Shown: positions 1 to 64,000, counted from the stretch's first letter. The stretch is 64,000 nucleotides of DNA from Spartinivicinus marinus (GCF_026309355.1 NZ_JAPJZK010000001.1:744001-808000), one strand, 5' to 3'. Program-made: numbers and translations. Notes: generated from the sequence alone by a model not told the origin.

Positions 1-735
1 AATATATTTGGTAAATATATCAGCTATCTTTTGATCATTCGGTTCAAGCAAACTTTGAATTAAAGTTGACTTATTTGAGTTGTGGGCTTGTTCTTCTGCA
101 ATTGCACCATTACCCACTAATATATTTAAGTAATTAGCCAAACTTTGTGCTGTTTGTGGAAAAGGCTCCTTTATACAAACTCTGCCATCTTCAATCTCTA
201 GAACACCAGCACTAGGCATTTGCTCCTTTATTTGTGTTTGTATCTTATTGAAAACAGACAGGTGTTTAGGCGATGCCCATTTACCATTAACAGGCCGCTG
301 CTCATTACCGGTTTTCGAAAAATAACTCACTGGATCTTTAGGTAACCGCCTTAACTTTGCTTTAATTTCCCATTTACCATAGGATAATATATATTTACTG
401 AGTGATCGCTCAAGATAGTTTTTGATTAACTGCCGCTCATCATCATCAATGACTACACCATTATCCTCTAGGCTATTACCCTCTAGAGTATTATTCACGA
501 GCTGGTGTACAGCACGGCTAGAAGCAATAAGCTCACTGCTGGTCACCGGCTTAGCCATCGTTTGTGGCTGATAATCAAGCTGCTGATGATTAAATAATTG
601 TTGTGCAGCTATAGACTCACTCAATCTAACAACATTTCCATGCCCAGCTAGCGGAGCAGCATGTTCTACGGAAAAATTATCGGCTCTACTACCTACATCA
701 TGTGTATCTGGGTTACATCCAATAGGATATGTCAT
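1..735 (-). CDS. Hypothetical protein, N-terminal 245 residues (runs off the window)
   Basis: The minus strand is open from an ATG at 735 to base 1 with no stop, giving at least 245 residues; the C-terminus lies outside the window. The protein is hydrophilic, has no obvious signal peptide or membrane segment, and begins MTYPIGCNPDTHDVGSRA. An acidic patch (VIDDDERQLIKNYLERSL) sits near residues 125-145. I do not recognise a family. It is transcribed away from nrdD, so 736-1001 is a shared divergent intergenic region. Confidence 0.6.
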   Translation of the reverse strand, partial: MTYPIGCNPDTHDVGSRADNFSVEHAAPLAGHGNVVRLSESIAAQQLFNHQQLDYQPQTMAKPVTSSELIASSRAVHQLVNNTLEGNSLEDNGVVIDDDERQLIKNYLERSLSKYILSYGKWEIKAKLRRLPKDPVSYFSKTGNEQRPVNGKWASPKHLSVFNKIQTQIKEQMPSAGVLEIEDGRVCIKEPFPQTAQSLANYLNILVGNGAIAEEQAHNSNKSTLIQSLLEPNDQKIADIFTKYI

Positions 736-906
736 GGCTTACTTCCCATACCAATAACAGATACCCTCATCATAACCAATTATAGTAAGTACTAATCTAC
801 TAAAAAAGGCTGTTCTATTTTATATCCTTTCCTTACTTGTTTTAGAGTGATCAATTTTTAAACTTTAAGCACCAGCCACCAGTCTTGTAATGCAACTCAC
901 CAAGTA

Positions 907-920
907 TTGACTCAGATCAA
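907..920 (+). promoter_or_regulatory. FNR/Anr-type box upstream of nrdD
   Basis: The sequence TTGACtcagATCAA is a near-perfect match to the FNR consensus TTGAT-N4-ATCAA. It lies about 80 bp before the nrdD start, a sensible activation position for an anaerobically induced gene. The surrounding 736-1001 region is AT-rich and otherwise carries only divergent promoters. Confidence 0.7.
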
Positions 921-1001
921 GCACAATAAATAGTATAAAACACCATAAAGACATACTATATATAGTATACATCACTCATTGTTTAGTAGTTAGAAACCAT
1001 C

Positions 1002-2720
1002 ATGTTGAGTACAAATACTGTCGAATCACTACCGCTCCTAGATATACGCAACACTTATCAGGAGTACTTAACCAAGCAAGACTGGCGGATTAAGGCCAAT
1101 GCCAACCAAGGTTATTCCCTAGGCGGTCTTATTTTAAACACATCAGGTAAAATGACAGCCCACTACTGGCTACATTGCCTTTACCCTGAAGCAGTAAGAA
1201 ATGCTCACGTTAATGCTGACTTTCATATTCATGATCTGGATATGCTGGGGGGGTATTGTGCTGGTTGGTCATTACGCCAACTGTTGTATGAAGGATTTAA
1301 TGGAGTAGCAGGCAAGGTAGAGTCAGCTCCACCCAAACACTTATCTGCAGCATTGGGGCAAATTGTTAATTTTTTAGGCACCTTGCAAAACGAATGGGCT
1401 GGCGCTCAAGCTTTCAGTTCTTTTGATACTTACCTCGCACCATACATTCGCAAAGATCAAGTCAACTATCAACAAGTAAAACAGTTAATCCAAGAATTTA
1501 TTTATAACCTTAATATCCCTTCCCGCTGGGGTACCCAGACACCTTTCACAAACCTAACATTTGATTGGACCTGTCCTGTCGATTTACAAGAGCAAGTCCC
1601 TGTTATAGCAGGTGAAGAACAGCCTTTTAGCTACGGCAAACTCACAAAAGAAATGGCCATGATCAATCAGGCATTTATTGAAGTAATGACTGAAGGTGAT
1701 GCTAAAGGACGTGTTTTTACCTTCCCTATTCCTACCTACAATATTACACCTGACTTTGATTGGGAGTCAGAAAATATTGATCGCTTGTTTGAGATGACCG
1801 CTCGATATGGACTGCCTTATTTTCAAAACTTTTTAAACTCAGACCTACAGCCTCATATGGTACGCTCAATGTGCTGCCGACTACAGCTCGATGTACGTGA
1901 ACTATTGAAGCGAGGCAATGGACTATTTGGTTCTGCCGAACAAACTGGCTCTCTAGGCGTGGTTACTATTAATTGTGCTCGTTTAGGCTATCTACACCAA
2001 GGCAATAAACAAGCGTTATTTGAACAGCTAGATTATTTATTAAATTTAGCAAAAGACAGTTTAGAAATTAAACGTAACGTTGTTCAACAGTTAATGGATG
2101 AAGGATTATACCCCTACACTAAGCGCTATTTAGGCACTCTTCGTAATCACTTCTCGACCATTGGAGTTAATGGCATCAATGAAATGATTCTAAACTTTAG
2201 TGATAACCAAGAGGATATTACTACCAGTAAAGGGCAACAGCTTGCTCTAGAATTACTCAACCATATCAAGGAGAAGATAGTTGCATTTCAAGAAGAAACC
2301 GGCCAATTATACAATTTAGAAGCAACTCCCGCCGAAGGAACCGCATACCGATTTGCCAAAGAAGATAAAAAAAGATTTTCTAACATCATCCAATGTGGGA
2401 CTACTGACTCCCCATACTATACCAACTCAAGCCAATTACCTGTTGGATATACTGATGACCCATTTTTAGCACTAGAGCTACAGGAAAAATTACAACGTAC
2501 TTACACAGGGGGAACTGTCCTCCACCTTTATATGGCAGAACCTATTTCAAGCAGTGTCAGTTGTCGTAAGCTTGTTAAAGCTGCCTTGAGCAACTTCAAA
2601 GTACCATATATCACAATTACTCCTACATTCTCTATTTGTCCTGTTCATGGTTATTTGGCAGGCGAACACGAGTTTTGTCCAAAATGCGATGAAGCAATTC
2701 TTGCTAATGAGGTTGAATAA
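1002..2720 (+). CDS. nrdD: Anaerobic (class III) ribonucleoside-triphosphate reductase, catalytic part
   Basis: This enzyme reduces ribonucleotides to deoxyribonucleotides without oxygen, using a glycyl radical made by NrdG. The 572 residues start directly in the catalytic barrel; the usual N-terminal ATP-cone is absent. Adjacent cysteines at 291-292 (SMCCRLQ) sit where the family has its active-site thiol. The C-terminus has a zinc-type C/H/C/C pattern (ICPVHGY...FCPKCDE). The reading frame stops with TAA at 2718 before the glycyl-radical motif, which is encoded in the next small ORF in the +1 frame. An FNR box precedes the gene. Either the protein is naturally split or there is a frameshift at an A-rich stretch. 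Confidence 0.9.
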   Translation: MLSTNTVESLPLLDIRNTYQEYLTKQDWRIKANANQGYSLGGLILNTSGKMTAHYWLHCLYPEAVRNAHVNADFHIHDLDMLGGYCAGWSLRQLLYEGFNGVAGKVESAPPKHLSAALGQIVNFLGTLQNEWAGAQAFSSFDTYLAPYIRKDQVNYQQVKQLIQEFIYNLNIPSRWGTQTPFTNLTFDWTCPVDLQEQVPVIAGEEQPFSYGKLTKEMAMINQAFIEVMTEGDAKGRVFTFPIPTYNITPDFDWESENIDRLFEMTARYGLPYFQNFLNSDLQPHMVRSMCCRLQLDVRELLKRGNGLFGSAEQTGSLGVVTINCARLGYLHQGNKQALFEQLDYLLNLAKDSLEIKRNVVQQLMDEGLYPYTKRYLGTLRNHFSTIGVNGINEMILNFSDNQEDITTSKGQQLALELLNHIKEKIVAFQEETGQLYNLEATPAEGTAYRFAKEDKKRFSNIIQCGTTDSPYYTNSSQLPVGYTDDPFLALELQEKLQRTYTGGTVLHLYMAEPISSSVSCRKLVKAALSNFKVPYITITPTFSICPVHGYLAGEHEFCPKCDEAILANEVE

Positions 2721-2730
2721 AGAAAAAATT

Positions 2731-2904
2731 ATGGCTAAGCAAATATTAACAAACCACCCAAAAAGACAACGCTGTGAAGTCTGGACCCGAGTCATGGGCT
2801 ACCATAGACCAACTTCTGCTTTTAACCCCGGTAAACTGGCTGAGCATAATGATAGACAGTTTTTCACTGAGTCTACATCTGCAAAGCGAATAGCAGCTAC
2901 TTAA
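2731..2904 (+). CDS. Separate glycyl-radical domain of NrdD
   Basis: This 57-residue ORF begins at an ATG 10 bases after the nrdD stop and carries CEVWTRVMGYHRP, the glycyl-radical loop normally found at the very C-terminus of NrdD; the radical sits on the Gly of VMGY. The rest (FNPGKLAEHNDRQFF) also matches the usual NrdD tail. It lies in the +1 frame relative to nrdD and is preceded only by an A-rich weak ribosome-binding site. It could act as a separate subunit, as GrcA/YfiD does for pyruvate formate-lyase, or be joined to NrdD by frameshifting. Without it the reductase could not hold its radical. Confidence 0.8.
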   Translation: MAKQILTNHPKRQRCEVWTRVMGYHRPTSAFNPGKLAEHNDRQFFTESTSAKRIAAT

Positions 2905-2962
2905 AACCAACCATAAAAGCCAGGGACGGTCTTGTTCTTTATTTGTTTACTAGGCAGTTTAT

Positions 2963-3655
2963 ATGAGAGAAATACAAATAGGTGGCATAACTCCCCTCAC
3001 CACCATTGATTTTCCTGATCATTTAGCAACAGTACTATATTGTCAGGGCTGCAATTTACGCTGCCAGTATTGTCATAACCCTGAGCTGATCAAGATTACC
3101 TCTGGGCAATATGCTTGGCAGAGTATTCAACAATTTCTAAAACGTAGAACGGGTCTAGTCGAAGCGGTTGTTTTTAGTGGTGGAGAGCCCTTAATTCAGA
3201 ATAATTTAGTAGAAGCTATTCAGTGGTGTAAACAACAAGGCTTTAAAGTCGGTATTCATACCAGTGGCAGCATACCTAAACGATTTACCTCTATAATATC
3301 ATTAGTCGACTGGATAGGCTTTGACTTTAAATCACCTCCTCACTTAGCTACTACTATTACAGGGAGTAAAGTCTATTATCAAAAATGTATGACAAGTCTA
3401 ACCCAGCTAATAGAGTCCAAGGTATCCTACGAAATCAGAACAACTATCAACTACCAACTCATAAAGCCTGATGACTTGCTCATAATGGCAAAGGTTTTAG
3501 CCTCACATGAAGTCAAGCAATGGGTACTACAACCCTTTAAATCGGGTAATATTTTAAATACAGCTCTAAATCAACAATCCAACTACTATGACTTAGAGCT
3601 GCTATTACCTGAAATCAAACGATATATTATTGATACTCAGATTCGCTCTTACTAA
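2963..3655 (+). CDS. nrdG: Anaerobic ribonucleotide reductase activating protein (radical SAM)
   Basis: This protein uses S-adenosylmethionine and a 4Fe-4S cluster to generate the glycyl radical on NrdD. The cluster motif CxxxCxxC is visible at residues 28-35 (CQGCNLRCQYCHN), followed by a SAM-binding GGE-type motif (FSGGEPL). The protein is 230 residues, longer than E. coli NrdG (about 154), which fits the NrdG2-type activases found with ATP-cone-less NrdD. It lies 58 bp after the glycyl-radical ORF and is probably in the same operon. Its 3' end overlaps the convergent ubiT gene by 29 bp. Confidence 0.9.
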   Translation: MREIQIGGITPLTTIDFPDHLATVLYCQGCNLRCQYCHNPELIKITSGQYAWQSIQQFLKRRTGLVEAVVFSGGEPLIQNNLVEAIQWCKQQGFKVGIHTSGSIPKRFTSIISLVDWIGFDFKSPPHLATTITGSKVYYQKCMTSLTQLIESKVSYEIRTTINYQLIKPDDLLIMAKVLASHEVKQWVLQPFKSGNILNTALNQQSNYYDLELLLPEIKRYIIDTQIRSY

Positions 3656-4151
3656 ATAATGAAATGTATTCAGCTCCACATCGAATAGATAAATTAATTA
3701 TAGGTGGTAACACATCAAGCTCTATATTATCCAATAAGTTTTTAACCTGTAGTCCTAGCTCTGTGTCCCCCCCTATCGTTAACTGGCGTTGAAAAAATAA
3801 GGTATCAGGGTCTTCCTTTCGTGCAGCTAACAATATAAAACTATTTAAGTTTCCTTCTATCGTCACATCAGCCAAACCATTTTTATTAATGAGTATTTCA
3901 TTTTTTTCATTACAACCAAATAACCAGCTAATATTTAAATCAGTAATAGCTACTTTTAACCAGGAACCTTGTAAAAATTCACAATCACCATCTGCTAATG
4001 CTTCACTAAAAATTTGTTGCAATAAGCGGCTAAGCAACTTCTTCTGTAAAGCAAAAGGCATATAAACTAGAGGCTTTGCTATTAATTTTGGTACAGCAGG
4101 CAACAGCTTTTGTTTATCAGGCAAGCTAACAATCATAGCAGCTATACTCAT
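3627..4151 (-). CDS. ubiT: SCP2-domain protein UbiT, anaerobic ubiquinone biosynthesis
   Basis: UbiT is an SCP2 lipid-binding accessory factor of the oxygen-independent ubiquinone pathway, working with UbiU and UbiV. The C-terminal half has the typical signature DPDTLFFQRQL..GDTELGL..KNLLD. The ATG at 4151 gives 174 residues, the same length as E. coli UbiT (YhbT). An upstream TTG at 4217 in the same frame overlaps an FNR box and is rejected as the start. The FNR-type box at 4204-4217 suggests anaerobic induction. The gene is convergent with nrdG and near ubiU-ubiV. Confidence 0.87.
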   Translation of the reverse strand: MSIAAMIVSLPDKQKLLPAVPKLIAKPLVYMPFALQKKLLSRLLQQIFSEALADGDCEFLQGSWLKVAITDLNISWLFGCNEKNEILINKNGLADVTIEGNLNSFILLAARKEDPDTLFFQRQLTIGGDTELGLQVKNLLDNIELDVLPPIINLSIRCGAEYISLFSKSESEYQ

Positions 4152-4203
4152 TTTAAGGGTTAATCGAAACTGAGTAGTATCTACTATATAACAAGTTATC
4201 GTC

Positions 4204-4217
4204 TTGATATAAGTCAA
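4204..4217 (-). promoter_or_regulatory. FNR/Anr-type box upstream of ubiT
   Basis: Read on the minus strand the site is TTGACttatATCAA, a close match to TTGAT-N4-ATCAA. It ends 53 bases before the ubiT ATG. FNR control of ubiTUV is known in E. coli, so the placement fits. Confidence 0.7.
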
Positions 4218-4240
4218 CTCTAATAATAATCGTCCCCCTA

Positions 4241-4267
4241 CTTATACAGCTTATACAGCTTATACAG
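4241..4267. repeat. Three tandem copies of a 9-bp unit (CTTATACAG)
   Basis: CTTATACAG is repeated three times exactly, between the ubiT promoter and the STAS gene. Copy number may vary between strains by slippage. No function is visible. Confidence 0.8.
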
Positions 4268-4380
4268 CCAACATACTGTTATTTTTCTTCATATATGTTT
4301 CATTGAGTTTTTAAACACACCATCATGAGTGAACTATAATTAACAACAACTTATTAAAACCGATAGAATAAAGACAAGTT

Positions 4381-4692
4381 ATGGATAATTTTGGAACAGA
4401 TATTAAAACAGAAGCAACTGACAATCAGCTTACTATTTTTATCGGAAAAAACTTCACACGAGAAGTTGTGCAAGCATTTAAAGAAGCTTACTTAAATGCT
4501 AAAGATAAAGTTCATACTTATATTATTGACTTTCAGAAAACGGACTATATGGACAGCTCTGCAATAGCCGTGATGATGTGTATGAAACAAGACTTAAGTA
4601 CAAAAAATATACATTTAGTACATTGCAATAACTTTATATATAAAACACTACAATTAGTACAATTCGATAAGGTATTTACAATTAAACGCTAG
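4381..4692 (+). CDS. STAS-domain protein (anti-sigma factor antagonist-like)
   Basis: The 103 residues are a single STAS domain, the fold of SpoIIAA/RsbV-type antagonists, which act as phospho-switches by binding an anti-sigma kinase or another partner. The conserved motif DYMDSSAIAVMM at about residues 55-66 contains the serine normally phosphorylated (D-S-S). No anti-sigma kinase or sigma factor is encoded nearby, so the partner is unknown. It sits alone between ubiT and ubiU. The start ATG follows an A-rich leader with a weak Shine-Dalgarno (AGACAAG). Confidence 0.75.
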   Translation: MDNFGTDIKTEATDNQLTIFIGKNFTREVVQAFKEAYLNAKDKVHTYIIDFQKTDYMDSSAIAVMMCMKQDLSTKNIHLVHCNNFIYKTLQLVQFDKVFTIKR

Positions 4693-4752
4693 CTTGTTAA
4701 ATGTGACATTATATCTACCCCATTAGTGTTTACTCATCAATAGTCGCCCCCC

Positions 4753-4766
4753 TTGATACAAGTCAA
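4753..4766 (+). promoter_or_regulatory. FNR/Anr-type box upstream of ubiUV
   Basis: TTGATacaaGTCAA matches the FNR consensus at nine of ten half-site positions. It is about 147 bp before the ubiU start. With the boxes at nrdD and ubiT it suggests a shared anaerobic regulon. Confidence 0.6.
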
Positions 4767-4913
4767 GCTTGTCAGTCACTCGCTTTGTTACTCTTACAAT
4801 ATTTGAACTTATTAACTATCAATCATACCCACTTACTTATAGCGATCACTTTTAGAAGCTAGATACTTTGATTCGTAAGCAGTACACAGGGTATAGCAAT
4901 GAGGACTTGATAT

Positions 4914-5909
4914 ATGGAGTTGGTCTGCCCCGCGGGAAGTTTACCAGCCCTTAAAGCTGCAGTGGATAATGGTGCAGATGCTGTTTATATAGGCTTTAAA
5001 GATGACACTAACGCACGTCATTTTGCTGGCCTCAACTTCAATGATAAAAAGGCCACTCAAGCATTAGAGTACGCAATCAATAAAGGGGTAAAAGTATTTG
5101 TAGCTATCAATACCTACCCTCAACCAGCAGGATGGGCACGTTGGCAAAAGGCTGTTGATCTTGCTGTAGATTTAGGTGTCAATGCCCTCATTTGTGCTGA
5201 TCTCAGTGTTCTTGATTATGCACATAATACCTACCCTACTCTCAACTTACATTTGTCAGTGCAAGGTTCTGCAACTAACTATGAAGCATTGAAGTTCTAT
5301 CAGCAGCATTTTGCAATTAAACGGGCTGTGTTACCACGCGTATTATCTTTAAAACAAGTTCAGCAGGTTGCCACAAAGTCGCCTGTAGACTTAGAAGTAT
5401 TTGCCTTTGGTTCGCTCTGTATTATGGCAGAAGGTCGTTGCCACTTATCCTCGTACCTAACAGACCAATCACCCAACACCTGTGGTGTCTGCTCTCCTGC
5501 CAGTTTTGTTCGCTGGCAAGAATCCAACGAAGGACTAGAGTCACGATTAAATGATATATTAATTGACAAATTCCAACCAAATGAAAAAGCGGGTTATCCC
5601 ACTCTTTGTAAAGGCCGCTTTGAGGTAGCAGGCACAGTCTATAATGCTATTGAAGAACCCACTAGTCTTAATACCATAGCACTTATTCCCCAATTATCAG
5701 CGATAGGCATTAAAGCAGTTAAAATTGAAGGCCGTCAACGCAGCCCTGCTTATGTCGCTCAAGTCGTCAGTACTTGGCGACAAGCATTAAATTGTTACAA
5801 GGCAGATCCTAACAACTTTATAGTGAAACCTCACTGGCAAAACGAGCTTGCTAAGGTTTCAGAAGGTACGCAAACAACGTTAGGCGCATACTCAAGACCC
5901 TGGCAGTGA
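4914..5909 (+). CDS. ubiU: Oxygen-independent ubiquinone hydroxylation protein UbiU (peptidase U32 family)
   Basis: UbiU forms a complex with UbiV that hydroxylates the ubiquinone ring without oxygen, using prephenate as the oxygen source. Its 331 residues match E. coli YhbU in length. The four cluster cysteines fall at residues 169, 176, 193 and 232, exactly the positions known in E. coli UbiU to bind the 4Fe-4S cluster. The N-terminus (MELVCPAGSLPALKAAVDNG) is typical of the U32 family. ubiV follows after 98 bp, probably in the same transcript. Ubiquinone made this way would serve the downstream NarGHI nitrate reductase. Confidence 0.95.
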   Translation: MELVCPAGSLPALKAAVDNGADAVYIGFKDDTNARHFAGLNFNDKKATQALEYAINKGVKVFVAINTYPQPAGWARWQKAVDLAVDLGVNALICADLSVLDYAHNTYPTLNLHLSVQGSATNYEALKFYQQHFAIKRAVLPRVLSLKQVQQVATKSPVDLEVFAFGSLCIMAEGRCHLSSYLTDQSPNTCGVCSPASFVRWQESNEGLESRLNDILIDKFQPNEKAGYPTLCKGRFEVAGTVYNAIEEPTSLNTIALIPQLSAIGIKAVKIEGRQRSPAYVAQVVSTWRQALNCYKADPNNFIVKPHWQNELAKVSEGTQTTLGAYSRPWQ

Positions 5910-6007
5910 TACTCTTCACAGATGGATTTTAGACTTAGTTATTTTCGCTGTGAATATTTTTGTAATTTGCCCTATACCCTAAAATAAGTCATGAATGGTA
6001 TAAAGTA

Positions 6008-6892
6008 ATGAAGTTATCTCTTGGCCCTATTTTATACTTTTGGCCTAAACAACAGGTTTATGATTTTTACCAAAATATTATAGATACACCGGTTGACATT
6101 GTATACCTGGGAGAAACTGTTTGTAGCAAACGTCGAGAATTAAATACAGATGACTGGCTTGAACTAGCGCAGCAATTAGCCAGTTCAGGTAAAGAAGTGG
6201 TACTTTCAACTCTGGCGCTTATTTCAGCAGAATCAGAGTTAAACAGTTTACGGCGTCTTTGCCGTAACGACTCGATTATCATCGAAGCCAATGATATGGC
6301 AGCAGTGCAGCTTTTATCTGCTCAAAGGATTCCATTTGTGACAGGCCCCGCCATCAATATCTATAATGGTAGAACTCTCTCCCTTTTACATCGACAAGGG
6401 CTTAAACGCTGGGTAATGCCTGTAGAACTATCTGCTCAGTCTCTCCAATCTATATTAACAGAATGTATTGAACAAGGTATTAAAGATACGCTTGAAACAG
6501 AAGTATTTAGTTACGGTTACTTACCTCTGGCTTACTCTGCTCGATGTTTTACTGCGCGTTTTCGTCATTTACCAAAAGACAACTGTCAATTTGTGTGTCT
6601 TAATTACCCCGATGGCATCCTCGTTAACAGTCAAGAGAATCAACCATTATTTACCTTAAACGGAATTCAAACCCAGTCTGGTAGTTTATATAACCTAATG
6701 AGCCAAATACCAGCAATGCAAAAAATGGGTATTGATATTGTTCGTTTAAGCCCTCAGTCTCACGATATGAAACAAGTCATTAATCAATATCATACAGCCA
6801 TCCAAGGAGAAACAGTGCCATTGATTGCTATTGACAATCAATGCAACGGATACTGGTTTGCAGAGCCTGGTATAAACCTTTCTCATAGATAG
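6008..6892 (+). CDS. ubiV: Oxygen-independent ubiquinone hydroxylation protein UbiV (peptidase U32 family)
   Basis: UbiV is the partner of UbiU in anaerobic ubiquinone ring hydroxylation. The protein has 294 residues. Cysteines at 39, 180, 193 and 197 coincide with the four residues that ligate the 4Fe-4S cluster in E. coli UbiV (ETVCSKRRE; ARCFTARF; DNCQFVC). It is preceded by ubiU in the same orientation and followed by a hairpin terminator, which closes the operon. Confidence 0.95.
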   Translation: MKLSLGPILYFWPKQQVYDFYQNIIDTPVDIVYLGETVCSKRRELNTDDWLELAQQLASSGKEVVLSTLALISAESELNSLRRLCRNDSIIIEANDMAAVQLLSAQRIPFVTGPAINIYNGRTLSLLHRQGLKRWVMPVELSAQSLQSILTECIEQGIKDTLETEVFSYGYLPLAYSARCFTARFRHLPKDNCQFVCLNYPDGILVNSQENQPLFTLNGIQTQSGSLYNLMSQIPAMQKMGIDIVRLSPQSHDMKQVINQYHTAIQGETVPLIAIDNQCNGYWFAEPGINLSHR

Positions 6893-6917
6893 CGTATCAC
6901 TGATCGATACGCTTATT
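6891..6917 (+). terminator. Hairpin terminator after ubiV
   Basis: The stem AGCGTATC / GATACGCT has a 7-base loop and is followed by TTATT. It overlaps the last two bases of the ubiV stop codon. The T-tract is short, so efficiency is uncertain. Confidence 0.6.
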
Positions 6918-7036
6918 GATACCCAAACCAAATGCTATATCATAAATTCTTGTTTATAGGAGAAACTCAACCAATACTTAGGAGAGCAAATGCCAAATAC
7001 CTAAGCAGTTAATGTGCTAAGTACAAGAGTAAGGTA

Positions 7037-7768
7037 ATGAAATATCTGGCTTCCTTCATTTTTTTAGCTTTATTCAAACCACTACTTTTCGCTGATAGTA
7101 TTGACATCGTCGTAGAGAACTACCCTCCCTATGCTTATAAAGAAAATGGTAACATTACTGGATTATCGACTGATATAACCCGCTACCTATTAGAAGATTC
7201 TGGTATCAAAGCAAAATCATGGGCATTTGCCCCCTGGAAACGAGCATTTTTATTAGCATCACAAAAACCTGGCACATTATTATATACGGTCGTTCGTAAG
7301 CCCAATCGAGAAAAACTGTTTCATTGGATTGGCCCTATCAGCGATCGCAATATTTACATTTATAAACTTAAAAGAAGGAAAGATATTAAGGCTTCATCAC
7401 TTGAAGAAATAAAAACTAAAGGATACTCCATTGGTACTGTTATAGGCACAGCAGCCACCGAGCAGCTAAAAAATGCAAACCTAAAAATCACAGAAACAGT
7501 AAACTATGAGCAAAATGTACGCATGCTATTGCTTGGCCGAACCGACCTAATTGTATTTCTGGAATACTCACTAGCCTATTTAGCCAAAAAAGCTGATAGT
7601 CAATACAGCGACTTCGAAAAGCTATTTCTATTAGATGGCTCTAAAAAGTACTATATCGTCATACAAAAAGACACTGATTCTGATATTGTCAAAAGGCTCC
7701 AGCAATCTTTTATAAAAACTAAGCACAGTGGTAAGCTAGCAGAGATTCAAAAGCGATACTTAAAATAG
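7037..7768 (+). CDS. Orphan periplasmic amino-acid-type substrate-binding protein (SBP_bac_3)
   Basis: The 243-residue protein starts with a signal peptide (MKYLASFIFLALFKPLLFA) and has the family-3 solute-binding pattern: VVENYPPYAYKENGNITGLSTDI near the N-terminus and a PWKRA motif about 40 residues later. No ABC permease or ATPase gene is adjacent, so it is not clearly part of a transporter; such orphans can be sensors or solute scavengers. Related proteins occur at 54660 and 58201, with broken relatives at 41410 and 43190. Its stop abuts the convergent narL stop at 7769. Confidence 0.8.
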   Translation: MKYLASFIFLALFKPLLFADSIDIVVENYPPYAYKENGNITGLSTDITRYLLEDSGIKAKSWAFAPWKRAFLLASQKPGTLLYTVVRKPNREKLFHWIGPISDRNIYIYKLKRRKDIKASSLEEIKTKGYSIGTVIGTAATEQLKNANLKITETVNYEQNVRMLLLGRTDLIVFLEYSLAYLAKKADSQYSDFEKLFLLDGSKKYYIVIQKDTDSDIVKRLQQSFIKTKHSGKLAEIQKRYLK

Positions 7769-8419
7769 TCAACTGATTCGATTTTCGACTACCCATACAG
7801 CAGCCTCAACCCGTGACTTCATATTCAACTTATTTAATACCCGTTTAACATGTACTTTTACTGTCCCTTCCGATATTTTTAGCTTACGAGCGATTAGCTT
7901 ATTACTTTGTCCTTCAGCAATAAGCTTTAACACTTGCTTTTCCCTACTGGTTAATTCATCAATACTCGCTTTACGAGCAGTTGTTTTATGTCTTATTGCT
8001 GAAGCAAGAATAACAGCAAGCTCAGGGCTAATTGCCATTTGCCCTGTTAACGCCTGACGTAATTGCTCAACCACTTTTTCTGGCTCCATATCTTTCAGCA
8101 AATAGCCATCTGCTCCCCATTTAAAAGCCTCCATTACATCCTGCTGATCATCTGAAACAGTGAACATCAGGATACGAGCATCTACTTCAGCTTCTCGTAA
8201 CGCTTTTAAGGTTTCAATACCACTCATACCTGGCATGTTCAGATCTAACAAAATTAAATCAGGCTCGTATTGAAGCGCTAAAGCAACTGCCTGGCTACCA
8301 TCACCACACTCTGCTACAGGATTAAAATCGCCTTCTAGTTCCAGCAGTTGAATCAACCCTTTACGCAACATCGGGTGATCATCAATGATAATAATATCGT
8401 TTACTACTGAAGTGCTCAT
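7769..8419 (-). CDS. narL: Nitrate/nitrite response regulator NarL
   Basis: NarL is the DNA-binding half of the nitrate-sensing two-component system. The 216 residues comprise a receiver domain (acidic pair D13-D14, phosphoacceptor D59 in LLDLNMPGM, the same number as in E. coli NarL) and a C-terminal LuxR/GerE helix-turn-helix (LTSREKQVLKLIAEGQSNK). It is encoded 3 bp after narX in the same direction, so both are co-translated. It should bind TACYYMT heptamers such as the 7-2-7 site before narK. Confidence 0.93.
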   Translation of the reverse strand: MSTSVVNDIIIIDDHPMLRKGLIQLLELEGDFNPVAECGDGSQAVALALQYEPDLILLDLNMPGMSGIETLKALREAEVDARILMFTVSDDQQDVMEAFKWGADGYLLKDMEPEKVVEQLRQALTGQMAISPELAVILASAIRHKTTARKASIDELTSREKQVLKLIAEGQSNKLIARKLKISEGTVKVHVKRVLNKLNMKSRVEAAVWVVENRIS

Positions 8420-8422
8420 CTT

Positions 8423-10267
8423 TTACACTAACCCACGTATTTGTGTTTGATTATTAACCAGCTGTTGCGGTGTAAACTCTACTTTAACTTCTGTTCCATC
8501 ACTTTCGCAACGCCTTATGGTTAATGTCCCCTTCAAGCTATTGACCCGCTCTTGAATTATAATTAATCCATAGTGGTTAGGTTTATCAACATTCAAGTCT
8601 ATTCCTATACCATCATCTAAGATGGATAACTCAACCTGTTCATTTTCAGTTTCATGTATAGAAAGTGTTATCTCTGCAGCATTAGAGTGCCGAATAGCAT
8701 TTAATAAAGCCTCTCTCGCAATTTGTAAGCAATGGATCTCCTCATGTGCAGTTAAACGAAACTGCTGCAATCTATAGTCTAAATGTAATCGTATATGAGT
8801 TTGTTGTTGAAACTCTTCTACTGTTCCTTTTAATGCTTGCTCAAGCCCGGGGGCATCTATTTTCAAGCGAAAAGTACTGAGTAATTCTCGTAAATGTCGA
8901 TATGCAGCATTTAGTCCTTGCTGAACTTCATTTATTGTTTTTTCTAATACATCTGTATTGGCTTCAGACTGTAATAACTTTCTTAACCGAGCAACTTGTA
9001 ATTTTTGATAGGATAGAGATTGCGCTAATGAATCATGTAATTCCCTGGCAATAACAGCACGTTCACTCATCATCGCCAGTCGTGCTTTTTGTTCAATAAA
9101 CTGGTTATGATTACAGGCTGTCGCAACCATATCAGCAAATGCCTGTAATAGCTGTAGTTGCCAGTCTGTAATTGGTGTATTTATTTCGTTTTCTATTAAA
9201 AGCTCTCCATATTTACCTACTTGATTTTTAATATCCAAAGACATTAACTGAGACTGTTTTAAGTCGCCCTGAATCTCTCGCCTTTCTTTACAGCCTTCAC
9301 AATCTGGAAACTGACAAAATGGTGGTCGTTTAATTTGATCTGAAGATAAAATTTGGTTGAATGGCTCGCTATCATCCAGCTTCAAACAAACAGAAATTCG
9401 TTTTAACTCCGTTAATTGCTGTAAACGCTTTAAACATCTGATAATACTGGTTTGGAATTCTTGTGGAAAATCATTTAGCCAACGACTGGTTTCGTAAAGT
9501 GTTTCTAAGACTCTATTTGTTCTTTGTAATGTCGCTGTCTTCTGCTCTACTCGCTTTTCTAACTCGCTATTAAGCTGAGTAAGATGATCCAACATCTGAT
9601 TAAATGTATTACTAAGCAAACCTAACTCATCAGCACTTTGATAAGATGAGCGCTGGTTAAATCCTCCATCCCGTATAACACTTGCCGTTTGTACCAACTC
9701 TTTCAAAGGCACCATCAACCGTGCATGTAAATTATACATCGCGATAAAAATGACGAGTAAAGTCAAAAATAAAGTAACAACTTGAATCGCACGCAAAGTA
9801 TAAATTTTAGTCTCTGAGGCCACCTCAATATGTTTCACCAGTTCATTAATCTCATTAACGAACTTATCCACTTGCTGTAAATGAACGAAGTCAATGTCTT
9901 TGGTAAAATTATCCAATAACTGTGGCTTTAAACTCTGCCAACGATTGACAACCTCTCGATAGCTAACATTGACTTGCTGGTCCAACTGACTGGACACAAC
10001 ATGCTGCAATATGGGGTTTGATAATCGCTGCTCAAAATCATTAATAGCCTGTTTTACAGTTGATGGCTGCTCTTTTCTTTGCAACAACGCTACTATCCGA
10101 TAACTTTGCATTCGCAATGAGCCAGCTAAATTAATAGCATAACTGTCACCTTCTGCTGAATCAGCAATAATGACTGAGCTAATCATACTCACCAGCCCAA
10201 GCGTAACCACAGCAGCGAAAGCCACTCCTACTCGCGTCAATAAGCTATAATGTTTTTTTTCAACCAT
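8423..10267 (-). CDS. narX: Nitrate/nitrite sensor histidine kinase NarX
   Basis: This is a membrane sensor kinase of 614 residues. Visible in order are a first membrane segment, the periplasmic P-box for nitrate binding (YAINLAGSLRMQSYRI, about residues 39-54), a second membrane segment near 165-185, a HAMP linker, a coiled coil, a GAF-like region with a cysteine cluster (CQFPDCEGC), the HisKA_3 phosphoacceptor (ARELHDSLAQSLSYQ) and an HATPase domain (NAIRHSNA, DDGIGID). It phosphorylates NarL, encoded next to it. Divergent narK shares the upstream regulatory region. Confidence 0.93.
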   Translation of the reverse strand: MVEKKHYSLLTRVGVAFAAVVTLGLVSMISSVIIADSAEGDSYAINLAGSLRMQSYRIVALLQRKEQPSTVKQAINDFEQRLSNPILQHVVSSQLDQQVNVSYREVVNRWQSLKPQLLDNFTKDIDFVHLQQVDKFVNEINELVKHIEVASETKIYTLRAIQVVTLFLTLLVIFIAMYNLHARLMVPLKELVQTASVIRDGGFNQRSSYQSADELGLLSNTFNQMLDHLTQLNSELEKRVEQKTATLQRTNRVLETLYETSRWLNDFPQEFQTSIIRCLKRLQQLTELKRISVCLKLDDSEPFNQILSSDQIKRPPFCQFPDCEGCKERREIQGDLKQSQLMSLDIKNQVGKYGELLIENEINTPITDWQLQLLQAFADMVATACNHNQFIEQKARLAMMSERAVIARELHDSLAQSLSYQKLQVARLRKLLQSEANTDVLEKTINEVQQGLNAAYRHLRELLSTFRLKIDAPGLEQALKGTVEEFQQQTHIRLHLDYRLQQFRLTAHEEIHCLQIAREALLNAIRHSNAAEITLSIHETENEQVELSILDDGIGIDLNVDKPNHYGLIIIQERVNSLKGTLTIRRCESDGTEVKVEFTPQQLVNNQTQIRGLV

Positions 10268-10417
10268 AACTATATTCTAATATAGCTTTATTCTTAATCA
10301 GAATTAAGCTCAAGTATACTCTTTCCAAATAACCTAAATTTTCAGCTTTTAAAACATAGTGAGAATGATTTATATTTACTAACAATAAGAATTAAATCAC
10401 CCCTCTTTTGGCAATAG

Positions 10418-10424
10418 TACCTCT
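10418..10424. promoter_or_regulatory. Possible extra NarL heptamer
   Basis: TACCTCT matches the NarL heptamer consensus TACYYMT. The second half two bases later (AGAACAC) is degenerate. It lies about 90 bp upstream of the strong 7-2-7 site, between narX and narK. Confidence 0.4.
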
Positions 10425-10514
10425 TAAGAACACACATTGCTGTTTTTCTTCATTATTTTTCCAGGAAAACAAAAAAATTCTTATTTATCAGTAGGTTATA
10501 CCAATTTATCACCA

Positions 10515-10530
10515 TACCTCTAAAGAGGTA
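10515..10530. promoter_or_regulatory. NarL/NarP 7-2-7 operator upstream of narK
   Basis: TACCTCTaaAGAGGTA is a perfect inverted repeat and agrees at every position with the consensus TACYYMT-N2-AKRRGTA. It lies 37 bp upstream of the FNR box, the expected order for a nitrate- and anaerobiosis-activated promoter. Confidence 0.85.
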
Positions 10531-10567
10531 TACTCCCTAGTTAGACAACTTTCTACCAGAACAACTA

Positions 10568-10581
10568 TTGACCCTGGTCAA
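10568..10581 (+). promoter_or_regulatory. FNR/Anr-type box of the narK promoter
   Basis: TTGACcctgGTCAA is a symmetrical FNR-type site. It ends 57 bases before the narK ATG, which would place it near -41 of a promoter feeding narK. A strong Shine-Dalgarno (AAAGGAGG) precedes narK. Confidence 0.75.
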
Positions 10582-10638
10582 CTCAGCTTTCATTAACCTC
10601 ACCTAACTTCAGGGTATGTCGTCGTAAAGGAGGTTAAA

Positions 10639-11904
10639 ATGCTTAGCCATACCCAAAAGCAATGGTCAGTCCTTTCCATGAACACCGTGGCCTTTGCAGC
10701 AAACTTTGCTGTATGGACCATGTTCTCTATCATCGGAATAAAAATCAAACAGGAGTTGAATTTATCAGATACTGAGTTTGGTATTTTAGTCGCTACTCCT
10801 ATACTTACTGGCTCAATTACCCGTTTACCTCTAGGAATAATGACTGACCGCTTTGGTGGCCGGATTGTCTTTTTTATTCACATGTTATTGGTTGCCATAC
10901 CAACTTATGGTTTAGCTTTTGCCTCTGAATATTGGCAATACCTTGTCATTGGTTTATTTGTTGGCTTAGCAGGTGGCTCTTTTGCAATTGGTATCGCTTA
11001 TACCTCAGCCTGGTTTGAAAAAGAGCGTCAAGGCACTGCAATGGGAATATTTGGCGCTGGTAATGCCGGTGCAGCTATTACCAACTTGGTTGCTCCGATG
11101 ATTGTAGTTGCTTTAGGCTGGCGGGCAGTACCTCAAATTTACTCTATTGCAATGGTCATCATGGCCATCATTTTTTGGTTTTTCACTTTTAATGACCCGG
11201 CTCATGAAGAACGGAAAAAATCAGGTAAACATATTTCTTTAGCCGCTCAGCTAGCCCCATTAAAAGAAATTAGAGTTTGGCGGTTTGGTCTTTACTACTA
11301 TTTTGTTTTTGGGGGGTTTGTAGCCTTAGCACTATGGCTACCCAAATATTATGTCGGTGAATACGAATTAGATTTAAAAACAGCTTCCTTTATCACCATG
11401 TTATTTACCTTACCCTCTGGTGTTATCAGAGCTTTAGGTGGTTGGTTATCTGATAAGTTTGGTGCCCGCTCAATTAACTGGGCAGTTTTCTGGGTATCAT
11501 TAATTTGCTTATTCTTTGTATCTTACCCTCAAACTACCATGATTATTCACGGTATTGAGGGAGATGTACACTTTAAAGTGGGCCTTAATATCTGGGTATT
11601 TACAATTTTAGTGTTCCTTATTGGTATCGCCCAAGGTATTGGTAAAGCATCTGTCTATCGCATTATCCACGATTATTATCCAGCCAATATGGGGTCAGTC
11701 GGCGGCATGGTAGGCGTTCTTGGCGGCCTAGGTGGTTTCACCCTGCCTATTATTTTCGGCATAGCAAATGATTGGATCGGGGTACGCAGCTCCTGCTTTA
11801 TGGTGTTGTTTGCCATTGTCGCCATCTGCATGATTTTAATGAATATTGCTATTCGCAAGCTACGCAAAGCAGAAGGTTTAGAACTAGACGAGAGTGTTTA
11901 TTAA
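10639..11904 (+). CDS. narK: Nitrate transporter NarK1-type (MFS, NNP family)
   Basis: This inner-membrane major-facilitator protein takes up nitrate. Its 421 residues form about 12 hydrophobic segments. Visible family signs are the MFS loop DRFGGR after helix 2, arginine-bearing helices (ITRLPLG; GVIRALGGW) that line the nitrate site in NNP transporters, and the nitrate signature GAGNAGAAITN. Start choice is firm: AAAGGAGG lies 7 bases upstream. A second, longer NarK follows after 12 bp. In Paracoccus the two are fused into one protein; here they are separate genes. Confidence 0.92.
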   Translation: MLSHTQKQWSVLSMNTVAFAANFAVWTMFSIIGIKIKQELNLSDTEFGILVATPILTGSITRLPLGIMTDRFGGRIVFFIHMLLVAIPTYGLAFASEYWQYLVIGLFVGLAGGSFAIGIAYTSAWFEKERQGTAMGIFGAGNAGAAITNLVAPMIVVALGWRAVPQIYSIAMVIMAIIFWFFTFNDPAHEERKKSGKHISLAAQLAPLKEIRVWRFGLYYYFVFGGFVALALWLPKYYVGEYELDLKTASFITMLFTLPSGVIRALGGWLSDKFGARSINWAVFWVSLICLFFVSYPQTTMIIHGIEGDVHFKVGLNIWVFTILVFLIGIAQGIGKASVYRIIHDYYPANMGSVGGMVGVLGGLGGFTLPIIFGIANDWIGVRSSCFMVLFAIVAICMILMNIAIRKLRKAEGLELDESVY

Positions 11905-11916
11905 TAGGAGCACGAC

Positions 11917-13584
11917 ATGTCAGAGACTACTCATACATCCAACCCTCCCCCAGTTGCTGCTTCTAAAAGCGCAGACATTACTAACTGGGATGTTGAAAAT
12001 ACAGAGTTTTGGGAATCTACTGGCAAAAAAATTGCCAATAGAAACTTATGGATTTCCATTCCCAGTTTATTGTGCGGTTTTGCCGTATGGTTATACTGGG
12101 GCATCATTACGGTACAAATGCTAAATTTAGGGTTTCCCTTTGCAAAATCAGAACTATTTACTTTAATGGCCATTGCTGGTTTAACCGGCGCTACATTACG
12201 TATTCCTTCCAGCTTTTTTATCCGTTTAGCAGGTGGACGTAATACCATCTTTTTCACTACAGCTCTATTAATGTTACCCGCTTTAGGTACAGGGATAGCA
12301 TTACAATCCCAAGACACGCCACTTTGGGTATTTCAACTGCTAGCTTTATTATCAGGATTTGGTGGTGGTAACTTTGCTTCCTCCATGTCTAATATCAGCT
12401 ACTTTTTCCCTAAAAAAGTGCAAGGGTTAGCCTTGGGCCTAAATGCAGGTTTAGGTAATTTTGGTGTGACTACCATGCAAATCCTAGTACCATTAATGAT
12501 GACGTTTGGCGTCTTTGGTGCTTTAGGTGGTGATTCAATGACCCTGCAAAATACCTCTGGCACACTAATCGGCAAAATCCCTTCCGGGTCTGAAACCTGG
12601 ATTCAAAATGCTGGGTTTGTTTGGCTATTATTCTTAATTCCACTAGCCTTTGCTGGTTGGTTTGGAATGAATAACATTCGCACCCCTGAAGTATCACCTG
12701 ATATTGGCTCACCATTTAAAGCTTTTTCGATTATCACTTGCATGCTGTTAGTAGGCTTCATTACTGCCACTGTTGGTTTATGGTTAATATTGCCAGAAAG
12801 TGCTAATGGCTCCGGCTTTAATGTGCCAAAAGAAATTGTGCTGGTTATTGTTATTGCTTCAACTGTATTTCTACTAAAATTATTTCCAGGGGACATCAAG
12901 CAAAGCTTAACCCGCCAATATCAAATTTTTGGTCATCAACATACTTGGGTAATGAGTGTTATCTACACCATGACCTTTGGTTCTTTTATTGGATTTTCTG
13001 CAGCCTTTCCATTAGCGATTAAAGTGATTTTTGGTTACTCCCATGTTGCAGGTGCCGATGGTATTTTAACCCACGATACAGTTAACCCAAATGGCCCTTC
13101 TGCATTAATGTATGCCTGGATGGGGCCTTTTATTGGTGCCTTAATTCGTCCTGTAGGTGGTTGGATTGCTGACAAGGTCGGCGGCGCTTTCGTTACCCAA
13201 GTTGTATCGGTTGTGATGGTGCTCAGTGCAATAGGGGTTGCCTATTATATGAAAGCCGCTTATGCCTCTGCCACACCAGAAGAATACTTTGTTCCATTCT
13301 TTCTACTATTCTTAGTGTTATTTGCTGCGACAGGTATTGGTAATGGCTCCACCTTCCGAACCATTGCAATGGTATTTAATAAGGAACAAGCTGGCCCCGT
13401 TTTAGGTTGGACTTCTGCAGTGGCGGCTTATGGCGCATTTTATATTCCCAAAGTATTTGGTGAGCAAATTAAAGCAACCACCCCTGAATATGCATTATAT
13501 GGTTTTGCAGCTTTTTATGGCTTATGCATTTTGGTTAACTGGTGGTTTTATCTGCGACCAGGTGCTGAGCATAAAAACCCATAA
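11917..13584 (+). CDS. narK2: Nitrate/nitrite transporter NarK2-type (MFS, NNP family)
   Basis: This is the second MFS nitrate/nitrite porter, 555 residues, longer than NarK1 because of a hydrophilic N-terminal extension of about 40 residues and longer loops. Signature stretches are NAGLGNFGVTTMQ, the arginine-bearing TLRIPSSFF and the symmetric LIRPVGGWIADKVGG. By analogy with NarK1/NarK2 pairs one member works as proton-coupled nitrate importer and the other as nitrate/nitrite exchanger. It lies 12 bp after narK and is certainly co-transcribed. Confidence 0.9.
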   Translation: MSETTHTSNPPPVAASKSADITNWDVENTEFWESTGKKIANRNLWISIPSLLCGFAVWLYWGIITVQMLNLGFPFAKSELFTLMAIAGLTGATLRIPSSFFIRLAGGRNTIFFTTALLMLPALGTGIALQSQDTPLWVFQLLALLSGFGGGNFASSMSNISYFFPKKVQGLALGLNAGLGNFGVTTMQILVPLMMTFGVFGALGGDSMTLQNTSGTLIGKIPSGSETWIQNAGFVWLLFLIPLAFAGWFGMNNIRTPEVSPDIGSPFKAFSIITCMLLVGFITATVGLWLILPESANGSGFNVPKEIVLVIVIASTVFLLKLFPGDIKQSLTRQYQIFGHQHTWVMSVIYTMTFGSFIGFSAAFPLAIKVIFGYSHVAGADGILTHDTVNPNGPSALMYAWMGPFIGALIRPVGGWIADKVGGAFVTQVVSVVMVLSAIGVAYYMKAAYASATPEEYFVPFFLLFLVLFAATGIGNGSTFRTIAMVFNKEQAGPVLGWTSAVAAYGAFYIPKVFGEQIKATTPEYALYGFAAFYGLCILVNWWFYLRPGAEHKNP

Positions 13585-13687
13585 GACAGTACATAGATGA
13601 TATTTATGGTTAACCTTATGAAAACAGCAGTAAATAAATTAAATAGTATTCTTATCCCTTCACCTGAAGATAGCGCAAACGTTAATG

Positions 13688-13809
13688 GATATGAGGTGAT
13701 AGGGTATTCTGTAACTGCGATATGGATATCGCTTTAGCTCTTGATAGGCCAAGGATGGCCCTTCAAGAGCGGAGGAAGAATAGCCTGTTATACCATATCA
13801 AACACTAAA
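13688..13809 (+). repeat. Repeat family R1, copy A (partial, diverged)
   Basis: The core (for example TAGCTCTTGAT, TTCAAGAGCGG.GGAAGAAT) matches copies at 20885-21060 and 60688-60863 but lacks their terminal repeats. It contains an inner hairpin GCTCTTGA / TCAAGAGC and an outer stem. It occupies most of the 340-bp gap between narK2 and narG. Confidence 0.75.
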
Positions 13810-13924
13810 TTAGCTTTCTGTGCTCTTTTGAAATAAGAGTGGCTAAAAAGCAGATCAAGACGTTAACCATAATTGTGAATGCCTGAATAGTAGAAATAAG
13901 TTTGGCTACTATGGAGATAATAAA

Positions 13925-16900
13925 ATGAGTCTCTTACTTGATAGACTACAGTTCTTTAAGAAAAAAATCGGTGAATTTTCTGAAGGACATGGTGAAACAA
14001 CCAATGAAAGCCGTGCCTGGGAAAACAGTTATCGCCGTCGTTGGCAACATGATAAAATCGTTCGTTCCACTCACGGCGTAAATTGTACTGGCTCTTGTAG
14101 CTGGAAAATTTATGTAAAAGATGGATTGGTCACTTGGGAAACCCAACAAACTGATTACCCAAGAACTCGCCCCGATTTACCTAATCACGAACCACGTGGT
14201 TGCCCCAGAGGAGCAAGCTTTAGTTGGTATATTTATAGTGCTAACCGCCTTAAATACCCAAAAGTACGCAAACCACTATTAAAACTATGGCGAGAAGCAA
14301 GAAAAAATCAATCACCTGTAGCAGCATGGGAGTCCATTGTTTCAGACCCAGAAAAAACCAAACAATATAAAACTAAACGGGGTATGGGTGGGTTTGTTCG
14401 TTCATCCTGGGATGAAGTCAACGAAATTATTGCTGCGGCCAATGTTCATACAGCCAAAAAATATGGCCCTGATCGTATTATTGGCTTCTCCCCTATTCCT
14501 GCTATGTCAATGGTCTCTTATGCAGCGGGCTCACGTTACCTATCACTAATTGGTGGGGTTTGCATGAGCTTCTACGACTGGTATTGTGATTTGCCTCCAT
14601 CATCACCAATGACTTGGGGAGAACAAACTGACGTACCTGAATCGGCTGATTGGTATAACTCTAATTATATTATTGCCTGGGGTTCCAACGTACCACAAAC
14701 CCGTACCCCTGATGCTCACTTCTTTACTGAAGTCCGTTATAAAGGTGCCAAAACCGTTAGTATTACCCCAGACTATTCTGAGGTAGCTAAATTAACCGAT
14801 ATCTGGTTAAACCCCAAACAAGGGACTGACGCAGCATTAGGGATGGCTTTTGGTCATGTTATTTTAAAAGAATTTCATCTAGAAAAACCCAGCGAATATT
14901 TTACTGATTATGTTCGTCGTTATTCTGACATGCCCATGTTGGTCTTATTAGAAGAGCACGAAGGTAAAACCCTAAAGCCCACTCGCTTTGTAAGAGCATC
15001 AGATTTAACGGGCAACTTAGGCCAGGATAATAATCCTGAATGGAAAACCATTGCTTACGACGAAAATACTAATGAGCTCGTTTCGCCACAGGGTAGCATT
15101 GGCTATCGCTGGGGTGAACAAGGCAAATGGAATATAGAAAATAAAGAGGGCAAATCAGGAAAAGAGGTTAAACTGCAGCTTTCTCTTATCGATGGTCCAA
15201 AGAAAACAGTTGATGTTGCCTTCCCCCATTTTGCTGCTGACGAAAGCAATGAATATTGGAACTACTGCGAGCATGATGAAGTACTAGCACGCAAACTACC
15301 CTATAAAGAAATTAAACTCGCTAATGGCAAAAAAGCCAAAGTGGCTACTGTCTTTGATTTAACCATTGCCAATTATGGTATTGACCGTGGATTGGGTGGT
15401 GAAAATGTTGCTGCCAGTTACGATGATGACATTCCTTTTACCCCAGCCTGGCAAGAAAAAATCACTGGTGTTTCACGGGAAAAAGTTATTCAGGTGGCAA
15501 GGGAATTTGCAGATAACGCCGATAAAACCAAAGGCCGGTCAATGGTCATTGTTGGCGCCGCCATGAACCACTGGTATCACATGGATATGAATTATCGTAG
15601 TTTGATTAACATGCTGATTATGTGTGGTTGTGTTGGTCAAACTGGCGGAGGCTGGGCACATTATGTGGGTCAGGAAAAATTACGTCCACAAACAGGCTGG
15701 CAGCCACTCGCCTTTGGCTTAGATTGGAGCCGCCCTCCTCGCCATATGAACTCCACTTCTTTTTTCTATAATCACAGTTCACAGTGGCGTCACGAAAAAG
15801 TCAGTATCCACGAAGTACTTTCTCCATTAGTTGATCACAGCCAATGGCCAGAACATATGTTGGATTACAACATTAAGTCAGAACGGATGGGCTGGTTACC
15901 GAGCGCTCCACAATTAAATAAAAACCCGCTGGAAATAACTAAAGAAGCCGAACAAGCGGGCAAAGATCCAAAAGACTACTTAGTGGAACAGCTAAAATCT
16001 GGCAACATTCGTTTTGCTGCGGAACAACCTGATAATCCAAATAACTTTCCTCGCTGTCTATTTGTATGGCGTTCTAATTTACTGGGCTCTTCCGGTAAAG
16101 GCCATGAATATATGCTGAAGTATTTATTAGGCACCAAAAATGGCGTATTAAATGAAGACAATGCGACTCGTGATGGCATTATCCCTAAAGAAATCGACTT
16201 TGAAAAACAAGGTGTTGAAGGCAAATTGGATTTGGTAACAACGCTTGATTTCCGGATGTCTTCAACTGCCTTATATTCCGATATCGTCTTACCCACCGCA
16301 ACTTGGTATGAAAAGGATGATTTAAATACCTCCGATATGCATCCCTTTATTCACCCTTTATCAAAGGCGGTTGACCCTGCCTGGGAGGCACGCTCCGATT
16401 GGGACATATATAAAGGAATCGCAAAAGTTTTCTCTCAAGTCGCAGAAGGCGAACTGGGGGTAGAAAAAGATATTGTTACCGTACCGATGCTCCACGACAC
16501 TCCCGGAGAACTTTCCCAACCTTTTGAGGTGAAAGACTGGAAAAAAGGCGAGTGTGATCTGATTCCAGGAAAAACAGCCCCTAATATGATGGTGGTTGAA
16601 CGAGATTATCCCAATACCTATAAAAAATTCACTTCACTTGGTCCTTTGTTAGAAAAAACTGGTAATGGCGGTAAAGGGATTAGCTGGAATACCGATGAAG
16701 AAGTCGAGCTACTTCGACAGCTAAATTACAGTGTTAATGAAGAAGGTGTCAGCAAAGGACAACCACAAATTAATACGGCAGTTGATGCTGCAGAAGTGAT
16801 TTTAAGCTTAGCCCCAGAAACCAATGGTAATGTGGCAGTAAAAGCCTGGGATGCCCTTGGTCAATTCACCGGACGTAATCATAAACACTTAGCTGAGCCC

Positions 16901-17701
16901 AAGCATGAAGAAAAAATTCGCTTTAGGGATGTACAAGCTCAACCCAGAAAAATTATTTCTTCTCCTACCTGGTCTGGCTTAGAGTCTGAGCATGTGAGTT
17001 ATAACGCAGGTTATACCAATGTTCATGAATTAATCCCTTGGCGAACCATTACTGGCCGGCAACAGTTTTACCAAGACCATTTATGGATGCAAGCCTTTGG
17101 TGAACAAATGGTTTCTTATCGGCCGCCAATCTGTACCAAAACGGTCGACTTTGTAAAAGGCAAACACACCAATGGCAATAAAGAAATTGTTCTAAACTGG
17201 ATTACCCCTCACCAAAAATGGGGGATCCACAGCACCTACTCTGACAATTTAATTATGCTCACTCTAAATCGTGGCGGTCCGATTATTTGGTTGAGTGAAT
17301 TAGATGCAACTGAAGCTGGCATCGAAGATAACGATTGGGTAGAGATATTTAATGCCAATGGTGCTATTGCCTGTCGAGCAGTGGTTTCTCAACGGGTAAA
17401 ACAAGGCATGGTGATGATGTATCACGCCCAAGAACGAATTGTGAATGTACCTGGCTCTGAAGTAACTGGCACGCGTGGTGGACACCATAACTCAGTGACT
17501 CGGGTGGTACTCAAACCAACCCATATGATTGGTGGCTATGCACAACAAGCTTATGGTTTTAACTATTACGGCACTGTTGGTTGTAACCGTGATGAATTTG
17601 TGGTGGTTAGAAAAATGGCAAAAGTCGATTGGTTGGATGGCCCATCAGGTCATGAGTTACCACAACCTCTTTCCAATAACGATATAGCTGAACAACCATA
17701 G
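13925..17701 (+). CDS. narG: Respiratory nitrate reductase alpha subunit NarG
   Basis: NarG is the cytoplasmic catalytic subunit reducing nitrate to nitrite at a bis-MGD molybdenum cofactor. It has 1258 residues, a typical length. The N-terminal FS0 cluster ligands are visible as HGVNCTGSCSWK with a later Cys in RGCPRG. The segment YDWYCDLPPSSPMTWGEQ followed by TDVPESADW carries the aspartate that ligates molybdenum in E. coli NarG. The start ATG follows GGAG by 8 bases. It begins the narGHJI operon after repeat copy A. Confidence 0.97.
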   Translation: MSLLLDRLQFFKKKIGEFSEGHGETTNESRAWENSYRRRWQHDKIVRSTHGVNCTGSCSWKIYVKDGLVTWETQQTDYPRTRPDLPNHEPRGCPRGASFSWYIYSANRLKYPKVRKPLLKLWREARKNQSPVAAWESIVSDPEKTKQYKTKRGMGGFVRSSWDEVNEIIAAANVHTAKKYGPDRIIGFSPIPAMSMVSYAAGSRYLSLIGGVCMSFYDWYCDLPPSSPMTWGEQTDVPESADWYNSNYIIAWGSNVPQTRTPDAHFFTEVRYKGAKTVSITPDYSEVAKLTDIWLNPKQGTDAALGMAFGHVILKEFHLEKPSEYFTDYVRRYSDMPMLVLLEEHEGKTLKPTRFVRASDLTGNLGQDNNPEWKTIAYDENTNELVSPQGSIGYRWGEQGKWNIENKEGKSGKEVKLQLSLIDGPKKTVDVAFPHFAADESNEYWNYCEHDEVLARKLPYKEIKLANGKKAKVATVFDLTIANYGIDRGLGGENVAASYDDDIPFTPAWQEKITGVSREKVIQVAREFADNADKTKGRSMVIVGAAMNHWYHMDMNYRSLINMLIMCGCVGQTGGGWAHYVGQEKLRPQTGWQPLAFGLDWSRPPRHMNSTSFFYNHSSQWRHEKVSIHEVLSPLVDHSQWPEHMLDYNIKSERMGWLPSAPQLNKNPLEITKEAEQAGKDPKDYLVEQLKSGNIRFAAEQPDNPNNFPRCLFVWRSNLLGSSGKGHEYMLKYLLGTKNGVLNEDNATRDGIIPKEIDFEKQGVEGKLDLVTTLDFRMSSTALYSDIVLPTATWYEKDDLNTSDMHPFIHPLSKAVDPAWEARSDWDIYKGIAKVFSQVAEGELGVEKDIVTVPMLHDTPGELSQPFEVKDWKKGECDLIPGKTAPNMMVVERDYPNTYKKFTSLGPLLEKTGNGGKGISWNTDEEVELLRQLNYSVNEEGVSKGQPQINTAVDAAEVILSLAPETNGNVAVKAWDALGQFTGRNHKHLAEPKHEEKIRFRDVQAQPRKIISSPTWSGLESEHVSYNAGYTNVHELIPWRTITGRQQFYQDHLWMQAFGEQMVSYRPPICTKTVDFVKGKHTNGNKEIVLNWITPHQKWGIHSTYSDNLIMLTLNRGGPIIWLSELDATEAGIEDNDWVEIFNANGAIACRAVVSQRVKQGMVMMYHAQERIVNVPGSEVTGTRGGHHNSVTRVVLKPTHMIGGYAQQAYGFNYYGTVGCNRDEFVVVRKMAKVDWLDGPSGHELPQPLSNNDIAEQP

Positions 17702-17728
17702 CCTGAAGATGTGTGAGGAGAGCCTAAA

Positions 17729-19264
17729 ATGAAAATACGCGCACAAGTTGGTATGGTATTAAATCTGGATAAATGTATTGGCTGCCATACCTGTTCAATT
17801 ACTTGTAAAAATGTTTGGACCTCTCGGGAAGGCATGGAATACGCCTGGTTTAATAACGTCGAAACCAAGCCAGGCGTTGGCTACCCTAAAGAATGGGAAA
17901 ATCAGGAAAAATGGAAAGGTGGTTGGAATCGTAAAGCTGACGGCACCATTGAACCTAAAATCGGTGGTAAATTTCGTATTCTCGCGAATATTTTTGCCAA
18001 CCCTGATTTACCCGAAATTGATGATTATTACGAACCTTTTGATTTTGACTATCAACATCTGCATACAGCGCCATTAGGTAACCATCAACCGACTGCTCGC
18101 CCCAGGTCTTTAATTAGTGGCGAGCGCATGGAAAAAATCGAGTGGGGACCTAACTGGGAAGAGATTTTAGGCACTGAATTTAGAAAGCGCTCAAAAGATA
18201 AAAACTTCGATAACATTCAAAAGGATATATACGGGCAGTACGAAAATACTTTCATGATGTATTTGCCCAGGCTCTGCGAGCATTGTCTGAACCCAGCCTG
18301 TGTTGCCTCCTGTCCTTCTGGTGCCATTTATAAACGGGAAGAAGATGGCATTGTTTTAATAGACCAGGACAAGTGTCGTGGTTGGCGGATGTGTATTTCT
18401 GGCTGCCCTTATAAAAAAATCTATTTCAATTGGAAAAGCGGTAAATCAGAAAAATGTATTTTCTGCTACCCACGTATTGAATCAGGCATGCCAACTGTCT
18501 GCTCTGAAACCTGTGTAGGTCGGATTCGTTATTTAGGTGTTTTACTTTATGATGCCGATAAAATTAAAGAAGCGGCCAGTACACCTTTAGAACAAGACCT
18601 TTACCAAAAACAGCTGGATATTTTCTTAGATCCATTTGATCCAGACGTTATTAAACAAGCAAAGCTTGATGGTATTGAAGACTCTGTATTAGAAGCTGCA
18701 CAGCAATCTCCTGTTTATAAATTAGCGGTTGATTGGAAACTGGCCTTACCTTTACACCCAGAGTATCGCACTCTACCCATGGTTTGGTATGTTCCACCAT
18801 TAAGTCCAATTCAACATGCTGCAGAAGCCGGCCATGTTGGCATGAATGGAATCATTCCAGATGTTGCTAGCCTGAGAATTCCCGTTCGTTATTTATCCAA
18901 TATGCTGACTGCCGGTGATGATAAGCCTGTTTTACTTGCATTAAAACGTTTACTGGCAATGCGAGCATTCAAGCGTAGTCAAATTGTTGACCAACAAGTT
19001 GATCAAGCCGTGCTGGATGAAGTCGGCTTAACCATTGCTCAGGTAGAAGACATGTACCGCTATCTGGCAATTGCTAACTATGAAGACCGTTACGTTATCC
19101 CAACAGGCCATCGGGAGTCTGCAGTAGAAGATACTTATGGTTATCGTTCTGGTTGTGGCTTCTCTTTTGGTGATGGCTGCCAAAGCAACTCTGGTGTTAA
19201 CCTGTTTGGTGGCAAACAAAATGACCAGCGTAATATTATTCAAACTGTAAAAATTGAGGGGTAA
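17729..19264 (+). CDS. narH: Respiratory nitrate reductase beta subunit NarH
   Basis: NarH carries electrons from NarI to NarG through one 3Fe-4S and three 4Fe-4S clusters. Four cysteine groups are visible: CIGCHTCSITCKN near the N-terminus, CEHCLNPACVASCPSGA, CRGWRMCISGCPYKK (the Trp in place of a Cys marks the 3Fe-4S cluster) and CIFCYPR...CSETC. The protein has 511 residues, as usual. It lies 27 bp after narG and 3 bp before narJ. Confidence 0.97.
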   Translation: MKIRAQVGMVLNLDKCIGCHTCSITCKNVWTSREGMEYAWFNNVETKPGVGYPKEWENQEKWKGGWNRKADGTIEPKIGGKFRILANIFANPDLPEIDDYYEPFDFDYQHLHTAPLGNHQPTARPRSLISGERMEKIEWGPNWEEILGTEFRKRSKDKNFDNIQKDIYGQYENTFMMYLPRLCEHCLNPACVASCPSGAIYKREEDGIVLIDQDKCRGWRMCISGCPYKKIYFNWKSGKSEKCIFCYPRIESGMPTVCSETCVGRIRYLGVLLYDADKIKEAASTPLEQDLYQKQLDIFLDPFDPDVIKQAKLDGIEDSVLEAAQQSPVYKLAVDWKLALPLHPEYRTLPMVWYVPPLSPIQHAAEAGHVGMNGIIPDVASLRIPVRYLSNMLTAGDDKPVLLALKRLLAMRAFKRSQIVDQQVDQAVLDEVGLTIAQVEDMYRYLAIANYEDRYVIPTGHRESAVEDTYGYRSGCGFSFGDGCQSNSGVNLFGGKQNDQRNIIQTVKIEG

Positions 19265-19267
19265 CGA

Positions 19268-20047
19268 ATGAAAATATTAAAGGTTATTTCATTATTATTA
19301 GACTACCCTTCAACTGAATTACAGCAAGGGCGTGGTGAGCTTGCAGAAGCCATTGAGCATGATCAGGAATTAAATTCCAAAAGCAAAGCTGTTTTGATTG
19401 ATGTCCTTAATCACCTAACCACCACGGATTTAATGGACCGACAAGAAGAATATGTGGGTTTATTTGACCGGGGCCGTGCGGTTTCGCTGCTATTATTTGA
19501 GCATGTCCATGGTGAGTCCCGTGATCGTGGTCAGGCAATGGTCGATTTAATGGAGCTTTATAAAGAGCAAGGCTTCCATATCAGTGTGCGGGAATTACCT
19601 GATTACTTACCTCTATTTCTTGAGTTTTTAACCCATCAAGATCAAGCGACCATACAACAACAGTTAATCAATATTGCGCCAATTTTAGCTGTTTTAAAAG
19701 TGCGTCTAGCACAGCGAGAAAGTATTTATTCCCGCTGCTTTGAGGTATTACTTGAACTTGCAGATGTCAGTGTTGATTTAAGTGACTTGCAAAAACAAGT
19801 GGCAGATGAAGAACCTGACTATACTCCCGAAGCCATTGATAAGGTGTGGGAAGAAGAACAAGTGACCTTCGGTTTAGAGGGCAATGGTTGCAGCATTAAT
19901 ACTAACAATAATAGTCATCTTCCGAAAAAAGCTAAGGAGGAAATGCCAACGCCCATCCATTTTGTAAACAGTCTATCTTCTAGCAATACCACTAATAGTA
20001 ACTCTTTTAGCAAAACCTCTAACAGTAATAGGGGAGCAAGATCATGA
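19268..20047 (+). CDS. narJ: Nitrate reductase assembly chaperone NarJ
   Basis: NarJ is a TorD-type chaperone that holds apo-NarG during molybdenum cofactor insertion and membrane docking. The family core is visible in KVISLLLDYPSTELQ and the FEHVHGESRDRGQAM motif. The protein has 259 residues; its last 50 or so are Asn/Ser-rich low-complexity sequence not expected in the family core. It starts 3 bp after narH, and its stop overlaps the narI ATG by 4 bp (ATGA), showing translational coupling. Confidence 0.94.
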   Translation: MKILKVISLLLDYPSTELQQGRGELAEAIEHDQELNSKSKAVLIDVLNHLTTTDLMDRQEEYVGLFDRGRAVSLLLFEHVHGESRDRGQAMVDLMELYKEQGFHISVRELPDYLPLFLEFLTHQDQATIQQQLINIAPILAVLKVRLAQRESIYSRCFEVLLELADVSVDLSDLQKQVADEEPDYTPEAIDKVWEEEQVTFGLEGNGCSINTNNNSHLPKKAKEEMPTPIHFVNSLSSSNTTNSNSFSKTSNSNRGARS

Positions 20048-20718
20048 CTATCAATTTATTGTTATTTGGTATCTATCCCTATGTTGCGTTAGCCATTTGC
20101 CTAATAGGCAGTTGGGCACGCTTTGATTTATCCCAATATACCTGGAAAGCCGGCTCAAGCCAGATGCTGCGAAAGAAAAATATGCGCCTTGCTAGTAACC
20201 TGTTTCATGTAGGCGTTATTTTTATTTTGCTTGGCCATGTGGTTGGGTTGTTAACCCCAGAATCAATATACCACCATGTCATTTCAACACCAGGTAAACA
20301 GTTATTAGCTATGGTATCTGGTGGATTCTTTGGGATTTTATGTTTTGTTGGGTTAACTATGTTAATCCATCGCCGCTTGACTGATTCTAGAATTAAAGCC
20401 AATACCAGCAAATCAGATTTATTGGTGTTAATTGTATTATGGGTACAATTAGTTTTAGGCTTAATTTCTATTTTGGTTTCCTCTCAGCATATGGATGGCT
20501 CAGTAATGGTATTACTGGCTAATTGGGCACAATATATTATTACCCTTCAACCAGAAGCTGCGGCCGCCTCAATATCTCCAGTAAGTATTATTTATAAGCT
20601 GCATGTGTTCTTGGGAATGACATTATTTATATTATTCCCGTTCACACGGCTTGTGCATATTATCAGTGCACCTGTGTGGTATATCGGTAGGTGTTATCAG
20701 GTAGTCAGGCAAAAATAG
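20044..20718 (+). CDS. narI: Respiratory nitrate reductase gamma subunit NarI (cytochrome b)
   Basis: NarI anchors the complex in the inner membrane and oxidises quinol with two haems b. The 224 residues have five hydrophobic segments. Histidines in the expected places are LASNLFHVGVIFILLGHVVG (first pair) and KLHVFLGM / RLVHIISAP in the last segments. It is the final subunit gene and is followed by a strong terminator at 20767. Confidence 0.96.
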   Translation: MTINLLLFGIYPYVALAICLIGSWARFDLSQYTWKAGSSQMLRKKNMRLASNLFHVGVIFILLGHVVGLLTPESIYHHVISTPGKQLLAMVSGGFFGILCFVGLTMLIHRRLTDSRIKANTSKSDLLVLIVLWVQLVLGLISILVSSQHMDGSVMVLLANWAQYIITLQPEAAAASISPVSIIYKLHVFLGMTLFILFPFTRLVHIISAPVWYIGRCYQVVRQK

Positions 20719-20766
20719 TCATACCCTTCGTGAAAGGTTTTTATGCTTTGTTATCATCGTTTATCA

Positions 20767-20804
20767 CCCCAGTCGCTTATTTCAATAAGCGACTGGGGCT
20801 TCTT
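20767..20804 (+). terminator. Rho-independent terminator after narGHJI
   Basis: A 15-bp perfect stem (CCCCAGTCGCTTATT / AATAAGCGACTGGGG) with a tiny loop is followed by CTTCTTCTC. It lies 49 bases after narI. Confidence 0.8.
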
Positions 20805-20884
20805 CTCTCGATGGCCTCGCCTAAAAATCCCTTCACTTTGGGTATATTCATTAATTAGAAGTTATTTTCTGTGCCCTTCTCTTG

Positions 20885-21060
20885 GAGGTTGTCGCAAAAA
20901 GCTAGCGAATATGGGGTAACAGGGTGTTCTGTAGCTAAGACATGGATGCCTTTTTAGCTCTTGATGGGCCAGGGATGGTACTTCAAGAGCGGCGGAAGAA
21001 TATCCTGTTATTCCATATCGAACACTAGGCTTATTTTCAACACCCCTTTGTGACAGCCTC
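20885..21060 (+). repeat. Repeat family R1, copy B (MITE-like, 176 bp)
   Basis: The element is bounded by the inverted ends GAGGTTGTCGC and GTGACAGCCTC and is near-identical to copy C at 60688-60863 read on the other strand, with the same length. An outer stem (TATGGGGTAACAGGGT against ATCCTGTTATTCCATA) and inner stem (GCTCTTGA / TCAAGAGC) would fold as a long hairpin. It separates narI from the PPIase gene. No ORF is present. Confidence 0.85.
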
Positions 21061-21126
21061 AAAGGAAAAAACATAGCACCAAAAAATCAGGATTAATAAT
21101 TCAGTTTTTAAAAGGTTAGTATTATT

Positions 21127-21951
21127 ATGAATCAACCAGCCTGCTCTCATACTTCACACCAAACAGACTCTATTACAATTAATCCTGTTTCCGTCAATGG
21201 CGAAGAAATATCAGAACAGGAAATAGCTCAGGAAGTACAATATCATCCAGCTGATAATCCTGAAGAAGCCGTGTATTTAGCAACACAAGCTTTAGTCATA
21301 AAGCTATTACTTAATCAACAAATAAAGAAACAGCAACTGTCCATAGAGCAAAGCGTTGAAGAGTCTGAAGAAGAAGCCGCTATACGCACATTACTGGAAC
21401 GAGAAGTAGATATCCCTACAGCTTCAGAACAAGAGTGCAAACAAATCTATGCTACTAACCCAGAGCGCTTTACCAGCCCTCCTGTCATGGCAGTTAAACA
21501 TATTTTATTAGCAGCGGCACCAGAAGATACCCCTGCACGAATGGCAGCCAACCAACAAGCAGAAAATATAATTAAAGAACTGACTAATGAACCCACCCTT
21601 TTCACTGAGCTTGCTTTATCCTACTCAGCCTGTCCATCCAAAGAGTCTGGCGGTGATTTAGGACAAATCAGTAAAGGGCAAACCACCCCAGAGTTTGAAC
21701 GCCAAGTATTTAAGTTAGCACCTGGGCTGTCGCCTCGACCAATTGAAACACGTTACGGATATCATGTAGTTTGGGTAACAGCAAAAGCAGAAGGGCAGCA
21801 GCTACCTTATGAACAAGTTGAAACTCAAATTAAAAGCTACCTACAAACAAAAGTGAGGCTAAGGGCGATTCAACAATATTTAGCAGTATTAGTGGCTGAG
21901 GCAAATATTAAGGGGGTTGATATAAGCTTAGAGGATGCAGGGTTGCTATAA
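21127..21951 (+). CDS. Parvulin-type peptidyl-prolyl isomerase (NifM-like), nar-associated
   Basis: The 274-residue protein has an N-terminal helical region and a C-terminal parvulin/rotamase domain (VKHILLAA, SKESGGDLGQISKGQTTPEFERQVFKL, ETRYGYHVVWV). No signal peptide is visible, so it is likely cytoplasmic, unlike SurA. Parvulin genes of this kind often follow narGHJI in Pseudomonas-type nar operons and may help fold the reductase; this is inferred from position. Here a terminator and a repeat element separate it from narI, so it may need its own promoter. Confidence 0.85.
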   Translation: MNQPACSHTSHQTDSITINPVSVNGEEISEQEIAQEVQYHPADNPEEAVYLATQALVIKLLLNQQIKKQQLSIEQSVEESEEEAAIRTLLEREVDIPTASEQECKQIYATNPERFTSPPVMAVKHILLAAAPEDTPARMAANQQAENIIKELTNEPTLFTELALSYSACPSKESGGDLGQISKGQTTPEFERQVFKLAPGLSPRPIETRYGYHVVWVTAKAEGQQLPYEQVETQIKSYLQTKVRLRAIQQYLAVLVAEANIKGVDISLEDAGLL

Positions 21952-21971
21952 GGAAGTTACAGCGAGAAAGA

Positions 21972-22004
21972 AAAAGCTATACCTTGTCGGTAGGTATAGC
22001 TTTT
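21972..22004. terminator. Bidirectional terminator
   Basis: AAAAGCTATACC and GGTATAGCTTTT form a 12-bp stem with A and T tracts on the two sides. It can end both the PPIase gene and the convergent DUF2845 gene. Confidence 0.85.
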
Positions 22005-22026
22005 CCGAATTAAATTACAAACTCAA

Positions 22027-22425
22027 TTAGTTGGCTCGATCGCCTGTTTCTATAGACTCTATCATCCCTTCTTTGAAAGTAATGATTCTTAGAAACTTGT
22101 TACGTCCAACATTATAGGTCCACTTCTCTACTTTGATAAGCCTCGTCACTTCCCTACTCGCTCCATGACCATTGAAACCGTTATCCTGTTGATTGTACCT
22201 ATATATATCACTATTTCTTTTTTCAGTAACTGTATAGCTATGATCTTCTTTCAACCAAGGCTCGCCACATTTTAATAATACTGTTGCTTTTGAATCACCC
22301 GTTGAAACCAGCCTATTTTTACAACGCATACTATCGGCATACGTATTTATCGAAACAGAAAACATTAATACCGAAATTAAAACGGCAAACGCTTTTAATA
22401 GAGCAATGTTTGCTTTTGTAATCAT
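22027..22425 (-). CDS. Exported DUF2845-family protein
   Basis: The ATG at 22425 gives 132 residues with a signal peptide (KAFAVLISVLMFSVSINTYA). The mature part shows the DUF2845 pattern: MRCKNRLVSTGDSKATVLLKCGEP, then a W-Y-N stretch (KVEKWTYNVGRNKFLRIITF) and a short C-terminal GMIESIETGDR. A TTG at 22458 would add 11 residues before the signal peptide and is less likely. It is probably periplasmic; the function is unknown. It stands alone. Confidence 0.8.
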   Translation of the reverse strand: MITKANIALLKAFAVLISVLMFSVSINTYADSMRCKNRLVSTGDSKATVLLKCGEPWLKEDHSYTVTEKRNSDIYRYNQQDNGFNGHGASREVTRLIKVEKWTYNVGRNKFLRIITFKEGMIESIETGDRAN

Positions 22426-22802
22426 ATCTATTAACCATATAAGTCTTTCTATATCCAATGCAAAGTACTTTCAGATTAGTCGGTTAAATAACAACCAAAT
22501 CGCTCTATAACCAACTAGATAGTCAAAGAGTGACTGTCACTCAAGCTAGAAGCGTAATTTAGGATATAGATTGGTTTATATACAAATGTAGCTTGCCAAC
22601 CACTATACTAACTTCAGCACCACCTGGCAAACTCTGACCATCAGACCTATACAGAACCTTTACATTACAACGCGTCATACAGTATTCCATCTGATATAAG
22701 CAAGATTCTAGGTATTATAAGCAAACACATTGATTGTTATTAGCATCCCGACTTTATGATCACATATAATAGAATAAAGGCTTAATTGACATAGGTAACT
22801 AT
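22426..22802. other. Intergenic region, no gene seen
   Basis: This 377-bp divergent region lies between the DUF2845 and MarR genes. It must hold promoters for both. I see no strong inverted repeat, RNA gene or ORF. Confidence 0.5.
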
Positions 22803-23267
22803 ATGCCCACTACCAAGCAACCCTACACAGCAGATGACAGTATGGGATATTATATTCATCGCCTCTCTAAAGTGTGGCAAAGGCACTTCGAGGTCCTATT
22901 AGAAGAGTCAGGCTCAGAAATTACTATACAAATGTGGGTAATCTTATCAGCCATTGGGAATCATAATATTACTATCCCATCGCAAATAGCAGAAAAAACC
23001 GGTATAGACCGTACAGCAACAGCCCGGTCCCTGACCAAGATGAGTAAGTTAAAACTAACATCACGAAAACCCTCTCAGAACGATGGGCGTTCGTCTCAAA
23101 TTCACTTAACTAAAAAAGGTGAACATGCTTTAGGCGTCGCAGCATATTGCTCACAGAAAACTAATGAGTATTTTTTAGACAAGCTTTCTAGTCGAGAGCA
23201 TGAAGCACTTAAAAAAATTATCAACAAACTCTTATCAGGTGAAAAAGGAGATATTTCTTATAATTAA
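22803..23267 (+). CDS. MarR-family transcriptional regulator
   Basis: The 154-residue protein has the MarR winged-helix layout: an N-terminal dimer helix (YYIHRLSKVWQRHFEVLL), a recognition region (TIPSQIAEKTGIDRTATARSLTKM) and a wing (LTSRKPSQNDGRSSQIHLTKKGEHAL). The DGRSS..I.LT motif is classic for the family. It would act as a dimeric repressor of nearby or distant genes; no clear target is adjacent, though the next gene encodes an outer-membrane barrel. Confidence 0.9.
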   Translation: MPTTKQPYTADDSMGYYIHRLSKVWQRHFEVLLEESGSEITIQMWVILSAIGNHNITIPSQIAEKTGIDRTATARSLTKMSKLKLTSRKPSQNDGRSSQIHLTKKGEHALGVAAYCSQKTNEYFLDKLSSREHEALKKIINKLLSGEKGDISYN

Positions 23268-23907
23268 GAAGCATTTTTTAAAATTAAATATTAATAGAAC
23301 TCTTAAACATCTATCTACAATGTTAATAATCTCCATACTTATAAGAAGTCTATAATATAAAAATTTAATACTTAAAACCTATCTATCAAAAAATCCTCTT
23401 GTTATTTCAGCCACTACAAAGATAAAAATAAACTGGTATAACAAGAGGCGTAAAATACCCTAAAAATATTGAATCTGCACAACAACCTCCAAACAGGTAG
23501 GTTACCTAATATACCCAACATAATTAACAATGTCAACTACTTTCATCTTCCGGTCGCTAAACAAATATAAAAATCCATTATTAATAAGTAGTTCTCCTTA
23601 TCTTATCATACACATAGTTGACACAGTCAATCAAATAAGAGTAAATACCCACACCTATTAACGTAATATCAATGATAAACAGATGTTTAAAAGCTGAGTT
23701 TCACTTAAGTATAGCCAACGAAAGATAACAAAGCCCTTTTCTTACAAGGTTTAGTCTGGATTCCTTTGCTAACAATCATCTATTTCATAGCTAATTAATG
23801 TGTATAGATTAGAAAATAGATCGGTTGTAAAAATAAAAAAGAGGAATCCCAATTAAACCTTTACATATACAACGAGTAGTCAATAGCTGTAATAACATGA
23901 GGTAACT
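23268..23907. other. Long AT-rich intergenic region with a small palindrome
   Basis: No ORF of conviction lies in these 640 bp. A 13-bp palindrome TTGACacaGTCAA sits at 23618-23630; its 3-base spacer differs from an FNR box and it could be a MarR-type operator. The rest is AT-rich and probably carries the promoter of the barrel gene. Confidence 0.45.
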
Positions 23908-24639
23908 ATGAAAAAAACTGTTTTAGCTACTATTATTGCCAGTACGGTAACAGCACAAGCTTTTGCTCAAGACAACATTAATCCATTTGCTGATGAAAAA
24001 AGTGGGTTATATTTGGGGATAGGGGCTGGTAAGTCTAGTTATGATAGTGCTTATGAGTCAGATACGTTAAATATGTTTAAAAACAATTCTGGACAAGTAA
24101 ATACTAATGATAGCAATGGTGAAACAATAGGCAAACTATTTCTAGGATACCGAGTAAATAAATATTTAGCTTTAGAAGCAGGCTATACTGATTTTAACTC
24201 ATCAGATGCAGACATTAAGAGGTCAAATACTGAAAGAAGAGGAGCCAGAACTATTAATAAAAATACAGTTGGAAAAATTACTAACAAGATTAAAGGAATT
24301 GAAATTAAAGCTATTGGACTTTACCCTATAGGAAATAAAGTTGATATTAAAGCAAGTGCAGGTATTATGCGATGGAAGCTAGATGAGACATATACTGGAA
24401 GTACAATTCAAAATGTTGCATTGGGTGAAAGGTCTAGAACTAAAACCATATTTCATAAAAGCAAAGAAAACAAGAAAGGTACCAGCTTAACCCTAGGCTT
24501 AGGCGCCAACTACAATATTACTAATAATATTACCGTTGGCCTACAATGGGAACGAATCAAAGACGTTGGTCATAAAGATCTAGCTTTTGGTGAAACAGAT
24601 ATTGATACTTATACATTATCTGCTCAATACAACTTTTAA
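23908..24639 (+). CDS. Outer-membrane beta-barrel protein (OmpA/OmpW-like porin fold)
   Basis: The 243 residues begin with a signal peptide (MKKTVLATIIASTVTAQAFA). The mature chain has alternating strands and ends in YNF, the terminal aromatic typical of barrels recognised by the BAM complex. GLYLGIGAGKSSYDSAY and KLFLGYRVNKYLALEAGYTDF are the first strand pair of small 8-stranded barrels. TLGLGANYNITNNITVGLQWERI forms later strands. The precise role is unknown. The start follows GAGGTAACT. Confidence 0.8.
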   Translation: MKKTVLATIIASTVTAQAFAQDNINPFADEKSGLYLGIGAGKSSYDSAYESDTLNMFKNNSGQVNTNDSNGETIGKLFLGYRVNKYLALEAGYTDFNSSDADIKRSNTERRGARTINKNTVGKITNKIKGIEIKAIGLYPIGNKVDIKASAGIMRWKLDETYTGSTIQNVALGERSRTKTIFHKSKENKKGTSLTLGLGANYNITNNITVGLQWERIKDVGHKDLAFGETDIDTYTLSAQYNF

Positions 24640-24680
24640 TGTCTATATACCCAATGCGTAGGATTTTTTTGGTGAGGCCA

Positions 24681-24736
24681 TCAAGTGACGAAGCCTCATG
24701 AGCCTATATTAATAGGTGATTGGGGTGATAGTTAAA
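24681..24736 (+). repeat. Repeat family R2, copy 1
   Basis: The segment shares TGACGAAGCCTCATGAGCCT and the following TGATAGTTAAA with a second site at 47580-47630, at about 85% identity over the first 28 bases. It lies just after the barrel gene. No function is visible. Confidence 0.6.
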
Positions 24737-24830
24737 TGCTCCATGCATTAACTGCATTCACACCATCCTTGGTGATTAGGAACGATGATAACAAAACCTA
24801 AAAATGATTCGCGACGGGTATAACTTGTAG

Positions 24831-26026
24831 TGGCTCAGACCTGATCGTACAGTTACCCACTTTTCTACAGGCATCTGTCAGTTTAGATTTGAGCCAAATT
24901 CTTTTCCGCCCAAACCGACTTACCATCCAGTAATGTTTGCATTGGAGTTCGTCCACAGCATTTTTTACCTTGATGGGTTCGTTTAATATTATAGTAATTT
25001 GTCCAATCGTCTAAATCTTTTTGCAGTTCATCAAGAGTCGTGTAGAGCTTTTTCCTAAAAACAACTTGATAAAACTCAGTTAAAATCGTTTTATGGAATC
25101 GCTCACAAATACCATTGGTTTGTGGTGACCTCGCTTTTGTCTTAGTGTGATCAATATCGCTTACTGCCAGATAGAGCTGATAATCATGGTCTTCAACACG
25201 CCCACAGTACTCTGTCCCCCTATCGGTTAATATTCGTAACATCGGTAATTGCTGCTCCTCAAAGAAGGGTAATACTCTGTCATTTAACATATCAGCAGCA
25301 GTGATCGCTGTCTTAGTGGTATAGAGCTTAGCAAAAGCCACTTTACTGTAAGTATCAATAAACGTTTGCTGATAAATACGTCCTACGCCTTTTAAATTGC
25401 CGACATAATACGTATCTTGAGAGCCAAGGTAACCAGGATGCATGGTTTCTATTTCACCACAGGCTTCGTCATCCTGTTTTTTTCTTTCAAGAGCAATGAC
25501 TTGCGACTCCGAAAGAATGATACCTTCACGCGCCACCTTCTCTTCCAAGGCTTTTAATCGCTTTTTAAAATTTTCTAGATTATGCCTTAGCCAAATAGAT
25601 CGAACACCACTTCCTGAAACGAATACACCTTGTTTTCTAAGCTCATTACTTGTTCTTGCTTGCCCATGAGCAGGGTACTCAACAGCATGTGCAACAACTG
25701 CATTCTCAGTGGAATCATCAACACGGTTCTTGAGGTTCGGTGTTCTTCTGCTTTGGTTAGCAAGCGCTTCTACCCCTCCTTCCTCAGCAAGCTCTTGATA
25801 ACGATAAAACGTATCACGCGATACACCCATAATTTTACAGGCTCTAGAAACGTTACCAAGCTCTTCTGCAAGATTTAATAAACCAACTTTGTGTTTAATG
25901 ATGGGGTTGCTAGTATGGATCATTGAGAGTTACCTTTGTGCTTTGATTTAAAGATGATGATGCCTTTAAGAAAAGCGGGTAACTCTCTCTTATGCAAGAA
26001 GTAAATGTCAGATTAGGTCGAGACTA
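24831..26026 (-). mobile_element. IS481-family insertion sequence
   Basis: The element carries one transposase gene. Imperfect outer ends pair TGGCTCAGACCTGATC with TAGTCTCGACCTAATC; stronger internal inverted repeats AGTTACCCACTTTTCT (24851) and AGAAAAGCGGGTAACT (ending 25984) lie inside. The outer boundaries are approximate and no target duplication was found. Confidence 0.7.
24883..25923 (-). CDS. IS481-family transposase
   Basis: The 346-residue DDE transposase catalyses excision and insertion of its element. The N-terminus is a helix-turn-helix (LNLAEELGNVSRACKIMGVS); the C-terminal half is an rve integrase core with the catalytic residues apparently in QTFIDTYSKVAFA (first Asp), ILTDRGTEYCG (second Asp) and CERFHKTILTEFYQ (Glu). 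No internal stop or frameshift is present, so it may be active. It lies in opposite orientation to the neighbouring barrel gene. Confidence 0.88.
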   Translation of the reverse strand: MIHTSNPIIKHKVGLLNLAEELGNVSRACKIMGVSRDTFYRYQELAEEGGVEALANQSRRTPNLKNRVDDSTENAVVAHAVEYPAHGQARTSNELRKQGVFVSGSGVRSIWLRHNLENFKKRLKALEEKVAREGIILSESQVIALERKKQDDEACGEIETMHPGYLGSQDTYYVGNLKGVGRIYQQTFIDTYSKVAFAKLYTTKTAITAADMLNDRVLPFFEEQQLPMLRILTDRGTEYCGRVEDHDYQLYLAVSDIDHTKTKARSPQTNGICERFHKTILTEFYQVVFRKKLYTTLDELQKDLDDWTNYYNIKRTHQGKKCCGRTPMQTLLDGKSVWAEKNLAQI

Positions 26027-26063
26027 ATTCATATAACTACTTCAAACTCACTCCATAACTATA

Positions 26064-27297
26064 GCTTTCCAGAAAATTAAATTGCAACGAAAATTCTGAT
26101 TATGCGTCCAATAACTCGTCGTATAATCCAAATAAATTTAAAATCTCTTTGGGTGCATTTTCAAATTTCACTAGCATCTCATTGACCTTACCAACCAAAT
26201 CTTCAAATGTTGGGAAGTATTGCAAATGGGTCCCTTTTTCTTTTATCTTCTTCCACAACATCTCAATTGGATTATAATCGGGAGAGTAGCTGGGTAAATT
26301 GTATACACTAATCCTTTTTTCATGTTTCTTGATAAAATCCTTCACAACTGCCCCTTTGTGGTAGGGAGCCCCATCTTGTATAAGAATAATTGGTTTTCTG
26401 GTATTTTTTAAAACTTCCTTTAAAAATTCAATATAGCACTCTCCATTCAGGCGACCTTCTACACCCTTTGAAAAGAATCGGCCTGTAAAATAGTCAATGA
26501 GTCCAAATACTTTATACCCTTTCCTTTTACCTGTGGTTTCAATCACAGGCTGTTGCCCGATAGGTGCCCAGGTATAGCTTAAAGTTCCCCACTGCGGAAA
26601 CGAACATTCGTCACCAAACAAAACATAAGCATTCACTTTACCTGCTCGCTTGAGTATTTCTGGCCACTGCCTCTCAAGCCATTCCTGACGCTTTTCTTTA
26701 TTCTGCTTGCTGGCCACGAACTTGGCTTTTTGGAACGAAAAACCAAGGCTTTTTAATAACTCACTAAGGTATTTGGCGCTATAAAATACGTTGAATCGCT
26801 CTTTGATTAAGTGCTGGATCATAGGCGATCGCCAGCAGGCTCCTGGGAAGCCAGATTTACCCGGACCGTCTTTAATCAACTTACAAAGCTCTTTTCTCTG
26901 GCTCTTTGTTAGTTTTGATGGTCTTCCTGATCGATGTTTGTCCAGCAAACCTTTTATTCCACTACTCAGGTAAACATTCAGCCATTGTCGTACAGCTTCT
27001 TTGCTTACTTTCAACACTTGAGCAACTATCTCTTTACAATGGCCATCTGCCAGTGAAAATAAGGCTAGTATTCGCTTTATTTCATTAAACTTGCCTTTTT
27101 TCTCTGACTTTTTCAGCTCGCTATCGAACAATTTTTTTTGTGCGTTAGTGAGTTTAAGTAAAAAATCCATTTTGTTCCCCCCATGCACATAAAGCCGCAA
27201 ACTTTATGTGTCTTATATTCTTCTTGCTGAGGGCATATTATAATATTTCTGTAATAAGCTCTAACTTATTTATTGCCAACTTACTTTTCTGGAAGTC
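26064..27297 (-). mobile_element. IS630-family insertion sequence with TA duplication
   Basis: The inverted ends begin GCTTTCCAGAAAATTAA on the left and GACTTCCAGAAAAGTAA on the right (minus strand). Both are flanked by TA (26062-26063 and 27298-27299), the invariant IS630/Tc1 target. The length of 1234 bp is normal. Confidence 0.85.
26100..27170 (-). CDS. IS630-family transposase
   Basis: The ATG at 27170 gives 356 residues, preceded by GGGGGG as ribosome-binding site; a TTG at 27200 is less likely. The N-terminal half holds paired helix-turn-helix modules (ALFSLADGHCKEIVAQVLKV; SRRP-like SGRPSKLTKSQRKEL); the C-terminal half is a DDE superfamily endonuclease with FGDECSFPQWG, LIQDGAPYHKG and YSPDYNPIEMLWKKIKE supplying the acidic triad. 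It is intact as a single ORF, unlike many IS630 copies that need frameshifting. Confidence 0.92.
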   Translation of the reverse strand: MDFLLKLTNAQKKLFDSELKKSEKKGKFNEIKRILALFSLADGHCKEIVAQVLKVSKEAVRQWLNVYLSSGIKGLLDKHRSGRPSKLTKSQRKELCKLIKDGPGKSGFPGACWRSPMIQHLIKERFNVFYSAKYLSELLKSLGFSFQKAKFVASKQNKEKRQEWLERQWPEILKRAGKVNAYVLFGDECSFPQWGTLSYTWAPIGQQPVIETTGKRKGYKVFGLIDYFTGRFFSKGVEGRLNGECYIEFLKEVLKNTRKPIILIQDGAPYHKGAVVKDFIKKHEKRISVYNLPSYSPDYNPIEMLWKKIKEKGTHLQYFPTFEDLVGKVNEMLVKFENAPKEILNLFGLYDELLDA

Positions 27298-27320
27298 TAT
27301 AACTACTACCCCCGTGGTTT

Positions 27321-27346
27321 GGCCTCTAATTAGGGGCCCTTTTTAT
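27321..27346 (+). terminator. Hairpin terminator right of the IS630
   Basis: GGCCTCTaattAGGGGCC followed by CTTTTTATT. No gene now ends just before it; it may once have ended a gene displaced by the two insertion sequences. Confidence 0.65.
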
Positions 27347-27381
27347 TACTATTAGATTCACTATATTTTTAGGAGATAAAA

Positions 27382-28575
27382 ATGAAAAAAAATCTAACTA
27401 AGTCCATACAGCTGGCAGTTTTATCAGGAATTTGTGCTACGAGCACTTCAGCAGCATTCGCTTCTACCATCAATTCTAATATAGATCAAAATAAATTATT
27501 GAAGTCATTAGGAGTAATAGAACTTGGAAATAAATCATATTTTTTTGATGATATTGACAATGACAGTCAAGTGGAATTACTGACAGTCTACCATAATGGT
27601 GCAACAGGATTTCGTAAAGGAAGTCTAGTATGGCATAATAAGTACGGACATACACCCAATGTTAAAAATATAAAAGCTACAAAAGGTATTTTACTTGCTA
27701 ACTTTGACGGCAATCAAGAACTAGACTTAATTTCATTCAATAGCAAAGGGATTCGCACATACACAAACTTTAGTAAATTATCCAGCAGTTCTAATGTAAG
27801 CCGTATAAAAACCGATAAAGATTGGTCAGAGTACAACAACAAGCAAACTGCAAATATAACTGTATTAGGTGATAGAAGTCTTGGCAATGAGCCAACATTA
27901 GACCTTGTTGCATTCCAAAATGGGTATGTACATCTTGCTTTTAGCCAATGGCAGTCAGGTAAAATGAGCTACTATAAAAAAGCTCGTGCATATACAAAGG
28001 ATGCCAAAGAAGCAAAGGAAATTATTGTTAGAGACATTGATGATAATGGCCATTCAGACTTTATCTTTTTCAAAAATAATAATATAAGTGTCAAATATAC
28101 CTATTGGGGGCCTGAGTTTAGTAGATCAGAAGTCAAGTTAGTTGATCCAGAACTTAGAAGAATGGAGAAGTTTCAAGTTTCAGATATTAACGAAGACGGT
28201 ATAAATGACATCCTTGCTATAAAAGGAAAGGCTATTTATTTATCAACTGGAAACTACAGTGGCACTTACAATAGGTTTAAAAAAATCACTAATGATTTAA
28301 GGCTTAATCAGATTGATAAAATTTCAATTGTTGATATCAATAATGATGGTTATAAAGACATCATTGGTATCAATTTCAAAAAAATGAGTTTCTCAATTTC
28401 TTTAAACGTAGGAAGTAAAAAAGAAAGTAATTCATCTCCCTATTACTATGGACCACTCCCAATACCTCAGTCTGAAATAAAGTTTTCAGAACAGATAAAA
28501 TACAACATAGATACCCAAGAAGATAGGTATGGAGTTAAGTATTTCTCTAAGATGATTAAACTGAGTTCTAGATAA
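27382..28575 (+). CDS. Secreted FG-GAP/VCBS-type repeat protein
   Basis: The 397-residue protein has a signal peptide (QLAVLSGICATSTSAAFA). The mature part repeats a calcium-loop pattern of the FG-GAP/VCBS kind: DDIDNDSQVELL, NFDGNQELDLI, DIDDNGHSDFIFF, DINEDGINDILAI and DINNDGYKDIIGI, spaced as in a beta-propeller. Such propellers act in adhesion or extracellular binding. A Shine-Dalgarno AGGAGAT precedes the ATG. It stands alone between insertion sequences, so no partner can be inferred. A weak hairpin (ATGCAC/GTGCAT, 28581-28599) follows. Confidence 0.8.
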   Translation: MKKNLTKSIQLAVLSGICATSTSAAFASTINSNIDQNKLLKSLGVIELGNKSYFFDDIDNDSQVELLTVYHNGATGFRKGSLVWHNKYGHTPNVKNIKATKGILLANFDGNQELDLISFNSKGIRTYTNFSKLSSSSNVSRIKTDKDWSEYNNKQTANITVLGDRSLGNEPTLDLVAFQNGYVHLAFSQWQSGKMSYYKKARAYTKDAKEAKEIIVRDIDDNGHSDFIFFKNNNISVKYTYWGPEFSRSEVKLVDPELRRMEKFQVSDINEDGINDILAIKGKAIYLSTGNYSGTYNRFKKITNDLRLNQIDKISIVDINNDGYKDIIGINFKKMSFSISLNVGSKKESNSSPYYYGPLPIPQSEIKFSEQIKYNIDTQEDRYGVKYFSKMIKLSSR

Positions 28576-28612
28576 TTATCATGCACAAGGATCGTGCATT
28601 ACAAACTATATA

Positions 28613-30442
28613 GTGCCTGACAGAAAAGTAGTCTAGTTTGCCAGTTGAAGGGGCAACTATTTTGGTCTTATAAGTTAATATTACTCATTTATGACTGTTT
28701 TTGACTTGGGTATATAAAATAAGGTTGTTTTTTGATCAAGCTTCTTTAGAATCGTCTTTTCACAGACAGCCAAACCTAGCCAGTTAGGCAAAGGCTCACT
28801 GGAAAATTATTTTAAATCTCAGTTAAGGACTATTAAGCTGCTTTTTTACGTATTCTTTTGGCTTGACGGTATTGCTCCTCTTTTTCTTGTTTATACAATA
28901 AGGCACCTAACTTTTGGATATTTCGTGCTAATACAGCAAATGAAACGTAACGCCTGAAGCCATTAATACCGCTATCTGGACATCGGTCAAGGCCATGTAC
29001 TTCAAGCGCATTAATAGCAGACTCAACCGCTGAGTGCTGCTTTCTTGCTTTTTTGAAAGCCTCATCGTTTTCACGTTCTGTTTCCTTTTTTGATAAACGT
29101 CCTTTTTTAGGCAGCACTACCCGATTTAATTCTTCGGCCAACTTCAACTGATTCTCAGGTGAATGAAACCCTTTATCAAAACTGCACTGGTTGAGCTCAG
29201 GGAATTTAGCTTTGGTTGCTCTGATCATGACGATGGCAACATCAACATCTTGCTCTTTTTCCATCACACGATGGTGAAGAATAAAGCCATGCTGACATTC
29301 CATAACACACACTTTAATACCTAATTCCACTGGTACCCCTGCTTTCCCTTTGCTCACCCACTCAGTGTGAGGTTGAAATATTGAGTAAACTTTTTCATCA
29401 GCTGGGACTTTTTCATCTTCGACTACTCGCCTGTGAATTTGCGACACCTGCCGTTTAGCATGAGAAAGATTGTTGGCAATATTTCGTAATAACCAAATCG
29501 GGGCTGCTATGGCTTTAAGCTTATCCAATGTGAGTTCAGCTTTATCAATAAACCATTGCGCTTTATTCAGATAGTTGATATGTGTCTCACGTTTCTTGTC
29601 ATCGGCATTTTTTGCTTTTGATTGGTTGCTTTGCCTTGCCTGATTAAAGCATTTTTTAAGTGACTTCAGATTGTGCCTATGTTGTCGCCAATCACTTAAA
29701 TGGTAGTTTTCGCCCATATCAGCTAGTTGATTAATCACTTTTCTCATTGCATCCCATAATAAACTGATATCAGTGGGATAATGAACAGCTGTTTCTACCA
29801 CAAATGAGTCACAACGCCCTTCAAGGCTTGCTTCTTCGTTTTTTTTTAACAGTTTATGCCCTGTCTCGACGACAACTGTGTTAATTTTGTCCAGAATTTC
29901 TGGGGTCAAAAGAGAGACGTTATCTTTTATGGTCTGCAAGTGATATTCTGTCAGATCTTCCCAATTGACACCATGCCCTAACATCGCTCGAATAGTTCGA
30001 TGCTGATTCACTAATTCATGCAAACGATCATAGTCACAATTTAAGTTGATGCGCAAAACCCCCATCACCAGTATTTTCCAAAGTTCCATGCCTGGCCTTC
30101 CAAGTCTTGGATTCGTTTTACCCACTATAGACTCCTCTAAAATAGTGAATACCTGCTCTCTAACTTCGGGTGTAATATAAATGTACTGTAATCCCTTTAA
30201 CAATTGAGGCACATCATCTCTAGACTTCGGGTCAAACTTGATCTCGGTAATATCTGTTTGGCCGAATTGAAGTTGTGGGTTTTGGACTTGCCTCATATCG
30301 TATTCTCCGCGAAGTTTGGCTGGTTTTAACTAAAAACCTAGGCCGATTCATTTTTATGAGGACTTAATATAGCAATCTTCGATGACGGATTTATGATGAA
30401 TTATCTTATTTATCAATCAGTTATGATTTTTCGGTCAAGCAC
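28613..30442 (-). mobile_element. ISNCY-like insertion sequence flanked by TATATA
   Basis: The inverted ends GTGCCTGACAGAAAA and GTGCTTGACCGAAAA lie at 28613 and 30442. Both are flanked by TATATA (28607-28612 and 30443-30448), either a 6-bp target duplication or part of longer inverted repeats. Length is 1830 bp with one long transposase gene on the minus strand. Confidence 0.75.
28833..30296 (-). CDS. ISNCY-type transposase
   Basis: The 487-residue protein begins MRQVQNPQLQFGQTDITEIK and resembles ISNCY transposases of this length; this family call is from memory of such sequences. An N-terminal DUF772-like region (LGRPGMELWKILVMGVLRI) precedes the catalytic part (RCDSFVVETAVHYPTD, ELNQCSFDKGFHSP), and the basic C-terminus ends RQAKRIRKKAA. 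The ORF is intact, so the element may still be mobile. Confidence 0.78.
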   Translation of the reverse strand: MRQVQNPQLQFGQTDITEIKFDPKSRDDVPQLLKGLQYIYITPEVREQVFTILEESIVGKTNPRLGRPGMELWKILVMGVLRINLNCDYDRLHELVNQHRTIRAMLGHGVNWEDLTEYHLQTIKDNVSLLTPEILDKINTVVVETGHKLLKKNEEASLEGRCDSFVVETAVHYPTDISLLWDAMRKVINQLADMGENYHLSDWRQHRHNLKSLKKCFNQARQSNQSKAKNADDKKRETHINYLNKAQWFIDKAELTLDKLKAIAAPIWLLRNIANNLSHAKRQVSQIHRRVVEDEKVPADEKVYSIFQPHTEWVSKGKAGVPVELGIKVCVMECQHGFILHHRVMEKEQDVDVAIVMIRATKAKFPELNQCSFDKGFHSPENQLKLAEELNRVVLPKKGRLSKKETERENDEAFKKARKQHSAVESAINALEVHGLDRCPDSGINGFRRYVSFAVLARNIQKLGALLYKQEKEEQYRQAKRIRKKAA

Positions 30443-30550
30443 TATATAAATAGATTCACTAGCTGGGTTCGTATAAATAGTATAATGTGGCTATAGTTTT
30501 CCGGACACACAAACATGGGTAATATTAGGCCCAACTAGAGGTGTGTCCAA

Positions 30551-30847
30551 ATGTCTGAAAAGAAGTCTAAAAACTATACAGCTGAGTTTAAAGAGTCAGC
30601 TGTCAAGCTAGCAGTTGAATCAGATCAGCCAGTTGCTCAAACAGCCAGAGAATTAGAAGTCAACGTTAATACCCTATATACCTGGATTGATAAATATCAT
30701 CACTCTAAGCAGGGTAACAAAACCGCTAAAAACGAAGAACATTTATATGATGAGTTAAAAAGGCTGCGTAAAGAGAATGCACGACTGAAAGAAGAGCGAG
30801 CTATATTAAAAAAGGCGGCCGCCTTCTTTGCCAAAGAGCATCACTAA
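30551..30847 (+). CDS. IS3-family transposase OrfA
   Basis: OrfA (98 residues) holds the helix-turn-helix (YTAEFKESAVKLAVESDQPV..TARELEVNVNTLYTWI) and a C-terminal leucine-zipper coiled coil (LYDELKRLRKENARLKEERAI). The heptamer AAAAAAG at 30808-30814 near its end is the usual programmed -1 frameshift site in this family, which would fuse OrfA to OrfB. It ends KKAAAFFAKEHH, the family tail. Confidence 0.92.
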   Translation: MSEKKSKNYTAEFKESAVKLAVESDQPVAQTARELEVNVNTLYTWIDKYHHSKQGNKTAKNEEHLYDELKRLRKENARLKEERAILKKAAAFFAKEHH

Positions 30848-31710
30848 GATTTGAATTTATTCATCAGCACCGGGGGCAATTTAGCATTAAAGCTCTGTGT
30901 CGGTGTATGTCAGTATCCCCTAGTGGTTACTATGACTGGCGCTCTCGTCCTGTTTCAAAGCGGGCTCAAAAGGATGAGGTATTGAAGGCAAAAATCAAGA
31001 AATCACATGAAGCAAGCCATAGAAACTATGGAACTCGTCGTATTAAGGATGATCTTGCTGATCAAGATGAACAAATCAGTCGTAGACGTATTGGCCGGCT
31101 GATGAAAGAAGAGGGTTTATCCTGCAAAACGAAGCGTAAATTTAAAGCAACAACTGACTCTAAACATAATAAGCCTGTAGCTGAGAATCTGCTCAATCGT
31201 CAGTTTTCCTGGAGTCAACCAGATCAAGCCTATGTTGGTGATATCACCTATATACCGACACATGAAGGCTGGTTGTATCTGGCTGTGTTTATTGATCTTT
31301 GTTCAAGAGCCGTGGTTGGCTGGTCAATGAGTCACAGGATGACAGCTTCATTGGTGACTGATGCCTTACAAATGGCGATAAAAAGCCGTAAACCGGGTGA
31401 AGGGCTACTGGTTCATACTGATCGTGGTAGCCAATATGTGTCAGATGATTATCAACGCTTATTGAAAGAAAATAAGTTCATTTGTAGCATGAGTCGTAAG
31501 GGCAACTGTTGGGACAATAGCCCTTCAGAAAGTTTTTTTCATACGCTGAAAACAGAGTTAGTTCACCATGAAAATTACCTGTCTCGGGAAGATGCCCAGC
31601 AGGATATATTTGAGTATATTGAAGTGTTTTATAATCGTCAGAGAAAACATTCAACTAATGGTTACTTAGCGCCGTTCAAGTACGAGCAAAAACTTGTCGG
31701 AGCTGCGTAA
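30815..31710 (+). CDS. IS3-family transposase OrfB (reached by -1 frameshift)
   Basis: The -1 frame is open from the A6G site at 30808 onward, through RFEFIHQHRGQFSIKALC, to the stop at 31710; an independent ATG lies at 30907. The integrase core carries the DDE residues in QAYVGDITYIPT, VHTDRGSQYVS and NSPSESFFHTLKTE. With OrfA it forms OrfAB, the active transposase. A relative with the same plan is wrecked at 33099-40421. Confidence 0.9.
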
Positions 31711-31886
31711 AAAAATGTCCGAAAAACTGTTGCCAAATTAGTAAGCGTTACCAAGTGTAACAGTCAGTTTCTTTATATTCCCCATCAATTATTTCTGTAC
31801 AATGGATACCTTGATAGGTATTCAAGCTATCATAATAACGCTGCTTTTCTACTTGAAAGTCTTGTGAGAAGGTTCTATTGCTCAAG

Positions 31887-31934
31887 CGCCCGTCAGGTTG
31901 CGTAGTGTCCATACATAGCTATTAGAGGTGCCCT
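31887..31934 (+). mobile_element. Right-end fragment of an IS5/MITE-type element
   Basis: The segment ends TATTAGAGGTGCCCT followed by TAA and aligns with the right end of the MITE at 42959-43189 (shared CCCGTCA..TTGC....CCATA.ATA). The left part of the element is missing. The rest of 31736-32395 shows no full gene. Confidence 0.6.
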
Positions 31935-32095
31935 TAATCCGATTGCAAGCTTCACTTGATACCTGGCAACGAACACAGCCCAAAGCAGTGAAACAGAGAG
32001 GCCGCCTATTTAATGAACTAATGAAGGAAGTCAGTACCCATATTCATCTAGAAAAACGCTCACTCATAAATCGAATAATACAAGATAGTAAATGA
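31929..32095 (+). pseudogene. Possible C-terminal gene remnant
   Basis: An open frame without a good start runs through the end of the element above and encodes about 55 residues (RLQASLDTWQRTQPKAVKQR...HIHLEKRSLINRIIQDSK) to a TGA at 32093. It may be the tail of a gene cut off by the neighbouring mobile element. The family is not recognised. Confidence 0.3.
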
Positions 32096-32330
32096 GCTAG
32101 ATGAGCTGGCGCATAGCCACAAAAAAGGTGTTATATATTTTTACATGTCTTCATAAATACATTTTTGATAAATTGCTCACACAAAGCTTATAGGCACATA
32201 TAGCCGTATTTATTTTTGATAGCTTCATCACATAATACAATTATTATTCAAGTCTGCTATTTTTTGATTTATTTACACTGCAATTTACATCGACTGCATT
32301 TAGTACCGCTATTGAAGGTTTTTGTGAAAT

Positions 32331-32346
32331 TGGCATGATTTATGTA
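32331..32346 (+). promoter_or_regulatory. Possible sigma-54 promoter of the PEP-CTERM gene
   Basis: TGGCATGatttATGTA resembles the -24/-12 consensus TGGCACG-N4-TTGCA, with GG and the -12 G present but T in place of the -12 C. PEP-CTERM genes are often under sigma-54/PrsR control. It lies 50 bp upstream of the start. Confidence 0.35.
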
Positions 32347-32395
32347 TAAAGGCGAGAGCATAAAATTTCTTTAATAAATGTAGTAGGTCTCTTCC

Positions 32396-33010
32396 ATGAA
32401 ATCCATGAAAAAAGCGCTTGGTGTACTGGCTTTATCTCTTGCTGGTACTACTTCTGCTACTGCTGGTTTACTTTCTATCGAAGGCGGCCAGGCTGGCACT
32501 TTACCAGGTAATCACAACCCAAGTGGCGGTATTACCAAGCCAGGCTTACAAGTTACTTATGGTGGTAACTTGAAAGCTGATGCCAATGTCAATCTTACTT
32601 ATGAGTTTTTAGGCTCTGAAGCATCCTTTGAAAACATATTCTTGACCATCAACGGCCAAAGCTTCAACAACAAACAATCTCAAGCAGGGCAAGAGATTTT
32701 TGACTCAGTCCTACAAGGAAACTGGTTAAACTTTAGCTTCCAAACCCCTCATACCACTGTTGCTAATGGCAATAACAACGATAACAATATTCACCAAGCT
32801 GACTTGCTGAAGCCCTCTTTTTTCCTAGCTGCTGCTGGTGAAAATAGCTTCTATATTGGTCTAAATGATGATGGCGGGCACTTTGATTATGACTTCGATG
32901 ACATGGTTTTAAAAGTGACTGCAACTAAAACACCTACACCCGTACCAGTGCCTGGTACTGTAGCCCTGATCGGCTTAGGCTTGTTAGCACTACGTAAGCG
33001 TAATCGTTAA
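32396..33010 (+). CDS. PEP-CTERM sorting-domain exported protein
   Basis: The 204-residue protein has a signal peptide (KKALGVLALSLAGTTSATA) and a C-terminal sorting tail: VPVPGTVALIGLGLLALRKR, that is the Pro-rich PEP-type motif, one transmembrane helix and a basic end. Such tails are cut by exosortase in exopolysaccharide-producing Gram-negatives. The middle is a Asn/Gly-rich beta domain (LNDDGGHFDYDFDDMVLKV), as in many DUF4114-like proteins. No exosortase gene lies in the window. A second ATG at 32405 is an alternative start. Confidence 0.85.
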   Translation: MKSMKKALGVLALSLAGTTSATAGLLSIEGGQAGTLPGNHNPSGGITKPGLQVTYGGNLKADANVNLTYEFLGSEASFENIFLTINGQSFNNKQSQAGQEIFDSVLQGNWLNFSFQTPHTTVANGNNNDNNIHQADLLKPSFFLAAAGENSFYIGLNDDGGHFDYDFDDMVLKVTATKTPTPVPVPGTVALIGLGLLALRKRNR

Positions 33011-33032
33011 TTTCCTTCTTGTTTGACTCTTT

Positions 33033-33056
33033 AGCCCACATTTTGTGGGCTTTTTT
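33033..33056 (+). terminator. Rho-independent terminator of the PEP-CTERM gene
   Basis: GCCCACA-TTT-TGTGGGC is followed by six T residues. Confidence 0.9.
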
Positions 33057-33429
33057 ATGTCTTGATAAAAGCATCGTGAGAACTAAACCACTATAAAATG
33101 TAGTGGTCTAATGGAGACCAACACTTAACTAAGAGATAATACTCAGATACGTTGTTGGAAGCAGTTATGACCAAAAAGAAGAAGACTTACACTCAAGAAT
33201 TTAAACAAGGTGCAGTCCAGTTAGTTGTAGAGCAACAAATGAAGCCCTCTGAAGTTGCTCACCGATTAGGCACATCTGATAAAAATATCTCTCGCTGGGT
33301 TAAAGAGTATAAAATGAACACTTCTAAATCCCCAGAGCATGAGTCTACTTTATCAGAATATAAAACTAAAATTAAAGCGCTTGAAAAAGAAAATAAACGC
33401 CTACAAATGGAGCGCGAAATACTAAAAAA

Positions 33430-33651
33430 CTGCCCACATAGTCTGCTTTTTCCCATCTGAATAGAAACACGAGGCGGGTATACTACAATTGTCCGGAAAG
33501 TGGTCGTCTGCCTTTTGGAGATTTTTATCCCGTCAAAAAACCTGATCCAGGGGGATCTGCGGACCCAATGTTGGTGGCAATTAAGACCCCGTGTAGGAAA
33601 GTGATTTAATCCGAGCCCCCATCCGGCACTTATAAATTAAGTGAGGTGTTT
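33430..33651 (+). ncRNA. Predicted bridge-RNA region of the IS110 element
   Basis: In IS110-group elements the non-coding left end is known to encode a structured bridge RNA that pairs with target and donor DNA. Here 222 bp without an ORF lie between the element edge and the transposase start, with GC-rich hairpin-like stretches (GATCCAGGGGGATC; CCCGTGTAGG). The guide loops were not resolved by eye; the call rests on position. Confidence 0.5.
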
Positions 33652-35004
33652 ATGAGTAAAAAATCAAAACATGCTCAATCATTGCCGGTTTTGAATTCTA
33701 ATGCAGCGGGCATTGATATTGGTGCCAGTTTTCATGTTGTTGCACTTCCTCCTGACAGAAGCCGTGAGTCCGTACGTACTTTTAAAGCGTTCACCCATGA
33801 CATCCAGAACATGGCCAACTGGTTACTAGAGCATGGCATTACAACTGCTGCCATGGAGTCTACAGGCGTTTACTGGGTACCAGTTTACGAAATATTAGAG
33901 CAGCATGGTATTGATGTCATTTTATCAAATGCACGCGATACCCGCTCTGTTCCTGGGCGCAAAACCGACGTTAATGATGCTCAGTGGATCCAGAGGTTAC
34001 ATGCTTGTGGGCTTTTAAAAGCTAGCTTTCGCCCTGAAAAATTAATTGTTGAACTGCGTACTTATTTGCGAGTTCGAGAACGACTGCTGGATTATGCGGC
34101 GGCACATATTCAGCATATGCAAAAAGCGCTGACATTTATGAATTTGCAATTGAATCTTGTGGTTGCTGATATTACTGGTGTAACAGGCATGAGGATAATT
34201 CGTGCAATCGTAGCTGGAGAAAGAAATGCGGCGACATTGGCAGAATTCAGAGATACCCGTTGTAAATCCAGTAAAGAGACTATTCAGGCAGCTCTCGAAG
34301 GTAACTATCAATCAGAACATATTTTTGCCCTGAGGCAAGCGCTTATTATGTACGATGCTTATCAACAGCAGGTACATGAGTGTGATGTTGAAATTGAAGG
34401 GGTATTGCGTCGTTTATCAGTCAATAAGAAAAAACCTGATGCCCCCATACCTAAACCCAAGCATCGGACTAAACAACCCAATCAGCTTAATTTTAATGTT
34501 CGTGAGAGCCTGTATCATCTTGTTGGGACTGATCTTACACAAATTCATGGCCTTGGTCCTTACCTTGCGCTACGCCTAATATCTGAGTGTGGGATAAATA
34601 TGAGCAAATGGCCTACCGCTAAACATTTTACTTCTTGGTTAACACTCTGTCCGGGCTCGAAAATCAGTGGTGGAAAAATATTATCTGCCCACTCACGGAA
34701 AAGTAATAACCGGGTTGTCGCTCACTTAAGGTTAGCTGCAACAACAGTCGGACGCTCGAATACCGCATTAGGCGCTTTCTATCGAAGACTTTCAGCACGG
34801 ATTGGTAAAGCGAAAGCGGTCACTGCAACAGCACGCAAAATTGCCATTTTATTTTATAATGCCATGAGATATGGCATGCAGTATCAGGATCCAGGAGCTG
34901 ACTCGTATGAAAAAAACTACCGTGAACGAGTCATAAAGAACTTAAAAAGAAAAGCCGAAGAATTTGGTTTGGTAATACAGCCAAAGACAACATGTGTTTC
35001 TTAG
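33652..35004 (+). CDS. IS110-family transposase (DEDD recombinase)
   Basis: The ATG at 33652, preceded by GTGAGG, gives 450 residues; a GTG six bases earlier is an alternative. The N-terminal RuvC-like DEDD domain is visible (AAGIDIGASFHVV; AMESTGVYWVPVYE; GRKTDVNDAQWI). The C-terminal Tnp_20 domain carries the helix-hairpin-helix-like IHGLGPYLALRLISE and the conserved serine region (PGSKISGGKI). It inserts IS110 DNA at guide-chosen sites. The ORF is intact. Confidence 0.92.
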   Translation: MSKKSKHAQSLPVLNSNAAGIDIGASFHVVALPPDRSRESVRTFKAFTHDIQNMANWLLEHGITTAAMESTGVYWVPVYEILEQHGIDVILSNARDTRSVPGRKTDVNDAQWIQRLHACGLLKASFRPEKLIVELRTYLRVRERLLDYAAAHIQHMQKALTFMNLQLNLVVADITGVTGMRIIRAIVAGERNAATLAEFRDTRCKSSKETIQAALEGNYQSEHIFALRQALIMYDAYQQQVHECDVEIEGVLRRLSVNKKKPDAPIPKPKHRTKQPNQLNFNVRESLYHLVGTDLTQIHGLGPYLALRLISECGINMSKWPTAKHFTSWLTLCPGSKISGGKILSAHSRKSNNRVVAHLRLAATTVGRSNTALGAFYRRLSARIGKAKAVTATARKIAILFYNAMRYGMQYQDPGADSYEKNYRERVIKNLKRKAEEFGLVIQPKTTCVS

Positions 35005-35427
35005 GAAAGCAGCGGCCTTCTTCGCGACAGAGTCAGTTTAAGGCTCGAATTTATTAAGCAGCACAGCGATGAATGGCCTGTTATTGTAATGTGTGACGTG
35101 TTGCAAGTGGATCGTTCTTATTACTACGAATACGTGGAGAAAACCAAGAAAAAGCCAGCGACAGAAACGACTAAGCTAGAAGAGACCTTAATAGCCTTAT
35201 TTAATAAGCATAAGGGTAATTATGGTTCACGGCGTTTGGCCAAAGAACTCCAAGAGTTAGGCTTTGAAATCGGTCGTTATAAAGTTCGTACATTAATGAA
35301 AAAACTTAATTTGAAAGTAAAGATAAAGACAAAATATAAAATCACCACTGTAAGCGCCAAATAACCCGCGTACTTTGATAAATATTCTAGTGGTTCATAA
35401 TGGGCTCATTGTTCAGAGGAGTCAATT

Positions 35428-35760
35428 ATGGCAACACATACAGCCCTTCAAAATAAGTGGTATAAACATATTCAAGCATGGAAGCAATCCAACCTCACTC
35501 AAAAAGCGTATTGTGAGCAACACAATTTAAAAACTAACCAATTAAGTTATTGGTATCGTAAGTTTGAACACGCCGACGTTCCACAAGCCGCTACACTAGC
35601 TCCCTCTAACTTTGTCCCTGTGACAATGAGCGAAGAGAGCCAAATAAAAGACAATAACACTCCCCCCAACCTAACACTTCAGTTTCCCAATGGAGTTTGT
35701 TTGACGGGTATACAGCTGTCGAATATAGAAATTGTCCAAGCGCTATTGAAGGTACTGTGA
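35428..35760 (+). CDS. tnpA: IS66-family accessory protein TnpA
   Basis: The 110-residue protein has the helix-turn-helix start typical of IS66 TnpA (ALQNKWYKHIQAWKQSNLTQ, AYCEQHNLKTNQLSYWYRKF) and a hydrophobic end (LTLQFPNGVCLTGIQ). It is one of three proteins needed for IS66 transposition. Its stop overlaps the tnpB start by one base (TGATG). A ribosome-binding site GAGGAG lies 10 bases upstream. Confidence 0.88.
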   Translation: MATHTALQNKWYKHIQAWKQSNLTQKAYCEQHNLKTNQLSYWYRKFEHADVPQAATLAPSNFVPVTMSEESQIKDNNTPPNLTLQFPNGVCLTGIQLSNIEIVQALLKVL

Positions 35761-36125
35761 TGACATTGATTATGCGTCCTTCAGCGTCATTAACAGCCGT
35801 TTACCTTTATCGTCCTCCTATCGATTTTCGTAAGTCCTACCAAGGGTTAGCCGCGATTGTTGAGCTAGAGTTAGGGCATAACCCTTATGAAGGACACCTC
35901 TATGCTTTTACCAATAAAAAGCGTAATAAAATTAAATGTTTGTTTTGGGAAAACAATGGGTTTGTTCTGTATTATAAAAGTTTAGTTGAGGAAAAATTTA
36001 AATGGCCTAAGCGGACAGAGTCACTGATTACCCTATCAGGTGAGCAAATAAATTGGCTACTGGATGGGTACGATATCAATAAAATGGTACCCCATAAAAA
36101 ACTGCATTATGAGTCGTGTTTTTAA
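35760..36125 (+). CDS. tnpB: IS66-family accessory protein TnpB
   Basis: The ATG at 35760 overlaps the tnpA stop and gives 121 residues. The family signature is clear: YLYRPPIDFRKSYQGLAAIV, YAFTNKKRNKIKCLFWENNG and the EEKFKWPKR segment. TnpB is required with TnpA and TnpC for transposition. An upstream in-frame start at 35697 is not needed. It is intact. Confidence 0.92.
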   Translation: MTLIMRPSASLTAVYLYRPPIDFRKSYQGLAAIVELELGHNPYEGHLYAFTNKKRNKIKCLFWENNGFVLYYKSLVEEKFKWPKRTESLITLSGEQINWLLDGYDINKMVPHKKLHYESCF

Positions 36126-37197
36126 TCTTTAAGGCGTGAGTTTCAGGCGTTAATTGGGTATAATTTATCTACGATGAAATTACCCAAAAATATCGCCTCT
36201 ACTAGTCAGCAATTCTCCTCTTCTTATGTAGAAGAACTCAGTAGTTTGCTCCAAGAAAAAGAAGCCATTATCGCTGATAATAAACGGCTTATTGATCAAA
36301 AATGCCATATTATTGAAGAGCAGCAAAAGCGCATTGCCATATTAGAGGAGTATTTACGTTTAGAACGTCACCGCCGATTTGGACCCAGCAGTGAAAAAAA
36401 TACTGCTCAAGGAGAGTTGTTTAATGAAGCAGAGCAGCTTGAGCAACAGGCTAACACGGCTGATGGAGAAGAGAGTAAGCCACAACCGCCCAAGAAAAAG
36501 GGTGGCCGGAAAGGGTTGTCACCTGCTATTCCAAGAGAGCAAATCTACCTCACACTCAGTGAAGAAGATAAAGCGGGGGCACTTGATACTTTTTTTGTCA
36601 AAGTGAAAGAGGAGCTGGATATTATCCCAGCCAAAGTGCGTGTCCTGGAATACTTGCAAGAAAAAGCCGTATTTGAAGATGATAACGCGCAACGCACAAT
36701 CAAGTCAGCCCTACAACCTCAGCATCCCTTACCCAAATCGGTAGCAAGTACTGGTATGCTTGCTTATATCATTGTTGCCAAATACATGGATGCGCTTCCT
36801 TTACATCGTTTAGAAGGTATCTTTAACCGCTACGGAGGAAGCGTTACCCGAACGACGATGGCGAACTGGTTAATTAAGCTCGCTCGGCCATTGCAGCCAT
36901 TAATCAATCTACTGCGAGACCACCAACTGGTATATGAACTTATTCAAGCCGATGAGACCCGCATCCAGGTATTAAAAGAGCCTGGTCGTTCACCTACATC
37001 CAATAAATATATGTGGGTGACACTCGGTGGTCCACCAGAACAACCAGCCGTATTATTTACTTATGATGCCTCTCGCGAAAAGGAGGTGCCCCTGCGACTG
37101 TTTGAAGGCTATCAAGGCTACTTACAGACAGATGGTTATGCGGCTTACGATGCGGTATGTCAAGAGAATAGTATTACGCGACTTGGGTTCCGAGTAG

Positions 37198-39192
37198 ATG
37201 AGGACGTTACCGCCCTCACCCCTCACAGACCCGGACGAGCGCAATTAACGCATCCGGTTCCTCATCGTTATTGCCTCGCTAGTTGATGGCCTTGAATATA
37301 CTGATGATAAATATGTGGCTGTTCTAATGGGAAACGGTTGAGGAGGGCCGTAAATCGTTGCCAGGGAATATAGCTTTTCCTGGACCGCCGCCCCAACCAC
37401 TTACGCCACAAGTGTTGTACTTTATGGTGGATGTTTCTTAGCGATTTACCATTACCCGTGACACCAAAATAGGCATAATGTCCCCGTAATTTACGATTGA
37501 GCATTGTATGCTGTACATCCAATGGCTTGTGACGATATCGCCGACAAAACTCATTAAATGCTTTCAGTGTCCTGGCAAGCCGGTCTTTAGCCGTCTTCTG
37601 TCTTACAACAAAATGGCCTCGTCTGGATTTACCCCAGTAATGTGTAAACCCAAGAAAGTCAAAATTAACGGCCTTTCCTCGTTGCTGATTTTCTTTCCTA
37701 AATCGAAAGCGAAAATCGACACGCCGGGTTTTCTCTGGGTGTAGGTTAAGTCCATATCGCTCAAAGCGTTTACCCAGCACTTGTTGTACACGATAACAAT
37801 CATCATAACGCTCAAATACCATGACAAAGTCATCGGCAAATCGCGTTAAACTACAATTGCCTCGCATACGTGGTTTTACTTCTTGGGTAAACCATTCATC
37901 CAACACATAGTGTAAATACACATTAGCTAATAGGGGGGATGCTACCCCACCCTGCGGCGTACCTCTGCCGGAGTATTTCAATACCCCAGCATCTAGAACG
38001 CCAGCTTTTAGCCACTTATCAATCAGTTTACGGACAACACCATCAACTACTCGTCTGGCCAGAAAATTTCGCAGGTGTTGATGATCAATCATGTCAAAAT
38101 ATCGTTGAATATCAACATCCAGCACCCAACGGCCTTTCTCATCCATAATATGATTACGTAGACTTTGCAGAGCTTGATGAGCTGATCGGTGTTTACGGAA
38201 ACCAAATGAACAATCATAAAAGTCTTGTTCATAAATAGGCTCCAGCAACATCACAACCGCTCGCTGAACAATCTTATCCTCAAAGGTAGGAATACCTAAT
38301 GGCCGTTGTTGGCCATTACCCTTAGGGATATAACTGCGACGTATGGCGGGAGCTTTATATTGCCCCGATTTAATTCGGTCCAATAAGTCTTGGAGGTTAG
38401 ACTCCAGTTGGCTCTCATACATTGCTGCTGTTTGACCATCCACACCAACCGCCCCGTCTTTACGGGTAAGTTGGTAGGCTCTAAGAAGCCATGCATAATC
38501 AATATAGTGATTTAGAGAAGTAAAGGCCATCGCTGGGTTATTACGGGCCAGCATGGCTATTCGTTGTTGTTTCGTTGACACAAATATAGGTTTCTGTGCA
38601 CCCATTATGTTTCCCAATAACGATTCAATAACAATGGTGCTCCCTTTCCTCGTTAGGGTCCTCCCGAGCAGAGTTCCCCTAAGTCAGCAGTACTATGGAG
38701 CACTAAGACTTCCAGTATTTACTACCCGGTCACTTATGGATTCGCTCACGGGCTCCTGAGATTGCTTCCTGTTTGCTCCATCAAGTTGGAAGCAGTTGCT
38801 TGATGGCCTGGCCCTGTTCAACCATAGAGCCTATGGTGGTTACTACCCAGGTCAACACTGGACCTCACAGGTTCCTGAGAAATCCATCCTATACCTTTGC
38901 CCTGGTCATAGATCCCGGTCGGACTGCAATACCTCACCTGTAGTGGTATTGGCAGTGCTGACCCCACACCCAACACAATGAGGTCTCCGACTGGTACATG
39001 ATATCGAGACTCAATCCCACGGCTTCAGTACCCGCTGTCTACGCTTCACGAATAACGTTGCCGTTACCCATGCAAGACTCACTTCCGGCTGGTGGTTAAC
39101 CTTTACCGGGAGGGAGTTGAACCCTCTGGATTTCAATGAATGATTTCAGCTCATTTAATACCTCCTTCATTCTCAGGCTTAGCCTGTCGCAA
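37198..39192 (-). mobile_element. Group II intron with reverse transcriptase, antisense in tnpC
   Basis: The intron is about 2 kb. On the minus strand its 5' end lies near 39192 (TTGCGACAGGC) and domains I-III fill to the ORF start. Domain V is recognisable at 37228-37260 (GAACCGGATGCG paired with CGTCCGGGTC) right after the reverse transcriptase stop, followed by a domain VI hairpin (GAGGGCGGTAACGTCCTC) and CTACTC near the 3' end. Exact edges are uncertain by a few bases. Confidence 0.85.
37268..38605 (-). CDS. Group II intron reverse transcriptase/maturase (LtrA-type)
   Basis: The ATG at 38605 gives 445 residues; a TTG at 38617 is possible. The reverse transcriptase blocks are visible: RSYIPKGNGQQRPLGIPTFEDKIVQ (block 2, quoted in part), DCSFGFRKHRSAHQAL, GTPQGGVASPLLANVYLH and the active site TRFADDFVM, with FADD in place of the common YADD. 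The maturase X domain follows (HYAYFGVTGN). A C-terminal HNH endonuclease is not evident. It should splice and mobilise the intron. Confidence 0.93.
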   Translation of the reverse strand: MGAQKPIFVSTKQQRIAMLARNNPAMAFTSLNHYIDYAWLLRAYQLTRKDGAVGVDGQTAAMYESQLESNLQDLLDRIKSGQYKAPAIRRSYIPKGNGQQRPLGIPTFEDKIVQRAVVMLLEPIYEQDFYDCSFGFRKHRSAHQALQSLRNHIMDEKGRWVLDVDIQRYFDMIDHQHLRNFLARRVVDGVVRKLIDKWLKAGVLDAGVLKYSGRGTPQGGVASPLLANVYLHYVLDEWFTQEVKPRMRGNCSLTRFADDFVMVFERYDDCYRVQQVLGKRFERYGLNLHPEKTRRVDFRFRFRKENQQRGKAVNFDFLGFTHYWGKSRRGHFVVRQKTAKDRLARTLKAFNEFCRRYRHKPLDVQHTMLNRKLRGHYAYFGVTGNGKSLRNIHHKVQHLWRKWLGRRSRKSYIPWQRFTALLNRFPLEQPHIYHQYIQGHQLARQ

Positions 39193-40421
39193 GTTGGGAT
39201 CATGCTCGCCGTAAATTTGTAGAGGCCAAAAAAGCTGAGCCTCAACATACAAGTCAAACGGGCAACGTCAGCAAAGCGACCATTGCTCTCAATATGATTG
39301 CCAAGCTATATCGCATAGAAAAAGATATAAAAGGGCTGGATATTCAACAAAAATATCAAATCAGACAAAAGCACGCTAAACCACAATTAGACAATATCCG
39401 GAAATGGTTAGATAAACATAAAGACAAAGTACCCAAGGACGGCAAAATTGGTCAGGCCTTTACTTACCTTGATAATCAATGGGATAAACTGGTCGTCTAT
39501 TGTGAATCAGGAATACTCCCCATCAGCAATATCAAAGCAGAAAATGCTATCCGCCCCTTTGCTGTTGGTCGAAAAAATTGGATGTTTGCAGATACACCAC
39601 AAGGTGCCTATGCCAGCGCCACTTATTACAGCCTCATTGAAACCGCTAAAGCCAATGATTTAGAGCCTTATGATTATCTTAGAATCGTCCTAAAAGCACT
39701 ACCCTATGCAGATAGTGTCGAAAAGCTTGAGGCATTACTTCCTTGGAATGTTGATAAAAGCCTGCTGAGTTAACCGTAAATTATTGACTAGCTTAGCTCA
39801 ATAACGCTAAAGAATTGGCGCTTACTCACCACTGACAGTAAACACAACCAACCTATTGCTGCTAATATCCTTAATAGAAAGTTTAATGTGAGTACAGTTA
39901 ACAAGGTTTGGACGACAGATATTACCTATGTTTGGACTAACCAAGGGTGGCTATATTTAGCAATCGTAGTTGACCTATATTCTCGGCAAATTATAGGCTG
40001 GTCTGTACAAGATAATATGCGTTCACAGTTGTGTTTGGATGCATTAGCTATGGCGTGGCACTGTAGGCTGCCTGCACACGGAATCATCCATCATTCAGAT
40101 AGAGGTAGTCAATATGCAAGTGAGGAGTATCGTAATCAACTTAAGAGCTATGGCATGATCCAAAGTATGAGTAGAAAGGGAAATTGTTGGGATAATTCCC
40201 CAACAGAAAGAGTATTTAGAACACTTAAATCAGAGTGGTTACACCGATTTAACTTTCAAACGAAGGATGATGCACGCCAAGCTATCTGGGACTATATTAC
40301 ATATTATAATAGCGAGCGAAGGCATTCAGCTTTAAACTATCAAACACCGATGGAATTTGAGAGAGTCCATCAATTGAAGAAAGCCTCTTAAAAAACTGTT
40401 GGTTTTTACTTGACCACTACA

Positions 40422-41333
40422 GCCACCTTGCTCGTTGGTCATTGATCCAAAAACATGTTCAACTCTGGCTCGTACCCTGGAGCGTCTAGTATTTGCTTTT
40501 TTACTGTGTTCCGATAGCGGCTTATTCTTTTTCCCTTTTTTATGAACGTGGCTACGCATACCCATCGCCGCCAAACTAATTTCAGTGTTTTCGCTTTGGT
40601 AAGCACTATCTGCCCATACATCCGATGATGTATTTTCAGCTAATATTTCAATAAAAACCTGGGAATCGTGAACTTCAGCAGATGTCACTTCATAATCACG
40701 TATCAGTTTTTGGGCGTTATCTACCGTTACATGGTTCTTATAACCAAAGTGGGTTTCTTCATTTTTCTTTGTCCAGCGAGCATCCATATCCTTCTGGCTT
40801 TTTATATTAGGATTTTCTTCGAAGCGCTGGGGTATTTTTCCTTCCTTAATCTCTACATTTTCAGCACGTGAATTCCTTTGTTTGGGTACATCAACAAAAC
40901 TGGCATCGACGATTTGGCCTTTCTGTGCTTTGTAACCTTGATCAGCTAGCTGTTCATTAAAGTCATTGAAAAGTCTTTTCATCAAATCACATTTAACCAG
41001 TTGTTCCTTAAACAACCAGATGGTTTTTGCATCAGGGATTAACTCTTCAGGTGAGAGTCCAAGAAAACGACAAAAACTATATCTGTCTCTAATCTGGTAT
41101 TCCACTTCATCATCAGATAAATTATATAAGTGTTGTAGAACAAGGGTTTTAAACATCAAAACAACATCGTAAGGCTTGCGACCTGCATTGCTTTTTCGCT
41201 CTTTTTCTCGAATGATGTTCAAGCTATATCTGAATTGCTCCCAATCTATCAGATTATTCAGACTAATCAGCGGATCTCGCTCGTTTAGCTTATGATATCG
41301 ATTATCTAAATCAAAGAAGCCAGACTGTAACAT
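40422..41333 (-). pseudogene. IS5-family transposase, C-terminally truncated
   Basis: The start and most of the DDE transposase are present: N-terminal DUF772 region (VVLMFKTLVLQHLYNLSDDEVEYQ), QIVDASFVDVPKQ (first Asp), HFGYKNHVTVD, VWADSAYQSEN (second Asp) and RARVEHVFGSMTNEQGG (Glu). Beyond GG the frame runs into the IS3 right end and stops at 40332 with unrelated residues. About 30-40 C-terminal residues are lost, so it is probably inactive. Confidence 0.87.
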
Positions 41334-41406
41334 TGACTTTTAAGCTCGCTATTTATGAATACCACTATCTGTAGTATACCATAAAGTCAATTTTTAGAGG
41401 TGCCCT
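40422..41406 (-). mobile_element. Truncated IS5-family element
   Basis: The surviving end reads AGGGCACCTCTAAAAATTG on the minus strand at 41406, followed by TAA (41407-41409). The other end and the last part of the transposase are missing at the junction with the IS3 end (40421). The same terminal repeat bounds the MITE at 42959-43189. Confidence 0.85.
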
Positions 41407-41409
41407 TAA

Positions 41410-41593
41410 GATTAGTTCGTCGACATAGCTCTTTAACTATATCAATGTCAATTCCTTTCGCACTATTACCTTCTTGCCAGGTAAATGGAGCAAATTTATC
41501 AAGGGTGACTAAACTCAAAGTTTGTTGAGCTAAAGAAAATTCTGTCATGATACTTATATAAACAACACATAAGCTTATTATGCATTTCTTCAT
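41410..41593 (-). pseudogene. N-terminal fragment of a binding protein (SBP_bac_3)
   Basis: Starting at ATG 41593, the fragment has a signal peptide (MKKCIISLCVVYISIMTEFSLA) and the first strand-helix of a family-3 binding protein (LVTLDKFAPFTWQEGNSAKG, DIDIVKELCRR). The frame then enters the IS5 terminal repeat and stops after six foreign residues at 41387. The rest of the gene was not found. It is a casualty of the IS5 insertion. Confidence 0.8.
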
Positions 41594-42070
41594 AGCAAAC
41601 TTTATAATTAATACACTTTTAGTTAATACGTTGGTCATACTAACTTTAGCAGATGCTTTAAAACTTTTCTTGGAGCAGCTTAGGGCTACGCCATATATGA
41701 ACAAATGGTATTCACTTATTGCATTCCAAGCATGATTGATCAGACATTAGTCACTTTAAAGCGAATTAAACATGACGCCATTTGATACCACTATAGAGTC
41801 CTTCCAAAAATAGACTCCCAAGGTTCTGGTCTAGTGTTTATACCTAAAGGCATAATGACAGAAATATAAGTGTTTGCTTGGTAGATCAAGATCAAATTAG
41901 CTGATCAAAATGACACTTTCAGTGTAAAGTATTAACTGAATGACAACAACTTTATCCTACAGCAGACATATATAGTCACTATAATATTTGGACTCTAGTC
42001 AAAAACATCCTAATTTTGATGTAAAAACATGGTGACAAGAACATCAGTGAAGCCATTCAGGTGAAGAGTG
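41594..42070. other. Intergenic region without a clear gene
   Basis: AT-rich sequence upstream of the binding-protein fragment and of the small membrane ORF. It has no convincing ORF or RNA gene; it may contain decayed sequence. Confidence 0.4.
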
Positions 42071-42238
42071 ATGGAATTTTATATTAACTTTTTTATTGTA
42101 TTAACTGCTTTCTTTATCAGTATAGTTGTACCCTCTTTGGGATTACTCACTTATGCTGGCTACAAACGCAATAAGTACTATCAAGATTATATAAGTAAAA
42201 CCACACCTCAGTCCCAGACACTTCAAAAGTTACAATAA
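42071..42238 (+). CDS. Small single-span membrane protein (55 residues)
   Basis: The ATG at 42071 is preceded by GTGAAGAGTG. The 55 residues start with a strong hydrophobic helix (NFFIVLTAFFISIVVPSLGL, about residues 5-24) and end in a polar tail (KRNKYYQDYISKTTP). No family is recognised. It is followed 49 bp later by the S74-domain gene in the same direction, perhaps in one transcript. Confidence 0.5.
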   Translation: MEFYINFFIVLTAFFISIVVPSLGLLTYAGYKRNKYYQDYISKTTPQSQTLQKLQ

Positions 42239-42287
42239 TTTAAAGAAATATTACAAACTGTTTCACTATTTAAGTATACTTTTAGTG

Positions 42288-42791
42288 ATGTATAGATTGA
42301 TACTTTATTTAAACAAAACAATGACACAAATCAAGTACGGACGAACCACTTTGAAAAATTTAATTGCTACTGTTATTTTAAGCTCTATTTCTACTCTTTC
42401 TCATGCCTATTCACATGAATCATGCAAACACCTCACAGGCAATGAATATTCTGAATGTAGAGCCAAGCCAAATTTTATGCGCTTTAGTGATGCAGAACTG
42501 AAAACCAAAGCTACAAGAATTGATAATGCACTAGAAAAAATTTCGAAACTCAATGGTGTCAGCTTTGAGTGGAAAAACACAAGTGCCAAAAAGAAAGATA
42601 TTGGTGTTATTGCTCAGAATGTAGAAGAAGTATTTCCTGAGTTAGTACATAGTCTCACTGTCACGGACCCAAATAGAGTAGAAAGCACATTCAAAAAAGT
42701 CAATTATGCTGGACTTGTGAGTGTATTGATTGAAGCGGTTAAAGAACTGAAGACAGAAAATGCAAAATTACGCCAACAATTAGGTTTATAA
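42288..42791 (+). CDS. Exported protein with peptidase S74 chaperone domain
   Basis: The ATG at 42288 gives 167 residues, with a GTG one codon earlier and another ATG at 42321 that begins a good signal peptide (LKNLIATVILSSISTLSHA). The C-terminal half is an intramolecular chaperone/S74 autoprotease domain as in phage tail spikes: KISKLNGVSFEWKN, DIGVIAQNVEEVFPELV, KKVNYAGLVSVLIEAVKEL. A terminal coiled coil follows. Normally this domain ends a long fibre; here it is almost the whole protein. The N-terminal CKHLTGNEYSEC pair may be disulfide-linked. Confidence 0.75.
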   Translation: MYRLILYLNKTMTQIKYGRTTLKNLIATVILSSISTLSHAYSHESCKHLTGNEYSECRAKPNFMRFSDAELKTKATRIDNALEKISKLNGVSFEWKNTSAKKKDIGVIAQNVEEVFPELVHSLTVTDPNRVESTFKKVNYAGLVSVLIEAVKELKTENAKLRQQLGL

Positions 42792-42814
42792 ATATTTCTT
42801 CTTAAGCATAATTG

Positions 42815-42843
42815 TACCAGGATCATATGATATGATTCTGGTA
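42815..42843 (+). terminator. Hairpin terminator after the S74 gene
   Basis: TACCAGGATCATA and TATGATTCTGGTA form a 13-bp stem with one wobble, followed after GCTC by TTATTTT. Confidence 0.6.
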
Positions 42844-42958
42844 GCTCTTATTTTATAAGCATGTAGTTTATTCACACAGAATCCCCATTCTGGTTACCCC
42901 CCTGGCATATGATTTTCCACTTTTTTTGTAATAGTAATTATTATTTTTCTTTACCTAA

Positions 42959-43189
42959 AGGGCACCTCTAATAACTGTTTACAGCCTCTAGCCTTCTGGT
43001 CAATTCACATGCTTTGAAAGTATGCTGGTGCCTGTAGAACCGAGCCAGTAGGATCTGGAAAGGCGCTGCATGAGGGCTCTTGAATGTGCTGATTTGCCTA
43101 GAAAGAACCCGTTTTACACATCGTAAACCGCCTTATTCAAGACCCCGTCATCTTGCACAGGGGCCATAAATAATTATTAGAGATGCCCT
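42959..43189. mobile_element. MITE-like element with IS5-type ends (231 bp)
   Basis: The inverted ends AGGGCACCTCTAATAA and AGGGCATCTCTAATAA (minus strand) match the end of the IS5 element at 41406, and TAA is duplicated outside both (42956-42958 and 43190-43192). No ORF is present. It is a likely non-autonomous passenger of that IS5 family. A right-end relative is at 31887-31934. Confidence 0.85.
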
Positions 43190-43536
43190 TAAACCGTATA
43201 AGCACTTACGTCAGACCTATTGAGAAATGCAGGTATACTCAAATAATAAAATACTTTCTCTCGTTCAACTGTTTTATTAGCTCCTAATATTATGTCTACT
43301 CTACCATTTTCCACTTCCGCTTGACATCTCTTCCAGTTTTTATGGACGATAGGAATGGCTTTTATATTGTGTTCTTTTTCAAAAAGCGCTAATTCTTCTA
43401 TCAGAATTCCTTCATAGTGATCACCCACAGGGTAAATCCAAGGAGCTCAGTTATAGTAGGCACACCAAGTTATCGTCTCTTGAGACTGAACTGTAAATGG
43501 TATCAGTATGCTTATTAGTATAAGGAGTTATTTCAT
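43190..43536 (-). pseudogene. Decayed binding-protein gene (SBP_bac_3)
   Basis: Reading from the ATG at 43536 gives MK*LLILISILIPFTVQS, then TITWCAYYN*APWIYPVG, then an open stretch (GILIEELALFEKEHNIKAIP, RCQAEVENGRVDIILGANKT) up to the MITE. Two in-frame stops show decay before or after the insertion. Without the MITE the frame would meet a third stop (TAG) at once. It is a relative of the other orphan binding proteins here. The 79-residue open piece starting at 43428 is not a real gene. Confidence 0.75.
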
Positions 43537-43682
43537 AGAGCACACTTATTATTGAACTACCTACAATTATAGGCTAGAACATTGAGAAATGTGGCTCTTT
43601 GATAGGCAGTAATGAAAGATTTAACTGTATTTACCAAATAAAATTATTTATAAATTTGCAGAGGCATTTTATCTTCAGTTAG

Positions 43683-44039
43683 TTAAATTGAATTCTCCAC
43701 AAACCTATAAATAAACTTTTTAGCTAATGGCTGTATTTTTTTAAACTGCAATCCAATATGATAACCATTTTTTCTTTTTATCACATGCCTTACCTCAGCT
43801 ATTGCATAAATAATCAATTGGTTATTAAGATGATGTGCTTTGATCATTATGGATAGCTTTTGCTTTATTTGAAAGGAAATCGTTGAAACTAACATTACTC
43901 CTTGCACAGAAATATTAATAGCCTCTGCAGGTATCGCTTCGCTATGATCTGTTCCTTTAATTGCTGCTTGCCAGTTTACCTCTTTGCGCGGATAGGCCCG
44001 CTGCTCCTGAGATATTGGTACATCTATCAGTTTTGTCAT
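43683..44039 (-). CDS. PilZ-domain protein (c-di-GMP effector type)
   Basis: The 118 residues form one PilZ domain. The binding motif RxxxR is seen as RAYPR at about residues 14-18, and the second motif as NISVQGV (D/NxSxxG) near 43-49. It should bind cyclic di-GMP and pass the signal to motility or surface functions. A diguanylate cyclase lies at 47694-48944. It is encoded alone on the minus strand. Confidence 0.85.
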   Translation of the reverse strand: MTKLIDVPISQEQRAYPRKEVNWQAAIKGTDHSEAIPAEAINISVQGVMLVSTISFQIKQKLSIMIKAHHLNNQLIIYAIAEVRHVIKRKNGYHIGLQFKKIQPLAKKFIYRFVENSI

Positions 44040-44200
44040 ACTTAATTGTTATACATTGTATATCATTGAGTGGTCCGGTATCTGGCTGTTCATATTGCTT
44101 TTACAGCCCAAGTCCTATATAGATATTACTAACAAAGGGCCATCATACCCACTCTCAATATCGAAAAGCTAATAATATTAGGCTAGTAATAATGTCTCTT

Positions 44201-44440
44201 TTATAACTGGGTTATTGAAGATCCTTCAACCAGTTTATTCCCATTACTAACATCACTACCAGTAATAGCCACTGGCCGACCATCAATTTTAATAAAAGGA
44301 TGTCCTGTAGTTATCACACTTCCATCACTTAGCTTATCGCCAACTCGAGCAACTGGCTTACCACTCTCTATATGATTAGAGCTACCTTCAACTATTACAT
44401 TGCCCTCTGTATCCTTATCACCAACAAGAGCCCATTTCAT
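44201..44440 (-). CDS. Small PAAR-like protein
   Basis: The 79 residues carry the glycine-rich repeats of PAAR-type proteins (ARVGDKLSDGSVITTGHPFIKI; GRPVAITGSDVSNGNKLVEG, quoted in part). PAAR proteins sharpen the VgrG spike tip of type VI secretion systems. No other type VI gene is present in the window, so it is an orphan. ATG at 44440. Confidence 0.65.
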   Translation of the reverse strand: MKWALVGDKDTEGNVIVEGSSNHIESGKPVARVGDKLSDGSVITTGHPFIKIDGRPVAITGSDVSNGNKLVEGSSITQL

Positions 44441-44711
44441 CTTACTACCCTTCTTTAATACCTTTGATTATGGCATGCTTTCTATCAACTATTATACCTT
44501 GTAATATCTTGCTTAAGGGAATTTTAGCCATAACATTTTTTTAAAGATACCCTTGATATAATTTACATTTTGTTAACTTTATTACTATCAAGTTTATTTA
44601 ATACAAGATTTAATTAAATAATTAGATCTTATTTGCAAGCAGTTAGTTTTTTAACATCAACACTACAATCAATACAGATATTTTTTAGGCAAGACCATCA
44701 AAGCAAATAAA
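44441..44711. other. Intergenic region, no gene seen
   Basis: AT-rich sequence between the PAAR and YdcH genes. Only the terminator described next is recognisable. Confidence 0.4.
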
Positions 44712-44740
44712 AAAGGTGATGCACAAGAGACATCACCTTT
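44712..44740. terminator. Terminator of the ydcH-like gene
   Basis: AAAGGTGATG and CATCACCTTT form a 10-bp stem with a 9-base loop. A and T tracts on both sides allow action in either direction; it follows the minus-strand YdcH stop by 12 bases. Confidence 0.8.
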
Positions 44741-44752
44741 ATAATTAACCCA

Positions 44753-44989
44753 CTAATGGGAAAGCATAGCGTAAATTTGGTCCTTTAATTTCATTCGTCG
44801 TTTTTTTAATGAAAGATAATTTTCATCACTCGTCGGGATGTCTCTCATCATCAAGCCACATAGCTGGTGATCAAGCGTGTGATATTCAGCTGCCATTTTG
44901 GCAAAGGTGGGATTTTCATGTTTTAGTTTATTAATTTGTTCCCGGCATTGAGGGAACTCATCGACTAGGCTGTGTTTATGCCTCAACAT
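44753..44989 (-). CDS. YdcH-family protein (DUF465)
   Basis: The 78-residue protein is a typical YdcH/DUF465 helical hairpin: INKLKHENPTFAKMAAEYHTLD (quoted in part) followed by LKKRRMKLKDQIYAML. The family is common in Proteobacteria and its function is not established. It is transcribed away from the ilv region. Confidence 0.88.
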   Translation of the reverse strand: MLRHKHSLVDEFPQCREQINKLKHENPTFAKMAAEYHTLDHQLCGLMMRDIPTSDENYLSLKKRRMKLKDQIYAMLSH

Positions 44990-45422
44990 TGTTTTCCTCC
45001 CTATTACTCATCATTAAGTCTAGTAAGCCGTCGTTTACCACGCCAGCTAATTTTTCAGCTATGTTAACCTTCTCAAACAAACAACATCGCTTACAGCACC
45101 TTACTTACTCAGTTTACTTCTTACCAGCACTTAAGCGATTAACAAACCATAAAACTATGAATAACGGAAATAACCTCTCGCCTTATTGATGCTAATCAAC
45201 TTTCAGTCAAGCCACTTATAACTCTTGTTTTTTCCAGCAAACTATGCTCTGATTAAAGAAGTGGGTGATAGGATATGCATGATAACTTGTTTCTTAATAC
45301 ATCACTCGCATCATGTTTGACAGACTTGTTTTCTAAACAAGTAACAACTAAGACGCTATTAGACTATTCAATACGTGTTAGGTGTAGTTTAAGTAAGTTA
45401 TATAGTGATAAGTTAATTTGTA
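44990..45422. other. Intergenic region upstream of the ilv leader
   Basis: It holds the ilv promoter. A TTGACA at 45316 is a possible -35 and TATAGT near 45400 a possible -10 of another start, but neither pair is well spaced. No convincing gene is seen. Confidence 0.4.
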
Positions 45423-45509
45423 ATGAATGCTTTGTTAGCCATTAAAAAGATTATCGTGAAAACACTTGTGGTGATTATTATGCGCCAACAAGGGGGTTTA
45501 CGTGGCTAA
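45423..45509 (+). CDS. ilvL: ilvGM leader peptide (attenuation)
   Basis: This 28-residue ORF (MNALLAIKKIIVKTLVVIIM, then RQQGGLRG) contains five Ile, three Val and four Leu codons within a short span. It lies upstream of a terminator and then ilvG, the arrangement of branched-chain amino-acid attenuators. A ribosome stalled for lack of charged Ile, Val or Leu tRNA would stop before the GGGGGTTT that lies in codons 24-26. It is a regulatory peptide, not a functional protein. Confidence 0.88.
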   Translation: MNALLAIKKIIVKTLVVIIMRQQGGLRG

Positions 45510-45570
45510 CCAATAACAGAGCTAACGAATACCAAAACCCCCGACTTGAAAGAGCCGGGGGTTTTTTTTT
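45492..45570 (+). promoter_or_regulatory. ilv transcription attenuator with antiterminator
   Basis: The terminator stem is AAAACCCCCG (45534-45543) with CGGGGGTTTT (45556-45565), continuing into nine to ten T residues. GGGGGTTT at 45492-45499, inside the last leader codons, is perfectly complementary to AAACCCCC at 45535-45542 and can form the competing antiterminator. When translation reaches the leader stop, the ribosome hides GGGGGTTT and the terminator forms; stalling earlier frees it. Confidence 0.85.
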
Positions 45571-45597
45571 GCAACAACAGTGATGTGAATTGACTCT

Positions 45598-47259
45598 ATG
45601 AACGGCGCCCAGCACATTATTAAAACTCTTGAAACAGCAGGTATCAGCACGCTATTTGGCTATCCCGGCGGCGCAATTATGCCTGTTTATGATGCACTCG
45701 TTGATAGCAAACTCAATCATGTCCTCTGTCGCCATGAACAAGGCGCAGCCTTAGCTGCTGATGGTTATGCCAGAAGCACCGGTAAATTGGGCGTTTGTTT
45801 AGCTACCTCCGGGCCAGGGGCCACCAACCTGCTTACGGGTATTGCCAATGCTCACTTAGACTCTATACCCATGCTGGCTATCACTGGACAGGTTGCTAGT
45901 CCATTTATTGGTACAGATGCCTTTCAAGAGGTAGATATCCTTGGCATGGCTTTACCGGTGGTTAAGCACAGTTTTCAGGTACGAGCAGCAAGTGAATTAC
46001 CTTGGATGTTGTTAGAAGCAATGCAAATTGCCATGTCAGGGCGCCCTGGGCCGGTATTAATTGATGTACCAAAAGATATTCAGCTTGCTGAAATACCTTC
46101 TGTAGTAGGCTTTCCCGCAGCAGACTACAGTTTACCTACAGCAGGTGCTGGTACAATTGAAGAAGCCAATCTACTAATTGAACAAGCAAAGTGCCCATTA
46201 CTTTATAGTGGAGGAGGCATTATGTTGGGTGGTGCAGTAACCGCCTTACGTAAGTATGCCCAACGGTCTGGTATACCCTCAGTTAGCACTTTAAAAGGCA
46301 TTGGTAACCATTTACCTGAAGACCCTTATTATCTTGGTATGCTCGGTATGCATGGCACCAAAGCTGCCAATTTGGCCGTACAACAATGTGATTTACTGAT
46401 TTGTATTGGTGCCCGTTTTGATGACCGAGTAACAGGTAAGCTGGATAGCTTTGCAGCAAACGCGAAAATAATTCACTTGGATATTGATGCTGCTGAGTTT
46501 GGCAAACTTAAAATACCAGATGTTATTATCCATGGTGAACTCAATTACAGTTTAAACCAATTAACCAGCCCTGCTGAAATAGGCAATTGGCAACAGCATT
46601 GTGTCACATTAAAGAGTCAACACGCCTTTACTTACCCCAAAAAACCACCATCAATTTATGCCCCCCAGTTGATTAATCGCTTATCACAACTGGCAACTGA
46701 AGAAACCATAATTAGCTGTGATGTTGGCCAGCATCAAATGTGGGTAGCTCAACATTATCAGTTTACTCACCCCCGCCACCATCTTAGCAGCAGTGGCTTA
46801 GGCACTATGGGTTATGGCCTTCCTGCTGCAATTGGCGCTCAATTTGCCAACCCTGATGCCCAGGTGATTAATATTTCTGGAGATGGCTCATTTATGATGA
46901 ATATCCAGGAACTGGCAACCATTATTCGTTATCAGTTACCCATTAAAATTATCATTATCGATAATCAACGGCTTGGCATGGTAAGGCAATGGCAGACTCT
47001 ATTTTTTACAGAAAGGTACAGTGAAGTTGATTTATCAGATAATCCTGATTTTGTTAAAGTCGCCCAAGCATTCGGTTTAACAGCACAATGTATCAACCAA
47101 GCAGAAGACGTTGAGCCTGCTCTGCAAACCTTGCTCAAAGCAACCACACCTTTTCTTTTACATGTATGTATCAACCCCAAAGATAATGTATGGCCACTGG
47201 TTCCCCCTGGTGTACCTAACGATAAGATGCTGGAGTGTACAAAAAATGAATTACTATGA
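45598..47259 (+). CDS. ilvG: Acetolactate synthase II large subunit
   Basis: IlvG condenses two pyruvates (or pyruvate and 2-ketobutyrate) in valine, leucine and isoleucine synthesis. It has 553 residues with the thiamine-diphosphate enzyme layout: FGYPGGAIMPVYDAL at the start, catalytic Glu in RHEQGAALAADGYAR, the FAD-associated middle domain and the ThDP motif GDGSFMMNIQELATI. It is downstream of an attenuator and overlaps ilvM by 14 bp. The ORF is intact, unlike the frameshifted ilvG of E. coli K-12. Confidence 0.95.
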   Translation: MNGAQHIIKTLETAGISTLFGYPGGAIMPVYDALVDSKLNHVLCRHEQGAALAADGYARSTGKLGVCLATSGPGATNLLTGIANAHLDSIPMLAITGQVASPFIGTDAFQEVDILGMALPVVKHSFQVRAASELPWMLLEAMQIAMSGRPGPVLIDVPKDIQLAEIPSVVGFPAADYSLPTAGAGTIEEANLLIEQAKCPLLYSGGGIMLGGAVTALRKYAQRSGIPSVSTLKGIGNHLPEDPYYLGMLGMHGTKAANLAVQQCDLLICIGARFDDRVTGKLDSFAANAKIIHLDIDAAEFGKLKIPDVIIHGELNYSLNQLTSPAEIGNWQQHCVTLKSQHAFTYPKKPPSIYAPQLINRLSQLATEETIISCDVGQHQMWVAQHYQFTHPRHHLSSSGLGTMGYGLPAAIGAQFANPDAQVINISGDGSFMMNIQELATIIRYQLPIKIIIIDNQRLGMVRQWQTLFFTERYSEVDLSDNPDFVKVAQAFGLTAQCINQAEDVEPALQTLLKATTPFLLHVCINPKDNVWPLVPPGVPNDKMLECTKNELL

Positions 47260-47503
47260 GTTACAACTGGTCGCCCGCAACACCCCCGGTTGTTTAGAGC
47301 GAATTTTAAACACCAGCCGGGTTCGTGGATTTGAAATAAAACATTTCAATGCCAAGTTACACCCCAAACACAACTATTTTAAAATTGACTTGGCTGTCGC
47401 TAGTAACAGAAGCCAACAACACTTGATTATGCAACTAGCTAAACAGTATGACATTCGAGAGCTTTCTCCTGCCAAGCGAAAATTTGCTGCTATAGAGGCA
47501 TGA
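47246..47503 (+). CDS. ilvM: Acetolactate synthase II small (regulatory) subunit
   Basis: The ATG at 47246 lies within the end of ilvG, so translation is coupled. The 85 residues form one ACT domain (YYELQLVARNTPGCLERILN), close to the 87 residues of E. coli IlvM. It stabilises and tunes the IlvG catalytic subunit. Unlike in enteric bacteria, ilvE, ilvD and ilvA do not follow; the next gene is on the other strand. A longer in-frame start at 47111 is inside ilvG and rejected. Confidence 0.93.
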   Translation: MNYYELQLVARNTPGCLERILNTSRVRGFEIKHFNAKLHPKHNYFKIDLAVASNRSQQHLIMQLAKQYDIRELSPAKRKFAAIEA

Positions 47504-47579
47504 TGAAGGTTTTACCAATTAAGGGGATCATATTTCAATCAACATTATATCCCCTAGGCATACTTTTCAGATGCAGTAG

Positions 47580-47630
47580 TCAAATGACGAAGCTTCATGA
47601 GCCTATAAATTGGAGTAATGATAGCTAAAC
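47580..47630 (+). repeat. Repeat family R2, copy 2
   Basis: It matches the copy at 24681-24736 (TCAAATGACGAAGCTTCATG, then AGCCTATA and TGATAGCTAAA). It lies between ilvM and the convergent cyclase gene. Confidence 0.6.
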
Positions 47631-47693
47631 TTAGAAATCAGTCGTGAAGCATAATTCTTTTTAACTATTTTTTATAAGATTGGCTTATTGTAT

Positions 47694-48944
47694 TTAGTCA
47701 AGAATAAGTAAGTTTCGGCCAGCCTGTTTTGCCCTATATAAGCATTTGTCAGCTATTGCCAGCATGTCACTGAGCGAGCTATATGTATTATCCGTTACTC
47801 CTATACTAATAGTGATGCCTAAATCGATACCACCAATAGCTAGTTTCTGCTCAGCAACCAAACACCGAAAATTGTCTAGTAATTGCTGACTTTTATCTAT
47901 ATCCAACCCACTTAACAAAACACAAAACTCCTCGCCACCCAATCTAGCTACAGTAAATCGAGCAAACTTCTCTTTTAACACATCCGCTAGTTTTGTTAAT
48001 ACATAGTCTCCAACCTCATGACCATAACTATCATTTATCTGCTTAAAGTGGTCAATATCTAGCATAGCTAAGCTCAGAGGTTTATTATGCTCTACCGCAT
48101 TTTCATATAACTTCTCAGCTACCTGAAAGAAATAGCGCCGGTTAAATAGGCCAGTTAAATAGTCTCTATTAGCAGCATCCTTCACCGCCTCGAACAACTC
48201 CATCTCCTCCAGGTTATGCATTAGCCTACAGTGCAACTCTTCATGATAAAAAGGTTTACGTAAAAAATCATTTGCTCCATTTTTGATAAATTTAGCTGAT
48301 AAGGCTCCACTACCCTCAGCAGACAAACCAATGATAATTAAATTTTTATTATTCTGCTTATGCCGAATATTTTTTACTAGCTCATAGCCATTCATATTAG
48401 GCATATTATAATCGACAACCATCAATCGAATATCGGGTTGCTGCTGCAACATGGCTAAAGCTTCAATGCCATCTTCTGCTTCTAATACTTGATAGAGATG
48501 CTGCTTTAAGGTTTTTCTAATAAAAGCACGAGTGGATTTTGAGTCATCCACTACAAGCACTTTAATAAACTGGTTTTTTTGCAAGCGCGAAATTAACTTA
48601 ACAACATATTCATATGAGTAGCGACTTTCTTTAAGTACATAATCAACAACTCCTTTATCTAACAGAGCTTCTCGCTTCTTATCATTATAAGAGCCCGATA
48701 GCACAATACAGGGAACATTGACAGCAAGCACTTTGTTAACCACTTCGCCATTAGGCGCATCTGGTAAATTCAAGTCCACCACCGCTACTAAATAAGGGGT
48801 ATCAGGCTTACTTAAATATAACTCGGCTTCACTTAATGTTGCTGCAAATACAGGGGACAACTCTTGCTTCGTCTCAAACAAATGCTTAAGCACCTTTAAA
48901 ACCATGGGGCTATCTTCAACAATTAATACAGCATTCCCCTTCAT
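47694..48944 (-). CDS. Two-receiver diguanylate cyclase (REC-REC-GGDEF)
   Basis: The ATG at 48944 gives 416 residues; a GTG at 48956 is an alternative. Two response-regulator receiver domains come first: VLIVEDSPMVLK with phosphosite DLNLPD, then VLVVDDSKSTRAF with VVDYNMPNMNG. The C-terminal GGDEF domain has the active signature RLGGEEF and DYLTGLFNRRYF, so it should make cyclic di-GMP from GTP. The RxxD inhibitory site five residues before GGEEF is not present. The domain order resembles PleD. Its product could act on the PilZ protein at 43683. Confidence 0.92.
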   Translation of the reverse strand: MKGNAVLIVEDSPMVLKVLKHLFETKQELSPVFAATLSEAELYLSKPDTPYLVAVVDLNLPDAPNGEVVNKVLAVNVPCIVLSGSYNDKKREALLDKGVVDYVLKESRYSYEYVVKLISRLQKNQFIKVLVVDDSKSTRAFIRKTLKQHLYQVLEAEDGIEALAMLQQQPDIRLMVVDYNMPNMNGYELVKNIRHKQNNKNLIIIGLSAEGSGALSAKFIKNGANDFLRKPFYHEELHCRLMHNLEEMELFEAVKDAANRDYLTGLFNRRYFFQVAEKLYENAVEHNKPLSLAMLDIDHFKQINDSYGHEVGDYVLTKLADVLKEKFARFTVARLGGEEFCVLLSGLDIDKSQQLLDNFRCLVAEQKLAIGGIDLGITISIGVTDNTYSSLSDMLAIADKCLYRAKQAGRNLLILD

Positions 48945-49011
48945 ACAGACTTCCACTAGTAAGAGGCAGATTTATAAACTGCTATTTATATACAGCAAAG
49001 TACAATGCGTC

Positions 49012-49055
49012 ATTAAGCTAATATGACTGCTAGATAACAGTCATATTAGCTTAAT
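49012..49055. repeat. Perfect 18-bp inverted repeat
   Basis: ATTAAGCTAATATGACTG and its exact complement are separated by 8 bases. It lies 38 bases after the last gene of the kinase/PqqD cluster (minus strand) but has no T-tract, so it may be an mRNA-end stabiliser, a weak terminator or a protein site. Confidence 0.75.
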
Positions 49056-49093
49056 AGTAGAGTATAGCAGTGTATCCTTTCTGCCAGAGCTGG

Positions 49094-50179
49094 CTAAGCT
49101 TTTCCTGTCACTCGCATCCAGGCTTTTCGGGAAAGATGATTCAACAGCAATAAAAGAGGCATTTTCAACCAATGGGAGCGTAAATAGAGTAACTGACTCG
49201 CAATCTGCTTCTGTATCCGTTTTTGCCCTCTAGCCAAAGGCAACATAGCCTCTGGCAATGCCCAGTATTTAATCCGTTGAAAAGTACGGGTGGTGTTTTT
49301 GGGAAGCCCCCTCAACAACAGCTCATTGACTGGGGTAGCAAAAAATTGTTCCAGCAACCACAAAATATCAATCAGTGGCAGCGTTACACCGAGTTTTAAC
49401 GCTCTCTCCTGTAGCTGCAGCCAAAAATCAGGGACATGCTGCTCTCCATAACGCAGTAATTGATCGATATCGTATAAATCTCTAATTCGGTTATGATAAT
49501 CCGCATCGTAGCCCAAATGAACAACAGCATGCAGCACCATATCAGGAAAGCACAAGGTGTTTAATCCTGGCTCTGCCAACGAAATCGATGCCGTTAGTAA
49601 TAAAGATGGATCTGGGTTTAAACGACTAGTGCGAGGTAAAATTCGGTGATGAATATCAACATCATACAGCCGCTCACGATGACGATAAGGGGGTAGCTCA
49701 TGCATCCACTGACGATAGTATGCTTTATCATATTCATTTTGCTTAGCACACTCCCAGCCATTAGCGATCAATAAAGTTTCAATTGCAGGCAAGTCAGCTT
49801 CGTTAAACAACAAATCAACATCTGCTAACAACCGTCCCTCACTAACGGGAATTTTGTGATATAGATAAGCAGCACCTTTTAACAAAGTCATTTGATAGCC
49901 AGCAGGATAAAGTACTCGCCTAAGCCGGTTGATTTCCCAACAAGCATTACGTTGTAAATATTGGGCAAACTGCATGGCATCTTGACACTGCCCTTGAACG
50001 GCTTCAGGTAACTGTTGCCAAACCTGCTGTTGTTGAAAACAGTTGGCTAAAGTAGCTAGCATACCGGCTTGCTTTGCTTGAAACAGCAAAACGTTCCACT
50101 GCTCTACTGAAAACTGCACAACAACTGAAGGCTGCTTCAATACCATCAATAAATAGTGATTTTCAATCTGCTGTTTCAT
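49094..50179 (-). CDS. Nucleotidyltransferase-family protein of the HprK/PqqD cluster
   Basis: The ATG at 50179, preceded by GAGTGG, gives 361 residues; a far upstream start at 50272 would lie deep inside the kinase gene. The sequence fits the NTP_transf_5 group: TLLKGAAYLYHKIPVSEGRLLADVDLLF (quoted in part) with the D-V-D metal pair, then YDVDIHHRIL. Such enzymes are expected to transfer a nucleotide or similar group. It overlaps the kinase gene by 17 bp. The basic, hydrophobic C-terminus (LLLLNHLSRKAWMRV) could touch the membrane. Substrate unknown. Confidence 0.8.
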   Translation of the reverse strand: MKQQIENHYLLMVLKQPSVVVQFSVEQWNVLLFQAKQAGMLATLANCFQQQQVWQQLPEAVQGQCQDAMQFAQYLQRNACWEINRLRRVLYPAGYQMTLLKGAAYLYHKIPVSEGRLLADVDLLFNEADLPAIETLLIANGWECAKQNEYDKAYYRQWMHELPPYRHRERLYDVDIHHRILPRTSRLNPDPSLLLTASISLAEPGLNTLCFPDMVLHAVVHLGYDADYHNRIRDLYDIDQLLRYGEQHVPDFWLQLQERALKLGVTLPLIDILWLLEQFFATPVNELLLRGLPKNTTRTFQRIKYWALPEAMLPLARGQKRIQKQIASQLLYLRSHWLKMPLLLLLNHLSRKAWMRVTGKA

Positions 50180-51128
50180 TAACCACTCGGTTTTTGTTAT
50201 TGACTGGTGGAGAAATGAATTCCTGCTCATAAAGACTAAGTAACAATGGAATAATTGCCCGCAAACTATCAAAATTCAATTCATAGCAATGGCATTGATC
50301 TACTAACTGACGTGCAGCCTGAAACCCTGTAGTCGCTAATAACTTATAATTAAATGCATTATTTGCCAGCCTTAACAAGGCTTGAGATTTTTCTACAGGA
50401 ACTAATACATTATTAGCTCCTGCTTTGTATCGAGGAAAGATTATCCAGCGAGGCCGTGCTTTTTCCTGAGCCTGCTCAATACTTGCTGCAGGTGGCCTAA
50501 AATGAGCAACCATTCCTTTGCGAGTTTTTTCAAATAAAGGACCAATAACCGCTTCTGGACTAAACCGTTTCATCACCTCAATTGAAGTATTTTTAAGTGG
50601 AATTAATTTTGGTAATGGCTGTAATAAACCAGATTCTGGCTCTAGCAAACCAAACTCATCTGATAGCATACGCCAGCCACTCAATGATAATGCCGCACAT
50701 AATGTGCTTTTGCCAGAACCAGGCCAGGCAGGGAATAAAATAGCATGACCATTGCGCTCTACCACTGCAGCATGCAACATTAGATATCGATGGGCATGAG
50801 TAGCAATACACCAGTTGCTGCCCCATTCCAGCATGGGCAATGCATGATCTAGTGGAAATGGTGCCATACCCGGATTGCCATCCGCTTTAAATTCCACCTG
50901 TGGTCGCCACCAACGACGCCATAGCTGTGGGCGTTTTACCTGGATCGCAAAATCTATCAAGTGTGGTTGGGAAAACGTTGGGTAGTGAGCAAATAACCAA
51001 TGCAATTGGGAAACAAGTGTTTTACAGTTTTTTACAGTTAATTGAAATTTAAATGGACCTATTTGATATACTAAACCACTGCGAAGCCGCTCCTGTAGCT
51101 CCATTACTGTTAAATCAGCAATTTTCAT
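50163..51128 (-). CDS. HprK-related kinase A
   Basis: The 321-residue protein has an HPr-kinase-like P-loop, FPAWPGSGKSTLCAAL, and the following LSDEFGLLEP that fits the catalytic strand. It differs from true HPr kinases, and no HPr gene is present. Related kinases modify peptides in some lasso-peptide clusters. It overlaps the PqqD-like gene by 4 bp (start inside that stop) and the nucleotidyltransferase by 17 bp, so all three are made from one message. I recall this combination as the 'HPr-rel-A' system; function undefined. Confidence 0.85.
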   Translation of the reverse strand: MKIADLTVMELQERLRSGLVYQIGPFKFQLTVKNCKTLVSQLHWLFAHYPTFSQPHLIDFAIQVKRPQLWRRWWRPQVEFKADGNPGMAPFPLDHALPMLEWGSNWCIATHAHRYLMLHAAVVERNGHAILFPAWPGSGKSTLCAALSLSGWRMLSDEFGLLEPESGLLQPLPKLIPLKNTSIEVMKRFSPEAVIGPLFEKTRKGMVAHFRPPAASIEQAQEKARPRWIIFPRYKAGANNVLVPVEKSQALLRLANNAFNYKLLATTGFQAARQLVDQCHCYELNFDSLRAIIPLLLSLYEQEFISPPVNNKNRVVNETAD

Positions 51129-51433
51129 GTAAATTCCGGTTCAATTAACCCTAAACAGTCCAAGTTATGGATCAAACTGCTGATTGGTTTAGCAATCTGC
51201 TCTGAAGGCTGCTGCCATTGGTTGGCAAGGCTCATTATTAATTGTTCAGCTGACATTGGCTTTTTAGCTAATAACAATAAAACATCTAACGACATAGTAT
51301 TTAGTAAGTGTGTATCAGCAGATAGGCCATTAAACACAACCGTGTCTTCTCCCCAATCCGCCCATAACAGCTGACCAAGGTCTGCCAAACGCCAGTTGAT
51401 AGCTTTATCTTGTTGTTGGGTAAACGTTCCCAT
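51125..51433 (-). CDS. PqqD-family peptide-binding protein (HPr-rel-A type)
   Basis: The 102 residues resemble the PqqD fold, a small winged-helix that binds leader peptides of ribosomally made natural products: VVFNGLSADTHLLNTMSLDV followed by LLLLAKKPMSAEQLIMSL. It starts the tight trio with the HprK-like kinase. It probably presents a peptide or protein to the kinase and transferase. The most obvious candidate partner is the Tat-signal protein immediately upstream, which is inference from position. Confidence 0.8.
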   Translation of the reverse strand: MGTFTQQQDKAINWRLADLGQLLWADWGEDTVVFNGLSADTHLLNTMSLDVLLLLAKKPMSAEQLIMSLANQWQQPSEQIAKPISSLIHNLDCLGLIEPEFT

Positions 51434-51488
51434 GGCTTATAGGGTAGACCAGATTAGTGTTGCAACCCAAGAGTTACAACACTTTTGT

Positions 51489-52046
51489 TCAGGGGCTTGG
51501 CTGGATAGAAACCCAACAAGAGTTAGTTAAAGGTGAGCCTGTAACGCTTTCAACACTCATTTGATGCGTATTATCAAAGTGAACGAGGACACTTACGCTT
51601 TCAGTGGTAACATCCCCGTCTGCTTGCTCCCACTCCATAAGCTGATCCTGATTGGGCGCTGGTGTTAGTTGATTCATGTCTAACACATAAAGTGTACCAT
51701 CGACCTCAATAACCTCTTGAGTCTCACCATTGGATGTTGGAGTGAAAGTATGCTTGGTACCTATCGCCCTTACCCAGCTAGGGTCTTCACTCATACCATC
51801 CGCCTCAGATACAACAGCATTGGGAGCGGGTATGTTGGCTTCAGCCAGTTTCATATCACAGGTTGCACTGGCTGCTGCTAAAGCTGCACCGCTTCTTAGG
51901 GTTAATATTAATGGCGCCCCAACTGCAGAAGCTTTGAGAAACCTCCGGCGCTGCACCTGCTTGCTTGACAACTGCTCAAGGTCACTGGTCAAGGCTGTTT
52001 GCTGCCCATTCTCAACTGATTGCTTGCTATGCTCACTATTACTCAT
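51489..52046 (-). CDS. Tat-exported protein of unknown function, candidate substrate
   Basis: The 185-residue protein has an N-terminal polar stretch of about 30 residues, a twin-arginine signal (QRRRFLKASAVGAPLILTL) and an Ala-rich cleavage region (AALAAASA). The mature part is acidic, has two cysteines and looks like a small beta domain (EVIEVDGTLYVLDM; SVSVLVHFDNTHQMSVES). It sits 55 bp upstream of the PqqD-like gene in the same direction and likely heads that operon. It may be what the cluster modifies, or a cofactor-bearing exported enzyme. Confidence 0.7.
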   Translation of the reverse strand: MSNSEHSKQSVENGQQTALTSDLEQLSSKQVQRRRFLKASAVGAPLILTLRSGAALAAASATCDMKLAEANIPAPNAVVSEADGMSEDPSWVRAIGTKHTFTPTSNGETQEVIEVDGTLYVLDMNQLTPAPNQDQLMEWEQADGDVTTESVSVLVHFDNTHQMSVESVTGSPLTNSCWVSIQPSP

Positions 52047-52266
52047 TGTCCCGCCAACTTGTTATCCGTTAAAAACTATCCTTTATTAAGCAAGGTTTGG
52101 TCCATACAATAATTTTATTAATACCTATAGAGCCAATAAGCGATTGACCATTATTACAATAATCCGCTATTAGCCTTCTGTAAAATTATGAGACAACCTT
52201 AACCAGTATATTGCAGCCAATTTTTAAGGCTCTAACCACCCCTATGCTGACTTGCTGTAATAGTTA

Positions 52267-53118
52267 TCACTTACTTTGGACCACAGCAATAGGCCTACTT
52301 GAGCTAGCCACCCATTCACTCCATGAACCTGGGTATAGTCGAGGCCGCCCGATGCCTGCCAGTTCCATTGCAAAGATATTATGGCAAGCCGTCACGCCAG
52401 AGCCACAATAGCACACCAAATCTGTGATCTCTTTAACTGACAAGATTTTGAATCGCTCAGCTAATTGATGCTTCGGTAAAAAACACCCTGCTGCTGTCAG
52501 GTTTTCTTGAAAAGGTAAGTTAAGTGCACCAGGTATATGGCCTGCTATCGGATCAATTGGTTCCTGCTCCCCTGAATAGCGTATCGCTGCCCTAGCATCA
52601 ACCAAACACCATTTTGGCTGAGACAACTGCTGTAACACTTCATCTGTTGACACCCACATACTGGAATCTGGTTGCCCTACAAAATTACCAGGCGCTTTAC
52701 TAGGGAGTTCTACAGTTGTTGGCAACCCGGCATCCAGCCACGCCTGAAAGCCACCATCTAAAATAGCCACTTGGGTTTTGCCCAACCAAGTCAATAACCA
52801 CCAGAGCCTTACAGCCTGGCTGCTATCTTGTTGATCATATACGACTACTGTTGAGTCTTGGTTAATGCCCCAAGCCTTCAGTCGGTCATTAAGTCTGCTT
52901 GCATCAGGTAACGGATGTCGTCCCGTTTCACCAGATACGACTGGGCCTGACAAATCGCGTTCTAAATCCGCGTAAATAGCACCAGGAATATGTTGCTGAT
53001 TATAAGCTTGCTGGCCTGCATCAGGATCAGCCAGGGAGAAACGACAATCAAAAATACATACGTTATTACTGAGAGAAAGTTGCTGCAATAACCAGTGAGG
53101 TGTTACCAACATATCCAT
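52267..53118 (-). CDS. sseA: Thiosulfate/3-mercaptopyruvate sulfurtransferase (two-domain rhodanese)
   Basis: The 283 residues hold two rhodanese domains. The inactive N-terminal copy includes IFDCRFSLADPDAG and HIPGAIYADLERDL. The C-terminal copy has the catalytic Cys in VCYCGSGVTACHN; the loop CGSGVTA is typical of mercaptopyruvate sulfurtransferases. It transfers sulfur to cyanide or thiols in the cytoplasm. It lies upstream of the Tat-signal gene on the same strand with a 220-bp gap and is probably a separate unit. Confidence 0.9.
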   Translation of the reverse strand: MDMLVTPHWLLQQLSLSNNVCIFDCRFSLADPDAGQQAYNQQHIPGAIYADLERDLSGPVVSGETGRHPLPDASRLNDRLKAWGINQDSTVVVYDQQDSSQAVRLWWLLTWLGKTQVAILDGGFQAWLDAGLPTTVELPSKAPGNFVGQPDSSMWVSTDEVLQQLSQPKWCLVDARAAIRYSGEQEPIDPIAGHIPGALNLPFQENLTAAGCFLPKHQLAERFKILSVKEITDLVCYCGSGVTACHNIFAMELAGIGRPRLYPGSWSEWVASSSRPIAVVQSK

Positions 53119-53210
53119 ATAAACGACCTTGTATTATTAGTGGAAGCAATAAAACCTAAAAAGGTTTGTCATTTTCACAGCAGATTTTAATGGAACTTAA
53201 GAAACACTGT

Positions 53211-53690
53211 TTAACTTTCTTCATCCACTACTTTAATAGCATCCTCTGCAGACAACTCTTTCCCTTTTAACTCAGCCATCACATCAATGCTATCCAGCAC
53301 AACAGGGTCTTTGACTATAATTCTAGTTCGCTGATTTTTAGTGGCTGCTGATAGGCTATCTTGTTTTTCAGTACGCTGCAGCGTTGGCTGGTTAGTGCTT
53401 GGCTGCAAAGCCTGTGCAGACTCTTGTACGCTATTCGTTGTATGATCAGCTTTTTCTCTCGTTTGGGAGCTGTCTCTTTCATCCTGTTTTGAGCTGACTG
53501 ACTGTGAGTGCTTAACGGGTTCAGCCATTTGGCTGCTCAAACTATCTTCCCTAATGCTTGAATTATTTTCTGGTGATTGTAGAGCAGTAGAATGTAAGTG
53601 ATCCTTCCAGGAGTTCCACCCAACACCAGCAACACCCACTGTCACTACTGTAGTCACTATTAATACAGCCCATAGGGTTTCTTTTCTCAT
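53211..53690 (-). CDS. Membrane-anchored Ser/Gln-rich hypothetical protein
   Basis: The 159 residues begin with one membrane anchor (LWAVLIVTTVVTVGVAGVGW) and continue as a low-complexity region rich in Ser, Gln, Glu and Thr up to about residue 115. The C-terminal part (RIIVKDPVVLDSIDVMAELK) looks structured and acidic. No family is recognised. It is upstream of the rhodanese gene on the same strand. Confidence 0.65.
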   Translation of the reverse strand: MRKETLWAVLIVTTVVTVGVAGVGWNSWKDHLHSTALQSPENNSSIREDSLSSQMAEPVKHSQSVSSKQDERDSSQTREKADHTTNSVQESAQALQPSTNQPTLQRTEKQDSLSAATKNQRTRIIVKDPVVLDSIDVMAELKGKELSAEDAIKVVDEES

Positions 53691-54121
53691 CAGGCCAACA
53701 TCCTCTTAATTGTTTGTTACTGGCAAGCAATCACGAGTCTACTAAAATTAAGTAGATACTTAGCAGAAAATAACCTTTTACTTGATGATAGTGTAAAAAA
53801 CCATCATTAATGTGTTCTTATACCCAAAATATAGGGATTATATTTAAGTATTACTTGTGGGGTAGTGAGGTTTACTCAGTTTTTGAGTTTTAACAATTGT
53901 TGCTATTTAGCAAAAGTAACATAACTGACACTCTACTATGAAAAGTAAGCAATATATAGTAACCACCACTGCCAATTGTAGTCATAAGGCTGATGAAGTA
54001 CCATGCAGTATGAACTGACGAGGCTAATGCAAGGAACTGCATTTTAGCTCAAGGGCCTATTGTCGTTTGCCGAAAGATACACTTTTGTAAGCAAGCGCAA
54101 CTTTAGTCTGTTCGCTCTTGG
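53691..54121. other. Divergent intergenic region, no gene seen
   Basis: It holds the promoters for the minus-strand gene at 53211 and for the CULT gene. I see no strong repeat or RNA. Confidence 0.4.
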
Positions 54122-54583
54122 ATGACGTGTATGTATAGCAGCTACTTATTACTCAGCCCTAACGTTTTGATTACAAGTGCCTTACCTGTTGTCGCTGAGC
54201 CTGAAGTTAAGTCCCAGGTTGATGAGTTGGTTGAACTGCTTGAGCAACCAGCTTCTGCTCTACTATGTAAACACTGCCTAAACACCATCACTTATGAACA
54301 TGAACGCATTGAAATCAGCGGCCAACATATCCACCTGAAAATGAATCCAGCAGGCTTTGCCTTTGAGTTTGGTTGTTTTTGTGCTGCACCTGGTTGTAAT
54401 CAATACGGCCAATATCATTCAGAAGCCACCTGGTTTGCTGGATGCAGTTGGGCTATTAGTCTGTGTACTTGTTGCCAGCAGCATTTAGGCTGGCACTTCC
54501 GACAAAATGATGAAAATAGCAGCTTTTATGGAATTGTTCTTGATAAGCTGGTTATGTCAAACCCTCCAGAAGTTTCCAGCTAA
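54122..54583 (+). CDS. CULT-domain (cereblon-like) zinc protein
   Basis: The 153 residues contain a bacterial CULT domain, the fold of the thalidomide-binding part of cereblon. Seen are the first zinc pair CKHCLN, the core HLKMNPAGFAFEFGCF and TWFAGCSWAISLCTCC, then HLGWHF. Tryptophans at 104, 110 and 124 have the spacing 6 and 14 of the three cage tryptophans in the Magnetospirillum MsCI4 protein. The last zinc pair is CTCC. Natural ligands in bacteria are not settled (uridine-like or cyclic imides are known binders). It is a lone gene. The N-terminal 48 residues are extra. Confidence 0.82.
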   Translation: MTCMYSSYLLLSPNVLITSALPVVAEPEVKSQVDELVELLEQPASALLCKHCLNTITYEHERIEISGQHIHLKMNPAGFAFEFGCFCAAPGCNQYGQYHSEATWFAGCSWAISLCTCCQQHLGWHFRQNDENSSFYGIVLDKLVMSNPPEVSS

Positions 54584-54659
54584 CGTTGAATAAGCCTGGC
54601 AACCTGTTCTTTTTCAGCTATTTTTCATAGAAAGCTGTCTATGTAGTTCGGTGCTTGTA

Positions 54660-55427
54660 ATGCGTAAAATTGGCTGGTTAGGATTATTTTTATTAACAAC
54701 CCTTTTTTTTAATTATTCCTCAGCCCGAGAAAAAATCACCTTATCCACTCTTAATTGGGAGCCTTATATCGGTCAAGAGTTGGAAAACAAAGGCTATGTT
54801 AATGAAATTGTCAAAGCCGCTTTTTCAGAAGTGAGGTATGACTTAGAGGTATTATTTTTTCCATGGGCACGGGCGTTACACGTTGCTACCCTTGGTCATG
54901 TTGATGGTTTATTTCCAGAATATTATGATGAAAACCGGCTCACAGACTTTGTATTTTCAGACCCATTCCCAGGAGGGCCTGTTGGATTTTATAAACGTAA
55001 AGACAAAAATATAAAATTCAATGTAGATCCTCGCAAAAACCTTGCCGAAGCCCTCAAAGAATTACGTAGTTACCGATTTGGCGTGGTACGTGGCTACATC
55101 AATACCAAAGAATTTGACGAAGCAGACTATCTAACCAAAGAAGAAGTGATCAATGACGATACTAATATAAAGCGCTTATATAAAAACCGCGTACAACTTA
55201 TTTTTATTGATAAATACGTTGCTCAATATATCATAGCCAAGCGTTACCCATGGTATGCACTAGAGCTGGAGTTTTTAGAACCGCCTTTAGAAGTAAAACC
55301 CCTATATATTGCTTTTTCTAAAAAAGCGCCTGACTATCAAAAAAAATTAGCTTTATTTAATCGTGGCCTTAAAAAAATCCAAGAAAATAAATTAATGGAA
55401 GAAATTATGATGAAACATGGATTTTAA
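54660..55427 (+). CDS. Orphan substrate-binding protein (SBP_bac_3)
   Basis: The ATG at 54660 gives 255 residues; a GTG at 54651 is an alternative. A signal peptide (MRKIGWLGLFLLTTLFFNYSSA) leads a family-3 binding fold: TLSTLNWEPYIGQELENKGY, the PWARALH motif, and YRFGVVRGYINTKEF. It has the same PW.RA pattern as the proteins at 7037 and 58201. No transporter genes adjoin. It may scavenge or sense amino-acid-like solutes. It lies just after the CULT gene but 76 bp away. Confidence 0.82.
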   Translation: MRKIGWLGLFLLTTLFFNYSSAREKITLSTLNWEPYIGQELENKGYVNEIVKAAFSEVRYDLEVLFFPWARALHVATLGHVDGLFPEYYDENRLTDFVFSDPFPGGPVGFYKRKDKNIKFNVDPRKNLAEALKELRSYRFGVVRGYINTKEFDEADYLTKEEVINDDTNIKRLYKNRVQLIFIDKYVAQYIIAKRYPWYALELEFLEPPLEVKPLYIAFSKKAPDYQKKLALFNRGLKKIQENKLMEEIMMKHGF

Positions 55428-55481
55428 CGCATTTCAAACCAGCAACTACTACTAATGGGGCTCACCTTCCCCTTATCCTCT

Positions 55482-56213
55482 TCATGACTGGGTTTTAGGC
55501 TTTGCGACCAACAATCGTTGTATACTCTCATCGCCATCAAACTGCTTTAATATATCACTAGAAAAAGTATGTAAAAAGTGGATATCTTTTTCCGCCAGTG
55601 CACCTAACCTTTCCATTGCCCAACGATACTCCATCGCAGTAGGAGAAATTGCCAAATGTTCAAATACCAGAGCTAACTTCGCTTTTAGTGCTTTCATTTG
55701 ACCTTCAGGCGCAGATAATTCAAGATTATGCTCAACTGCCACTTTAGACAAAATATAGGCATAAAGCATGACGCTTTGACCAAGGTTTAGTGATGGCTGA
55801 GGATTAGCTAGCGGAATACTACTGGCAATATCACAGTGTTGTACTTCTTCTGAAGTTAAACCACTTTCTTCCCGCCCAAACACAATCCCTACTGACTTAA
55901 CAGTTGCTCCTTTTACCTCAATCAGCTGGTTAACTTCTTCAGGCGTATAATAATGACGTTTAGTGCTGCGTTTTTTCACTGTAGTGGCCACAGTAAAATC
56001 TAGGTCCGCAATAGCTTCATGCAACTGGCTAAAATGTTGCACCGTTGCCAGCACTTCTTTTGCACCATGAGCAGTCCACTGGGCCTCTGGAGCCAAGTGT
56101 GCCTGGCTATTAACTATCCGTAATCCATCAAACCCCATGGTTTTTAATGCTCTTGCGGCCGCTCCAACATTTTCAGGACGTTTTGGCTCAACCAAAATAA
56201 AATAAATTGACAT
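55482..56213 (-). CDS. lasT: SpoU-family RNA methyltransferase (LasT/YjtD-like)
   Basis: The 243 residues match the SPOUT class (TrmH group) with the start MSIYFILVEPKRPENVGAAA and the knot motifs VGIVFGREESGLTSEE and IPLANPQPSLNLGQSVMLY. The SAM binding knot is complete. The opening and the RIVNSQAHLAP segment are nearest to LasT/YjtD, less like TrmJ, so the target RNA is uncertain (tRNA or rRNA 2'-O-methylation likely). It is convergent with the binding-protein gene. Confidence 0.85.
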   Translation of the reverse strand: MSIYFILVEPKRPENVGAAARALKTMGFDGLRIVNSQAHLAPEAQWTAHGAKEVLATVQHFSQLHEAIADLDFTVATTVKKRSTKRHYYTPEEVNQLIEVKGATVKSVGIVFGREESGLTSEEVQHCDIASSIPLANPQPSLNLGQSVMLYAYILSKVAVEHNLELSAPEGQMKALKAKLALVFEHLAISPTAMEYRWAMERLGALAEKDIHFLHTFSSDILKQFDGDESIQRLLVAKPKTQS

Positions 56214-56591
56214 ATTCCTACGCTATCACTGCATCAGATTAATTTATTGAGTATACCGCAACCTGTTGAAACATTGCTTCCAACCTTATCCAAAGAGTGA
56301 ACCATAACTTAATGAGCAATAAACAATCTTAATTGTTACCTACCTCTCGAAAATAATGACTAAGATCACCTATGCGTATATTCCGCAACCAGATAGCCTT
56401 GAGTGATAGAATAATTCCAAGCTATGATGCGCCAGCCAATATAAAACAATATAAGCACAACAGTAGACGCCGAAAACAATAGGTGCCCAAAAGTAGCAAA
56501 TCGAAGACGGTTGTTGCCAAGCCTCACCCATACTCTGGATTTACAATGCGTGATCTTTTTGCCTCAACCTCTGATAGTTAAAGGAGCATTA
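56214..56591. other. Intergenic region, no gene seen
   Basis: It carries the promoters of the methyltransferase and lipoprotein genes. An in-frame upstream start at 56511 for the lipoprotein exists but is rejected. Confidence 0.4.
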
Positions 56592-56861
56592 ATGAAACAC
56601 TTACTACCGATTCTTTCAATTGCATTATTAACGGCTTGTGGCAGCAACCAAACAACCACTGATACTCATAGCGAATCCACTGAGCCTGTTAGCACCCAAG
56701 TTGAGCCTGTTGAGCCAACACCTGTTGATACTGAGGCGGATAAGCTACGCCGCCTGTGGGAACGCTACTGTAACCACGAAGCATTAACTATTGAAGAACG
56801 TCAGATGATTGCTGACTCTGAAATGCCTGAAGACCTACGTGGTCAGTGCACACAAAAGTAA
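56592..56861 (+). CDS. Small lipoprotein
   Basis: The ATG at 56592 with AAAGGAGC seven bases upstream gives 89 residues. The lipobox LLTAC (Cys at residue 17) marks a lipid-anchored protein. A Thr/Pro/Glu-rich linker (TQVEPVEPTPVDTEA) is followed by a small helical end (LRRLWERYCNHEALTIEERQ) with two cysteines. The role is unknown. Confidence 0.8.
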   Translation: MKHLLPILSIALLTACGSNQTTTDTHSESTEPVSTQVEPVEPTPVDTEADKLRRLWERYCNHEALTIEERQMIADSEMPEDLRGQCTQK

Positions 56862-56892
56862 GCTGTGTAAACTTTCAATATACAGTTTCAAA

Positions 56893-56910
56893 AGCCAGCA
56901 ACTGCTGGCT
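56893..56910 (-). terminator. Hairpin terminator of the M14 gene
   Basis: AGCCAGCA-AC-TGCTGGCT; on the minus strand it is followed by TTTTGAAAC. It lies 19 bases after the carboxypeptidase stop. Confidence 0.6.
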
Positions 56911-56928
56911 ATCAAGCAAGTAAAGCCA

Positions 56929-58056
56929 CTATTTTTCTATTAGATCCAATGTCTGCCAGATTGGAATTAAAATATCTTTACCTAGCTGTTTGGAACGCTC
57001 TGCTGACCACCCTGTTAGGGGGTCTGCCAATAGCTGGTTATCCTTAAACGGCATTTCCAACGTCATTGATAACGTTTGAAAGTGATTGGCTAAGTAACTA
57101 GCAGCCATTGATAGGTTCGCTTGACCTGGCTGGTCAACAGGGTAACCATGCTCTACTTGAAATTCAGGGGTTAGCTGTAAAAACACATCTTTAAACCGCT
57201 GCTCTAAGTTAGCGATATAGTCACTATAATTAGGAATGCCTTCTGCTGTTACAACAAAGTTATAGGGCAATACTTCATCACCATGGATATCTAAAAAGAT
57301 ATCTCCCCCTATCTCATGCATTTTTTTTCGAACTAAAAATACTTCGGGACTTTTTTCTAGAGATGGGCTCTGCCACTCCCTGTTTAAATTAATACCTGCT
57401 GCATTGGTTCGTAAATGCCCTCTTACACTACCATCAGGATTCATATTCGGCACAATATAAAATACGGTTTGCTTGAGCAACTGCCTGGCCACCCCCAGAT
57501 TAGGGTTTAATAGGGCTTCCAGGGTTCCTTCAATAAGCCACTCAGCCATGGTTTCTCCAGGGTGTTGCCGAGCAATTAGCCAAACCTTATAAGAGGCTGT
57601 CGCTTCTCCTACTTGCAACATATTAATATCCCTGCCATCCAGCGTCTGCCCTAGCAGGTGCATCGATACCCGTTCATCTACCATGGCTGCTTGCAGTAAG
57701 TCCAGGTGTCTTTCATAGGAATAGGGTTCAAAATAGGCAAAAAACAGGCTTGCTTCTTCCAGCCCAAAATTGACTGATAACACACCATTTTCATATCGAG
57801 TAGGCATCCGAAACCAGTTTTCTCGGTCATAACTGGCAAGCACTTGATAACCGTCCCACCCTTCTGCATAGGCAGCACCTACTGCATTGGTAATATGAAA
57901 CTGGTACTTTTTGCCCACCTCTCCAACAAACCTAAAATAAAACCACTGATAAAAATCAGACTGATTATCTTTTTTGATTTCCAGCTGGATATTGTCAGCA
58001 TCTTCTAAGGAAACAACCGTTATATTTCCACCATCAAACTGATCACTGATATGCAT
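56929..58056 (-). CDS. M14 metallocarboxypeptidase, cytosolic-carboxypeptidase type
   Basis: The 375 residues include an N-terminal beta-sandwich (about 1-120; DFYQWFYFRFVGEVGK), the N-domain typical of cytosolic carboxypeptidases (CCP/Nna1), and the M14 catalytic domain. The zinc ligands appear as RQHPGETMAEW (H..E) and DIHGDE (H); the general-base Glu is in SMTLEMPFKD. NMNPDGSVRGHLRTNAAG is the substrate pocket signature. In eukaryotes such enzymes trim glutamates; the bacterial substrate is unknown. No signal peptide. Confidence 0.9.
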   Translation of the reverse strand: MHISDQFDGGNITVVSLEDADNIQLEIKKDNQSDFYQWFYFRFVGEVGKKYQFHITNAVGAAYAEGWDGYQVLASYDRENWFRMPTRYENGVLSVNFGLEEASLFFAYFEPYSYERHLDLLQAAMVDERVSMHLLGQTLDGRDINMLQVGEATASYKVWLIARQHPGETMAEWLIEGTLEALLNPNLGVARQLLKQTVFYIVPNMNPDGSVRGHLRTNAAGINLNREWQSPSLEKSPEVFLVRKKMHEIGGDIFLDIHGDEVLPYNFVVTAEGIPNYSDYIANLEQRFKDVFLQLTPEFQVEHGYPVDQPGQANLSMAASYLANHFQTLSMTLEMPFKDNQLLADPLTGWSAERSKQLGKDILIPIWQTLDLIEK

Positions 58057-58200
58057 TCAAACTCCTTAAAGTGAGTCTACACTTACATAGATATTTATAT
58101 AAACCCGCTATTTTTATTAACAAACTACTGACGGAATAACCCTTTGTCGAAGTATTTACTCGCTCTTCTACTATCAGCAAAAGTGAGCCTGCTAAGTTCG

Positions 58201-59016
58201 ATGATTAAGTTCCTGTTGATATTAATGATAATACACTGGCATACTTTCAACCTAACTTGCTTGGCTGCACCTATTATCAAGATATACACAACTGAAGAGC
58301 CCCCGCTCAACTTTTCCATTGGGTCAAGCAAAGAATCTGCGGCCGGTGCTCAGGTATCAGGCTTTGCCACAGATATTGTTAGAGAAATACTTATTCTTAC
58401 TGACAATACCACGGCACCCATCGTATTACTGCCTTGGGCAAGGGCCTACCAATATACACTTCATGGCGAAAATGTATTTCTATTTAGTATGGGCCGAACC
58501 AAGCAACGAGAGCAGCTATTTCAGTGGATTGGTCCACTGGCAGAAAAAAAAGCAGTTTTATATAGCACCCAACAAGCTCAAATCACCATTAACTCACTGG
58601 ATGATGCAAAAGCGGTTAGCAATATAGCAACTGTAATTGATGACTCAAAAGAGCAGTTCTTAAAAAGCCAAGGCTTTACCAATCTCAGTAGCAGCCCTAG
58701 ATGGAGTCAAGCGGTGCAAAAGCTGTTCATAAATAGAGCAGCCTTATTAGTTCAAACAGACCTAGATATACCATTTATTATTCGAGAAGCAGGTTATTCA
58801 ATCGACGCCATCAAGCCCGTGTATGAACTCTATAAGTTTCAACTGTTTATTGGTACATCTCAAAAGACCTCCCCTCAATTAGTCAAACGCTGGCAGCTAG
58901 CATTAGGTACCTTGAAAAAAAACGGTCGTTTCAAGGCACTGATAAAAAAATGGGCCAATCACTATCAACTCACTAATTGGCGATACCAGAATGGGATGCT
59001 ACAAGTCATTTACTAA
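58201..59016 (+). CDS. Orphan substrate-binding protein (SBP_bac_3)
   Basis: The ATG at 58201 gives 271 residues with a signal peptide (MIKFLLILMIIHWHTFNLTC); a TTG at 58144 would add 19 residues and is less likely. The binding fold is seen in YTTEEPPLNFSIG, GFATDIVREIL, LPWARAYQYTL (PWARA) and FQWIGPLAEKKAVLYS, close to the 7037 protein (HWIGPISDRNIYIY). It is the third intact member of this group in the window. No ABC genes adjoin. Confidence 0.82.
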   Translation: MIKFLLILMIIHWHTFNLTCLAAPIIKIYTTEEPPLNFSIGSSKESAAGAQVSGFATDIVREILILTDNTTAPIVLLPWARAYQYTLHGENVFLFSMGRTKQREQLFQWIGPLAEKKAVLYSTQQAQITINSLDDAKAVSNIATVIDDSKEQFLKSQGFTNLSSSPRWSQAVQKLFINRAALLVQTDLDIPFIIREAGYSIDAIKPVYELYKFQLFIGTSQKTSPQLVKRWQLALGTLKKNGRFKALIKKWANHYQLTNWRYQNGMLQVIY

Positions 59017-59433
59017 ATAAACTGGCTAGTGATGCACCTGCAACGTTGTTTCAATAACAAGAACACAACTGCACTTTAGCACAGTAAAACCCTAACAAAG
59101 TCTACACATTTGGCTTTTGAATTTATTGTAAATAAAATATACAACTTTTGTCCCAGCACTTCTTTTCTATACCACTCTGGACTGCTACTGCAGAGTGGTT
59201 CCCCCTACAGCAATGAGTGTTTACTCAGCCAAACCATTATTCAATGACAAGCATTAACACAAAAAATTCATCAGTTTTTTTGATGAACTTATTCAGAATT
59301 TTATAGCCTATGTTACTGTTATCTGTAATAAGCTAACTCAAATATTTGATCAACTATCGAAGATTCTGAACACTTTGGCTATTGTTATAGCCGAAGTACA
59401 ACAATGGTTTCAGTGCGGTAGGCTTTTACATCA
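59017..59433. other. Intergenic region with one hairpin
   Basis: ACCACTCTG and CAGAGTGGT (59171-59199) form a 9-bp stem with a TTCCCCCT tail that may end the preceding gene weakly. No ORF is convincing. The promoter of the b561 gene lies at the right end. Confidence 0.45.
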
Positions 59434-59988
59434 ATGCATCTAAAAAACACCCAGCAACAATATGGTTTAGTGAGTATTCTGCTTCACTGGTTAACAGCCT
59501 TGACGATTATTGTCCTGTTTGCGTTAGGCTTGTATATGGTGGAGCTTGACTATTATGACCCCTGGTATAAACAGGGCCCAGATTTACACAAAAGCATTGG
59601 TCTGCTACTTCTAGTTGTACTGCTCTTCCGTACGGCATGGAGACTCTTTACTTTCTCCCCAAAGCCTCTAGAAAACCATAAAAATTGGGAACGAACACTT
59701 GCCCACTTAACCCATATAATGCTTTATTTACTAATCTTGCTGGTTATTTTCAGTGGTTACCTAATTTCAACAGCTGATGGCCGACCAGTAAGTGTCTTTG
59801 GCTGGTTTGAAGTCCCTGCACTGATTACAGACATTGACCAGCTGGAAAGCTACGCAGGTACTATACATTATTACTTGGCCTTTACATTAATAGGCTTAGC
59901 AGCCCTGCATGGGCTAGCAGCAATTAAACACCACTTGCTTGACAAAGATGATACATTACGACGAATGTTAGGGACCGTAAAAAAATAA
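59434..59988 (+). CDS. Cytochrome b561-family membrane protein
   Basis: The 184 residues have four hydrophobic helices with haem-ligand histidines in VSILLHWLTALTI, DLHKSIGLLLL, TLAHLTHIMLY and IHYYLAFTLIGLAALHGLAA. It is the prokaryotic b561 (CybB) type that moves electrons between quinol and periplasmic acceptors. A YceI-family gene follows by 63 bp; b561 and YceI are often paired. The promoter lies in 59017-59433. Confidence 0.92.
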   Translation: MHLKNTQQQYGLVSILLHWLTALTIIVLFALGLYMVELDYYDPWYKQGPDLHKSIGLLLLVVLLFRTAWRLFTFSPKPLENHKNWERTLAHLTHIMLYLLILLVIFSGYLISTADGRPVSVFGWFEVPALITDIDQLESYAGTIHYYLAFTLIGLAALHGLAAIKHHLLDKDDTLRRMLGTVKK

Positions 59989-60051
59989 TTGTTATACAAC
60001 ACATTCCTTACAACAAATAAACCATAAACACACAACAAATAGGAGCAATAA

Positions 60052-60633
60052 ATGCAATTAAACAAAGTAGCTGGCATATTTATGGGATTTATCCTACTAG
60101 CCTCAAGTCAGTTATGGGCAGCAGATTACCAGATTGATACCAAAGGCGCTCATGCGTTTATTCAATTTAGAGTCAAACACCTCGGCTATAGCTGGTTATA
60201 TGGCCGCTTCAATACCTTTGAAGGATCTTTCAGCTACGATGAGAAAAAGCCTGAAGCTACCAAAGTAAATGTAACTATTGATACTGCTAGTGTTGACTCT
60301 AACCATGCTGAGCGAGACAAGCACTTACGTAGCGATGACTTTTTAGATGTAAAAAAATATCCAAAAGCTACCTTTATCAGTAAAAAAGTCATGCCAAAAG
60401 CTGATGGTAAAGCGGTGTTAGTGGGCGACTTAACCCTACATGGGGTGACTAAAGAGGTCAGTATTGATGTAACTGCTATAGGTGGAGGAAAAGACCCATG
60501 GGGTGGTTATCGCCAAGGGTTCCAGGGTTCCACTTCCTTTAAACTTAAAGACTTTAATATCAAAAAAGACCTTGGGCCAGCTGCTCAAGAGGTTGAGCTG
60601 ATTTTATCTATTGAAGGTATCCGTCAAGGTTAA
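60052..60633 (+). CDS. yceI: YceI-family periplasmic protein
   Basis: The 193 residues begin with a signal peptide (GFILLASSQLWA). The YceI lipocalin-like fold is seen in YQIDTKGAHAFIQFRVKHLGYSWLYGRF (quoted in part), the HAERDKHLRSDDFLDVKKYP motif and the FKLKDFNIKKDLG end. These proteins bind isoprenoid lipids such as ubiquinone. The gene follows the b561 gene and AGGAGC lies 7 bases before the ATG. A repeat element follows. Confidence 0.93.
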   Translation: MQLNKVAGIFMGFILLASSQLWAADYQIDTKGAHAFIQFRVKHLGYSWLYGRFNTFEGSFSYDEKKPEATKVNVTIDTASVDSNHAERDKHLRSDDFLDVKKYPKATFISKKVMPKADGKAVLVGDLTLHGVTKEVSIDVTAIGGGKDPWGGYRQGFQGSTSFKLKDFNIKKDLGPAAQEVELILSIEGIRQG

Positions 60634-60687
60634 TATTGACTCCTTTCTCCTTTGAAGACTTTGTCGAGAAAGCTGCTTCCCCCCTTT

Positions 60688-60863
60688 GAGGCTGTCGCAA
60701 AAGGGGTGTTGAAAATAAGTCTAGTGTCCGATATGGAATAACAGGATATTCTTCCACCGCTCTTGAAGTGCCATCCCTAGCCCATCAAGAGCTAATAAGG
60801 CATCCATGCCTTAGATACAGAACACCCTGTCACCCCATATCCGCTACCTTTCGCGACAACCTC
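60688..60863 (-). repeat. Repeat family R1, copy C (MITE-like, 176 bp)
   Basis: On the minus strand this is nearly identical to copy B (20885-21060), with the same ends GAGGTTGTCGC and GCGACAGCCTC. It lies between yceI and the convergent ABC gene and may double as a hairpin between convergent transcripts. Confidence 0.85.
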
Positions 60864-60898
60864 CAGAGGAGAAAGAACTTACCTTGACTCCATTACTG

Positions 60899-62389
60899 TC
60901 ACTTCCACTGATCCCTTAAGTGAGCTGGTATCCAGCGGATTTCTACTAACTCAAAAAACAACTCAGTTATCACCGCAAGCAATGCAGCGGGTACCGCACC
61001 ATATAACACCAATTGAAAGTCATTAAGCGCTAATCCGGTCACTATCGGCTCTCCTAATCCTCCAGCACCAATAAAAGCCGCTAAAGTTGCAGTACCAATA
61101 TTTATTACTGCCGCGGTCTTAATACCAGTAAACATTGCAGGTAAAGCCAAGGGTAAATAGATTTTTCGCAGTTGTTCTTTATGGGTTAGCCCCATTCCTA
61201 CTGCTACCTGTTTTAGCACTGGATCAATGGTCAGTAAAGCCGTTGTAGTACTTCGAACAATAGGCATTAACGAATATAAAAATAACGCTACAACTGCCGG
61301 TAACCAACCAATACCAAATAATGGAATAAATAGTGCCAATAACGCAATAGAAGGAATTGTTTGTAATAGCCCTGTCGTATAAATAACCACTCGGCTGATT
61401 GTTCTATTACGATAGCAATAAATGCTTAGGGGAATACCTAAAACACATGCAGCTATTAGCGCAATTAATGTTAGTTTCAAGTGTTGCAATATATTTTCTG
61501 GTAACTGCTGCCAGGGCCCTACTAGTTGTATTTCAGTTTTTTTCTTCAACCCTTGGCTAACTAAAAACTGGTGAGCAACTTCAGCAAAGGTTTTGCCCTG
61601 ATTAACTACCTCACCGTTTAAACGCTGCATAGTTGCTTCATCAAGAATACCAGCTAACGCCTCTAAGCTTTTCACCATGGCAGGATCTGCATTGGCTCTT
61701 ACCAATGGCACAGCATCATAACGAGGAAAATAGTCATCATTATCTTCCAGCAGCAGCAGGTTGAATTTATCAATATCACCATCAGTGGAATATGCATCGG
61801 TAATATCAATTTTCTCAGCCTGAATTGCTTCATAAGCCAAGCCATGTTCAATTCCAACCGGCTGATGATTTAACTGATAATGGATAGCTAGCTTTTCCCA
61901 GCCATCTTCTCGTTTAATAAACTCGTGGGTCAGGCCAAATTTCAATTGAGGATGTTTAGCTAAATCAGCTAACGTTTTAATTTCTAGTTTACTCGCCTTA
62001 GCTTTATCCATCACTAACGCATAGGTATTATTAAACCCTAAACTTCGCAGCACCTTTAATTCATGTTGCTTGGCTAGCTCATTAAGCTGCTCAATGGAGG
62101 GTGTATTTTTCAACTTAAAGATTGCTTGAGCTAAGGTACCAGTATACTCAACATAAACATCAATATCCCCATAACGTAATGCCCCATATGTAATAATTGT
62201 TTTTCCCAGCCCCAGTTTACGCTCTACGTTAAAACCATCTATCTCCAACTTTTGAGCGACCAGCTCCCCTAGTAAATAGCCCTCATTAAATGCCTTACTT
62301 CCTACCGTTATTGTCGTATTAGCATTATTAGTAGTTCCAAGTGCCCACTGACTTACCCAAAATAAACTAACTAAAAACAGTAACCGCAT
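60899..62389 (-). CDS. ABC transporter binding protein-permease fusion (betaine/choline type)
   Basis: The 496 residues begin with a signal peptide and an OpuAC-type binding domain to about residue 275 (TITVGSKAFNEGYLLGELVA, VYVEYTGT, DAYSTDGDID). The C-terminal permease domain has five or six helices (LTLIALIAACVLGIPLSIYC) and the EAA-type loop VAVGMGLTHKEQLRKIYLPLALP. Fused proteins of this kind import glycine betaine, choline, carnitine or ergothioneine; the substrate is not decided. The ATPase gene lies one base upstream, so they are co-translated. Confidence 0.9.
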   Translation of the reverse strand: MRLLFLVSLFWVSQWALGTTNNANTTITVGSKAFNEGYLLGELVAQKLEIDGFNVERKLGLGKTIITYGALRYGDIDVYVEYTGTLAQAIFKLKNTPSIEQLNELAKQHELKVLRSLGFNNTYALVMDKAKASKLEIKTLADLAKHPQLKFGLTHEFIKREDGWEKLAIHYQLNHQPVGIEHGLAYEAIQAEKIDITDAYSTDGDIDKFNLLLLEDNDDYFPRYDAVPLVRANADPAMVKSLEALAGILDEATMQRLNGEVVNQGKTFAEVAHQFLVSQGLKKKTEIQLVGPWQQLPENILQHLKLTLIALIAACVLGIPLSIYCYRNRTISRVVIYTTGLLQTIPSIALLALFIPLFGIGWLPAVVALFLYSLMPIVRSTTTALLTIDPVLKQVAVGMGLTHKEQLRKIYLPLALPAMFTGIKTAAVINIGTATLAAFIGAGGLGEPIVTGLALNDFQLVLYGAVPAALLAVITELFFELVEIRWIPAHLRDQWK

Positions 62390-62390
62390 A

Positions 62391-63140
62391 TTAAATATGA
62401 TCCTTAATAAGACGTGCTATATAGTCATTTGCAGGCTGATCCATAACAGTATCCACTGCTCCGTGCTGCACAATCTCCCCTTCGTGCATCACCGCAATGT
62501 TATCAGCTATTTTCACGGCTTCTCGCATGTCATGGGTGACTAACAATACCGCTCTAGGTTCTTCTTGATGCAATTGCAAAAACCGTTCATGCACTTCTTT
62601 ACGAGTAATTGGGTCAACAGCTGAAAACGCTTCATCCAACAACAAAATCCTAGGCTTTACCATAAGTGACCGACACAGGCCCACCCGCTGTGCCTGTCCA
62701 CCCGACAATTGATGGGGATAGCGCTGTAATAATGTAGAGGGTAGCCCCATACACTCTGCAAGATAAGACACTCGCTGTTCAATAGCTTGCTGTTGCCAGT
62801 CATCTAGCTTTGCTAATAAAGCAATATTCTCGTAAGCACTCAAATGAGGAAATAAGCCTATTTGCTGAACAGCATAGCCAATGCCTCGTCGAGCTGTTGT
62901 ATTAAAAGGATGAGTTTGAGGATGACCATGAAGTCGAATAGAACCAGAAATAGGAGGAACTAGCCCATTAATAAGTTTTAGTAGAGTAGACTTACCACAA
63001 CCACTTTCACCTACCACGGCTGTAATTTGTTGTTGAGGAAGCGTAAAATCAAGTTGATTAAACACCTCAAGCTGCTGATATTTTACACTTACCTGAGAAA
63101 GTTCAACTGCTAACTCATTGCCATGTTTTGTCGTATTCAA
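62391..63140 (-). CDS. ABC transporter ATPase (betaine/choline type)
   Basis: The 249-residue ATPase has Walker A GESGCGKST, the LSGGQAQRV signature, Walker B ILLLDEAFSAVD and the H-loop THDMREA. It powers the fused binding protein-permease encoded just downstream, and the two make a complete osmolyte-type importer. The start is a TTG at 63140, preceded by GAGAAA, since no ATG lies nearby. The next gene upstream is a dioxygenase on the same strand. Confidence 0.92.
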   Translation of the reverse strand: MNTTKHGNELAVELSQVSVKYQQLEVFNQLDFTLPQQQITAVVGESGCGKSTLLKLINGLVPPISGSIRLHGHPQTHPFNTTARRGIGYAVQQIGLFPHLSAYENIALLAKLDDWQQQAIEQRVSYLAECMGLPSTLLQRYPHQLSGGQAQRVGLCRSLMVKPRILLLDEAFSAVDPITRKEVHERFLQLHQEEPRAVLLVTHDMREAVKIADNIAVMHEGEIVQHGAVDTVMDQPANDYIARLIKDHI

Positions 63141-63242
63141 ACTGATTTCTCAATAATTTTGGTTAGGCTATGAGGTAACATAGCCTAACATGAAAACTAT
63201 TTGAGTTCTAATAAGAAGACTAATGTGGGATTACTACTGTAA

Positions 63243-64000
63243 TTAATTATTTACCTGCAACCAGTTATCTTCTAAATAGTGACACGCTTTATCAATTATA
63301 TGCAGTGTCAATGCTTGACGAGATCGACTGGAATAATTTTGCTCACTAAAATGCGGCAATAAGCCATTTAATACTATCAAACTCCCTTGTTTTACTTCTA
63401 AAGGAATGGCCGTACTGATATCCCACTCAAGCTTTTGTATGTCAACCATATGCATCTCGCCATTTTGATTACAATAACGCTGAGTAAGCCCTTGTTTATG
63501 GCCACCAGGAATTGCGTATAAACAGCCATTTTCAATGGTGGCATCTTCCAAGGCTAACCAAAGTCCTACCACACTAGTTGGCTCTGTATAAAGAAATGTT
63601 GCATCTTGATGACAGTTAACTTCGCCTCCAATATAGGGTTGTTTAAAAATAATCATTGACTGAATAATGCTAGGTGCTGACAAAGGCAGTTGATCTATTA
63701 ACTGATTTAATTGGCGGCTTTCTACAAATTGCTTAAATACCGGATCAAATCGATGTAAAGCATGACCTATTTTATTAATTGTATACGGCTTCTCTCCAGT
63801 TAAACTACCATCATCAGCAATCGCTAACTCTTCATAAAAACAGCGAATATCATTGGCAGACTCGATAAAATAGCGTGATTTATCATGCTGACGCTGCCTG
63901 GTTGAAAATACTACTGGTTGTTCTTCATCACTATTTTTGTGTTGTTGATATTCCTGTTGGCAGTGGTTGTATACTATAGCTCCTGCTTGATCCATTAATT
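63243..64000 (-). CDS. Phytanoyl-CoA dioxygenase family protein, N-terminus beyond the window
   Basis: This Fe(II)/2-oxoglutarate dioxygenase aligns closely with the PHYHD1 group: INKIGHALHRFDPVF, QSMIIFKQPYIGGEVNCHQD (H and D of the iron triad), ENGCLYAIPGGHKQG, then HFSEQNYSSRSRQALT with the third His and the Arg that binds 2-oxoglutarate. An ATG at 63995 would give 250 residues, but the family starts earlier and the frame stays open to the window edge, so the true start is probably outside. It may act on the substrate brought in by the adjacent importer; that is a guess. Confidence 0.87.
   Translation of the reverse strand, partial: LMDQAGAIVYNHCQQEYQQHKNSDEEQPVVFSTRQRQHDKSRYFIESANDIRCFYEELAIADDGSLTGEKPYTINKIGHALHRFDPVFKQFVESRQLNQLIDQLPLSAPSIIQSMIIFKQPYIGGEVNCHQDATFLYTEPTSVVGLWLALEDATIENGCLYAIPGGHKQGLTQRYCNQNGEMHMVDIQKLEWDISTAIPLEVKQGSLIVLNGLLPHFSEQNYSSRSRQALTLHIIDKACHYLEDNWLQVNN

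Follow-up and report, generated by a model that had tools for sequence, protein, structure and literature searches.

The locus described here raises the question of what substrate is handled by a PqqD-like protein, an HprK-like kinase and a nucleotidyltransferase that are encoded together in Spartinivicinus marinus. In the 64,000-nucleotide stretch of this genome that was analysed (the window), four genes, all with open reading frames, run head to tail on the minus strand from position 52046 down to 49094. The first gene (51489..52046) encodes a putative Tat-exported precursor of 185 aa and is followed by the genes for a putative leader-binding PqqD-like protein of the RRE type (102 aa, 51125..51433), an HprK-related kinase A (321 aa, 50163..51128) and a nucleotidyltransferase family protein (361 aa from its ATG, 49094..50179; a longer TTG-start form begins at 50272). 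The gap between the Tat gene and the PqqD gene is 55 bp, and the following genes overlap by 4 bp (PqqD and kinase) and 17 bp (kinase and nucleotidyltransferase); the coordinates and descriptions given in the initial annotation were thus right. An inverted repeat read from the sequence directly 3' of the last gene (AAGCTAATATGACTG...CAGTCATATTAGCTT, 49004..49060, minus strand) is a plausible operon end; it lacks a following T-run and was therefore not called a terminator by the scan, and the promoter and terminator scans in general performed no better than on shuffled sequences. Directly 3' of the cluster on the same strand lies a gene for a response regulator with two receiver domains and a GGDEF domain (47694-48956), which is not conserved with the cluster. 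On the 5' side of the Tat gene, also on the minus strand, a rhodanese-type sulfurtransferase gene (52267-53118) is adjacent in 5/5 genomes of the window's family and not elsewhere.

The functional assignments of the three downstream proteins held when they were scored against family models. The kinase reached 367.6 bits with TIGR04352 (cut-off 200), the PqqD-like protein 51.8 bits with TIGR04353 (cut-off 35) and the nucleotidyltransferase 155.6 bits with PF14907 (cut-off 31), and the first two scores therefore place these proteins in the NCBIfam 'HPr-rel-A system'. The catalytic residues are intact, with H119, K140 of the P-loop and D157-E158 invariant among 28 kinase sequences, and K101-G102, D120-x-D122 and D175 invariant in the nucleotidyltransferase. 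Among solved structures in the PDB, the best sequence matches of the kinase were HprK structures (1jb1, E=0.0044), and the best relatives of the PqqD profile were the lasso leader-binding proteins TfuB1 (E=0.0042) and TbiB1 (E=0.14), both weak matches; the nucleotidyltransferase profile had no sequence relative in the PDB. The initial annotation had called this the least understood unit of the window. It did not take into account that the three enzymes already carry names as a set of families. No study of the HPr-rel-A system was found among open papers (the NCBIfam records may note a target protein), and the Tat protein has no family model.

The upstream protein has 185 residues and two cysteines (C63 and C177), as had been described. 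Its leader (Q-RRRFLKASAVGAPLILTLRSGAALA) carries a Tat signal (QRRRFLKASAVGAPLILTLRSGAALA) with a clear twin-arginine motif, RRRFLK, a hydrophobic core and an A-x-A site; the score with the Pfam model TAT_signal was 15.5 bits, which is below the cut-off of 22.7. TatC is encoded in the same genome (240 bits). The mature part starts near AASATC and ends in the tail T-N-S-C177-W-V-S180-I-Q-P-S-P, and the protein matched no family in Pfam or NCBIfam.

To place this arrangement in a wider context, 148 distinct kinase loci were assembled from whole-genome searches, direct regions and one scan of genome contigs, and were deduplicated by kinase sequence. A Tat-leader gene lies directly upstream in 134 of the 148 loci and nearby in 3, is cut off by a contig end in 4 and is absent from 7; its recurrence in more than 130 other loci puts the arrangement far beyond chance. 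PqqD was recognised in 132 of the 148 loci and a PF14907-type nucleotidyltransferase in 135. In three loci (L094, L115 and L126) the Tat gene is divergent or downstream. A leader model, RRRxLLKGxxxAPxxxTLxS[RG]xAxA, was built from 22 upstream ORFs and found a same-strand leader ORF just 5' of the PqqD-kinase pair in 123 loci, to which 11 loci with divergent or filter-missed leaders were added by inspection (L046, L098, L101, L122, L150, L176, L178, L180, L182, L184 and L189). At E<1e-3 the model matched 117 of 10,067 ORFs, and 112 of these 117 are in the upstream position, a count that is partly so by construction because the seeds were taken from upstream positions, the seeds being from 22 loci only. 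A search of 274 genomes of the class with the type A Tat profile (the window's type, see below) gave 19 matches with E-values up to 1.4e-4, and every one of them was at a kinase locus or, for two (G184 and G101), next to an HprK-like gene that scored below the family cut-off. Two plasmid loci, from Vibrio alfacsensis and Sphingomonas parapaucimobilis, were found via the nucleotidyltransferase only and stood outside model building; in both, the upstream gene is annotated 'hypothetical protein' and carries the leader (SRRRFIRSAAISSPILLSIKSPSAWA and SRRMLMLGAVGASTVIAVRPALA, respectively), and the Sphingomonas protein has the tail TCFLSV. The co-occurrence check that had been proposed for the cluster has thus been run and passed: the Tat-leader protein is linked to the kinase, and its profile was not confidently found away from HprK-like genes.

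Clustering of the neighbourhoods beyond the four genes gave no constant fifth gene; XrtA-type genes, sucrose synthase and DegP-type proteases appeared in subsets only. The enzyme set is present in 27 of the 274 sampled genomes of the class and in 61 of 399 in the phylum sample. Three loci (L028, L030 and L067) show another order of the trio, namely nucleotidyltransferase, PqqD and an HprK-like protein below the cut-off, and L067 also encodes, upstream of the reordered trio, a 526-aa protein that may have a signal (KRTVLIGAAVGTATAIW). In a methanotrophic Bathymodiolus endosymbiont (L118:5681-6001 and upstream), the Tat gene is split by a frameshift into two frames, with the tail SCWTSLNPNVP kept.

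The Tat-leader proteins fall into two types. Type A, to which the window protein belongs, consists of the leader, a very variable middle part and a C-terminal tail. Type B consists of the leader, the motif C-x-S-P-S-G-x-x-S-G-N-x-S, the motif TPGYWK and a helical part that contains HxVAALLNA. Neither type matched any family when scanned with Pfam and NCBIfam (type A was represented in the Pfam scan by the window protein only). The predicted structure of the window protein (pLDDT 60) has a beta-rich core at residues 90-167 that is confident and a leader and tail that are not; a PDB fold search with this structure and with a type B structure predicted at pLDDT 73 returned no significant match, and the bodies of the Tat proteins therefore give no functional hint. 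The type follows the kinase clade closely: on a tree of 131 kinases it changes twice, against a mean of 43 with shuffled labels. Both types occur inside Methylococcaceae, Rhodocyclaceae and a further family (f137), so taxonomy alone does not explain the match, which is the pattern that recognition of the Tat protein by the kinase would produce.

Among 34 aligned type A proteins, the sole invariant residues are R33, R34, P45 and T49 in the leader, C63, which is the first mature cysteine, and C177 and S180 in the tail. In a wider set of 53 type A proteins, the pattern [CAS]-[aromatic or similar]-x-S-[hydrophobic] falls within the last 30 residues of 51, against a mean of 1.3 and a maximum of 6 after shuffling; this set was sorted by hand to exclude proteins that are truncated, frameshifted or of type B, and two ambiguous cases (L089 and L105) would be exceptions. 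The strict form SC[WYFL]xS was found in 29 tails of this set and at no earlier point of the mature sequence. In the window protein the candidate modification tail, SCWVSI with the invariant S180, is encoded at 51489..51518 (minus strand), as located by the motif count and the alignment. In other genomes, where C177 is replaced by Ala or Ser (tails AWASI, AYTSL and SAASM), the serine is kept, and the emphasis that the initial annotation had put on the two cysteines should for this reason move to S180. Conservation points to S180 as the core residue that would be modified. Against this, the presence of a conserved cysteine next to the serine could indicate a disulfide or a different chemistry.

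The most telling indication that the tail may be the site of modification comes from two short precursors. Both are complete, comprising 74 aa (L056:9032-9256, end GSACISCNASLI, ...SACISCNASLI) and 82 aa (L173:2685-2933, end ATASCLDSFNGL, ...TASCLDSFNGL), and both consist of leader and tail only, stopping 12-20 residues past the leader, right before PqqD. They offer natural minimal substrates for testing. Type B proteins lack the C-terminal serine motif and have invariant serines, S56 and S60 (L131 numbering), near the mature N-terminus; the acceptor rule is therefore not universal. In more distant relatives, Tat-leader peptides of 57-58 residues were also seen beside an HprK-like gene scoring below the TIGR04352 cut-off or a glycosyltransferase with a C-terminal PqqD-like stretch (L208:1498-1671 and L222:1374-1550), which hints at a wider group of such peptides.

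Because the trio almost always lies beside the Tat gene, the leader is conserved and the tail serine is invariant in one type, the Tat protein is probably the target of the trio, and its role as a client is well supported by these comparisons. The earlier proposal that it is a candidate substrate of a modification system is supported in the same way, with the client link drawn from linkage and type match and the modification itself being what we infer. On balance, we lean towards the four genes forming a single leader-guided protein-tailoring system resembling the B1 protein, kinase and nucleotidyltransferase of lasso peptide clusters. In such a system, the twin-arginine leader would double as an export signal and as a handle gripped by the PqqD-like protein, as judged by analogy with PadeB1. 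The HprK-like kinase would then phosphorylate the precursor, in type A on the tail serine (S180 here), an acceptor suggested by PadeK and ThcoK. The PF14907 nucleotidyltransferase might put a nucleotidyl or sugar group on that phosphate; both the order in which these enzymes would act and the kind of second modification are modelled on PsmK and PsmN. The modified, folded protein would finally be exported by the Tat translocase, after which the leader would be cut off.

The presence of the kinase is associated with that of exosortase. Exosortase (TIGR02602) was found in 25 of 27 genomes with the kinase vs 58 of 247 others (Fisher p=1.2e-12 over 274 genomes of the class, which are partly related) and in 19 of 21 kinase-bearing families. 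Furthermore, several kinase loci adjoin XrtA/PEP-CTERM polysaccharide genes (PrsK, TIGR03027, TIGR03087 and TIGR03108). This co-occurrence, together with the proximity of some loci to XrtA exopolysaccharide genes, suggests that the system may act on the cell surface or within the exopolysaccharide matrix, and it is the first functional clue to what the modified proteins may do. The same data would also fit an explanation in which the Tat protein is merely a co-expressed periplasmic or surface partner and the enzymes act on a sugar, lipid or polysaccharide precursor of an exosortase-associated exopolysaccharide pathway. However, that explanation does not account for a leader core that is conserved beyond the two arginines, for PqqD in 132 of 148 loci or for the near-perfect match between Tat type and kinase clade, and in the window's genome the exosortase gene lies about 340 kb from the cluster; we consider it quite unlikely. 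A dedicated client that is modified at another residue or by other chemistry, for example in the Thr/Ser region of the leader or on the cysteines, with S180 kept for folding or for a later partner, is also unlikely in our judgement, if a somewhat stronger contender. Within type A, T49 and C63 vary no more than S180, and the invariant serines of type B are located elsewhere; yet recognition by Tat and PqqD should by itself keep leader residues conserved, several type A proteins have lost C177 and kept the serine, and the minimal precursors have the serine tail as their C-terminus.

The remaining explanations concern the identity of the trio. A role of the kinase as a genuine HPr kinase/phosphorylase that regulates HPr is highly improbable, even with HprK structures as its best PDB matches and an HPr gene elsewhere in the genome: as had been noted, the cluster holds no HPr, the sole HPr gene of the genome lies more than 430 kb away, the kinase belongs to a separate NCBIfam equivalog (367 bits), and its constant company is PqqD, the nucleotidyltransferase and the Tat protein. 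It is scarcely credible that the three enzymes are left over from, or work for, a lasso-peptide cluster located elsewhere in this genome. The same three kinds of enzyme do occur in lasso clusters (PMC7533575), but trio and Tat gene are conserved in more than 100 loci without a cyclase or protease. For this genome the lasso-cluster reading is refuted by a genome-wide search in which the lasso B2 leader protease family (PF13471) went unmatched, unless a protease has diverged beyond the reach of the model; no Asn-synthetase-like cyclase C was present among the ORFs around the cluster.

The tailoring of a Tat-exported protein, as favoured here, would join leader recognition in the style of RiPPs to Tat export and protein phospho-glycosylation, and it gives a widespread, named and unexplained enzyme set a specific substrate and an acceptor residue to test. 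A broader proposal is put forward tentatively, as one that we think possible and somewhat doubtful. The HPr-rel-A system may be an undescribed leader-guided class in which the Tat signal also serves as the RRE leader and in which folded secreted proteins, and in a few species peptides of 12-20 residues, would acquire a nucleotide or sugar, linked through phosphate to a C-terminal serine, while still in the cytoplasm, then be exported and possibly be joined to exosortase-associated exopolysaccharide.

Comparison with known systems places the cluster as follows. The trio is a member of the HPr-rel-A system (TIGR04352 HprK-related kinase A, TIGR04353 PqqD family peptide chaperone and PF14907), with identical gene order; the family models of that system name the enzymes only, and the Tat-leader protein, its two types and the C-terminal serine tail have no Pfam or NCBIfam model. 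With HPr kinase/phosphorylase (HprK), the kinase shares the P-loop and the catalytic region, whereas the substrate context, the family score and the operon differ. The SynChlorMet cassette shares the association of an HprK-like protein (ScmC, TIGR04249) with a PqqD-like protein; the ScmC model matched the P-loop region of the kinase weakly, at 31 bits, which is below its cut-off of 125. The SynChlorMet cassette contains radical SAM enzymes, and none was found among the neighbours seen of the trio loci.

A further parallel is offered by the tailoring set of lasso peptides (B1; PadeK, ThcoK, SyanK and PsmK; PsmN), which has the same three kinds of enzyme, PsmN being likened by description only. 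Lasso clusters often contain an HPr kinase, PqqD and an uncharacterised nucleotidyltransferase (PMC7533575), and the affinity of the lasso B1 protein for its leader is in the nanomolar range (PMC5067487). The HprK-like kinases of lasso clusters act on the serine at the C-terminus of the precursor, which they phosphorylate by means of a His-Lys-Asp-Asp set; for pseudomycoidin, PsmK is the kinase of the C-terminal Ser, and PsmN attaches one or two hexoses to the resulting phosphoserine, either directly or following nucleotidylation (PMC9266682). The lasso B2 protease and C cyclase are absent here, and the last Asp of the kinase set is replaced by Glu (H119/K140/D157/E158). Moreover, the lasso precursor is a threaded peptide of 20 residues with the serine last, whereas the present precursor is usually a Tat protein of 100-200 residues with the serine 1-16 residues from the end. 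Both systems share the PqqD-like leader binder (predicted here), the kinase residues and a serine at or near the C-terminus of the precursor. If the proposed function is true, the lasso tailoring kinases and nucleotidyltransferases would be one branch of a larger protein-modifying group.
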